In this document: positions 1 through 39,338 of the stretch, in pieces | Position numbering within the stretch: the first letter of the stretch is position 1 | How the letters are laid out: each line of letters begins with the position of its first letter | From: Candidatus Coprocola pullicola | GTDB lineage: Bacteria; Bacillota; Clostridia; Lachnospirales; Anaerotignaceae | Reading direction: 5' to 3' | Assembly (NCBI GenBank): GCA_018715395.1 | Contig: DVLQ01000039.1 | Location: 1-39,338, forward strand | Length of the DNA stretch: 39,338 bases | The notes under the pieces: model-generated | Database searches by the model: none | Seen by the model: only the letters and a program-made list of their open reading frames with translations | What the model was told of the DNA's origin: nothing | Translations under genes and position numbers: made by a program

Positions 1-234
1 AAAAGTATTTATGATGTATAGACTAAAAAATAATGATAAAAAGACAAAATGCAGGATTTATAATAATATAACCTTCCTAGTATAGTATAACATATAAAAG
101 ATTTATAAAAATTCTTTTACTATAAAAAAATAAGATTTTATGTGATATGTTAAAATACTTTTTATGATTTTGACAGAAAGTTTATAAACAGTAACAGAAA
201 ATACAATATTATAGCTGTAGAAGCAGAAACAATA

Positions 235-263
235 TTGAATAAGAAATTGACATTTGATATAAT
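235..263 (+). promoter_or_regulatory. Probable sigma-A promoter of the tandem DeoR genes
   Basis: TTGAAT, a 17-nt spacer and TATAAT, with the TG of an extended -10 (TGATATAAT). A second TTGACA lies at 247-252, but its nearest TATAAT (274-279) is 21 nt away, which is too far. Bases 1-234 are AT-rich and I see no gene in them. Promoter assignment is by motif only. Confidence 0.5.
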
Positions 264-332
264 AAATGAGAAATATAATAAAATGATTCTTATAGCTGAG
301 TAATTGCTATGGATATTTTTATGGAGGTTGCA

Positions 333-1115
333 ATGTTACAAGAAGATCGATTTTTGAAAATATTGGATTACTTAAAACAAAAACCTATTGTAACTTTTGC
401 AGAACTTTCTCAAGTTACAGGGGCGTCGGTGGGAACAATTAGACGTGATTTAAGTAATTTGGAAAAAAATGGTATGCTTAATGTTGTTAGAGGCGGCGCA
501 ACGGCAAGAAAAGACGATATTACAAAACAAGCCTTTGATATAAGAGGACTTGAACATAAAAATGAAAAAAAAGAGTTGGTGCAGTTATTAGAAAACATTG
601 TAATAGATGGGCAGGCTATTGCCCTCAACAGTGGAACCACCAATGTGGAAACAGCGAATTTTTTGGTAGAAAATTATAAAAGATTGACTATTGTTACAAA
701 TAATTTAAGAATTGTTGATATATTAAGAAAAGCTGAAAATTTTACAGTGATTGTATTAGGAGGGGTTTTTGATAGAGAAGAATATGCAATTGGAGGAAAA
801 CAGACGGAAAAAGAAATACTTTCTTATAATTTTGATTTGTCTATTTTGGCAGTCAATGCTATTTCTGAAAAAAAGGGAATTACTGAATTTCGACCCAAGG
901 AGGTAAATATTATAAAAGCGTTTTTGCAGTCTTCCAAGACAAACGTTGTTGTAGCGGATTATAGTAAGTTTGACAGGATATCTTATATCAATGTTTGTGG
1001 TATTGAACAATTGGATTATATTATTTCAGATAGCAATGTAACAAAAGAACAAATAGAAAGATATACGAAAAGAGGAGTAAAGATGTGTACTCCAAAGATA
1101 GGTGATTATAATTGA
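333..1115 (+). CDS. DeoR/GlpR-family transcriptional regulator (first of a tandem pair)
   Basis: A 260-residue DeoR-type repressor. Residues about 5-57 form the winged helix-turn-helix with the family signature (TIRRDLSNLEKNG, then VRGGA). The rest is the DeoRC effector domain, with SGTT and VTNN segments that in this family bind a phosphorylated sugar-like ligand. The ORF track starts at 309, but ATG 333 is better: GGAGG lies 5 nt upstream and the protein then begins MLQEDRFLKI, the usual DeoR N-terminus. The stop overlaps the next gene's start, so the two regulators are translationally coupled. They share many motifs and look like a duplication. By context it probably controls the downstream carrier, dehydrogenase and glycyl radical enzyme genes. 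Family assignment is secure; the effector is unknown. Confidence 0.93.
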   Translation: MLQEDRFLKILDYLKQKPIVTFAELSQVTGASVGTIRRDLSNLEKNGMLNVVRGGATARKDDITKQAFDIRGLEHKNEKKELVQLLENIVIDGQAIALNSGTTNVETANFLVENYKRLTIVTNNLRIVDILRKAENFTVIVLGGVFDREEYAIGGKQTEKEILSYNFDLSILAVNAISEKKGITEFRPKEVNIIKAFLQSSKTNVVVADYSKFDRISYINVCGIEQLDYIISDSNVTKEQIERYTKRGVKMCTPKIGDYN

Positions 1116-1879
1116 TACAAAATGAAAGATTTTTAAGGATTATAGAATATTTGAAAGAAAATAGAACCGCAAATTTGAAAAAAATTGCAGAACTTAATGA
1201 TGTTTCCATTGATACAGTAAGAAGAGATTTTAAAGAATTAGAAAAAGAGGGAATGCTTAGAAGGGTAAGAGGCGGCGCTATATTTCATAATGTAGACATT
1301 ACACGACAAGGCGTTGATGTCAGAACAGCAACGCATAGCGATGAAAAAAAAGAAGTTGCAGGCTTGTTAAGTAGTTTTATACTGGATGGACAGGCTGTTG
1401 GACTTAATAGTGGAACAACTTGTGTAGAAGTTGCAAGATTTTTGACAGAAAATTATAAAAAATTAACAGTGATTACAAATAACTTGAAAGCTGTAGATGT
1501 TTTAGCAAAAGCAAAAAATTTTATAGTTATTATTCCCGGCGGAGAGCTGGATAGCAGTGAAAATGCCATTTATGGAGAAATATGTGAGGAAAGTATTTTA
1601 AAATATAATATTGATGTAGCAATATTTGGTGCTCATGCTATTTCTTTGGAAAAGGGAGTAACCGATTTTAGAATCAAACAGCAAGGTGTTATTAAAGCTT
1701 TATTAAAGTCTTCCAAAAAGAAAATTGCAGCAGTAGACAGTAGTAAATTTGACCAAATAGCGTATGTCAATGTTTGTGATTTAAAAGATATTGATATGGT
1801 ATTAAGTGATTCAAAGCTTTCTGAAAGTTTGAAGCAAAAGTATGAAAAGCAAGGAATAAAATTGATTACTCCAAAATAA
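1112..1879 (+). CDS. DeoR/GlpR-family transcriptional regulator (second of a tandem pair)
   Basis: A 255-residue paralogue of the preceding gene, starting at TTG 1112 within the upstream TGA (TTGA overlap), with AGGTGA about 7 nt before it. The protein opens MIQNERFLRIIEYL and has the DeoR helix-turn-helix (DTVRRDFKELEKEG, VRGGA) followed by an effector domain with SGTTCVE and TNNLKAVD, the predicted sugar-phosphate pocket. Both copies are intact over their length. A tandem pair could bind as a heteromer or respond to two ligands; that is inference. Transcription probably ends at the compound hairpin just downstream. Confidence 0.92.
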   Translation: MIQNERFLRIIEYLKENRTANLKKIAELNDVSIDTVRRDFKELEKEGMLRRVRGGAIFHNVDITRQGVDVRTATHSDEKKEVAGLLSSFILDGQAVGLNSGTTCVEVARFLTENYKKLTVITNNLKAVDVLAKAKNFIVIIPGGELDSSENAIYGEICEESILKYNIDVAIFGAHAISLEKGVTDFRIKQQGVIKALLKSSKKKIAAVDSSKFDQIAYVNVCDLKDIDMVLSDSKLSESLKQKYEKQGIKLITPK

Positions 1880-1891
1880 ATAAAAATAGAA

Positions 1892-1950
1892 CTCAATCTC
1901 AAACGAAAATTGAGTGCTGAAAAAGCACTTTTTTGTTTGGGATTTTTTAA
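1892..1950 (+). terminator. Compound intrinsic terminator after the DeoR pair
   Basis: Hairpin CTCAAT/ATTGAG (1892-1914) is followed directly by GTGCT/AGCAC (1914-1928) and TTTTTT. A third pairing, AATCTCAAAC (1895-1904) with GTTTGGGATT (1935-1944, one G-U pair), would enclose the second hairpin and is followed by another T run. The two arrangements share bases and exclude each other. Confidence 0.75.
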
Positions 1951-2102
1951 TTTTTAAAATAATAAATAATTAATATTGTAGTAAAGATAATAGAATTTGC
2001 ATTAAAATGAAATATATTGTGAAAAAATGATTAAAATATATAATGATATTGCAAAATATTGCATATAAAATGAGTAATATTTAAAAATACAGCAAAATAT
2101 TA

Positions 2103-2131
2103 TTGATATATAGCAAATAGTATGTTTTAAT
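2103..2131 (+). promoter_or_regulatory. Candidate promoter of the MFS/Fe-ADH transcription unit
   Basis: TTGATA, 17 nt, TTTAAT: one mismatch from consensus in each box. The gene-free stretch 1951-2319 is very AT-rich. It also carries GCAAAATATT twice (2051-2060 and 2092-2101, 41 bp apart), possible regulator contacts upstream of this promoter. A tiny ORF (ATG AGG GTG AAA ATA TAA, near 2181) follows an AAGGATGGTG ribosome site; I do not claim it is functional. Confidence 0.4.
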
Positions 2132-2319
2132 AAAACCATAATATAAAAACGTGGAAAAGAGAAAAAGGATGGTGATTATTATGAGGGTGAAAATATAAAA
2201 ATAAATGACAGAAAATGGAAAGACAGAATTTGGTAACTAGCAATGTTGCAGTGTATTTGTTATTGTTTTATTTTCAAAACTTTAGTAAATACTGTGCTTG
2301 TAAGAAAGGGGGAACTATT

Positions 2320-3633
2320 ATGAGTAAACCTGTTTCAAACGTTGAACATTATGGTTATACAGAAGCGGAAGAAAAAGTCTTTCATAAGTATGCAATAAGA
2401 ATGCTGATTGGATTTTCATTATTATATATTTTCTTCTATAATGGAAGACAAAATATGAATCTTGCAATTCCTCTTATGATTGAAGATTTTCAAGTTACAA
2501 AAGCAGATATGGGAATTGTAACATCGGCACTTTTTTGGTGTTACGGCTTTGGGCATTTATTCTCAGGACGGTTAGGAGAAATAATTGGTACAAAAAGATT
2601 TATATTTTGGGGTGTTGTACTTTCAGCATTATTGAATTTTATTATTAGCTTTCAAACTTCATTAATCGTAATAGCGATACTTTGGGGAATTAATGGTTTT
2701 GCACAGTCGATGGCTTGGTCTCCTGGAGTTTCTTTGACAAATAAGTGGTGACCAAAGGATAAACGTGGGTATGCAAGCGGTATCATAACAGGAGCTTCGG
2801 GATTAGCACAAGTTGCTACATATTTTTGTGTATTAGCTGCTTATGCGATTTCACCAAATACAAGTTGGAGAGCAGCTTTCAGATGGCCTTTAATCCCTAT
2901 GATAATTATATTGGTTGTTTTTGTCATTTTTGTAAAAAATGAACCAAAAGATGTTGGATTAAAAGATTTTGAAGAGCCGGATACAGAAACAGCAAAATTA
3001 AAGGCACAACGTATGGCAGAATTGAAAGAAAAAGGCGCCATATACCCATTTATTTGTCTTTTAAAAGAACCTAAAATGTGTGTATTTTTATTTATCATTG
3101 CCATTGGGGGCATTGGCAGATATGGCTTGTTAACATGGATACCTACCTATTTTAGTGAAGCATTGCATATGGATATTAAACAAGGTATTTTTTCATCTGT
3201 ATTACTTCCTGTTGGGCAGGCAGTAGCATTTTTTTTAATGCCATATTTAACAGATAAGATTTTTAAAGGAAGAAGAGAACCATTGCTGATTGTTTGCGGC
3301 GTAGTATCAGCGGTTTCTTTGGTATTGTTTCCAAGAATTACATCACAATTTGCAGCAAGCGCAATGTTATTTGTAGTAGGGCTTTTCTCTTCTGTAAATG
3401 GTATTGTTTGGGCATTTGCAGGTGATATTGGCACAAGAGCATTTGCAGGAACTGCAACAGGATTACTGGATTGGGCGGCTTATATGGGAGCGGCAGTGCA
3501 ATCTATATTATTTGGATATGTAAGCGGATATAGTTGGAATGCTGTATTTATTACAATAGCTGTACTTTATATTATGCTTATTTTGCTTGCATTGTCTGCT
3601 AAAAATATGAAAGTACGCGGAACAGCGCAATGA
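2320..3633 (+). pseudogene. OPA-type MFS transporter interrupted by one in-frame TGA
   Basis: The reading frame from ATG 2320 (GGGGGA ribosome site) runs 437 codons to TGA 3631-3633 with a single interruption, TGA at 2749-2751 (codon 144). The ORF track shows it as two pieces, 2215-2751 and 2899-3633. The product is a 12-helix major facilitator resembling the organophosphate:phosphate antiporter group: N-terminal helix with NGRQNMNLAIP, then SGRLGEIIGTKRF, and NKW-[TGA]-PKDKRG after helix 4. Family members normally have a second Trp at that site (WWP before a basic loop), so one G-to-A change (TGG to TGA) explains it. No other frameshift or stop is visible, so the lesion is recent, is an error in the read, or is read through. 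It should import a small anionic substrate for the downstream enzymes; the substrate is unknown. Confidence 0.85.
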
Positions 3634-3648
3634 AAGGGAGGTATTAGT

Positions 3649-4785
3649 ATGAGTTATTTACCATTTTGTTCAGTAGAAATCGAATTTTCTAATATGCAAG
3701 GATTGCATGATTTAATTAATGAGTATAACAAAGATAAAAAAACATTAGTAATTTGTGATAGTTTTACAACTGACTTGTGGGATATTACAAAAGATATAGA
3801 AGCGGCAATGAAATTAGGTCACATGGCTTGGATAGATAAATGCCCCGGAAATCCTACACAACAAGATATTTTAAATGCACTTGAAAAAGTAGCTGATTTT
3901 GAACCTGAGCAGATTATTGCCGTTGGCGGAGGCAGTACAATAGACATTGCAAAAGCAGTTAGCGCTTTTTATGATTTATTAAAGAAAGAAGAAATCACCA
4001 TTGCCAATATTACAAAGGTTTTGAAAGAAAAAACTTATGCTACAACAGAGCATAATTTTATTGACATTATAGCTGTACCATCAGCAGCGGGTACAGGGTC
4101 TGAAGTAACACGTTTTGCTACCATTTGGGACGTAGATAAAGTATCTAAGTTTTCAATAGACTGTCAGCAAAATTATGCAAAAAAAGCTATTATTATCCCG
4201 GAATTAACATTGACTCTTCCAAAAAGATTGACTCTTTCTACAGGACTGGATGCGCTTTCTCATGCTACAGAGGCATTTTGGGCAAAACCAACTAATTATT
4301 TGGTAAAAGATATTGCACTAAGAGCCATTGATTTGATTATGACAAATTTACCAAAAGTTTTGGCAGACCCTGATAATATTACTTTAAGAACTGCAATGAG
4401 TCGAGGCGCATTATTAGCAGGAATTGCTTTTGCCAAAACAAGAACAACAGCCTGTCATTCTATCAGTTATCCTATTACAATGCAATATGGTATAGAACAT
4501 GGTCTTGCTTGTGCGCTTTCATTAGATGCTGTTTCTAAAATCAATCGAGAAAAAACAGAATTGGCAGATATGCTTTTTGAAGTTTTTCAAAAGCATGGCG
4601 GTTTACAAAATTGGATTGATAAAACCTGTGAAGGTATTGTTCAATTAAGATTAAGTTATTTTAATGTACCAAAAGAGGGAATTGATAAAATTGTAGAAGG
4701 AACGTTTACAAAAGGAAGAATGGATAATAACCCTGTTGATATTACACCGGAACAAGTAAAAGAAATATTACTTTCCGTTTATTGA
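3649..4785 (+). CDS. Iron-containing alcohol dehydrogenase, phosphonoacetaldehyde/sulfoacetaldehyde reductase type
   Basis: A 378-residue group III alcohol dehydrogenase. The NAD(P)-binding GGGSTIDIAKA lies near residue 95. PSAAGTGSEVTRFATIW, GLDALSHATEAFW and CHSISYPITMQYGIEHG supply the Asp and His residues that ligate the metal in this family. The overall pattern is closest, from memory, to reductases of phosphonoacetaldehyde or sulfoacetaldehyde, which reduce a small anionic aldehyde to the alcohol. ATG 3649 follows AAGGGAGG, 15 nt after the carrier's stop, so the two are one transcript. It probably makes or consumes the alcohol handled by the glycyl radical enzyme. The superfamily is certain; the substrate class is inference. 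Confidence 0.88.
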   Translation: MSYLPFCSVEIEFSNMQGLHDLINEYNKDKKTLVICDSFTTDLWDITKDIEAAMKLGHMAWIDKCPGNPTQQDILNALEKVADFEPEQIIAVGGGSTIDIAKAVSAFYDLLKKEEITIANITKVLKEKTYATTEHNFIDIIAVPSAAGTGSEVTRFATIWDVDKVSKFSIDCQQNYAKKAIIIPELTLTLPKRLTLSTGLDALSHATEAFWAKPTNYLVKDIALRAIDLIMTNLPKVLADPDNITLRTAMSRGALLAGIAFAKTRTTACHSISYPITMQYGIEHGLACALSLDAVSKINREKTELADMLFEVFQKHGGLQNWIDKTCEGIVQLRLSYFNVPKEGIDKIVEGTFTKGRMDNNPVDITPEQVKEILLSVY

Positions 4786-4843
4786 TTTTTAAGGAATGTA
4801 AAATAGCATAGATTTTTCATATTAGTCTATTATTTTTAACTGG

Positions 4844-4876
4844 AAAAAACCGAATGATTTCATTCGGTTTTTTTGT
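4844..4876 (+). terminator. Intrinsic terminator after the Fe-ADH gene
   Basis: AAAAAACCGAATG, loop ATTT, CATTCGGTTTTTT, then more T: a perfect 13-bp stem. It separates the carrier/dehydrogenase transcript from the regulator/GRE transcript. Confidence 0.9.
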
Positions 4877-4907
4877 ATGTTTATATTGAAAACATTTTTA
4901 AAAATAA

Positions 4908-4936
4908 TTGACAGAAATGGAAGATTAATATATAAT
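4908..4936 (+). promoter_or_regulatory. Consensus sigma-A promoter of the XRE-cupin/GRE operon
   Basis: TTGACA (4908-4913), exactly 17 nt, TATAAT (4931-4936): a perfect match to consensus in both boxes and spacing. So strong a core promoter implies control by a repressor, for which the adjacent palindrome is the obvious site. Confidence 0.88.
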
Positions 4937-4937
4937 A

Positions 4938-4951
4938 TACGTTATAACGTA
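4938..4951. promoter_or_regulatory. Operator-like 14-bp palindrome over the transcription start
   Basis: TACGTTATAACGTA is a perfect palindrome beginning 2 nt after the -10 box, covering the expected +1. The first gene of the transcript encodes an XRE-cupin regulator, so autorepression through this site is the simplest reading. I saw no second copy in the window. Confidence 0.65.
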
Positions 4952-5038
4952 CAAACAAACAAAATATTGTCCATTGATGAATGTTTTCTATCAGGATATA
5001 TTTAGAAAACAGATTGATAAAAAAAGGAGAATTTATAT

Positions 5039-5593
5039 ATGGATGATATAAACAATGTCATTGCGGATAATTTGAAAAGAATGAGAAAAGAAAACAGATG
5101 GAGCTTAGATACAGTAGCAGAAATGACCGGCGTTAGTAAAAGTATGCTGGGACAAATTGAACGAAAAGAATCCAGTCCTACTGTAGCAACGCTTTGGAAA
5201 ATTGCTACAGGATTACATATTTCTTTTACAGCATTGTTGGAACAATCCGAAAAGGAAGCAGAATTGATAAAAAAAGAAATGATAAAACCTTTGTTAAGCG
5301 ATGAGGGGCATTTTAGGCTGTATCCTTTTTTTCCTTATACTACCAAAAGAAATTTTGAAATGTTTTCTATTGAATTAGATGAAAATTCTAGATCTGTATC
5401 AGAGGCTCATGAAGCAGGTACAGAAGAACTGATACTTGTGTTTGAAGGTTGTTTAATATTAGAAATAGAAGGAACTTCTTACACTGTAGAAAAGGGAAAT
5501 GCCATTCGTTTTTTGGCAGATTATCCTCACATTTATAAAAATGGTGCAAATGGTATGACACGCATCTGTATGTTAATTTATTACAAAAAATAA
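5039..5593 (+). CDS. XRE-family regulator with C-terminal cupin domain
   Basis: 184 residues. Residues about 7-62 are an XRE helix-turn-helix (LKRMRKENRWSLDTVAEMTG, SKSMLGQIERKESSPT). Residues about 105-180 are a small cupin barrel (EAHEAGTEELILVFEG, YTVEKGNAIRF), which in relatives binds a small-molecule effector. ATG 5039 has AAAAGGAG upstream. It is the first gene of the GRE transcript, 28 nt before the GRE start, and sits behind a consensus promoter with a palindromic operator-like site. It is therefore probably the local, self-regulating sensor of the GRE substrate or product. The two DeoR genes make this a cluster with three regulators. Confidence 0.92.
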   Translation: MDDINNVIADNLKRMRKENRWSLDTVAEMTGVSKSMLGQIERKESSPTVATLWKIATGLHISFTALLEQSEKEAELIKKEMIKPLLSDEGHFRLYPFFPYTTKRNFEMFSIELDENSRSVSEAHEAGTEELILVFEGCLILEIEGTSYTVEKGNAIRFLADYPHIYKNGANGMTRICMLIYYKK

Positions 5594-5621
5594 ATTATTG
5601 AATAAGAAAGGGTGAATGAAA

Positions 5622-7994
5622 ATGAGTGCTACAGAAAGAATAGAAAGAATTCGTCTAAACTATGTTAATAGTAAGCCGGCTATTTCTTATCAAAGAGCTA
5701 AGATTTGGACACAGTCTCACAAAAAAACAGAAGGTAAACCGGTAGCCATTCGTCGTGCGCAAGCGTTTTATGATACTTGCAATGAACTTTGTGTTAATAT
5801 TTTTGCAGATGAATTAGTTGTAGGCTGTACCGGAGAATTTAGAAAATGCGGTATTTTGACGCCGGAATTTTCATGGACATGGGTAGATAGAGAAATGGAT
5901 CATTTTGCAACCCGTGCCCAAGACCCTTATGAAATGACAGATGAACAAAGAGAATTTGTAAGAAAAGAAATATTTCCTTATTGGAAGGATAAATCTTTAG
6001 AAGAGGCATTTTTAGCACAAATTTCAGAAGAAACCAAAACAGTAGCAGTAGATACAGGCTTTGTGGATACAGATTCTAAATGGCGTCAGGCAGTTGGAGA
6101 GGTTACGGCTGATTATGAGGATGTATTATTTAAAAAAGGTTTTGGCGGCATTAAAAAAGAGGCAGAACAATATTTGTCACAATTAGACGAAACTTCTTTG
6201 GAAGGTATGGAAAAAATAGAATTTTATCGTTCTATCATATTGGTTTGTGATGGTATCATTCGTTTGGCAAACCGTTATGCACAAAAGGCAAAAGAAATGG
6301 CAGAAATAGAAAAGGATGCCCAAAGAAAAGAAGAATTACTTCAAATTTCTCAAATATGCAGTGTTGTACCTGAAAATCCTCCAAAATCATTTAGAGAAGC
6401 AATACAATTTATGTGGTTTACACAATTAGGAGGCATATTGTCTGAAAATCCTTTAGCTTGGAACCCGGGACGTTTTGACCAATATATGTATCCTTATTAT
6501 AAACAAGACAAAGAAGCAGGACTGATTACACAACAACAAGCACAAGAATTGATTGAATGCTTATGGTTAAAGCTTTCTGAATGGGTTTGGACGATTTCTG
6601 CAAATACAGCAGATTTTTTTGCAGGGTATAATCAATTTCAAAATTTGACGGTAGGTGGAAGAACAAGAGATGGTAAAGATGCCACAAATGAAATTTCTTA
6701 TATGTGTTTAAAAGCAACGGAGGATACCCTTGCGCACCAGCCGGGATTGAGCGTAAGGATTCATCCGGATTGTCCGGAAGAATTTTTGTCCGCTGTGACG
6801 CATTTAGTAAGTAAAGGAACTGGTTTTCCGGCTATTCATAGTGATAATGCAGGCTATCAAATGCTTATTAATGCAGGTTATGAGCCGGAAGACGCCAGAG
6901 ATTGGTCAAACTGTGGTTGTGTGGTGCCTCATTTTAGAAAAACAGGAGAATGGACTTCTGCGGCAAATTTAAATTTTGCAGCAGCATTGGAATTTGCATT
7001 AAATGAAGGAAAAAGCCGTTTAACCGGTAAAAAGATTGCATTGGAAGAAAAGAATCCAAAAACTTTTTCTAGCTATGAAGAAGTAGAAAAGGCATTTTTC
7101 AAACAGTTTTCTTATTTAATCAAACAATCTGTTATTAGTTTGATTACAGCGCAAAGACTGCATGTGGAAATGGTTCCAAGACCTTTTATGTCTGCTTGTA
7201 TTGAAGAGTGTATGAAAAAAGGAAAGGATTTGACAAAAGGCGGTGCAAAATATAATATAGGTCCTGTTATCACAGGAATCGGCATTGCTGTGGTTGCAAA
7301 TTCTTTGGCTGTGATAAAGAAACTGGTATTTGAAGAAAAAATAGCTACCATATCTGAAATTATTGACGCCATTGATGCAAATTGGGAAGGATATGATATA
7401 TTAAGAGCAAAAGCACAATCTGTACCCAAATATGGAAATGATGATGATTATGTAGACGATATTGCAAGAAAAATCAGCAATTTCTTTTATGAAGAGGTAC
7501 ATCAATATAAAGATATTCATGGTTCTCATTTCCTTTCTGCATTTATGGGAATTTCCAACTATTTGCCTACAGGAAAAGTATTGGGTGCGACGCCGGATGG
7601 CAGAAAGGCAAAAGAACCGATTTCTGAAGGAGTCTCTCCCTATGTGGGAACAGATACTTCTACGCCATTGGCAGCAATGCGTTCTGCTGCAAAATTGAAT
7701 CAAGATATTCATAGTGGAGGTACATTGCTTAATCTTCGTTTGAATCAGGACTTAGTGGCTACAAAGAGAGGTCAGTCCAATTTAGGCGCTATGATACAGT
7801 CTTATTTTGCATTGGGAGCTTTCCATGTGCAGTTTAATACAGTATCAACAGAAGTGTTGAAAAAAGCCCAAGAACATCCTGAAGATTATAAAGATTTGCT
7901 GGTGAGAGTAGCCGGATATAGCACACAGTTTGTCAATTTATCAAAATCTATGCAAGATTCTATTATTGCAAGAAATGCTCATGAGAGCTTTTAA
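5622..7994 (+). CDS. Glycyl radical enzyme of unassigned subtype (active site GCVV)
   Basis: About 790 residues, the length of the hydroxyproline/glycerol dehydratase branch. The C-terminal loop RVAGYSTQF carries the radical Gly (about G765). The thiyl loop is NCGCVVPHF, with the catalytic Cys at about 433. Known eliminating GREs (choline lyase, isethionate sulfite-lyase, diol and hydroxyproline dehydratases) have C-V-E with Glu as base; here that residue is Val. NPGRFDQYMYPYY and HSDNAGYQMLINAGYEPEDARDW are typical family segments. I prefer ATG 5622 over 5616 because AAGGG lies at a normal distance from it. It acts with the downstream activase and needs anoxia. Candidates are an arylacetate-type decarboxylase, a sugar-phosphate or anhydrosugar lyase, a C-S/C-P lyase, or something new; sequence alone does not decide. 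GRE membership is certain. Confidence 0.95.
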   Translation: MSATERIERIRLNYVNSKPAISYQRAKIWTQSHKKTEGKPVAIRRAQAFYDTCNELCVNIFADELVVGCTGEFRKCGILTPEFSWTWVDREMDHFATRAQDPYEMTDEQREFVRKEIFPYWKDKSLEEAFLAQISEETKTVAVDTGFVDTDSKWRQAVGEVTADYEDVLFKKGFGGIKKEAEQYLSQLDETSLEGMEKIEFYRSIILVCDGIIRLANRYAQKAKEMAEIEKDAQRKEELLQISQICSVVPENPPKSFREAIQFMWFTQLGGILSENPLAWNPGRFDQYMYPYYKQDKEAGLITQQQAQELIECLWLKLSEWVWTISANTADFFAGYNQFQNLTVGGRTRDGKDATNEISYMCLKATEDTLAHQPGLSVRIHPDCPEEFLSAVTHLVSKGTGFPAIHSDNAGYQMLINAGYEPEDARDWSNCGCVVPHFRKTGEWTSAANLNFAAALEFALNEGKSRLTGKKIALEEKNPKTFSSYEEVEKAFFKQFSYLIKQSVISLITAQRLHVEMVPRPFMSACIEECMKKGKDLTKGGAKYNIGPVITGIGIAVVANSLAVIKKLVFEEKIATISEIIDAIDANWEGYDILRAKAQSVPKYGNDDDYVDDIARKISNFFYEEVHQYKDIHGSHFLSAFMGISNYLPTGKVLGATPDGRKAKEPISEGVSPYVGTDTSTPLAAMRSAAKLNQDIHSGGTLLNLRLNQDLVATKRGQSNLGAMIQSYFALGAFHVQFNTVSTEVLKKAQEHPEDYKDLLVRVAGYSTQFVNLSKSMQDSIIARNAHESF

Positions 7995-8006
7995 AAAAAG
8001 AATGTC

Positions 8007-8037
8007 AAAAACATCTGATGTAACGTCAGATGTTTTT
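8007..8037 (+). terminator. Attenuating hairpin between GRE and activase genes
   Basis: AAAAACATCTGA, loop TGTAACG, TCAGATGTTTTT: a perfect 12-bp inverted repeat ending in a T run, 12 nt after the GRE stop and 22 nt before the activase ATG. It looks like a partial terminator, or an RNA-stabilising hairpin, that lowers activase relative to GRE. Confidence 0.82.
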
Positions 8038-8059
8038 GTTCTTAAAGGGAAGTGAAAAA

Positions 8060-8956
8060 ATGAAAGGATATATTATGCAGATACAGCCCTTTTCTGTCAA
8101 TGACGGAGAAGGAATTCGCACAACGATATTTATGGCAGGATGTCCATTGCGATGCAAATGGTGTTCTAATCCTGAAGGAATGACACAAAAGCCAAAAACA
8201 GCATTTTATGAAAAAGTTTGCATAGGATGTGGCATTTGTACAACAGTTTGTCATTTACATGGAGGGATTAATCTAAACGAAGCAAAGCAAAGAAAGATTT
8301 GCGATGGCTGTGGCAGTTGTGCCGATGTTTGTCCTAGACATGCAAAAAAACGTATGATAATAGAAAAAGATGTTTCACAAATTGTAGAAGAAGTGAAAAA
8401 GCATAGTTTATTTTATAGACAATCAGGAGGAGGCATTACATTTTCCGGAGGAGAAGCTACAATGCAGAAAGAATTTTTGGAAGAACTTTCTTTGCAGTTG
8501 TATGATTTGGGATTTCATTTGACAATAGAAACTTGTGGCTATTTTTGTTTTGACGATGTAAAAAGTATACTAAACCGTATGGATATGATTTTTATGGATT
8601 TGAAACACATGGACAACGAAAAGCATCTCTTTTTTACTGGAGTAGACAACAAAAAAATACTAGAAAATATAAAAAGATTAGAGGAAATAAATGCAGAAAT
8701 TATCATACGTATTCCTGTGATAAAAGGAGTGAATGCAGATAAAGAAAATATTGAAAAAAGCGGCGTCTTTGTACATAAGTATTTGCCAAAAGCAAAAATG
8801 GAATTATTGCCCTATCATAAGTTTGGTTTTGGAAAATATGAAGCACTGGGTTTGAAGGTACCGGAAGAGTCATTTCAAACTCCTACAGAACAAGAAATGA
8901 AAGAGCTAAAAAAAGTGATACAAAATATAGGTATTACATTGGTAAATTTTCAGTAA
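8060..8956 (+). CDS. Glycyl radical enzyme activating enzyme (radical SAM)
   Basis: A 298-residue GRE activase. C28-x3-C32-x2-C35 (GCPLRCKWCSNPEG) binds the SAM-cleaving 4Fe-4S cluster. Two ferredoxin-like Cys sets follow (CIGCGICTTVC and CDGCGSCADVC), the insert seen in activases of non-pyruvate-formate-lyase GREs. SGGGITFSGGEA is the SAM-binding GGE motif. The ORF track begins at 8030, but ATG 8060 follows AAAGGGAAG and gives the usual start MKGYIMQIQPFSVNDGEGIR. It installs the Gly radical on the upstream enzyme. The gene is expressed through the intergenic hairpin. Confidence 0.96.
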   Translation: MKGYIMQIQPFSVNDGEGIRTTIFMAGCPLRCKWCSNPEGMTQKPKTAFYEKVCIGCGICTTVCHLHGGINLNEAKQRKICDGCGSCADVCPRHAKKRMIIEKDVSQIVEEVKKHSLFYRQSGGGITFSGGEATMQKEFLEELSLQLYDLGFHLTIETCGYFCFDDVKSILNRMDMIFMDLKHMDNEKHLFFTGVDNKKILENIKRLEEINAEIIIRIPVIKGVNADKENIEKSGVFVHKYLPKAKMELLPYHKFGFGKYEALGLKVPEESFQTPTEQEMKELKKVIQNIGITLVNFQ

Positions 8957-8963
8957 TAAAAAA

Positions 8964-9018
8964 GACTCATGATTATATGAGCTTAGTGGGTCGAAAAAGC
9001 CTATTTGGGCTTTTTCGA
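8964..9018 (+). terminator. Double hairpin after the activase gene
   Basis: CTCAT/ATGAG (about 8966-8981) is followed by TCGAAAAAGCC, loop TATTTG, GGCTTTTTCGA (8991-9018), an 11-bp perfect stem with T-rich 3' arm. The second hairpin belongs to the repeat unit that starts at 8982. Confidence 0.65.
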
Positions 9019-9190
9019 GTTTCATTAATGAATAAAACATTACTTCTTTGTATAAGCTTTGCCTTACCAAAAGTCTTGCAATACAGGTTTTTATTCGGCA
9101 GAAATAAATTCTGTTTACGGATTGCATTGGGGAAAATTTTTGTTCTCCAAACTATTGCATGAATAAAAAGAATTTTTTTGACAATTTGGA
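8982..9190 (+). repeat. Diverged single copy of the 208-bp terminator-associated repeat
   Basis: Reads in parallel with the tandem repeat at 16278-16688: CTTAGT.TGTC, a GCC/GGC hairpin, GTTTCATTAATGAATAAA, CTTTGCCTT..CCAAA, AATAAATTC.GTTT.CGGATTGCATT, and finally TTTTTTTGACA. Divergence is considerable, but the order is kept. Like the other copies it starts right after a hairpin at a gene 3' end. The minus-strand ORF 8906-9127 comes from this repeat and is not a gene. Confidence 0.75.
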
Positions 9191-9384
9191 CTTGAAATCG
9201 AAGCGATGAAATTCATCACTAATGCCCAAAAGTGGTGAAACATGAGGTTTTTAGCAAATCCATCCAAAATAAAAAAGCCGAAATGCTAACAAAAGAAAAT
9301 TTCTCGAAATTTGCAAATACTTTAATACAAAGACATACGAAAGGGGTTATGACAAGGATAACTCGTAGTGATATGAGTTTTTTA
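9191..9384. other. Unassigned segment between repeat and yczE-like gene
   Basis: A short plus-strand frame (from about 9231 to 9410, containing KENFSKFANTLIQRH) has a protein-like look but no clear start or ribosome site, and I do not recognise it. AACTC-N10-GAGTT plus T6 near 9359-9384 resembles the hairpin at 8966-8981, as if a terminator had been duplicated on either side of the repeat. Confidence 0.35.
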
Positions 9385-10035
9385 TCATTTTGTTTCAACT
9401 TTTTCAAATAATATGTTTGGTAAGAAAGAAAATATTTTTACAAAAAATTTTGCGATAAATCCAACCAGCAATGCTGCAATAATGGTTCCTTGTCCCACTC
9501 CTTGTATGGTGTGAAAAAATAAAAAAGAAAAACAAAGGGCTATGATAGATATACAAGCATCAAATATGACTTTTGTATTTCCGAAATTTTTATTCCATGT
9601 CACAACAATGGCACGTACAAAAGATTCTCCCGGAAGCATAACAACATTTGCTAATATTTCAATATAAATACCAAAACCCAGTATAAGAGAGCCTAAAAGT
9701 AAATCCATTAGTTTCATAATATAAGAAGTTGGATGCATATATTGTAATAATAACATGGCTATATCAATAAAATATCCAAATAGTATGGAAACAGGGATTT
9801 GTAAAAGATATTCTTTTTTGAAATTCTTTTTTAATATGATAAATTGCAGTAAAATTAAAATAATACTGAATGCTATTGTAAATTGACCCAAAGAAAAAGG
9901 AAATTGCAGACTTAATACATAAGGAATAGAAGAAATGGGAGAAGTTCCCAGTTCAGCTTTTGTAATAAAAGCAACGCCAAAAGAGCTGATTAACAATCCT
10001 ACTAAAAATATAACGTAACGTTTTAATTTTTCCAT
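9385..10035 (-). CDS. YczE/YitT-like integral membrane protein
   Basis: 216 residues with about five or six predicted membrane helices: an N-terminal helix VIFLVGLLISSFGVAFI, then GTSPISSIPY, and further segments at LLGSLILGFGIYIEI and GTIIAALLVGFIAKF. The AELGTSPI start and repeated glycine-rich helices match the YczE/YyaS/YitT family of uncharacterised membrane proteins. ATG 10035 is preceded on its strand by AAAGGGGAACATTT. It has its own consensus promoter between two identical operator-like sites, and an XRE gene lies immediately upstream on the same strand, so it is probably the regulator's main target. Molecular function is unknown for the family. Confidence 0.85.
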   Translation of the reverse strand: MEKLKRYVIFLVGLLISSFGVAFITKAELGTSPISSIPYVLSLQFPFSLGQFTIAFSIILILLQFIILKKNFKKEYLLQIPVSILFGYFIDIAMLLLQYMHPTSYIMKLMDLLLGSLILGFGIYIEILANVVMLPGESFVRAIVVTWNKNFGNTKVIFDACISIIALCFSFLFFHTIQGVGQGTIIAALLVGFIAKFFVKIFSFLPNILFEKVETK

Positions 10036-10109
10036 AAATGTTCCCCTTTCATTTTGTATAAATAAAAAATCCCCTTTCTTTGTAAAAAAAGAAAAAGGTA
10101 TAAAAAAGT

Positions 10110-10126
10110 AAACTAAAAAATAGTTT
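10110..10126. promoter_or_regulatory. Operator-like site 1 for the yczE-like promoter
   Basis: AAACTAAAAAATAGTTT, an inverted repeat of AAACTA around five bases, lying downstream of the promoter. It matches the site at 10186-10202 at 16 of 17 positions. Confidence 0.65.
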
Positions 10127-10148
10127 TGTAAAATAATAGCTATTGTTT

Positions 10149-10177
10149 ATTTTAAAATAGAAATAAATAATTGTCAA
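10149..10177 (-). promoter_or_regulatory. Sigma-A promoter of the yczE-like gene
   Basis: On the minus strand: TTGACA (10177-10172), 17 nt, TAAAAT (10154-10149). It is bracketed by the two AAACTAAAAAAYAGTTT sites. Confidence 0.75.
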
Positions 10178-10185
10178 TAAACAGA

Positions 10186-10202
10186 AAACTAAAAAACAGT
10201 TT
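10186..10202. promoter_or_regulatory. Operator-like site 2 for the yczE-like promoter
   Basis: AAACTAAAAAACAGTTT, upstream of the -35 box and 76 bp from the first site, which would allow a repression loop. The likely binder is the XRE protein encoded just upstream. Confidence 0.65.
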
Positions 10203-10213
10203 AAAGATATTTT

Positions 10214-10561
10214 TTATGTATGAAAAGCTTCGTCATAAATCCATAATAATAAAGATTTATAGATGAATTTTTTTTCATTGGCATTTAATTTCCAAACAAT
10301 ATTAAAAATTTTTTGACGCAAAAAAATAGCATTACTATATTCTTCATGAAAAGAAGAAAGAAGTATTTTAAAATCCATTTCAAAATAATTTGCCAATGCA
10401 ATGGCAGTATCTACAGAGGGTATGATGGTACCACGTTCAATTTGTCCTAAATAAGTTTCATGAATATTTAAAAATTCAGCAATATCAATCAATCTAAAAC
10501 CAGCCTGTTTTCTTAATGTTCTAAGGTTTTTTCCAAATATTTGACTATCGAATATAATAAT
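10214..10561 (-). CDS. XRE-family regulator with a non-canonical start
   Basis: The ORF track starts at an internal TTG (10492), which would cut off helix 1 of the DNA-binding domain. The frame continues upstream through FGKNLRTLRKQAGFRLIDIAEF, completing a normal XRE helix-turn-helix (LNIHETYLGQIERGTIIPS), until TAA at 10588. No ATG, GTG or TTG lies in the added part. AAAGGAG at 10570-10564 points to ATT 10561 or ATA 10555 as start, so the start codon is a rare type or has mutated from ATG. The protein is about 115 residues, with an alpha-helical C-terminus (KLNANEKKFIYKSLL). It probably controls the yczE-like gene through the paired sites between them. Confidence 0.7.
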   Translation of the reverse strand: MIIFDSQIFGKNLRTLRKQAGFRLIDIAEFLNIHETYLGQIERGTIIPSVDTAIALANYFEMDFKILLSSFHEEYSNAIFLRQKIFNIVWKLNANEKKFIYKSLLLWIYDEAFHT

Positions 10562-10715
10562 CGCTCCTTTTTGTATTTTCGCTCCTTATCATTATATTGG
10601 TAAAAATATAGCTTTATCGTATTATTAGTGATAATTGAAATATTTATAGCTATATTAAAGAAGAAAATAAATAATACTAAAAAAGAATAATAAAAAATAT
10701 GAAAAAATAGAATAT

Positions 10716-11473
10716 TTATTTATGACCTACAATCCATCTAAAACCAAAACCATAATAACCATCAATTTCTTTATGTCCTAAAAAGTATTTTTCTTCTTTT
10801 GTAACAATAAGTCCATTTTCAGTTTGTTTGAAAGAAGATATTACACAAAATCTGTCTTTTGAATTTTTACTGTCAATTTGCATTTGTATATCAGAAGCTC
10901 CTTTTTGTCTTAAAATAATAGAAGCATCTTATGGTGTTTATTTTTTATATTGTACTGTATTAGGTTTCATTTCTTCTCCGCTAAAATGCTCTAAAAGTTT
11001 GCTAAGCCCGCCATGAAATCCTCTTGATACAATGGAAAGTTTCCAAATATTATCTTTGTTATAGATTTCAGATAATATAATAGCTTTTTCTTGAGAAAAA
11101 AGACCCTTGAAAAGAAAAATTTTCTATTTCTACATTATTTTGATTGAGAATCATATTTCCTTTTGTAATATTACCCATAAGGGCGTTATCATCTGATGTT
11201 ACACAAAAGACAAGTTTGTTGATAAAAGAAGGAAGTCTGCTGATATTAATTTTAAAAATAGATTTTCCATTTGATGCATTCATAACAATGGCATTGTTTG
11301 GAGAGGAAGATTGATTATAAAAAACAAAATATCTATCATCATATAATTTTTTTATCAACTCCAAAACAGGTTACATGTAATTGTTTGGATTGTATCAATG
11401 CTGTAATTTCTATTTCGAAAATATTTTCTGATAAGAAGTCGTTTAGTTTTATTTTTTGCCCTTTTTTTAACAT
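10716..11473 (-). pseudogene. TerD-family stress protein gene, frameshifted
   Basis: Begins at ATG 11473 with AGAGG upstream (MLKKGQKIKLNDFL). The TerD domain is recognisable across three frames: CFGVDKK, a frameshift in A7 near 11350, then YDDRYFVFYNQSSSPNNAIVM and CVTSDDNALMGN. A second frameshift follows in a T6 run near 11097, then SQEKAIILSEIYNKDNIWK and SRGFHGGLSKLLEHF. Two TAA codons near 10935-10945 precede a readable C-terminal part (DASIILRQKGAS to GFGFRWIVGHK) ending at TAA 10716. Relatives bind Ca2+ and act in tellurite/general stress responses. Both frameshifts are in homopolymers, so they could be indel errors, but two extra stops argue for true decay. The ORFs listed here are fragments of this one gene. 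Confidence 0.8.
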
Positions 11474-11497
11474 ATGATTACCTCTTTCTAGTAATAT

Positions 11498-11526
11498 ATT
11501 ATATATCTCGTTTTGTAGCATTTCAA
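11498..11526 (-). promoter_or_regulatory. Promoter of the terD-like pseudogene
   Basis: Minus strand TTGAAA (11526-11521), 17 nt, TATAAT (11503-11498), about 25 nt before the ATG. It still looks functional although the gene is broken. Confidence 0.7.
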
Positions 11527-11600
11527 TATATTTATTTCATAAAAACATATATATTGTCAAAATAGGACAGGTTGTTCTAAATGTTATGAAAATGATTAAC

Positions 11601-11637
11601 TTGTCAAAAAAGAATAACAAAAATTGTTTTTTGACAA
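11601..11637. promoter_or_regulatory. Inverted repeat over the kinase promoter
   Basis: TTGTCAAAAA (11601-11610) and TTTTTGACAA (11628-11637) form a perfect 10-bp inverted repeat. The right arm contains the TTGACA of the promoter, and an extended -10 (TGTTAGAAT, 11647-11655) follows. A third TTGTCAA occurs at 11554. It is a probable operator for the sugar-kinase gene. Confidence 0.5.
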
Positions 11638-11682
11638 AATATATTATGTTAGAATAACTTAAAAAAAGAAAACAGGTATTTT

Positions 11683-13058
11683 ATGAAATATATTGCTGTA
11701 TTTGATGTTGGTACAACAGCTGTAAAAGGAGCCTTGATAAGAGAACAAGCAGAGGTATTGATAGAAAAAGAAATAGAAATTATAACTTATGTTGAAAAAA
11801 ATAATAAAACACAAAATCCAAAACAATGGTATGATGCTTTTTGTGAAACTTCAAAGATGTTTTGGAAAAGTTATATGCCACAACAAGTAGCAGGTATCGT
11901 TTTAAGTGGACAAATGCAAGATTTGATATTAATAAACAATGAAAATCAACCCGTTTGCAACGCTATTTTATATTCTGACAGCAGAGCTGTGGAAGAAGAC
12001 AGAGGAAATTCTCAGACGATTGAAAAAACAAGAAATATATGCTGTGACAGGAAATGATATGAATGGTTCTTTACCGATTGCAAAATTATTGTGGCAAAAA
12101 AATATCAAAAAGAACGATATAAACATATTAAAAAAATACTTTTTAGCAGTAAAGATTATATTGTATTATAACTAACAAATAGATTTATATCAGATACAAT
12201 CACTTGTTCAACAGTAGGCTGTATGAATATTTATAAAAAACAATGGGAAAAAGATTTTTTAAAAACATTGGATATTTCTTGGGAATTATTTCCAAAAATT
12301 GCATATGCTGATGAAATTGCCGCAAATGTGACAAAAAAAGCAGAGTCCGAAACAGGATATATACAAGGAACAAAAGTATATGTAGGTATGGGAGATGCCG
12401 GAGCCTCTACATTGGCAAGCGGCATTTCTCAGAAGGGAGAGTATAATATACAACTTGGTACTTCTAGTTGGGTAGCAGGCATATCCAACACAATGATAAA
12501 AAAAGAAGGTATATTTCATTTAGCAGGTATTACAAAAGATACCTATATCAATGTTGTGCCTTTTTTGAATGGAGGTAACGTATATCAATGGGCTACAGAT
12601 ATTTTTGCGGAAGGAAACTATGGTATGATGGAAAAATTATTGCAAAAAGCAGAAAAAAGTGACGTATTATGTTTACCGTATTTTGCAGGCGAACGTTTTC
12701 CGATACTGGATGAAAAGGCAAGCGGTATGTTTTTTGGTATCAAAGAAAAAACAACAAAGGCAGATTTGGCAAAATCTGTTTTAGAAGGCTGTGCCTTTTT
12801 TATTCGACAAGGTATAGAAACAATGGGAGAGCCTATTCAAAAAATTTCAATGATAGGCGGAGGCGCAAGAAGCAAAATCTGGTGCCAAATCATGGCTGAT
12901 ATATTACAGAAAACAATGATTGTATATGAAGATAGCACATTTTTAGCAATAAAAGCATTAGCTATGTTTGTAATGGAAAACAAGAAAAAAATCATATACA
13001 ATATGTTGTGTATGAACCAAAAAAAGAATTAAAAATATTTTATAAAAAAATATCATAA
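11683..13058 (+). pseudogene. FGGY-family sugar kinase (xylulokinase-like), frameshifted
   Basis: ATG 11683 opens with the FGGY phosphate loop (FDVGTTAVKGALI); GIVLSGQMQDLIL and ILYSDSRAVEE follow. Near 11995 the reading moves to frame +1 (EEILRRLKKQEIYAVTGND, GSLPIAKLLWQ). It returns to the first frame near 12140 (FSSKDYIVL), with a TAA at 12169-12171. MGDAGASTLASG, LPYFAGERFP and the ATP-site MIGGGARSKIW are intact. A last frameshift near 12990 moves into YVVYEPKKELKIFYKKIS, ending at 13058. Intact relatives phosphorylate a ketose or polyol. With at least three frameshifts plus a stop, this copy is dead. It lies upstream of a ketose-phosphate aldolase, which suggests a former small sugar pathway. 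Confidence 0.88.
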
Positions 13059-13070
13059 ATTTTTTACAGC

Positions 13071-13111
13071 TTTATACTAGTATCAGCACCATACAGATAT
13101 GATAGTATAAA
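13071..13111. promoter_or_regulatory. Inverted repeat upstream of the aldolase gene
   Basis: TTTATACTA (13071-13079) and TAGTATAAA (13103-13111) are perfect 9-bp inverted arms. A TTGACA occurs at 13120-13125, but I cannot find a well-spaced -10 for it. Operator function is a guess. Confidence 0.35.
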
Positions 13112-13196
13112 TGTGTGTATTGACAATATAAGTAAATTTTGAGAAGATAAATGGATAAAAAGATAGTATGATACATACAAAGGAGAATAAAAAAAT

Positions 13197-13877
13197 ATGA
13201 AACTGATGATTGATGATGCAAATTTAGAAAATATTAAAAAGATTTATGAATTTTTTCCGATAGATGGCGTTACAACCAATCCATCTATATTAGCAAAGAA
13301 TAAAAAACAGCCCTTTGAAGTATTAAAAGAAATTAGAGAGTTTATCGGCTCGGAGGCACAACTGCATGTGCAAGTGATTGCAGAAGATGCCGATGGAATG
13401 AGGCAAGACGCTGATAGAATACAAAAAGAGTTAGGAAATAATACATATATCAAAATTCCTGCTACCAAGGAAGGTTTAAAAGCCATGAAAATGTTGTATG
13501 AAGAAGGTTTTTTTATTACAGCTACAGCAATTTATACACAAATGCAAGCATTTTTGGCTGCAAAAGCCGGGGCGGAATATGTTGCGCCTTATGTAAATAG
13601 AATTGATAATTTAGGTGCAAATGGTATTCGAACGACAAAAGAAATTTATGATATTTTTAAAAACAATGGATTCAAGACAAAAGTGTTGGCGGCTAGCTTT
13701 AAAAATTCACAACAAGTATTGGAACTTTGTACATATGGCATAGGAGCGTGTACTGTTTCACCGGATGTTTTGGAAGGCTTGATAAAAAATGATACTGTGG
13801 CAATGGCAGTGAAAGCATTTGCAAGAGATTTTGAAGGATTGTGCGGAACAGGCAAGACGATGGCAAATTGTAATTAA
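13197..13877 (+). CDS. fsa: Fructose-6-phosphate aldolase / small transaldolase
   Basis: 226 residues, the usual length of the FSA/TalC subfamily. The N-terminus MIDDANLENIKKIYEFFPIDG and GVTTNPSILAK is the transaldolase signature. The Schiff-base Lys is K86 in YIKIPAT. ATATAIYTQMQAFLAAKAGA, VAPYVNRIDNLG and KVLAASFKNSQQV complete the barrel. It splits fructose 6-phosphate into dihydroxyacetone and glyceraldehyde 3-phosphate, or acts on a related 1-deoxy or substituted ketose phosphate. ATG 13197 follows AAAGGAGA. The kinase that may have supplied its substrate is now a pseudogene just upstream. TAL-type and FSA-type specificity cannot be told apart by eye. Confidence 0.9.
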   Translation: MKLMIDDANLENIKKIYEFFPIDGVTTNPSILAKNKKQPFEVLKEIREFIGSEAQLHVQVIAEDADGMRQDADRIQKELGNNTYIKIPATKEGLKAMKMLYEEGFFITATAIYTQMQAFLAAKAGAEYVAPYVNRIDNLGANGIRTTKEIYDIFKNNGFKTKVLAASFKNSQQVLELCTYGIGACTVSPDVLEGLIKNDTVAMAVKAFARDFEGLCGTGKTMANCN

Positions 13878-14059
13878 AATAGTATTAAGAAATAAAAAAG
13901 TTTTTGTTTCATATGAAAAATAGTATACTAAAAAATAAAATTGTTATAAATGAATTTGTTAAGTTTATATGAAAATAAGAATATAACAATATTATAAAAA
14001 GTGATGATTCTATTTTCTTTATTGAGAGATAATGAATAAAAAATAAATTTATTATACTT

Positions 14060-14102
14060 TTGACATAGTTCTGTTATTGATATTATACTAAATAACAGAA
14101 TC
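14060..14102 (+). promoter_or_regulatory. Promoter with dyad flanking the -10, upstream of the element cluster
   Basis: TTGACA (14060-14065), 18 nt, TATACT (14084-14089). The -10 sits inside a perfect 10-bp inverted repeat, TTCTGTTATT/AATAACAGAA (14069-14100). TAACAGAATC (14093-14102) also equals the terminal sequence of the IS6-like family, so this may be a remnant element end. It can pair with GATTCTGTT at 14107. It may have been the native promoter of the PLD-like gene before two insertions pushed it 700 bp away. The preceding stretch 13878-14059 shows nothing else. Confidence 0.45.
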
Positions 14103-14106
14103 GCAT

Positions 14107-14551
14107 GATTCTGTTAACTTAATATGAAAATAAAAGTACAGAAAAGACTTTTAAAAATACAATCATAAAAAAGAGCATACAAATAAAAGTGAACACCTGA
14201 AAAAATTTTTTAATATAAAAACCAGTGTTTTGCTTGTTCTTAAGAGTATGTAACATCTGCAACAGAAGCAGGTGCTTGTCTGAACAAATAAGAATGGGTA
14301 TGGATAAAATCATAATAAAACAAAAAATTAGAAATGATATCCAAAGCAGATTCAATACCCATAATTATCTTTTCCATAGCAATAAAGCCGATGAAAAAAG
14401 CAATGAGGACAAGAAATAGAAAAATCTTTAAAAGAAATGATGATATTTATGCACAATAACAGTTCCTTTGTGGGAGAAAAAGTTTTTGTTATAATTTTAT
14501 TGTACTTTCAATAAGAAACTGTTGCCTGTATCATTTTAACGTAACAGAATC
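14107..14551 (+). mobile_element. Miniature IS6-like element, copy A (445 bp)
   Basis: Starts GATTCTGTTAACTTAATATGA and ends with the inverse, TCATTTTAACGTAACAGAATC. Inside are the two ends of the 1.2-kb parent (25631-26832) joined by deletion, including a transposase C-terminal remnant read on the minus strand (14119-14355). It has no target duplication. Copy B sits beside it; without B and its duplication, A would end 26 nt before the PLD-like ATG. Its right end contains an extended -10 (TGTTATAAT) facing outward. Confidence 0.85.
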
Positions 14552-14560
14552 CAATTTCAT

Positions 14561-14816
14561 GATTGTGTTCATTGAATATGAAAATAAAAGTAGAGAAATG
14601 CGCGACAAATATATTTTTGACGTCTGTATTTATATTTTCTCCAACGCCAAAAAGAATGAGAAAAGCAATGAGGACAAGAAATAGTAAAATTTTTAAAAGT
14701 AATGATGATATTTATGCACAATAACAGTTCCTTTCTAAAAGAAAAAGTTTTTGTTATAATTCTATTGTACTTTCAATAAGAAACTGTTGCCTATATGATT
14801 TTAACATAACAGAATC
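14561..14816 (+). mobile_element. Miniature IS6-like element, copy B (256 bp)
   Basis: A 256-bp non-coding element with terminal inverted repeats (GATTGTGTTCATTGAATATGA and GATTTTAACATAACAGAATC). It is flanked by the 8-bp duplication AATTTCAT (14553-14560 and 14817-14824). Four bases (AAAT) and then AGGAGG, the ribosome site of the PLD-like gene, follow. It has the same length and internal junction as copy E at 33220. The outward extended -10 TGTTATAAT near 14752 could drive the next gene. Confidence 0.92.
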
Positions 14817-14841
14817 AATTTCATAAATAGGAGGAGAATGC

Positions 14842-16254
14842 ATGAAATTAAGGAAAAGAAAGAAATATTTTTTATTACTGTTGTCAGCGCCCATTTTTTT
14901 TAGTATTATGACAAAACGTCCAGAGGGAACCTCCATAGAAAGTTCTTATAAAGGAGCTTCTGCACTTACATTTTTATATGACTTAACTTATGAAAAAAAT
15001 GGAGAAATCATAAAAGAACAAAATATACTTTCAGCAGAATTGGATATGATTGAGCAAGCAGAAAATTTTATTTTATTAGATTTATTTTTATATAATGATG
15101 CTTACAATAAACAAATAGAAATTTATCCTCAAACAACAAAAATCATAACAGATGCATTGATTGCAAAAAAGAAACAAAAACCAGAAATGGATATTATATT
15201 TATTACAGACCCTATCAATGGTTTTTATGGAGCTTATGAAGAAAAAAATGCAAAGGCTATGAAGGAAAATGGTATCGTTGTAATAGAAACAGATTTAGAT
15301 AAATTAAAAGATTCCAATGCTTTGTATTCGGGATATTATCGTTTTTTTGTAAAACCATTTGGAAACAATGGGAAAGGATGGATAAAAAATCCTATGGATG
15401 AAACGGCACCGGATGTTAACATACGTTCTATATTAAAATTAGCAAATTTTAAAGCAAATCATAGAAAAACTTTGATTACAGAAAAAGAAGCATTGATTGC
15501 TTCAGCAAATCCTCATGACGCTAGCAGTTATCATTCTAATGTAGCTGTACGGTTTCAAAGTGATGTGATACAACAAATGATAGAAGGGGAACGAACTGTC
15601 GCAGATTTTTCTGGTACTGTGTTGCCAAATTTAGTTTATAAAGGTACTGCAAATACATATTTACCGGAAGTTCAGGTACGATATTTGACGGAAAGAGGAA
15701 TTTTTAATGGATTAATACAAAACATTCAACAAGCACAAAAGGGGGACTCGATTTACATAGGTATTTTTTATATTACAGATTTTGATTTATTAGATGCCAT
15801 TGAAGAAGCTGATAAAAGAGGGGTTTCCATTTATATTGTAGCAGACCCAAACAAAGATGCTTTTGGAATCAACAAAGATGGTTCTCCTAATCGTACAGTG
15901 TTAACACAACTGCATAAAAAAAGTGAAAATATACAAATTCGCTGGTATGATACCCATGGAGAGCAGTATCATACAAAAATGGCTTATTTTGATTTAAAGC
16001 AAAAGAATGTTGTAATACTTGGTTCGGGAAATTATACAAGAAAAAATTTAAAAGGATATAATTTAGAAGCGGATTTAGAAATTGTGACATCAAAAGAAAA
16101 TGCTTTTTCAAAAGAAGTATTTGATTATTTTCAGAGGATATGGCAAAATCAATCCGGAAACTATACAGTGCCTTTTGAAAACTATGAGGAAAATAGTATC
16201 ATAAAAAAATGGATTTATTATATACAAGAAACGACAGGACTTTGTACCTATTAA
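14842..16254 (+). CDS. Membrane-anchored phospholipase D-like protein
   Basis: 470 residues. A basic N-terminus and short hydrophobic stretch (KKYFLLLLSAPIFFSIM) form a signal anchor, so the body is probably outside the membrane. Two PLD-superfamily HxK halves are visible: ANHRKTLI followed by ASANPHD near residue 205, and QYHTKMAYF followed by GSGNYT near residue 376. Each lacks the classical Asp in its usual place, as in cardiolipin-synthase-like and minimal PLD proteins. It may hydrolyse or transfer phospholipid head groups or act as a nuclease. ATG 14842 is preceded by AGGAGGAG. Two miniature elements were inserted one after the other just upstream of this ribosome site, so present expression may depend on element promoters. 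Confidence 0.8.
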   Translation: MKLRKRKKYFLLLLSAPIFFSIMTKRPEGTSIESSYKGASALTFLYDLTYEKNGEIIKEQNILSAELDMIEQAENFILLDLFLYNDAYNKQIEIYPQTTKIITDALIAKKKQKPEMDIIFITDPINGFYGAYEEKNAKAMKENGIVVIETDLDKLKDSNALYSGYYRFFVKPFGNNGKGWIKNPMDETAPDVNIRSILKLANFKANHRKTLITEKEALIASANPHDASSYHSNVAVRFQSDVIQQMIEGERTVADFSGTVLPNLVYKGTANTYLPEVQVRYLTERGIFNGLIQNIQQAQKGDSIYIGIFYITDFDLLDAIEEADKRGVSIYIVADPNKDAFGINKDGSPNRTVLTQLHKKSENIQIRWYDTHGEQYHTKMAYFDLKQKNVVILGSGNYTRKNLKGYNLEADLEIVTSKENAFSKEVFDYFQRIWQNQSGNYTVPFENYEENSIIKKWIYYIQETTGLCTY

Positions 16255-16277
16255 AGAAAAGAAATGGTTTGCCATAG

Positions 16278-16688
16278 CTTAGTATGTCACAAAAGCCCCA
16301 TTGAGACTTTTGTAAGTTTGATTGATGAATAAAGCCTGCATACAAGCTTTGCCTTCACCAAAGTCCTGAAATACGGGATTTTTATGGGCGAAAATAAATT
16401 CCGTTTGCGGATTACATTCAGGGAATGAAGAGTTCCCTGAATGCTTGCACACATCAAAAGAAGTTTTTTGACAGTCTGAGATTGGCTTAGTATGTCACAA
16501 AAGCCCCATTGAGACTTTTATGAGTTTGATTGATGAATAAAGCCTGCATACAAAATTTGCCTTCGCCAAAGTCCTGAAATATGGGATTTTTATTGATGAA
16601 AATAAATTCCGTTTGCGGATTGCATTCAGGGAATGAAGAGTTCCCTGAATGCTTGCACGCATCAAAAGAAGTTTTTTGACAGTCTGAG
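16278..16688 (+). repeat. Tandem 208-bp repeat (two units) after the PLD-like gene
   Basis: Units 16278-16480 and 16486-16688 are almost identical and offset by 208 bp. Each holds a decayed AAAAGCCCC..GACTTTT hairpin near its start, a strong stem GCATTCAGGGAA/TTCCCTGAATGC with loop TGAAGAG (first unit at about 16415-16443), and the end TTTTTTGACAGTCTGAG. The pair is bounded by direct copies of GAAATGGTTTGCCATA (16261-16276 and 16688-16703), itself a small hairpin. A third, diverged copy is at 8982-9190. The minus-strand ORF 16487-16702 is a chance frame, broken in the other unit. Confidence 0.9.
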
Positions 16689-16714
16689 AAATGGTTTGCC
16701 ATATCTTTTTTTGT
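16689..16714. terminator. Hairpin with T run shared by convergent genes
   Basis: ATGG-TTTG-CCAT followed by ATCTTTTTTT. The same hairpin precedes the repeat at 16264-16275, so the original PLD-gene terminator appears to have been duplicated or split by the 208-bp repeats. Confidence 0.55.
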
Positions 16715-16722
16715 AAATAATA

Positions 16723-17418
16723 TTAAGGATAATATTGGTTATATTCTTCAGTATATTCTATAGCAGATTGCTGTTGCTGAAGTAAATGTTCTGCCTCTGC
16801 ACGAATTTTTTCCTCTTGTTGTTGACGTTGTTGTAATAAATGTTCTGCTTCCATACGAATTCTTTCTTCATATTGTTTGTTTTTGAGCTGAGCAAACATC
16901 TGCTCTTTATTTTGGAATGTAATGTTTTCAAAATAATAGATGTCTTCTATATTATCTATTTGTATATTCATATTTGTGGGAACGTATAATATAGCGTCTG
17001 GATAATTTTGCAGTTGTTTTACAATACTTTTATTGATGGTTTCTTTATCAAAAGAAAATGTTCCAAAAGCACGCTCTGTATAAATTTTTGCAGTTTTCTC
17101 ATCCGGATAAGAAACGGAAATTTTATTTGCAGAAGCATAGGTAATTTCTCCGGTGCCATATAATTCTAAATAGGCTGTATCGTTTGGTGATTGTTTTACA
17201 ACAATATCATTGTAGTAATAGTATCTGTCTGAAAAATCAATTTTTAATGTTTCTACAGACTGGTCAATTTCAATTTTTTCCGGTGTTAAGGTAGTAATTT
17301 GCAGCAAATTTTCTATGTTGTTAAGGGTTGTTTTGATACCAAGAGGAAGTGTGATTGCAAAACCAATTAATGAGATAAAAAATATTGCTGTAAAAGTTAA
17401 AGTGATTTTTTTGAACAT
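16723..17418 (-). CDS. Membrane-anchored DUF4097-like envelope protein
   Basis: 231 residues. An N-terminal membrane helix (LTFTAIFFISLIGFAITLPLG) is followed by a beta-rich region (SVETLKIDFSDRYYYYNDI, FGTFSFDKETINKSIV) of the kind found in DUF4097 putative adhesins that accompany DUF1700 genes. The C-terminus has two 18-residue Gln/Glu-rich repeats (MEAEHLLQQRQQQEE and AEAEHLLQQQQS), probably a coiled coil. ATG 17418 is one base after the previous stop, with AAAGGAGG inside the upstream gene, so translation is coupled. The PadR/DUF1700/DUF4097 set is a recurring Firmicute operon tied to envelope homeostasis. Assignment rests mainly on context. Confidence 0.7.
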   Translation of the reverse strand: MFKKITLTFTAIFFISLIGFAITLPLGIKTTLNNIENLLQITTLTPEKIEIDQSVETLKIDFSDRYYYYNDIVVKQSPNDTAYLELYGTGEITYASANKISVSYPDEKTAKIYTERAFGTFSFDKETINKSIVKQLQNYPDAILYVPTNMNIQIDNIEDIYYFENITFQNKEQMFAQLKNKQYEERIRMEAEHLLQQRQQQEEKIRAEAEHLLQQQQSAIEYTEEYNQYYP

Positions 17419-17419
17419 A

Positions 17420-18178
17420 TTATACAGCCTCCTTTTTCAAAGCAGCTTTATTTTTTTTGAGAATGTAGTTTTTTATCAAAATGATATTTTTTATTAAAAT
17501 GTAGTAAGTTAATAGCGCAAACAATCCGCCCAAAGCAAAAGCAGCAATAGTGATAAATATAACAGATACAGAAATAAGCAGCGGTAAATAAGAGATAGAA
17601 AAGCCTAAGCAGAAAATACCAAATATACCGCAGCCCACGAAAAAAAGTGCTGAACCAATACAAAAGCTATATACTACTGTGATAAAAAATATTTGTAAAA
17701 AAGCAAATACAAAAAAAAGAAATATGGATTTTATCATAGAAACAATTCCATTTGTACCTTTTTTTACGTTTTCACTAATATGAGATGTACTTTGCTTTGC
17801 AGTATCTAAAATATCTGTAGACGCCATTTTATCACTAGCAGAACGAAATGTTTTTTCGGTGCCTTTTTTTAATGTAGCAAATGTTTTTTCTGTTCCCTTT
17901 TTTAATGTAGCAAATGTTTTTTCAGTACCTTCTTTGAGATTATGTAATGTTTGGTCTAATTTTTCTGTTTTCGTATTGCTCCCATATTCTTCTATAAATT
18001 GCTGTGCAATTATTTCAGGGTCTCCTAATTTGGCAGAAATTTCAGTATCTGTTTTATTTTGTCTTCTGCCGTCATTAAAATATTCTTCATAATCTCTTAA
18101 AATATCATCAATTTCTGATTTTGACATATGTTTTTTTAAAAGACTTTCTAAAGCTTGTAGATAGCTTTCTTTTGTCAT
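17420..18178 (-). CDS. DUF1700 membrane protein
   Basis: About 252 residues from ATG 18178, preceded by AAGGAAGG; the track's earlier start at 18196 lacks a ribosome site. Residues 1-70 are the DUF1700 helical module (ESYLQALESLLKKHMSKSEI, ILRDYEEYFNDG, KLGDPEIIAQQFIEEYG). Then come three 11-residue repeats, KKGTEKTFATL, and a C-terminal half with about four membrane helices (IFLFFVFAFLQIFFITVVY onward). Relatives sit beside PadR repressors and are thought to act with them in envelope stress sensing. It lies second in the PadR operon. Confidence 0.88.
   Translation of the reverse strand: MTKESYLQALESLLKKHMSKSEIDDILRDYEEYFNDGRRQNKTDTEISAKLGDPEIIAQQFIEEYGSNTKTEKLDQTLHNLKEGTEKTFATLKKGTEKTFATLKKGTEKTFRSASDKMASTDILDTAKQSTSHISENVKKGTNGIVSMIKSIFLFFVFAFLQIFFITVVYSFCIGSALFFVGCGIFGIFCLGFSISYLPLLISVSVIFITIAAFALGGLFALLTYYILIKNIILIKNYILKKNKAALKKEAV
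17845..17945. repeat. Intragenic 33-bp minisatellite in the DUF1700 gene
   Basis: Three units of 33 bp encode the 11-residue repeat EGTEKTFATLK. Two are nearly identical at DNA level (TTTAATGTAGCAAATGTTTT), the third is diverged. Copy number could vary without breaking the frame. Confidence 0.8.
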
Positions 18179-18247
18179 AAAAATCCTTCCTTTCAATGAT
18201 ATGGTTTATTATATATTACGAATATGATCAATAAAATCCTTCGTATG

Positions 18248-18574
18248 TTATTGATTTGTTTTTGATTTTCCTTTTAATATGTCATTGACCATTTGAGAAA
18301 ATTCTTGCCAATCATTTTCTAAAGAACCCAGATAGGCTTTGCCTTTTTCTGTAATATGGTAGTATTTTCTGGCAGGACCTATGGTGCTTTCTTTTAAATA
18401 AGTGACAAAATATTCCTCTGTAGTCAAGCGTCGCAATATGGGATAAACAGTCCCTTCGTTGATGTCTGTATAAGAGGCAATGCTTTGTACGATTTCATAG
18501 CCATACATATCTTGTTTTTTAATTAGAGCCAGCACACACATTTCGATGATGCCCTTGCGAAACTGTGTATTCAT
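18248..18574 (-). CDS. PadR-family transcriptional regulator
   Basis: 108 residues, a short PadR (subfamily 1). The winged helix spans about residues 5-80: FRKGIIEMCVLALIKKQDMYGYEIVQ, NEGTVYPILRRL, and the wing with GPARKYYHITEKGKAYL. ATG 18574 has AGGAGG 6 nt upstream. It heads the minus-strand operon with DUF1700 and DUF4097-like genes and probably represses it. A miniature IS6-like element lies 24 nt upstream of the ATG, between the ribosome site and whatever promoter originally drove the operon. Confidence 0.93.
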   Translation of the reverse strand: MNTQFRKGIIEMCVLALIKKQDMYGYEIVQSIASYTDINEGTVYPILRRLTTEEYFVTYLKESTIGPARKYYHITEKGKAYLGSLENDWQEFSQMVNDILKGKSKTNQ

Positions 18575-18598
18575 AGAAAACCTCCTTTCTATTATTTG

Positions 18599-18995
18599 GA
18601 TTGTGTTATGTTAAAATGATATAGGCAACAGCAGTACAATAAAATGAACAAAAACACTGTTTGTCCCGGAAAGAAACTGTTTCTATGCATAAATATAAAA
18701 ATTACTTTTAAAGATTTTGTTATTTCTTGTCTATATTGTTTTTCTTATTGGTTTTATCGTTATGGAAAAGATAATTATGGGTGTGAAATCTGCTCTGGAT
18801 ATTCTTTCTAATTTTTTGTTTTATTGTGATTTTATCCATAACCATTCTGATTTGTTCGGACAAGACTCTGCTTTTGTTACAAGTGTTGCATACTCTCAAG
18901 AACAAGCAAACCACTGGTTTTTATTTTAAAAAAGTTTTTTAATCTCACTTTTATTTGTATGCACTTTTTTGAAATTACATTAAATTAACAGAATC
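18599..18995 (-). mobile_element. Miniature IS6-like element, copy C (397 bp)
   Basis: Ends GATTGTGTTATGTTAAAATGAT (left) and ATTAAATTAACAGAATC (right), flanked by a perfect 8-bp duplication ATTATTTG (18591-18598 and 18996-19003). It is in reverse orientation, so the end that faces genes in the other copies faces the padR gene here, again 4 nt from AGGAGG beyond the duplication. An internal deletion fuses the transposase N- and C-terminal parts into a 70-codon frame (18717-18929), which is not a real gene. Confidence 0.93.
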
Positions 18996-19016
18996 ATTAT
19001 TTGAACAGTTCTAGCT

Positions 19017-19053
19017 ATTACGTTGTAGTAATTATAACATACTACTTTGTAAT
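19017..19053. promoter_or_regulatory. BlaI/MecI-type operator dyad
   Basis: ATTACGTTGTAGTA (19017-19030), 9 nt, TACTACTTTGTAAT (19040-19053): inverted arms matching at 11 of 14 positions. The three mismatches fall in the centre of TTAC-NNN-GTA, the kind of half-site bound by BlaI-type repressors. TATAAC (19033-19038) between the arms could be the -10. Confidence 0.6.
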
Positions 19054-19162
19054 AAACAATACTTGTTTATGAATAATATATTAATTTTTTCGAAAGAAAG
19101 GTTGGCAAATTGTTGCTACAGTTGTATGATATCAATATCATACGGATGTAAGAGTTGATGAT

Positions 19163-19535
19163 ATGGAAAAATTGATACGCTTATCAGATACAGAATTAGA
19201 AGTGAGGAAAGTGGTTTGGAAAAAGGAAAGCGGTGTTTCTACCTCTCAAATTAAAGCTGTTCTACACAAACAAAGACCATAGAATATTTCACCATTACAG
19301 ACACGTTTAAACCATTTGATAGATAGAGGATTTTTAAGCAGCTATAAAGAAGGAAAAAATAAATTATATCATATTATATATAGAGGAAGAAACTTATTTA
19401 GCATTTGAAAATTGTTGTTTTTTTAAAAAACTATATGAAAATTCTTTGATAAAATTAGTAGCCTCTCTTTATGAAAGTAAGTCTATTACAAAAACAGATT
19501 TGAAAGAATTAGCTAAGTTTATAGAAAAAAGATGA
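19163..19535 (+). pseudogene. BlaI/MecI-family repressor, decayed
   Basis: From ATG 19163: LIRLSDTELEVRKVVWKKESG and STSQIKAVLHKQRP are the BlaI winged helix. TAG at 19280-19282 replaces the conserved Trp of the RPWN-type motif. LQTRLNHLIDRGFLSSYKEGKN follows, then a frameshift near 19380, and the dimerisation part (ETYLAFEN, LVASLYESKSITKTDLKELAKFIEKR) continues to TGA 19533-19535. It was too broken for the ORF track. The operator dyad upstream is still intact. Together with the next gene this was a BlaI-BlaR1 type sensor-repressor pair. Confidence 0.82.
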
Positions 19536-20232
19536 AGGAGCAATAGTATTAATTGTATATTTTGAAACAATGTTTAAAATTTCTATAGAAATGATTCCTT
19601 TTTTGATTCTCCTTTTTTTATTGGAAAACAAAATCAGTAAGCAGTATAAAAGTATATTTTTGTATCATCTATACTTACTGCTTATTATAAGATTACTTTT
19701 GCTTGTTAGTGTTGGAGAATATGCTCTGCTGCAAATTTCTATTGCTAATATCAAATCAGATGAAATGGTTAGTCCAATACAAACAGAGCATAACGCTATA
19801 CAATTAAAAATACTACAAAGTTCTCCCCCTTTTTATGAAGAAAATGATGCTTCTATTTTGGCAGAAAAAGTAATCAGATAGATTATAAAAAATACTGATT
19901 TATGGTTGGGCTATAATAATAGTATTATAGTTGTTTTTAGCTATATTACAATATAGAGCATTTTAAAAAAATGAAAAGAGGAAGAATGTTCATAGAATCC
20001 GAAAATGTTATGCAAATATATCAAAGAGTATGCAAAGAAATGAATATTTAAAAAATACCACAGCTTTGGAATTGTCATGTGATACCAAGTCCTATGTGTT
20101 TTGGATTTTTGAAAAAGGGGATTTATATTACAATAGAAGATTTAACAGAAGAAGAACTGGAAATGCTTTTTAGACATGAGCTGTATCATTATAAAAGGCA
20201 GGATTTGTTTTACAAATTTTTATTGTTACTAG

Positions 20233-21075
20233 AGCATATCTGAAAAGTCCTATGTATTCATCATTTTAACAAAATGGCAATTGCAACAATATGAATAAAA
20301 GCAAAAAAGCAAGAGGCTAACTTATCATATCTAGTAACAATACGACGAAACTGTTTAAGTTTATGAAAAAAATATTCAACCAAATGTCGTTGCTTATAAA
20401 GATGCCAATCCATAAACCATGTTTTTTTGTATTGCGTTTGGGTGGTATCACACAGGTGTATAATGTATTCACAGATTTCTTCGCAACCATATGCTCTATC
20501 AGCACTAATACGACTACCATGAATATCTATTGTTTCAAGCCGAGAGAGGGCGGTGTTACTATCGTGGATTTGACCGCCGGACAGCAGAAATGAAATGGGG
20601 TTGCCTAATTCATCCACAATGGCATAAATTTTGGTACTTTTTCCACCATGACTTGTACCAATAAATTGATTGCATTCTGAATTTAAAGCCCTTTTTTAGC
20701 TCCTGCACTTTGTGGGTGTGCTTTGATATGAGCTAAGATTTTCTAAATCAGCATCAGTGTTTAAAATGTGAAAAACAGTTTCTAAAGTATCATCATCTCG
20801 CCATTTGCAGAATCTACTGTAAACACTTTGGTGAGGAGGATGTCGTCTTCCCATGCAGAACCACTGCGGACAAGCCACATAATTGCATTGAACATTGTTC
20901 TATTATTCCATTTTGGAGGACGTCCTGTTTTGGATACGGGAAAAAATCAGCAATGCGTTCCCATTCTGAATTGCTGAGTTCATATCGTTTTGCCATGTCT
21001 ATCATCTCCTATCCTATCCGGTATTACTATAACATATAATAGACTTTTGTGCACTTTTCACTTTTCAGATACGCT
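20233..21075 (-). mobile_element. IS5-family insertion element (843 bp) with CTAG duplication
   Basis: Terminal inverted repeats AGCATATCTGAAAAGT (left) and, inverted, AGCGTATCTGAAAAGT (right), flanked by CTAG at 20229-20232 and 21076-21079. Size, two-frame transposase and 4-bp target fit the IS427-like subgroup of IS5. It lies inside the M56 pseudogene, against its direction. Confidence 0.92.
20261..21005 (-). pseudogene. IS5-family transposase, decayed
   Basis: The N-terminal part starts near 20993 (MAKRYELSNSEWERIADFFP), with DNA-binding features of the IS5 orfA product. It shifts frame several times (SVYSRFCKWRDDDTLETVFHIL around 20800). The C-terminal part (20261-20617) holds the catalytic segment: GGQIHDSNTALSRLETI, ISADRAYGCEEICEYI and RHLVEYFFHKLKQFRRIVTRYDKL, with the family's late Asp and Glu. 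IS427-like elements use two overlapping frames joined by frameshifting, but the number of breaks here indicates inactivation. Confidence 0.82.
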
Positions 21076-22071
21076 CTAGTTATTATCATTCATTTTTGGA
21101 ATTTTTTTGTGAGAGGATTAGTAAAAAAGGTAGAAAAGGAAATGGAACTTTACTGTGATGATTTTATGATGAAAAAATATACTGCTCAGAAAAGAAAAGT
21201 ATATAGTAATATGTTATTGTCTTTATTACAAGAAAGTACACTAAAAAGACAACTTTTTTATACTACATTTACAAAGTAATGTTGTGATATGAAAAAAAGA
21301 ATAGAAAATATATGGGAAGGAAGAAAAAAGAAAAGAGGATTTGTACTGTCTGTTCTGTGTAGTGTTGCTATTATGATGAGCTATGGATTGGTAGGTTGCA
21401 ACATGTAACAGCAAAATCAACAAGAATAAAGCGACAACACTATTAAGTCTTTTGCAATGTAAAACAAAATATGTAACAGATAATTCCACGGTGGCAAATA
21501 TACTCACTATACTAGACACTGTTGCTGAAGAAGTACAATGCAACGATTTTGAAATACAAAGCAGTCAAGAGCCTTATGACATTATTGTATGCTATAAAAT
21601 AAAAAATTAGGATACTGTATTGGATGGTGATGCTGTATGGAAATCAGATATTTTTCATTCTTATGAAGATCATAGTGCTGTATTGTTTAGTCTAATTGAT
21701 AATCTTGGATATGTGACATATGATTTTGTAAATGAACAGGACAAAAAAGTATGACAATAAACAGAGGGGAATTATTATTTTTAAATGATATTTCTCAAGA
21801 TGATATAGATTCGCCACAAGATTATAAAATTTTTGGGGGTCGGGTGTACACTCATTTTGATAAAATAAATATAACAGCAAATGAAGCAGAAGAACAAAAA
21901 CAGACAAATACTTTTTTGCAAGAAATGATGAAGATAGTTTGCCAAGATATATCAAAAAGAGATAACATTGTTTTGCAACAACAAATATATCCTTATGCTA
22001 TCTCTATATTGGAAGAACACAATGATTTTCCATAAAGCCATTTACTGTCAAATCATAAAGGGGAGCTTATG

Positions 22072-22534
22072 AATACTTTGCAAAGAAAACAAAACAAATA
22101 AGAGATTATGCTTATAAATATGCTTGTATATTCCCTCTCCAAAAGGAAAAAAGCATGAAACAGAAGAAGGAAGTGTTTTTGATTACTATGCTAAAGTAAA
22201 GTACAATATTTTTGAAGTATTACATCAGCCTCAAGGAAATGTGCTTTATTATATACAAACAGATATAAAACCTACAAAAATTGTATTAGATGCACAAGGA
22301 AATATAAAAAATATACAACAACCCATAGAAGGAGAATCTTTGAAGAATTCTGTGAAAGCAATGTGCTAAGAAGATACAGAAATGATACAATCTCTTTTGG
22401 AACAAAATGAAACCATGACAGATATAATATTTGGTTTAGAAAAATTACAAGAAGATATTGCATTATATGTTTACAAAAATCAGTTGGATATTTCCTTTTA
22501 TTCACTAGATGGCATTGATACAATATCATTATAA
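22072..22534 (+). pseudogene. Decayed gene of unknown function after the M56 locus
   Basis: Fragments in two or more frames: MNTLQRKQNK near 22070, IPSPKGKKHETEEGSVFDYYAKVKYNIFEVLHQPQGNVLY (22124-22369), then after a TAA, MIQSLLEQNETMTDIIFGLEKLQEDIALYVYKN to a stop at 22534. Composition is protein-like and collinear, so it may be the tail of the M56 sensor or a separate small gene. I do not recognise the family. Confidence 0.55.
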
Positions 22535-22638
22535 AAATATATTTGTTGCAAAGTGAAAGTAGAGTTGTTAAAATAAAGGATATAAAAAACTTATATGTAT
22601 CAAATAAGACAAAGATGAAAAAAGGGATGGCGTAATCT

Positions 22639-23502
22639 ATGGAAAAGTCTTTGCTTGAAACATTACAACAACGATATGATGAAGGCAAGTATCAATTTAT
22701 AATAGATAAATTATTAGAAATAGAACCGGAAAAATGGGGATATGATTTAACTTGTCTTTTTGCTCGAGCGCTCAATGAATTAGGAGAGTATGAAGATGCT
22801 GTGGGATATCTTTTAAAGGTGGCAAAAGAAGGCAGAAAAGATTATATGTGGTATGTGAGAATGGGATATGCTTACTTTTTGCAAAAGCAATATCAAAAAT
22901 CCAATCAGATGTTTCAAAAAGCATTGAAATTACAGCCCAATAACCAAGAAATATTTCTTTTTGCAACATTGGCTTCCAGTGCGGAAAAAGAAGAAAATAT
23001 CCATGAGCATATAAAAGAAATGATAACACAACTGAAAAAAGTGGGTGAAAAAGCAGACTATATGACGCAAGAAGTAGAAGAAATTATACAAAAATTACCT
23101 GCTGAGGATTGTATATTAAATATTCATACACTTTTGAAAACATTTTCAGATGGAAATATTACATTTCATATTAAAAGAAATTTATTGAAAGACTGGAAAG
23201 GCTCTAGAAATTGCTTTGCTACTAATCGTATTATTATAGATGGTAAGAAAATCGGATTTATGTATCGGGATATACCAAAAGAAGGACAGGATGATAGTGG
23301 ATGGCGATTTACAGCAGGAGATGAAAGCAGCAGTTATATGGCGGATGAAAGAAATTTTGGCTTGTATGACTTGAATTTACTTTGCAATTACGACCCTGAT
23401 ATTATTTCTTTTTTAAACGCACCCTATGGCAAGGCGTATTATAGAGATGAACAAGGTATATTTCGTGAGGCAGAACCCCCAAAATTTAAAAAAAACCAAT
23501 AG
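22639..23502 (+). CDS. TPR protein with C-terminal DUF2185 (Imm33-like) domain
   Basis: 287 residues. The first half contains tetratricopeptide-like helices (YDLTCLFARALNELGEYEDAVGYL, MWYVRMGYAYFLQKQYQKSNQMFQKALKLQPNNQE). The C-terminal ~100 residues match the DUF2185 pattern: CFATNRIIIDGKKIGFMYR, DDSGWRFTAGDES and LYDLNLLCNYDPDIISFL. DUF2185 proteins are often listed as Imm33 immunity proteins in polymorphic toxin loci. No toxin gene is recognisable nearby, so it may be an orphan immunity gene or a domain used otherwise. ATG 22639 follows AAGGGATGG. It is intact, unlike everything for 3 kb upstream. Confidence 0.8.
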   Translation: MEKSLLETLQQRYDEGKYQFIIDKLLEIEPEKWGYDLTCLFARALNELGEYEDAVGYLLKVAKEGRKDYMWYVRMGYAYFLQKQYQKSNQMFQKALKLQPNNQEIFLFATLASSAEKEENIHEHIKEMITQLKKVGEKADYMTQEVEEIIQKLPAEDCILNIHTLLKTFSDGNITFHIKRNLLKDWKGSRNCFATNRIIIDGKKIGFMYRDIPKEGQDDSGWRFTAGDESSSYMADERNFGLYDLNLLCNYDPDIISFLNAPYGKAYYRDEQGIFREAEPPKFKKNQ

Positions 23503-23611
23503 CCAATATTTATAAAACTCTAATATAGTTTTATTTTTAGAAAAAAATTTCAATTAAAAGTTCCGGAAATAATATTGATAAAAAAATCATTTATAATTTA
23601 CAAATAAAAAA

Positions 23612-23683
23612 TTTGATAGGTTTTCTGTATTTTTTTAGAAAGCCTATCAAATAAGACAATCTTAAAAGGGCAAATGCCTTTTT
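23612..23683. terminator. Two terminators between convergent genes
   Basis: A 15-bp stem TTTGATAGGTTTTCT/AGAAAGCCTATCAAA (23612-23651, one G-U pair), then AAAAGGGC-AAAT-GCCTTTTT (23664-23683) followed by more T. The first ends the TPR gene transcript. The second also works on the minus strand for trxB. Confidence 0.85.
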
Positions 23684-23697
23684 TTTATTTCAAAAAA

Positions 23698-24630
23698 TTA
23701 GTATTGTTTTGAGATGTAACTGCTGGCTGCAATAGCCGCAACTGCACCATCGGAACAGGCTGTCACAATCTGACGGAGAGGTTTTGTTCTAGTATCGCCT
23801 GCTACAAAAACACCGTCTATTTTTGTATGACAATCTTCAGAAGCAGAAAGATATCCTTCAGGGCTTGTGTCTAAAAAGTCTGATACAATATGATTGTCTG
23901 GAGCATATCCAATAGCAATAAAAACACCGTCTATCGGAATGGTTGAAGTTTCTTTTTTATGACTGTCATATATGTTGGCGGAGGTTACTTTGTGTCGCCC
24001 ATTGATTTTTGTAACTTGACTGTTATACATAATTGTAATATTTTTTCTTGCCATGACAGCGTCAACTAAAGCTTTTTCTGCTGTAAAAGTTTCTTTGCGG
24101 TGTACCAGCAACACTTTTTGGCATTGATTCGATAAAAAAAGAGCATCCTCTAACGCTGTATTGCCGCCCCCTACTATGATCACCTCTTTATTGCGAAAAA
24201 ACATGCCATCACAAGTAGCGCAATAAGATACGCCTTTGCCTGTCAATTCTTTTTCGCCAGAACAGTGTAAAAGACGTCGTTTTACACCATTTGCTACAAT
24301 GACTGCTTTTGCCATATAGGTATTTTTTGTTGTAACCACTGTTTTCGTTTTTTGAGAAAAATCCACAGACGTCACTTCTTCAAAACGAATGTTTGCTTTT
24401 AAGTCAATGGCTTGTTGATATAATTGCTGTGCAAAAATAGCTCCCGAAATAGAGCGAATAGCAGGATAATTTTCTATCTGGGATGTAATAGCGGCTTGTC
24501 CGCCATATAAATTGCCATCCAACACAATGACAGAAAGACCAGCGCGTAAAGCATAAATAGACGCTGTTATCCCTGCTGGACCTGCGCCGATAATCAACAC
24601 ATCAGCAGCATTTTTTTGTTTTGTAGCCAT
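23698..24630 (-). CDS. trxB: Thioredoxin reductase
   Basis: 310 residues from ATG 24630, which follows AAAGGAG; the track's start at 24810 adds 60 implausible residues. FAD-binding motif LIIGAGPAGITASIYALRAG, redox pair in YCATCDG, NADPH-binding motif VIIVGGGNTALEDALFL, and the second FAD motif GVFVAGDTRTKPLRQIVTA. It transfers electrons from NADPH through FAD to thioredoxin or a related small disulfide protein in the cytoplasm. It is divergent from the aldo/keto reductase gene, sharing a 150-bp control region. No thioredoxin gene is adjacent. Confidence 0.95.
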   Translation of the reverse strand: MATKQKNAADVLIIGAGPAGITASIYALRAGLSVIVLDGNLYGGQAAITSQIENYPAIRSISGAIFAQQLYQQAIDLKANIRFEEVTSVDFSQKTKTVVTTKNTYMAKAVIVANGVKRRLLHCSGEKELTGKGVSYCATCDGMFFRNKEVIIVGGGNTALEDALFLSNQCQKVLLVHRKETFTAEKALVDAVMARKNITIMYNSQVTKINGRHKVTSANIYDSHKKETSTIPIDGVFIAIGYAPDNHIVSDFLDTSPEGYLSASEDCHTKIDGVFVAGDTRTKPLRQIVTACSDGAVAAIAASSYISKQY

Positions 24631-24721
24631 AATGATAAACTCCTTTCCTGTTTTATTTTTATAATATAACAAAATATAACCCATTTCATACAAAAACGGC
24701 CTACTTCTTTTGACCAATGTA

Positions 24722-24730
24722 TGGTATACT
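24722..24730 (+). promoter_or_regulatory. Extended -10 of the aldo/keto reductase gene
   Basis: TGGTATACT is TGn plus TATACT, an extended -10 that does not need a good -35. It lies about 50 nt before the proposed start. The divergent trxB promoter must lie in the same region; TTGTAT with TTATAT is a weak candidate. Confidence 0.45.
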
Positions 24731-24781
24731 TTTAAAAGAAGTTTACCTTCTAATGATAAGAAAGGGGTGTATATAGTCAAT

Positions 24782-25630
24782 ATGATACAATGTTTGCAAG
24801 ATAGAATCAAGTTAAGTGATGAAAAGAATATGCCTGCTTTTGGCTTGGGATGTTATAAAGCAATGGATGCGGAAGTGGAAAAGGCTGTTAGAAGCGCTTT
24901 AGAAAGCGGATATACTATGATAGACACTGCTACAAGATATGAAAATGAATATTCTGTGGGAAAAGCTATAAAAGAAAGCGGTATTGATAGAGAAAAGCTG
25001 TTTGTTGTCACAAAGATATGGCCTACTTTTTACAACAAACCAGAAAAAGCCATTGAATATAGTTTAAAACAATTAAATATAGACTATATAGATATGTATT
25101 TGCTCCATTGGCCTGGTGTAGATGAAACAGCCAGATATCGTACATGGGAAGCGATACAAAAATATATGCAAAAAGAGTTAATTCAAAATGCAGGCGTTTC
25201 TAATTTTAAAATACATCACTTAAAAGGAATGTATCAAGCTTTTGGAAAAATGCCTGCAGTCAATCAAATAGAATTACACCCGTGGTATCCTCAGCAAGAG
25301 ATTACTTCTTTTTGCAAAGAAAATGATATTGCAGTGGAAGGTTGGGGACCCATTTTTAGAGGACATATCAAAGAGGCGCCTCTTATGGCAGAATTGGCAG
25401 AAAAGTATGGAAAATCTCCGGTGCAAGTGACATTACGCTGGCATATACAAAAGGGATTTATTGTGATACCAAAATCTTCCAATCCCGAAAGAATTAAACA
25501 AAATGCAGACGTTTTTGATTTTGAATTAACAACAGAAGATATGAAAAAAATTGACCAGTTAAGTTGTGGAAAACATTTTGGAAATGACTCGGATACTTAT
25601 ACAGGAGAAGATTTTCAATTTACTATTTGA
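24782..25630 (+). CDS. Aldo/keto reductase
   Basis: 282 residues, an AKR (beta/alpha)8 barrel. The catalytic tetrad is visible: Asp in MIDTATRYENE, Tyr in the same segment, Lys in VVTKIWPTF and His in YLLHWPG. The C-terminal VIPKSSNPERIKQNADVFDFEL is the NADPH phosphate-binding loop. It reduces small carbonyls; the physiological substrate is unknown. ATG 24782 is chosen because MIQCLQDRIKLS is a normal start, although GAAAGGGG is about 15 nt away, longer than usual. The stop TGA 25628-25630 is inside the 8-bp duplication made by the IS6-like element, so the insertion fell on the stop codon and preserved it. Confidence 0.92.
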   Translation: MIQCLQDRIKLSDEKNMPAFGLGCYKAMDAEVEKAVRSALESGYTMIDTATRYENEYSVGKAIKESGIDREKLFVVTKIWPTFYNKPEKAIEYSLKQLNIDYIDMYLLHWPGVDETARYRTWEAIQKYMQKELIQNAGVSNFKIHHLKGMYQAFGKMPAVNQIELHPWYPQQEITSFCKENDIAVEGWGPIFRGHIKEAPLMAELAEKYGKSPVQVTLRWHIQKGFIVIPKSSNPERIKQNADVFDFELTTEDMKKIDQLSCGKHFGNDSDTYTGEDFQFTI

Positions 25631-26832
25631 GGTTGTGTTAACATAATATGAAAATAAAAATGCAGAAAAAAATTTTAAAAATGTAATTCCAAAAAAGAGC
25701 ATATAAATAAAAGGGAACACTTGAAAAAATTTTTTAAACCAATGCTTTACTTGTTCTTGAGAATATGTAAAACCTGCAACATAGGCGAGTGGGCGTTCGA
25801 ACAAATCATAATGGCTATGGATAAAATGATAATAGAACAGAAAAATTGGAAATCAGATTCAAAACAATGGAATCCTTTTTTCGTTTTGTAATAAGATTTA
25901 AAAGTTTTATGGAAAGATTCTATCACATGATTACTGATATCATCATGAAAGCAATGGTAAACATGATATTTTGATTTCGGATAGACAAGCATAAGCGGCT
26001 AAATATCAAGACCATCTGCAACAACGATAATAGGAATTGTATCTGTGATATTGCGAGGCTTTTTAAAGAGTGTAAGAGCAGTATTGCTGTTTGTTACACC
26101 AGATAAAGCAATCACAACTGTTGTTTCAGAATCCAGCAATATCCAAATATCATGCTGCTGTTTTTTAATTTTAATATCAGTTTCATCAACGTGCCATTGA
26201 TTAGAGTATAGGTTAGACTTTTGCAGAAGAAAGTAAAAAAACGGTTTTGAAAAAAGCTGCAAAAGGGCAAATCCAACCATAAATAGAAATGTGAAAATAC
26301 AAACCGCAAGAATATTTGTATCTGCCTAAAAGAGCAGTAGACCTCAAATAAAGCGTAAGAGCATATAAAATAACATTTGGTGCAAAACGAAATATTTTAA
26401 AAGAAACTCTGGTAAATGCAGGAAACTTCTTTTTATAAAAGTTCAAATTAACAATAGAAACTTTAATAGAGTGGTTGGTCTTTTTAGAATTACATTTAAA
26501 ATGAATAAAAGAGTGGTATTTGTGTCAAGCAAAAATATTTTTGCCACAAATAGGGTATTTTGGGCAGTATTTGTCAGACGTTTTTATTTTGTTAGAATTT
26601 AAAGTAAAACAATGGTAACATTTGCAACAAATATATTTTTGACGTCTGTATTTCTCTTTCTCATAGCGATAAAGGAAATGACAAAAACAATGAAGATAAG
26701 AAATAGTAAAATTTTTAAAGGTAATTTTTATATTTATGCATAGAAACAGCTCTTTTCTGAGAGAAAATGTTTTCGTTTTAGGATACTTTCAATCAGGGGC
26801 TGCTGTCTATATCATTTTAAACGAATAGAATC
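25631..26832 (-). mobile_element. IS6-like insertion element, 1202-bp parent copy D
   Basis: Ends GGTTGTGTTAACATAATATG (left) and ATCATTTTAAACGAATAGAATC (right), flanked by the perfect 8-bp duplication CTATTTGA (25623-25630 and 26833-26840). An 8-bp duplication is typical of IS6. Copies A, B, C and E share its ends with internal deletions. The right end again faces a gene whose AGGAG starts 4 nt after the duplication. Transposase is on the minus strand and broken, so mobility of the family must depend on a copy elsewhere. Confidence 0.93.
25700..26710 (-). pseudogene. IS6/IS240-like DDE transposase, decayed
   Basis: Minus-strand pieces in several frames. There is an N-terminal zinc-ribbon-like region (KCYHCF, KYCPKYPICGKN), then FRFAPNVILYALTLYLR (helix-turn-helix region). 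The catalytic core follows: WHVDETDIKIKKQQHDIW (first Asp), VVADGLDI (second Asp) and SNHVIESFHKTFKSYYKTKKG (Glu). The C-terminus FYYHFIHSHYDLFERPLAYVAGF resembles the HSGL..TPAQVAG end of IS6 proteins. At least three frameshifts separate these. Boundaries are approximate. Confidence 0.85.
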
Positions 26833-26858
26833 CTATTTGATAAAAGGAGATATCAAAA

Positions 26859-27272
26859 ATGAATCAGTTTGAATTACTTGTTTGTTGTGTTGAAAATTAT
26901 AGCCACATTAAAAATGTAGCAAGCAATAAAGTTGCACATTCCTTTGGACAAAAGGGGATTTTTGAATTGCTTTTGGAAGGGTACGAGGCTTATTGCAATA
27001 TGGACGAAGGCTTTTTTATTGGTATGATAGATGGATATATGGAAAATACAACAGATGCACAACAGTCGGAATATAATAAACACAAACAAAGACAAGCAGT
27101 GCTTCCAAAGGTATTGAAACAAATTGCAAAAGAAAAAAATATGACAAAAATAGAAACCATAAAATCTTTTTATGCTTCTAAAACAGGAGAGGCTTTTGCC
27201 AATGACAGCACAGAGTATTATAATAAAACCCCTGAAGAATTGGTAGAACTCTACAATCAGGAAACAATATGA
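26859..27272 (+). CDS. Small protein of unknown function, coupled to cbiD
   Basis: 137 residues, intact. The N-terminal ~60 residues (FELLVCCVENYSHIKNVASNKV, FELLLEGYEAYCNMDEGFFIGMIDGYME) are helical and faintly recall DUF3791-type clostridial proteins; the rest is charged and helical (QIAKEKNMTKIETIKSFYASKTGEAF). I do not assign a function. ATG 26859 has AAAAGGAG upstream. Its TGA overlaps the cbiD start (ATGA), so it is the first gene of the present cobalamin transcript. The IS6-like element immediately upstream has removed or displaced the original leader, and no cobalamin riboswitch is visible. Confidence 0.7.
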   Translation: MNQFELLVCCVENYSHIKNVASNKVAHSFGQKGIFELLLEGYEAYCNMDEGFFIGMIDGYMENTTDAQQSEYNKHKQRQAVLPKVLKQIAKEKNMTKIETIKSFYASKTGEAFANDSTEYYNKTPEELVELYNQETI

Positions 27273-28378
27273 ATCAAAAAAATTTAAAATGGGGATATAC
27301 AACAGGCAGTTGTGCCGCAGCAGCTGCAAAGGGAGCTGTAACATTACTTTTATTAGGTCAAAAACTGCAAAAAACTTCTCTTTTGACACCAAAAGGGATT
27401 ACATTACAGTTAGATTTTATCAACTGTAGTTGGAAAGGTGAAAAAACAATTTGTGGTGTAAAAAAAGACAGCGGCGATGACCCTGATGTGACAAATGGTA
27501 TTGTGATATATGCTACAGCAGAAAAAATTGAAAAAGGCATTATCATAGAAGGGGGAGAAGGCATTGGGCGTGTGACCAAAAAGGGATTGCAACAGCCTGT
27601 TGGCGCAGCAGCCATCAACAAAGTTCCTCGAGAGATGATAAAAAAATGTATTGAAGAAATTTCTGCATTGGCACAATATCATGGAGGCATTGCTGTAACC
27701 ATATGGACGCCGCAAGGAAAAGAAATTGCAAAAAAAACATATAATTCTAGGCTGGGTATTTTGGGAGGTATTTCTATACTAGGGACAAGCGGTATTGTAG
27801 AGCCTATGAGTGAAAGGGCACTGTTAGACAGCATTATAGTAGAACTAGGTATGAAAGCGGCTAATAGCAATCAAAATTTGATATTGACGCCGGGAAATTA
27901 TGGTCGCGCTTTTTTAAAAAAAGAGTATGGTATTGATGTGGAAAAAGCTGTTAAAATCAGTAATTTTGTAGGAGAAACACTGGATGCTGCAAAGCAATTG
28001 TCATTACATGCAATATTACTTGTAGGACATATTGGAAAACTGGTAAAAATAGCAGGAGGCATTATGCAGACTCATTCAAAATATGCTGATTGCAGAATGG
28101 AAATTATAGGAGTTCATGGTGCGATGGCCGGAGCCGATACCAAAACCATACAATCTATTATGCAGTGCATTACAACAGAAGAAGCGTTACTTTTATTAAA
28201 AGAAAAGGGATTACTGGAAAAAACAATGGATTCTATTTTAAAAAAAATGCTGGAGCATATGCAGTATAGACTGGGAGAAAAAACGAAAATAGAAGTGATT
28301 GTATTTTCTGAAAAATTGGGAGTTTTAGCTCAAACAAAGAATGTGGAAGCATTTTTAAAAAATTGGCGACAGCAATAA
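27269..28378 (+). CDS. cbiD: Cobalt-precorrin-5B (C1)-methyltransferase
   Basis: 369 residues. The N-terminus LKWGYTTGSCAAAAAKGAV is the CbiD signature. KKDSGDDPDVTNGIVIYA, EGGEGIGRVTKKGLQQPVGAAAINKVPR, LGILGGISILGTSGIVEPMS and LVGHIGKLVKIAGGIMQTHS follow in family order. It transfers a methyl group from SAM to C1 of cobalt-precorrin-5B after the ring-contraction steps, which marks the cobalt-early anaerobic route. ATG 27269 overlaps the upstream stop, with no strong ribosome site of its own, so it probably depends on coupling. Confidence 0.97.
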   Translation: MNQKNLKWGYTTGSCAAAAAKGAVTLLLLGQKLQKTSLLTPKGITLQLDFINCSWKGEKTICGVKKDSGDDPDVTNGIVIYATAEKIEKGIIIEGGEGIGRVTKKGLQQPVGAAAINKVPREMIKKCIEEISALAQYHGGIAVTIWTPQGKEIAKKTYNSRLGILGGISILGTSGIVEPMSERALLDSIIVELGMKAANSNQNLILTPGNYGRAFLKKEYGIDVEKAVKISNFVGETLDAAKQLSLHAILLVGHIGKLVKIAGGIMQTHSKYADCRMEIIGVHGAMAGADTKTIQSIMQCITTEEALLLLKEKGLLEKTMDSILKKMLEHMQYRLGEKTKIEVIVFSEKLGVLAQTKNVEAFLKNWRQQ

Positions 28379-28390
28379 AGGGGTGATGAT

Positions 28391-29200
28391 ATGGTACATT
28401 TTGTGGGAGCCGGCAGCGGCGCGGTAGATTTGATTACAGTACGAGGACAAAAACTGTTGAAAAATGCAGATGTGATAATCTATGCAGGCTCGCTGGTTAA
28501 TGCAGAATTGTTAAAAGAAGCAAAAGAAAATTGCATGATTTATAACAGTGCAAAAATGACACTAGAAGAAGTGATAAAAGTAATGCAAGAAAATAAAGAA
28601 AAAGAAATCGTTCGCCTTCATACGGGAGATACTAGTTTATATGGAGCCATTAGAGAACAGATGGACGCTTTAAAACAATTGCAAATACCGTATGATATTT
28701 GTCCCGGAGTCAGCTCTTTTTGTGGTGCGGCGGCAGCTTTGCAAATGGAATATACATTGCCAAATGTATCTCAAACAGTGATTATTACAAGAATGCCGGG
28801 AAAAACACCCGTACCGGAAAGAGAAGATATTTCTAAATTAGCCAAGCATCAGGCAACAATGGTTATTTTTTTAAGTGCAGGATTGTTGGAAGGGCTAGAA
28901 AAAAAATTGCAGCTTGGAGGTTGTCATAAAGATATGCCTGCCGCAATTGTGTATAAAGCGACTTGGGAAGACGAAAAAATAATACGCTGTAGTGTTTCTA
29001 CATTAGCAAAGTCTGCAAAAGAAAATCATATTACAAAAACAGCATTGGTGATAGTAGGAAATGTATTAGGAGATAACTATGAACGTTCTTTATTATATCA
29101 CCCTGATTTTTCTACAGAATTTAGAAAGGCAAAAAAAAATGAAATTATATGTCATAGGGTTTACAAAAAAAGGCACCACATTGGCAAAGAAAATTTGTGA
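28391..29200 (+). CDS. cbiF: Cobalt-precorrin-4 (C11)-methyltransferase
   Basis: 269 residues of the SAM-dependent uroporphyrinogen/precorrin methyltransferase family. VHFVGAGSGAVDLITVRGQKLL, IIYAGSLVNAELL, RLHTGDTSLYGAIREQMDAL, YDICPGVSSFCGAAAAL and the late EDEKIIRCSV segment identify CbiF/CobM. It methylates C11 of cobalt-precorrin-4. Start ATG 28391 after AAAGGGGTGATG. The last ~16 residues (KNEIICHRVYKKRHHIGKENL) lie beyond the usual family end at TEFRKA and run 62 nt into cbiG, as if the original stop had been lost. Confidence 0.95.
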   Translation: MVHFVGAGSGAVDLITVRGQKLLKNADVIIYAGSLVNAELLKEAKENCMIYNSAKMTLEEVIKVMQENKEKEIVRLHTGDTSLYGAIREQMDALKQLQIPYDICPGVSSFCGAAAALQMEYTLPNVSQTVIITRMPGKTPVPEREDISKLAKHQATMVIFLSAGLLEGLEKKLQLGGCHKDMPAAIVYKATWEDEKIIRCSVSTLAKSAKENHITKTALVIVGNVLGDNYERSLLYHPDFSTEFRKAKKNEIICHRVYKKRHHIGKENL

Positions 29201-30164
29201 AAAAATGGATGATGCAAATTGTTTTTCTATGAAATGCCAAGAAGAAGGAATTACAATGGTTTCTTCCTTAAAGAATTGGACAGAAAAAGCATTTCAAAAA
29301 GCAGACGGCATTGTATTTGTAGGCGCTTGTGGCATTGCTGTAAGAGCAATTGCTCCGTTTTTGAAAGAAAAATTTTGCGACCCTGCCGTTGTGGTAGTAG
29401 ATGAAAAGGGCAGTTTTGTGATTTCTTTATTATCCGGTCATGTGGGAAAAGCAAATATGCTTACTAATAAGATAGCACAAAAAATTAATGCTACAGCAGT
29501 GATTACCACTGCTACAGATATCAATAACATTTTTGCAGTAGATGTGTGGATAAAGCAAAAAGGGTTTTTATATTTGAAAAAAGAAGAAGCAAAGAAAATG
29601 ATGAAATGGATTTCCGCTGCATTATTGGATAAAAAAATAGTAGGCTTTGATACCATATTTGAATATGATGCATTGCCAAAGGGTATACAAGCAAAAAAAG
29701 AAGGTGAGATTGGAATTTCTCTTTCCATTTATCATGAAAAAAAGAAATTTGAAAAAACACTTTTTTTGATTGCGCCTATTGTACATATTGGTATAGGTTG
29801 TAAAAAAAATATAAGTTCTCAAGCGGTGGAAGAAGCTGTTTTTTGGATATTAAAAAAAGAAAATATCCCTATAGAAGCAGTAGAAGCGCTTTCCACCATT
29901 GATTTGAAAAAAAATGAAAAAGGGATTTTGTATTTTTGTGAAAAATATCAAAAACCGCTTCATACTTTTTCAGCAGAAGAATTGTCAAAAGCAGAAGGGA
30001 ATTTTACCGCGTCTGATTTTGTAAAACAAACAACAGGAGTAGACAATGTTTGTGAAAGAGCTGCTATATGTTCTTGCGATTATGGAAAATTACTTCTTCC
30101 CAAAAAAGTATACAATGGCGTTACAATTGCACTGGCAATGAAAAAAATGACGATTTCATTTTAG
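29139..30164 (+). CDS. cbiG: Cobalt-precorrin-5A hydrolase
   Basis: 341 residues from ATG 29139 (AGAAAGGC upstream, inside cbiF); the track start at 29079 gives a chance extension. GIVFVGACGIAVRAIAPFLKEKFCDPAVVVVDEKG and SLLSGHVGKANMLTNKIA mark the N-terminal CbiG domain; IGIGCKKNISSQAVEEAV and FTASDFVKQTTGVDNVCERAA mark the C-terminal domain. It opens the lactone of cobalt-precorrin-5A and releases acetaldehyde, completing ring contraction with CbiH. Found only in the anaerobic pathway. Confidence 0.95.
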   Translation: MKLYVIGFTKKGTTLAKKICEKMDDANCFSMKCQEEGITMVSSLKNWTEKAFQKADGIVFVGACGIAVRAIAPFLKEKFCDPAVVVVDEKGSFVISLLSGHVGKANMLTNKIAQKINATAVITTATDINNIFAVDVWIKQKGFLYLKKEEAKKMMKWISAALLDKKIVGFDTIFEYDALPKGIQAKKEGEIGISLSIYHEKKKFEKTLFLIAPIVHIGIGCKKNISSQAVEEAVFWILKKENIPIEAVEALSTIDLKKNEKGILYFCEKYQKPLHTFSAEELSKAEGNFTASDFVKQTTGVDNVCERAAICSCDYGKLLLPKKVYNGVTIALAMKKMTISF

Positions 30165-30174
30165 GAGGAATTTT

Positions 30175-30906
30175 ATGAAACAAATATTATATGTTGTAGG
30201 AATTGGCGCTGAAGGCGGCGGCACTATGACAAAACAAGCACAGCAAACGCTTTCTCGTTGTCAGCTGATTGTAGGGTATCATGTTTATGTTGCATTAATA
30301 CAGAAAGACTTTCCGGATAAAATGTATTTTACAAGTCCTATGACACAAGAAAAGGAAAGAGTAGCCTATGCAATAGAACAATGTCAAAGAGGGATTGCAA
30401 CAGCAATCATATCCAGTGGCGACAGCGGTGTATATGGTATGGCTTCTCTTGTTTATGAACTGGCTGAAAATACAGATATTAGCGTGGAAGTCATTTCGGG
30501 TGTGACAGCTTGTTTAAGTGGAGGAGCTGTTTTGGGTGCTCCGCTTTCTCATGATTTTGCTGTTATCAGCTTAAGCGATTTACTAACCCCTTGGGAAGTG
30601 ATTGAAAAAAGACTGCGTTTGGCGGCAGAGGGAGATTTTGTAATTTGTATTTACAATCCATCCAGTAAAAAAAGAAAAGAATATTTGAAAAAGGCTTGTG
30701 ATATCGTACTAAAATACCAATCCCCCAAAACAGTATGCGGTATTGTAAAAAATATTGGCAGACAAGGACAGATAAGCAAAATATTAACATTGGAACAACT
30801 AAAAGACACTCAGGCAGATATGTTTACAACTGTTTTTATAGGAAATCGTCAAACAAAAATACGAAAAGGAAAAATGGTAACGCCACGAGGTTATGTTTAT
30901 GAATAA
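30175..30906 (+). CDS. cbiH: Cobalt-factor III / precorrin-3B C17-methyltransferase
   Basis: 243 residues. ILYVVGIGAEGGGTMTKQAQQTL, LIVGYHVYVALI, SSGDSGVYGMASLVYEL, EVISGVTACLSGGAVLGAPLSHDFAVISLSDLLTPW and FVICIYNPSSKKRKEYL are characteristic of CbiH/CobJ. It methylates C17 and contracts the ring. ATG 30175 has TAGGAGG 7 nt upstream. It has the short form, without C-terminal fusion. Its stop lies just after the proposed start of the next gene. Confidence 0.96.
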   Translation: MKQILYVVGIGAEGGGTMTKQAQQTLSRCQLIVGYHVYVALIQKDFPDKMYFTSPMTQEKERVAYAIEQCQRGIATAIISSGDSGVYGMASLVYELAENTDISVEVISGVTACLSGGAVLGAPLSHDFAVISLSDLLTPWEVIEKRLRLAAEGDFVICIYNPSSKKRKEYLKKACDIVLKYQSPKTVCGIVKNIGRQGQISKILTLEQLKDTQADMFTTVFIGNRQTKIRKGKMVTPRGYVYE

Positions 30907-32869
30907 AAAGATATTGCTTTTTGGAGGAACAACAGAAGGAAGAATGTTTGCACAATATTTATCTGGCACAAATGCGGATACAGATGTTGCAGTGGCTACA
31001 GAATATGGTCAGCAGCTTTTGCGGGAAAAAGAAAATTTGCATATCCTTTCTGGAAGAAAAGATATGTGTCAAATTCGGCAAATGATAAAAGAGCAAAGAT
31101 ATGTTTGTGTCATTGATGCGACGCACCCTCATGCAGTGGAGGTAACAAAAAATATCCAACAAGCTTGTCAGCAAACAAATACAAAATATTATAGACTTTT
31201 AAGAGAAAGTTGTGATGCTGAGGAAGGTGTTTGGGTAGATTCCATAGAAGAAGCAGTTTGTTTTTTACAAAAAACAACAGGAAATATATTTGTGACAACA
31301 GGAAGTAAAGAGTTAAACAAATTTAGAGTGTTGACTGATTTTTCTCAAAGAGTTTATGCTCGTATACTGCCTGTAGCAGAGGCAATACTTCAATGTCAAC
31401 AATATGGTATGACAGGAAAACACATCATATGTATGCAGGGACCATTTTCTACAGAAATGAATGTTGCACAGCTAAAACAAATACAAGCCAAATATATTGT
31501 TACAAAAGAATCGGGAAAAACAGGAGGGTTTCAACAAAAAATAGAAGCGGCACAACAAACCGGTGCATTGGCTGTTATCATAGGAAGAAAAAATATAGAA
31601 GAAGGTTTTTCTTTTTCTAAATTAACAGTAGAATTGCAAAAACAGTACTCTATTGTGGCAAAAAGACAAGTGACATTATTGGGAATTGGCGCAGGAGTGC
31701 ATACATTGACACAAGAAGGCAGACAAGCAGTACTGCAGGCCGACTGCATTATTGGCGCAAAGCGTATGATAGAGGCATTGTCCCATTTTGAAAAAGAGAG
31801 TTTTGTTAGCTACGAAAGTGAAAAAATTGCAGAATTTATTATAAAACAAAAACAGTATAAAAATATAGTTGTGGCTTTTTCTGGAGATATTGGATATTAC
31901 AGCGGTGCAAAAAAATTGTATGATTTGTTAAAGGATTTTGAAGTAAATACAATAAGCGGCGTATCTTCTGTTTCTTATTTTATGGCAAAGCTGCATACTT
32001 CTTGGGAGGATGCAAAGCTGTTGAGTCTGCATGGTAAGAAAGAGTCTGTTTTAGGACATATTTTACAAAATAAGAAAACAATTTTATTATTAGGAAAAAA
32101 AGACGATGCAGCAAATATTTGCTCTATGCTGTGTAAAAAAGGATTGAAAAATATAAGAGTCGTTTTGGGAGAAAATCTTTCTTATGATACAGAAAAAATA
32201 ACAAACGCTACAGCAGAAATATTACAAAACATACAAACGGCTCCTTTAGCAATATTATATATCGAAAATGAGCAATATTTACAAAAAAAACAACATTTTG
32301 GTATGTGTGATAATGCTTTTGTAAGAGGAAATGTTCCTATGACAAAAAGAGAAGTTCGTACAGTATTGCTTAGTTATATGATGCTAAAACAAGACGACAT
32401 TATTTGGGATGTGGGAGCAGGAACAGGTTCTGTTTCCGTAGAGATGGCGCTGCAATGCCCTTTTGGCACAGTATATGCCATTGAAAAAAAACAAAAAGCG
32501 CTTTTGCTTTTAGAAGAAAACAAACAAAAATGGCAGTGCTGGAATATGCAAATCATAGAAGGAAATGCACCGGAAATATTAAAACAACTGCCTGCCGCTG
32601 ATAAAGTGTTTATAGGAGGCAGCAGTGGCAGAGCAAAAGAAGTGATGAAAATCGCTTTAGAAAAAAATCCGCAAGCATACATTATAGCAACAGCTGTTAC
32701 AATAGAAACCATAAGAGATTTAGAGGAAAGCTTTTCTGAACTGGATATGCATTGGCAATGTACACAAATTGCTGTTACAAGAAGTGAAAATATAGGAAAG
32801 TATCACATGATGAAAGGACAAAATCCTGTATGGATATATTGGGGAAGCTCAACTATGAAAGGACAATGA
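30899..32869 (+). CDS. cbiJET: CbiJ-CbiE-CbiT triple fusion (precorrin-6A reductase / C5- and C15-methyltransferase)
   Basis: About 656 residues in one intact frame. Residues 1-245 are CbiJ/CobK: ILLFGGTTEGRMFAQ, CVIDATHPHAVEV, IFVTTGSKELNKF, ESGKTGGFQQKIEAA. From about 258, VTLLGIGAGVHTLTQEGRQAVLQADCIIGAKRMIEAL starts CbiE, the C5-methyltransferase. From about 480, MTKREVRTVLLSYMML, DIIWDVGAGTGSVSVEMAL and GTVYAIEKKQKALLLL form CbiT, which methylates C15 and decarboxylates C12. CbiE-CbiT fusions are common; adding the NAD(P)H-dependent reductase on the front links three consecutive steps. ATG 30899 is 8 nt from GAGG; the track's 30893 is too close to it. Confidence 0.94.
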   Translation: MNKKILLFGGTTEGRMFAQYLSGTNADTDVAVATEYGQQLLREKENLHILSGRKDMCQIRQMIKEQRYVCVIDATHPHAVEVTKNIQQACQQTNTKYYRLLRESCDAEEGVWVDSIEEAVCFLQKTTGNIFVTTGSKELNKFRVLTDFSQRVYARILPVAEAILQCQQYGMTGKHIICMQGPFSTEMNVAQLKQIQAKYIVTKESGKTGGFQQKIEAAQQTGALAVIIGRKNIEEGFSFSKLTVELQKQYSIVAKRQVTLLGIGAGVHTLTQEGRQAVLQADCIIGAKRMIEALSHFEKESFVSYESEKIAEFIIKQKQYKNIVVAFSGDIGYYSGAKKLYDLLKDFEVNTISGVSSVSYFMAKLHTSWEDAKLLSLHGKKESVLGHILQNKKTILLLGKKDDAANICSMLCKKGLKNIRVVLGENLSYDTEKITNATAEILQNIQTAPLAILYIENEQYLQKKQHFGMCDNAFVRGNVPMTKREVRTVLLSYMMLKQDDIIWDVGAGTGSVSVEMALQCPFGTVYAIEKKQKALLLLEENKQKWQCWNMQIIEGNAPEILKQLPAADKVFIGGSSGRAKEVMKIALEKNPQAYIIATAVTIETIRDLEESFSELDMHWQCTQIAVTRSENIGKYHMMKGQNPVWIYWGSSTMKGQ

Positions 32870-33219
32870 TGAAAAGAAAAATAATAGGAAGATTTGCAAA
32901 AAGCATGACAAAGTAAAATGTTTTGAAGACAACTTATCCAACTAAACATCAAGAGGTTATTTTTAACCATATCCATGTCCACAAAGGACATAAAAATACT
33001 TTAGAAAAAAGAGAAAATCATTTGTCTAACAGAAACGTCACTGTATTATAAATATGGACTGAAGCTAAAATGCTGATTAGAGAAAAGAAGCAGTACAATC
33101 TGAAACGCTTAAATAAAGCATCGCTGTTGCAATCTAATAAAGCAATTATTTCCCATTAGACTGAAGATATAAACAAGTGGGATTAAGTATAGGTATGGGA
33201 AAAATGAGTGAAATACAAT
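32870..33219. other. Decayed non-coding stretch inside the cobalamin operon
   Basis: About 350 bp without an open frame. Plus-strand fragments such as EAKMLIREKKQYNLKRLNKASLLQSNK look protein-like but are cut by stops, and I cannot identify them. Two small hairpins occur near 32950-32992 (GGTTA/TAACC and ATGTCC/GGACAT). It is probably the remains of a gene or element between cbiJET and cbiA. Confidence 0.4.
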
Positions 33220-33475
33220 GGTTCTGTTAACTGAACATGAAAATAAAAGTACAGAAATTTGCGACAAATATATTTTTGATGTCTGTATTTATCTTTTCTA
33301 TAACCATAAAGGAAATGAGAAAAGCAATAGGGACAAAAAATAGAAAAATCTTTAAAAGTAATTTTTATATTTATGCATAGTAACAGCTCCTTTCGAGGAG
33401 AAACACTGTTTTAGTTCATTTTGTTGTACTTTCAATAAGGAGCTGTTGTCTATACCATTTTAACGTAACAGAATC
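33220..33475 (+). mobile_element. Miniature IS6-like element, copy E (256 bp)
   Basis: Starts GGTTCTGTTAACTGAACATGA and ends ACCATTTTAACGTAACAGAATC. It has exactly the length and deletion junction of copy B. Flanks are AATACAAT (33212-33219) and AATACATT (33476-33483), an 8-bp duplication with one later change. Four bases (ATAT) then AGGAG, the ribosome site of cbiA, follow. A perfect inner stem AACAGCTCCTT/AAGGAGCTGTT sits near the right end. Confidence 0.92.
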
Positions 33476-33500
33476 AATACATTATATAGGAGAAAGTAGT

Positions 33501-34871
33501 ATGAAAATACCAAGAATACTTTTTGCCGCTCCTGCCAGCGGTATGGGCAAAACAACCATAACCTGTGGTTTTTTGGCTGTATTAAAAAAAAGAAATGTAG
33601 ATACCATTTCGTTTAAATGTGGTCCTGATTACATTGATACGCTTTTTCACAGCCATGTTTTGGGAGTGCCTTCTTATAATATAGATACCTTTTTAACAGG
33701 TGAAAAAAATGCTAAATTTCTTTTTTATAAAAATGCTGTAGGCAAAAAAATGGCTGTCATAGAAGGCGTAATGGGCTATTATGACGGATTGGGCAGCACA
33801 ACTTTAAAAGCCAGCAGTTATGATGTGGCAAATGTGACAAAGACACCTGTGATTATGGTCATACGTCCAAAGGGAATGAGCCTTTCTGTTGCAGCATTAC
33901 TAAAAGGTTTTTTGCAGTATCAACAAAAAAGCTATATAAAAGGGGTAATACTCAACGGTGTTTCACAAATGTTTTATCAAACGCTAAAAGATGTGATAGA
34001 AAAAGAATTGCCTATCAAAGTATATGGCTATTTGCCTCAAAAGCAAGAATTTGCATTGCAAAGCCGTCATCTTGGATTGGTGACGCCTGATGATACACAA
34101 CAGCTACAAAAAAAATTATATTACTTAGCAGAAGAAATGGAAAAAAATATGGATATAGAGGGGATTATGTCATTAGCAGAATCAGCAGAAGAATTGCCTG
34201 ACATGGTATTGCCAAAAAATGAAGTAGAAAAAAAATGTACTATTGCAGTAGCAAAGGATAGAGCATTTTGTTTTTATTATAAAGATAATTTACAGTATTT
34301 GGAGGAAAATGGATGTCAACTGGTCTATTTCAGTCCTTTAAAAGACAAAAATTTACCAAAAGAGGCAGACGGTATTTTTTTAGGCGGAGGATATCCGGAG
34401 CTATATGCCAAAGAGCTTTCTCAAAACAATACAATGATTGCAAGTATCAAAAACGCCATTGCGCAAGGCATGCCGGTATGGGCAGAATGCGGAGGGTTTT
34501 TATACCTTCATGAAACATTGCAGGATGCACAAGAAAAAAGCTATGCCATGGTTGGAGCTATAAAAGCCCACGCTTTTGGTGAAAAGCAATTAAAGCATTT
34601 TGGTTATATTACATTACAAGCCCAAAAAGACACATTTCTTTGCAAAAAAGGAGAAAGCATTCCAGCCCATGAATTTCATTATTGGCAAAGTACCAATCCA
34701 GGAAATGCTTTTTTAGCGGAAAAATATTCTAAAAAAAGAAGTTGGCAGTGTATTCACGACCAAAGAAATATTTTTGCAGGATTTGCTCACATTCATTTTT
34801 ATGGAAATACGATATTTGCAGATAACTGGATAAAGCAATGTATACAATGGAGGAGAGAAAAAAAAGTATGA
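33501..34871 (+). CDS. cbiA: Cobyrinate a,c-diamide synthase
   Basis: 456 residues. P-loop-like ILFAAPASGMGKTTITCGFL, FKCGPDYIDTLFHSHV and MAVIEGVMGYYDG belong to the N-terminal ATP-dependent synthetase. The C-terminal glutaminase-like domain has GIFLGGGYPELYAKEL and AECGGFLYLHETL with the catalytic Cys. It amidates side chains a and c of cobyrinate using glutamine and ATP. ATG 33501 follows AGGAGAAAG, next to miniature element E, which separates it from the upstream cbi genes. The stop overlaps the cbiB start (ATGA). Confidence 0.96.
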   Translation: MKIPRILFAAPASGMGKTTITCGFLAVLKKRNVDTISFKCGPDYIDTLFHSHVLGVPSYNIDTFLTGEKNAKFLFYKNAVGKKMAVIEGVMGYYDGLGSTTLKASSYDVANVTKTPVIMVIRPKGMSLSVAALLKGFLQYQQKSYIKGVILNGVSQMFYQTLKDVIEKELPIKVYGYLPQKQEFALQSRHLGLVTPDDTQQLQKKLYYLAEEMEKNMDIEGIMSLAESAEELPDMVLPKNEVEKKCTIAVAKDRAFCFYYKDNLQYLEENGCQLVYFSPLKDKNLPKEADGIFLGGGYPELYAKELSQNNTMIASIKNAIAQGMPVWAECGGFLYLHETLQDAQEKSYAMVGAIKAHAFGEKQLKHFGYITLQAQKDTFLCKKGESIPAHEFHYWQSTNPGNAFLAEKYSKKRSWQCIHDQRNIFAGFAHIHFYGNTIFADNWIKQCIQWRREKKV

Positions 34872-35842
34872 AAAGAAATGTTTGTGCTATGTTGGCAGGC
34901 TTTTGTATGGATATGCTTTTTGGCGACCCTTCTGCATTGCCACACCCTATTTGCTGGATAGGAGGTTTGATAGCTAAAACGGAAAAAATATTGAGAAAAT
35001 ATCTTCCAAAAACAGAAAAAGCAGAAAAATGTGGTGGGATTTTTCTAATTTTTGTTATACTTTTGGTATCATTAACAATACCTGCTATATTTTTATATTT
35101 CATAGGTTTTTTTGGAATATTGCCCGTATTTTTGTTGGAAACGATAATATGCTGGTATATGCTTGCCACAAAATCTTTAAAAAAGGAAAGTATGGCTGTT
35201 TATAAAAAATTAAAACAAAATGATTTAAAAGGAGCAAGAAAGGCTGTTTCCCGTATTGTAGGAAGAGATACTCAAAATTTGACAAAAGAAGGCGTAACGA
35301 AAGCGGCGATTGAAACTGTAGCAGAAAATACCTCAGATGGCGTAGTAGCTCCTTTATTTTATATGACTATGTTTGGACCACTAGGGGGTGTGTTTTACAA
35401 GGCAGTCAATACAATGGATTCTATGGTAGGATATAAAAATGAAAAATATATTTATTTTGGAAGATATCCTGCAAAACTAGACGATATTATCAATTATATC
35501 CCGGCGAGGCTTTCAGCGCTTTTTATGATATTGAGTGCAAAGCTGTTAGGATATCATAGCAAAGACAGCTTTAAAATATGGAGAAGGGACGGCAGAAACC
35601 ACGCAAGCCCCAATTCTGCCCAAACAGAAGCGGCTTGTGCCGGCGCATTGGGCATACAGTTAGCAGGAGATGCATGGTATTTTGGAAAAAAATATAAAAA
35701 ACCGTTTATTGGTGATAAAAAAAGAGAAATTGTATCAGAAGATATTCAAAAAGCAAATCGTTTGCTTTATACTACAGCGATGATAGCGGTTTTTGCATTT
35801 TCTGTGGCAGGTGTTTTATTAGGAAAAAAAAGAATTGATTAA
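34868..35842 (+). CDS. cbiB: Adenosylcobinamide-phosphate synthase (CbiB)
   Basis: 324 residues, integral membrane. The N-terminus LAGFCMDMLFGDPSALPHPICWIGGLIA is diagnostic. VSRIVGRDTQNLTKEGVTKAAIETVAENTSDGVVAPLFY and NHASPNSAQTEAACAGALGIQL are the family's conserved loops, with membrane helices at about residues 55-95 and at the C-terminus. It attaches the aminopropanol phosphate arm to adenosylcobyric acid. ATG 34868 overlaps the cbiA stop and has GGAGGAGAG upstream; the track start at 34838 lies within cbiA and lacks a ribosome site. Confidence 0.95.
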   Translation: MKRNVCAMLAGFCMDMLFGDPSALPHPICWIGGLIAKTEKILRKYLPKTEKAEKCGGIFLIFVILLVSLTIPAIFLYFIGFFGILPVFLLETIICWYMLATKSLKKESMAVYKKLKQNDLKGARKAVSRIVGRDTQNLTKEGVTKAAIETVAENTSDGVVAPLFYMTMFGPLGGVFYKAVNTMDSMVGYKNEKYIYFGRYPAKLDDIINYIPARLSALFMILSAKLLGYHSKDSFKIWRRDGRNHASPNSAQTEAACAGALGIQLAGDAWYFGKKYKKPFIGDKKREIVSEDIQKANRLLYTTAMIAVFAFSVAGVLLGKKRID

Positions 35843-35862
35843 GATGAGGAGGAACTTTTTTT

Positions 35863-36924
35863 ATGAGAACTTATAAACATGGCGGCGATGTATATAGTTA
35901 TGATGTAGAGATGGATTTTTCGGCAAATATCAATCCGCTTGGTATGCCGGAGTCTGTCAAAAAAGCTGTACAAGAATCTATTGCAGATTGTATTCACTAT
36001 CCAGACCCTTATTGCAGAGATCTGACAGCGGGTATTTCTAAAAAAGAAAATGTACCAGAGGAATATATTCTTTGTGGAAACGGGGCAGCAGATTTGATAT
36101 TTCGCTTTGTGTTGGCAAAACGTCCCAAAAAGGCATTGATACTGGCTCCTAGTTTTTCAGAATATGAAGGGGCATTGGCGGTAGGAGAATGTGAAGTTTC
36201 TTACTATACATTAAGTAATCAAAATGGTTTTCGTTTAACGGAGGATTTTCTTCATCAAATTACAGACGAGGTAGATACAGTTGTACTTTGTAATCCAAAT
36301 AATCCAACGGGAAGACTCATAGAGCCGGAATTATTAGAAAAAGTGGCAGAACAGTGCCAAAAAACAAATACATTTTTATTTTTAGATGAATGCTTTTTGG
36401 ATTTTATGGAAGATGGTAATGAAAGAAGTATGAAAAACAAATTGGCTGATAACAGCAGTTTGTTAATATTAAAAGCTTTTACAAAAATGTATGGTATACC
36501 TGGATTACGTTTGGGATATTGTCTTTGCAGTGATAAAGAACTGATTGAAAAAATGCGTTCTGCAAGCCAAAGTTGGGCAGTGTCTGTTCCTGCACAAGCT
36601 GCCGGAGTGGCGGCATTGGCAGAAACAAAATTTGTTGAAAATACAATTCAATTGATAAAGCAAGAACAACATTATCTTCTTTCGGAATTAAGAAATATAG
36701 GTATTCCTTGTTATCCTCCTTCTGCAAATTATATCTTTTTCAAGGAAGAACAGGGAATTTATGAAAGATTGTTAAAAAAGGGTATTCTTATTAGAAGCTG
36801 CCATAATTATCCCGGCTTGGAGCATGGCTATTTTAGAATTGCCATAAAAAGTCATGAAGAAAATGAAAAACTCATACAAGCTATTAGAGAAGTAATTAAA
36901 GAAGGTTCCATATGGCAAAGGTGA
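35863..36924 (+). CDS. cobD: L-threonine-O-3-phosphate decarboxylase (CobD-type PLP enzyme)
   Basis: 353 residues, fold type I PLP enzyme close to histidinol-phosphate aminotransferase. HGGDVYSYDVEMDFSANINPLGMP is the CobD-like opening. ILCGNGAADLIFRFVLA, VVLCNPNNPTGRLI and FLDECFLDFM bind PLP, and ILKAFTKMYGIPGLRLGY carries the Schiff-base Lys. In this operon it should make aminopropanol phosphate for CbiB. An aminotransferase role is possible on sequence alone, but context favours CobD. GAGGAGG ribosome site. The end overlaps cbiP by 13 nt. Confidence 0.93.
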   Translation: MRTYKHGGDVYSYDVEMDFSANINPLGMPESVKKAVQESIADCIHYPDPYCRDLTAGISKKENVPEEYILCGNGAADLIFRFVLAKRPKKALILAPSFSEYEGALAVGECEVSYYTLSNQNGFRLTEDFLHQITDEVDTVVLCNPNNPTGRLIEPELLEKVAEQCQKTNTFLFLDECFLDFMEDGNERSMKNKLADNSSLLILKAFTKMYGIPGLRLGYCLCSDKELIEKMRSASQSWAVSVPAQAAGVAALAETKFVENTIQLIKQEQHYLLSELRNIGIPCYPPSANYIFFKEEQGIYERLLKKGILIRSCHNYPGLEHGYFRIAIKSHEENEKLIQAIREVIKEGSIWQR

Positions 36925-38420
36925 TTATGGTACAAGGAACAATGTCCAATGCAGGAAAAAGTTGGGTTGTAGCCGGGCTTTGTCGCATTTTTAGACAAGA
37001 CGGATATCATGTGGCACCATTTAAGTCGCAAAATATGGCTCTGAATTCGTTTATTACAAAAGAGGGGTTAGAAATGGGCAGAGCGCAAGTGATGCAATGT
37101 GAAGCGGCAGGCATTGAACCTTCTGTACAAATGAATCCTATATTATTAAAACCAACAAATGAAATAGGCTCACAGGTTATTTTAAATGGAGAAGTGATAG
37201 GAAATTTTTCTGCAAAAGAATATTTTCAAAAGAAAAAAGATTTTTTGCCAGAAATAAAAAAAGCGTATGATGTTTTAGCGGAAAAATATGATATTATTGT
37301 GATAGAAGGAGCAGGCAGTCCTGCCGAAATCAATTTAAAAAAAGATGATATTGTAAATATGGGTATGGCTGAATTGGCGGACGCTCCTGTGATATTGATA
37401 GGAGATATTGATAGAGGCGGGGTTTTTGCCCAGTTGGTAGGCACGATGATGCTTTTGGAAAAAAAAGAACAAAACAGAATCAAAGGTTTTGTGATCAATA
37501 AATTTAGAGGAGATGTAACTTTGTTACAGTCCGGTATTACTATGTTAGAGGAAAAATGTCAAAAAAAAGTGTTGGGGGTCATACCGTATTTATCTATTGA
37601 TATTGAAGATGAGGACAGTCTTTCACAGCGATTTGAAAAAAAAGAAAAAAGAGGGCTTTTGGATATTGCAGTCATTCATTTTCCTCATATTTCTAATTTT
37701 ACGGATTTTAATAGATTGGAAGCGATAGAAGGCATTTGTTTACGATATGTCAAAAAAACGTCGGAATTAAAGTGGCCTGATATGATTATACTTCCCGGTA
37801 CAAAAAACACCATAGAAGATTTACTTTTTATCAGACAAGAAGGACTGGAAAGTGCTATCAAAAAGCTCTCTCAAAAGGGAGTCATTGTTTTTGGTATTTG
37901 TGGAGGATACCAAATGATGGGTAATCTTCTTTCAGACCCTTATGGTATAGAAAAAAAGGGTACTATAAGAGGTATGCAATTGCTTCCGATTAAAACAATA
38001 TTTGAAAAGGAAAAAACAAGAACAAGAGTAAAAGGAAGATTTTTAACAGTTTTTGGAGATTTAAAAGAACTTTCGGAAAAAATATTTTGGGGATATGAAA
38101 TTCATATGGGAAAAACAGAAATAGAAAAAGGACAGCCCTTTACCAAAATAGTCAAAGAAAATAAAGATGATCAAATAGATGGAGTTCAAAATCAAAATTG
38201 TTATGGCACTTATGTACATGGTATTTTTGATGCAGAAGAAACCGCGCAGGCATTGATAAAAGCATTGTGCCAAAAAAAGAATATAGATTGCACAGATATA
38301 TTAAAAAATACAGTAAACTGGCAAGCTTATAAACAAAAACAATATGATTTGTTGGCAGATACCATAAGAAGTAGCTTGGATATGCAAGAGATTTATAAAA
38401 TATTGGAAGGAGGCAGATAA
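36912..38420 (+). CDS. cbiP: Cobyric acid synthase
   Basis: 502 residues. KVIMVQGTMSNAGKSWVVAGLCRIF is the ATP-binding start. FKSQNMALNSFIT, VIEGAGSPAEINLKKDDIVNMGMAELA and GDIDRGGVFAQLVGTMMLL are the synthetase core. The C-terminal glutaminase-like domain has ILPGTKNTIEDLLF, GVIVFGICGGYQMMG (catalytic Cys) and YGTYVHGIFD. It amidates side chains b, d, e and g of adenosylcobyrinate a,c-diamide. ATG 36912 lies within the end of cobD, and AAGAAGG upstream serves as ribosome site. Confidence 0.96.
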   Translation: MAKVIMVQGTMSNAGKSWVVAGLCRIFRQDGYHVAPFKSQNMALNSFITKEGLEMGRAQVMQCEAAGIEPSVQMNPILLKPTNEIGSQVILNGEVIGNFSAKEYFQKKKDFLPEIKKAYDVLAEKYDIIVIEGAGSPAEINLKKDDIVNMGMAELADAPVILIGDIDRGGVFAQLVGTMMLLEKKEQNRIKGFVINKFRGDVTLLQSGITMLEEKCQKKVLGVIPYLSIDIEDEDSLSQRFEKKEKRGLLDIAVIHFPHISNFTDFNRLEAIEGICLRYVKKTSELKWPDMIILPGTKNTIEDLLFIRQEGLESAIKKLSQKGVIVFGICGGYQMMGNLLSDPYGIEKKGTIRGMQLLPIKTIFEKEKTRTRVKGRFLTVFGDLKELSEKIFWGYEIHMGKTEIEKGQPFTKIVKENKDDQIDGVQNQNCYGTYVHGIFDAEETAQALIKALCQKKNIDCTDILKNTVNWQAYKQKQYDLLADTIRSSLDMQEIYKILEGGR

Positions 38421-39068
38421 GTGAAATTTGAATTGGAAGAAATAAAACCTGCTGATATTGAAAAAAGAAGCTTTCAAATCATTAGCAAAATATTGAAAAA
38501 AGAATATCCTAATGTGGTATTAAAAAAAGAAGAAGAACCCATTATCAAAAGAGTGATACATACAACGGCAGATTTTGAATATTTGGATACACTTTGTTTT
38601 TCTCATGATGCTGTAAAAAAAGGCAAAGAGGCGCTTCAAAAGGGTGTTTGTATTGTGACAGACACCCAAATGGTGAAATCCGGAATAAATAAAAAATTTG
38701 TAGAGTATTTAGGAGGAGAGGTCTACTGCTTTATGTCTGATGAAGATGTGGTGGAATTAGCAAAAAAGCAAAATATCACAAGAGCGATGGCTAGTATAGA
38801 TAAAGCAAGTACATTGAAAAAACCGCTTATTTTTGCAATAGGAAATGCACCAACAGCTTTGATAAGAATTTATGAATTGACACAAAAAAATCAATTCAAT
38901 CCTAAGTTAATTATTGGCGTGCCGGTAGGGTTTGTCAATGTGATACAGGCAAAGGAGCTAATATTGACATTAAACGTACCTTCTATTGTATCCAAAGGAA
39001 GAAAAGGAGGCAGCAACGTAGCGGCAGCCATTTGCAATGCGCTGCTTTATGAATTGATTCAAAGATAA
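38421..39068 (+). CDS. cbiC: Precorrin-8X methylmutase
   Basis: 215 residues starting at GTG 38421, immediately after the cbiP stop, with AAGGAGG 8 nt upstream. IEKRSFQIISKILKK, IKRVIHTTADFEYLDTLCFS (the catalytic His segment), CIVTDTQMVKSGINK, FAIGNAPTALIRIYEL and IGVPVGFVNVIQAKELIL with SKGRKGGSNVAAAICNALL complete the family pattern. It moves the methyl group from C11 to C12, forming cobyrinic acid. It is the last gene of the visible operon; no clear terminator follows before the IS at 39212. Confidence 0.96.
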   Translation: MKFELEEIKPADIEKRSFQIISKILKKEYPNVVLKKEEEPIIKRVIHTTADFEYLDTLCFSHDAVKKGKEALQKGVCIVTDTQMVKSGINKKFVEYLGGEVYCFMSDEDVVELAKKQNITRAMASIDKASTLKKPLIFAIGNAPTALIRIYELTQKNQFNPKLIIGVPVGFVNVIQAKELILTLNVPSIVSKGRKGGSNVAAAICNALLYELIQR

Positions 39069-39211
39069 TCCTCTTTAACTTTGTGGAATCATAAAATACA
39101 AAAAAATGTCCTTATCAATGGGTATATTATATCCAAATTGAATAAAAAGTGATGCAATGAAGTAAAGCTTCAATCATTCTTATAAAAGAAAAATTCTACT
39201 ATTTACAATAT

Positions 39212-39338
39212 TGAACTGCACCCCATTTGTTAGACAGTATGATATACTGAATAACAAGTGGGGTGATTTTTATGCCAAAAGGAGTACCAAATAAACGATA
39301 TACACCAGAATTCAAGCAACTGGTGGTAGAAACGATGC
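39212..39338 (+). mobile_element. Left end of an IS3-family element (truncated by the window)
   Basis: TGAACTGCACCCCATTTGTTAGACAG is a typical IS3-family left terminal repeat. The transposase orfA start follows 60 nt later. The right end is outside the window. Confidence 0.82.
39272..39338 (+). CDS. IS3-family transposase orfA, N-terminal fragment
   Basis: Only 22 codons are present: MPKGVPNKRYTPEFKQLVVE, the typical start of the IS3 orfA helix-turn-helix protein. GTGGGGTGA serves as ribosome site. It runs off the window end. Confidence 0.82.
   Translation, partial: MPKGVPNKRYTPEFKQLVVETM

Follow-up and report, generated by a model that had tools for sequence, protein, structure and literature searches.

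How does a gene come to carry two related mobile elements, one directly behind the other, immediately before an intact ribosome-binding site? This arrangement is found in the 39,338-nucleotide stretch of Candidatus Coprocola pullicola analysed here (contig DVLQ01000039.1, positions 1 to 39,338; the window), where positions 14099-14842 of the forward strand read directly, in order, AATCGCAT, element A, a C, AATTTCAT, element B, AATTTCAT, AAAT, AGGAGG, AGAATGC and ATG. A (14107-14551, 445 nt) is a MITE bounded by terminal repeats (TIRs) GATTCTGTTAACTTAA... and ...TTTTAACGTAACAGAATC, with numerous relatives in the genome, the closest 87% identical; its left target duplication (TSD), AATCGCAT at 14099-14106, has diverged and agrees with AATTTCAT at 6/8 positions. 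The single extra C (14552) between the right end of A and the next target copy places A 13, not 12, nt from the Shine-Dalgarno (SD) sequence. The middle copy of AATTTCAT (14553-14560) is at once the right TSD of A and the left TSD of B, and matches the right copy (14817-14824) at 8/8 positions. B (14561-14816, 256 nt) is a MITE of a second subfamily that keeps part of the zinc-ribbon coding region of a transposase, and full-length relatives of it lie in the window (33220-33475) and in C9. The SD, AGGAGG at 14829-14834, which we take to be the target motif, begins 12 nt past the right end of B, and 25 nt separate that end from the ATG.

The gene behind the elements (14842-16254, forward strand) encodes a 470-aa PLD-domain protein (PF13091, 85.1 bits). 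An ortholog (51%) in the genome G005 has no element in front of it, and the gene was not found in the four genus relatives searched, so the genus offers no empty site of this gene. The first-pass annotation had read A and B as nested insertions at one ribosome site and had placed the right end of A (14551) 26 nt from the ATG once B and one AATTTCAT are removed. The distance is confirmed by the positions, read directly; the two elements are instead stacked in tandem, neither inside the other.

We find that the distance from element to SD follows a strict rule. Among 113 distinct right ends with flanking sequence, and with the motif taken as a hexamer matching AGGAGG at 5/6 positions or better, the motif lies at exactly 12 nt (the 8-bp TSD plus 4 nt) in 77, where ≈0.4 would be expected; no other offset holds more than 8 right ends (background, 0.0036 per offset), and none of 92 left ends has the motif at this distance. 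The orientation is fixed as well. Elements lie anywhere between 18 and 28 nt from the ATG but at a constant distance from the motif, which identifies the SD-like motif, rather than the start codon, as the anchor. About one-fifth of the right ends have no good motif, some of these being inner ends of tandems or ends with decayed flanks.

Had insertion occurred anywhere, with selection keeping only the copies upstream of genes, insertions within coding DNA would be rare among the survivors, as indeed they are; but selection would not give a precision of one base, in which 77 ends share offset 12, every other offset accounts for 8 at the most and left ends have none. Copies at terminators and in coding DNA stand at that offset too, or one base away from it. 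We give such untargeted insertion practically no credence. A constant spacing would also follow if AGGAGG were itself part of the mobile unit and the 12 nt were internal to the element. AGGAGG, however, is separated from the terminal repeat by the 8-bp target duplication, and the other flanking bases vary. The leader of rpsP is decisive on this point: it is without an element in the genus relatives G004, G001 and G003, each with its SD (AGGAGG or GGGAGG) present, and is filled in the genome of the window (G000). The element-free leader of G004 reads ...TTTTTTTAGATAAATTTGCCAGTAAGAAACATAGGAGGTGAAAAAAATGGCAGT, and the G000 leader is closely similar, with the element 12 nt before AGGAGG. Since the SD is in place in the element-free relatives, it predates the element at rpsP, and a mobile AGGAGG retains hardly any probability at all.

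The rule is not confined to gene starts. At three terminator-like hairpins (L055, L161 and L219) and in coding DNA (L199), copies keep the 12-nt offset from a G-rich motif exactly or to one base. Because these motifs are not SDs, the data favour recognition of a DNA motif rather than of translation. Of the ribosome site proposed in the first-pass annotation, the fixed target therefore stands, with AGGAGG acting as DNA and not through ribosome function. By simple arithmetic the centre of the 8-bp target lies ≈11 bp, or one helical turn, from the centre of the motif, which would fit a protein that reads the motif on the same DNA face. That the address is read instead by an RNA, namely the anti-SD end of 16S rRNA, and not by the transposase protein is, in our estimation, very improbable indeed.

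A and B belong to a large family. The right-end pattern TTTTAAYRTAACAGAATC, with up to 2 mismatches, occurs 125 times in the 3.0-Mb genome, as against 8 times for the reversed control, and matches to A and B across the genome are 71-97% identical. The copies fall into size classes of ≈250 bp (B type), ≈445 bp (A type) and 1.2-1.5 kb, the last containing an antisense transposase gene full of stops. Where both ends are present (92 copies), the 8-bp TSDs agree at 8/8 positions in 29 copies and at 7/8 in 37, for 66 at 7/8 or better. A, B and the longer pseudogene copies have both ends of an insertion sequence (IS), no transposase open reading frame, and the TSD length and target of the IS, as MITEs do. 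The elements precede genes of every kind, many of them core-looking, e.g., rpsP and apparent aminoacyl-tRNA ligases. On contig C61 (L066/L270), an element of ≈560 bp lies directly upstream of the rpsP SD, past the end of an apparent ffh.

Three further copies are found in the window. The first (18599-18995, reverse strand) has an SD, AGGAGG, exactly 12 nt from its right end and a TSD, CAAATAAT, that agrees at 8/8 positions; the second (25631-26832, forward strand) is a full-length, 1202-bp IS relic with an antisense transposase pseudogene and a perfect TSD, CTATTTGA, followed by TAAA-AGGAGA; and the third is the B-type relative at 33220-33475 (forward strand), with a TSD of 7/8 and an SD, AGGAGA, exactly 12 nt from its right end. 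No intact transposase was found in the G000 genome, and two candidates for further IS6 copies (C79 and C185) were set aside as they look IS3-like. Structured-RNA readings of both elements were likewise rejected: the folding of B equals that of shuffled sequences (z 0.05), that of A is only mildly better (z -2.6), and the window has no Rfam match at the gathering threshold.

Several neighbouring observations concern the family at large. Three contigs of G003 (C2, C3 and C32) end ≈105 nt inside element ends, which suggests that this genome has many near-identical, perhaps active, full-length copies that collapsed in assembly. Five copies (L154, L156, L140, L023 and L058) lie at the SDs of apparent IS200/IS605-type transposase genes, whose proteins start like MGIMDIYSLSHTKWNCKYHIAFTLKYRRK, and have near-identical flanks, AAAATAGT/AAAATAAT; either paralogous SDs have been hit several times or another IS has carried the MITE with it. 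At L008 (G000 C42:15469-15486), an element adjoins an incomplete, degenerate second copy of the 5' end and SD of a Nif3-like gene.

The parents of these elements can be recognised in other genomes. An intact copy in G023, a family relative, encodes a 353-aa IS6 transposase (NF033587, 159.7 bits, cut-off 125; PF13610, 83.1 bits) with an N-terminal zinc ribbon of the IS1/IS1595 type that matches NF050000 and PF03811, and perfect 8-bp TSDs, characteristic of IS6, flank intact ISs. By sequence, then, the parents are IS6-family ISs with an extra N-terminal zinc ribbon. In G004 most copies obey the spacing rule; in G003, G012 and G023 some do. A class-wide search yields ten distinct intact ISs, picked solely by a perfect 8-bp TSD, in 8 of which the motif lies at 12 nt; these figures cover zinc-ribbon members of IS6 only. 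Their transposases are mostly ≈42-56% identical to the G060 query; nine of the ISs measure 1250-1351 bp and the tenth 1188 bp. One IS (L267) is a clear exception to the rule with a perfect TSD, and another (L225) has only GGGAGC in place of a good motif. A search of plasmid records returns one relative, a Cetobacterium (Fusobacteriota) copy that obeys the rule and reads TAAATTAA-IS-TAAATTAA-TAAA-AGGGGG, and phage records contain none. These findings point to a transposase clade of Clostridia and Fusobacteriota for which the SD motif would serve as a general address, directing insertion into gene leaders in one orientation.

A rule of this kind accounts for one insertion before a gene, and the junctions at 14551-14824 speak to the second. 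A inserted first and B afterwards, each in its turn, because AATTTCAT occupies the inner junction as well as the right flank; this 8/8 agreement is reached by about 0.1% of shuffled pairs, and the AGGAGG that A would have needed at the correct distance, had it arrived after B, is lacking. The first proposal, that a fixed target was hit repeatedly in the same orientation, is therefore borne out by AATTTCAT at both junctions and by the target rule genome-wide. The same proposal had set against itself an ancestral allele in which A and B are one composite element, and this is a fair alternative, as composite-like tandems do occur in the genome. In the C123 tandem the outer TSD is AAAATAGT on both sides and the inner junction is a foreign CTATTGTT; in C214 the outer pair is CAGAAAAT/CAGAAAAC and the inner junction an unrelated TATTGATA; and units are fused directly in C153 and C71, so composite or amplified tandems exist beside serial ones. 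The inner junction of A and B, in contrast, holds no foreign 8-mer but the local target, and no second A+B unit was found in the genome. We regard it as very unlikely that A and B arrived as a single unit assembled at another place.

The two elements are also more alike than chance arrivals need be. They have 195 nt in common at 86% identity. Their right arms, 87% identical in the last 190 nt and ≈92% in the last 160, share rare variants and are mutual nearest neighbours among 112 copies. The claim that the second hit gives independent support for a fixed target thus holds for two insertions at one target, not for two unrelated arrivals: so close a kinship of the right arms means that they have undergone gene conversion or come from a common source. 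The same likeness could mean that B arose from A by local duplication, through unequal exchange between the 8-bp flanking repeats followed by divergence; such an exchange would likewise leave three identical 8-mers, and amplified units are known at C107, C119 and C12, whose tandems are of the amplified or fused kind and not serial insertions. Yet B cannot be A with a deletion, since the left part of B holds IS-internal zinc-ribbon coding sequence that is absent from A, making it a different subfamily, of which full-length relatives exist elsewhere; and the likeness of the right arms is more simply explained by gene conversion. Local duplication is, on balance, quite unlikely, and we retain serial insertion.

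Another stack, at C155, has three similar TSDs, AGAAAATA, TAAAAATA and CAAAAATA. With ≈125 elements and an assumed figure of 2,700 SDs, ≈3 double hits would be expected by chance, and so such stacks need no hotspot. A fourfold array at L063 (G000 C12:8569-9352) is of another kind: the right end of the element, the SD and the first codons are repeated together, and the array reads MKCI stop and then the full gene, an amplification of the element plus the gene start.

To the left of A we find traces of a third copy. This degenerate element, Z (≈13952 to ≈14102, forward strand), is outlined by a left-end HMM match at 13955-13988 (6.9 bits) and a right-end HMM match at 14048-14102 (7.2 bits) that reaches the last position of the model; the two lie within one 150-bp stretch, on the same strand and in the right order. 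Neither score is reached by any of 2000 dinucleotide shuffles; known copies aside, nothing in the window matches the right-end model better, and the left-end match is the top one lying outside any known element. Z has no recognisable TSD and sits 4 nt too close to A, and a small deletion must therefore be assumed. The locus has probably been hit at least three times.

Z changes the reading of a promoter-like sequence, TTGACA-18-TATACT (14060-14089, forward strand; 11/12 positions), ≈750 bp from the ATG, which had been taken for the native promoter of the PLD-domain gene displaced by the insertions. Because it falls within the right end of Z, it is probably not ancestral to that gene, and this candidate promoter may have been born from an element end. 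A conserved outward promoter in the right ends of the family was considered and rejected, a perfect TATAAT being present in only 6/113 copies; TATCAT or TATTAT at -23 in 83 of them is no better conserved than its neighbours and has a poor -35, and we do not claim it as a promoter.

We consider it highly likely that this explanation is right as a whole: zinc-ribbon IS6 MITEs, directed to an SD-like motif, stacked serially as Z, A and B. All three, Z as a remnant, would be non-autonomous derivatives of zinc-ribbon IS6-family ISs, with transposase presumably supplied in trans from copies now dead or absent. This transposase group would select G-rich, SD-like DNA (consensus AGGAGG), the motif being read by the transposase, perhaps by its zinc ribbon, such that 4 bp separate the end of the 8-bp target duplication from the motif, and the right end of the element is always on the motif side. 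As AGGAGG outside coding DNA is mostly an SD, surviving copies would mostly lie between promoter and SD, in one orientation and with SD and start codon intact, and survivorship would concentrate copies at SDs. Every insertion would restore the target (8-bp copy, 4 bp and AGGAGG), and the same gene could then be hit again, the newer element landing between the older one and the SD; at 13952-14834 the order of arrival would be Z, A, B.

The closest described relatives are the ISs of IS6 clade h, found in Clostridia, with transposases of 340-350 aa that carry an N-terminal zinc finger and lengths of 1230-1460 bp (PMC7986276). The elements described here resemble them in the following features: the IS6 DDE transposase with zinc ribbon, GRTTCTGTT-type TIRs, an 8-bp TSD, and intact relatives of ≈1.19-1.36 kb mostly from Clostridia, but differ in the strict 8+4+AGGAGG rule and the fixed orientation. 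The text of the IS6 review names no SD or motif target for clade h, and the stem 'ribosom' appears nowhere in it (PMC7986276). Two IS6-family MITEs, of 227 and 336 bp, are catalogued there (PMC7986276). B (256 bp) and A (445 bp) are likewise short, with both IS ends and no open reading frame; here, by contrast, there are ≈125 right ends in a single genome, in several subfamilies and mostly in gene leaders. Among the small repeats of pneumococcus, RUP probably owes its mobility to an IS acting in trans. BOX, RUP and SPRITE are similar as small interspersed repeats near genes, but differ in their ends and parent IS, and the parts of the source consulted describe no fixed SD distance for them (PMC3049150). 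A search of the open-access literature turned up no SD-targeted IS or MITE, and SD-motif targeting by a MITE family and its parent ISs seems to be undescribed so far.

Many IS families choose their targets loosely. In the 'safe-haven' targeting of Tn7 and of yeast Ty1/Ty3, the choice of target spares host genes, Tn7 using one site and the Ty elements tRNA genes. The elements described here, although not of the same family, also spare host genes by target choice, and the gene is spared because the family and its parent ISs aim at the ribosome-binding-site motif itself, inserting 12 bases before it; the address, unlike that of Tn7 or the Ty elements, is a short motif present at very many gene starts. 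Use of such a gene-start motif would be a new form of bacterial safe-haven targeting. It explains how more than 100 elements can sit in gene leaders, those of core-looking genes included, and how one gene can be hit repeatedly, and it suggests a way of placing cargo directly upstream of ribosome-binding sites in laboratory bacteria.
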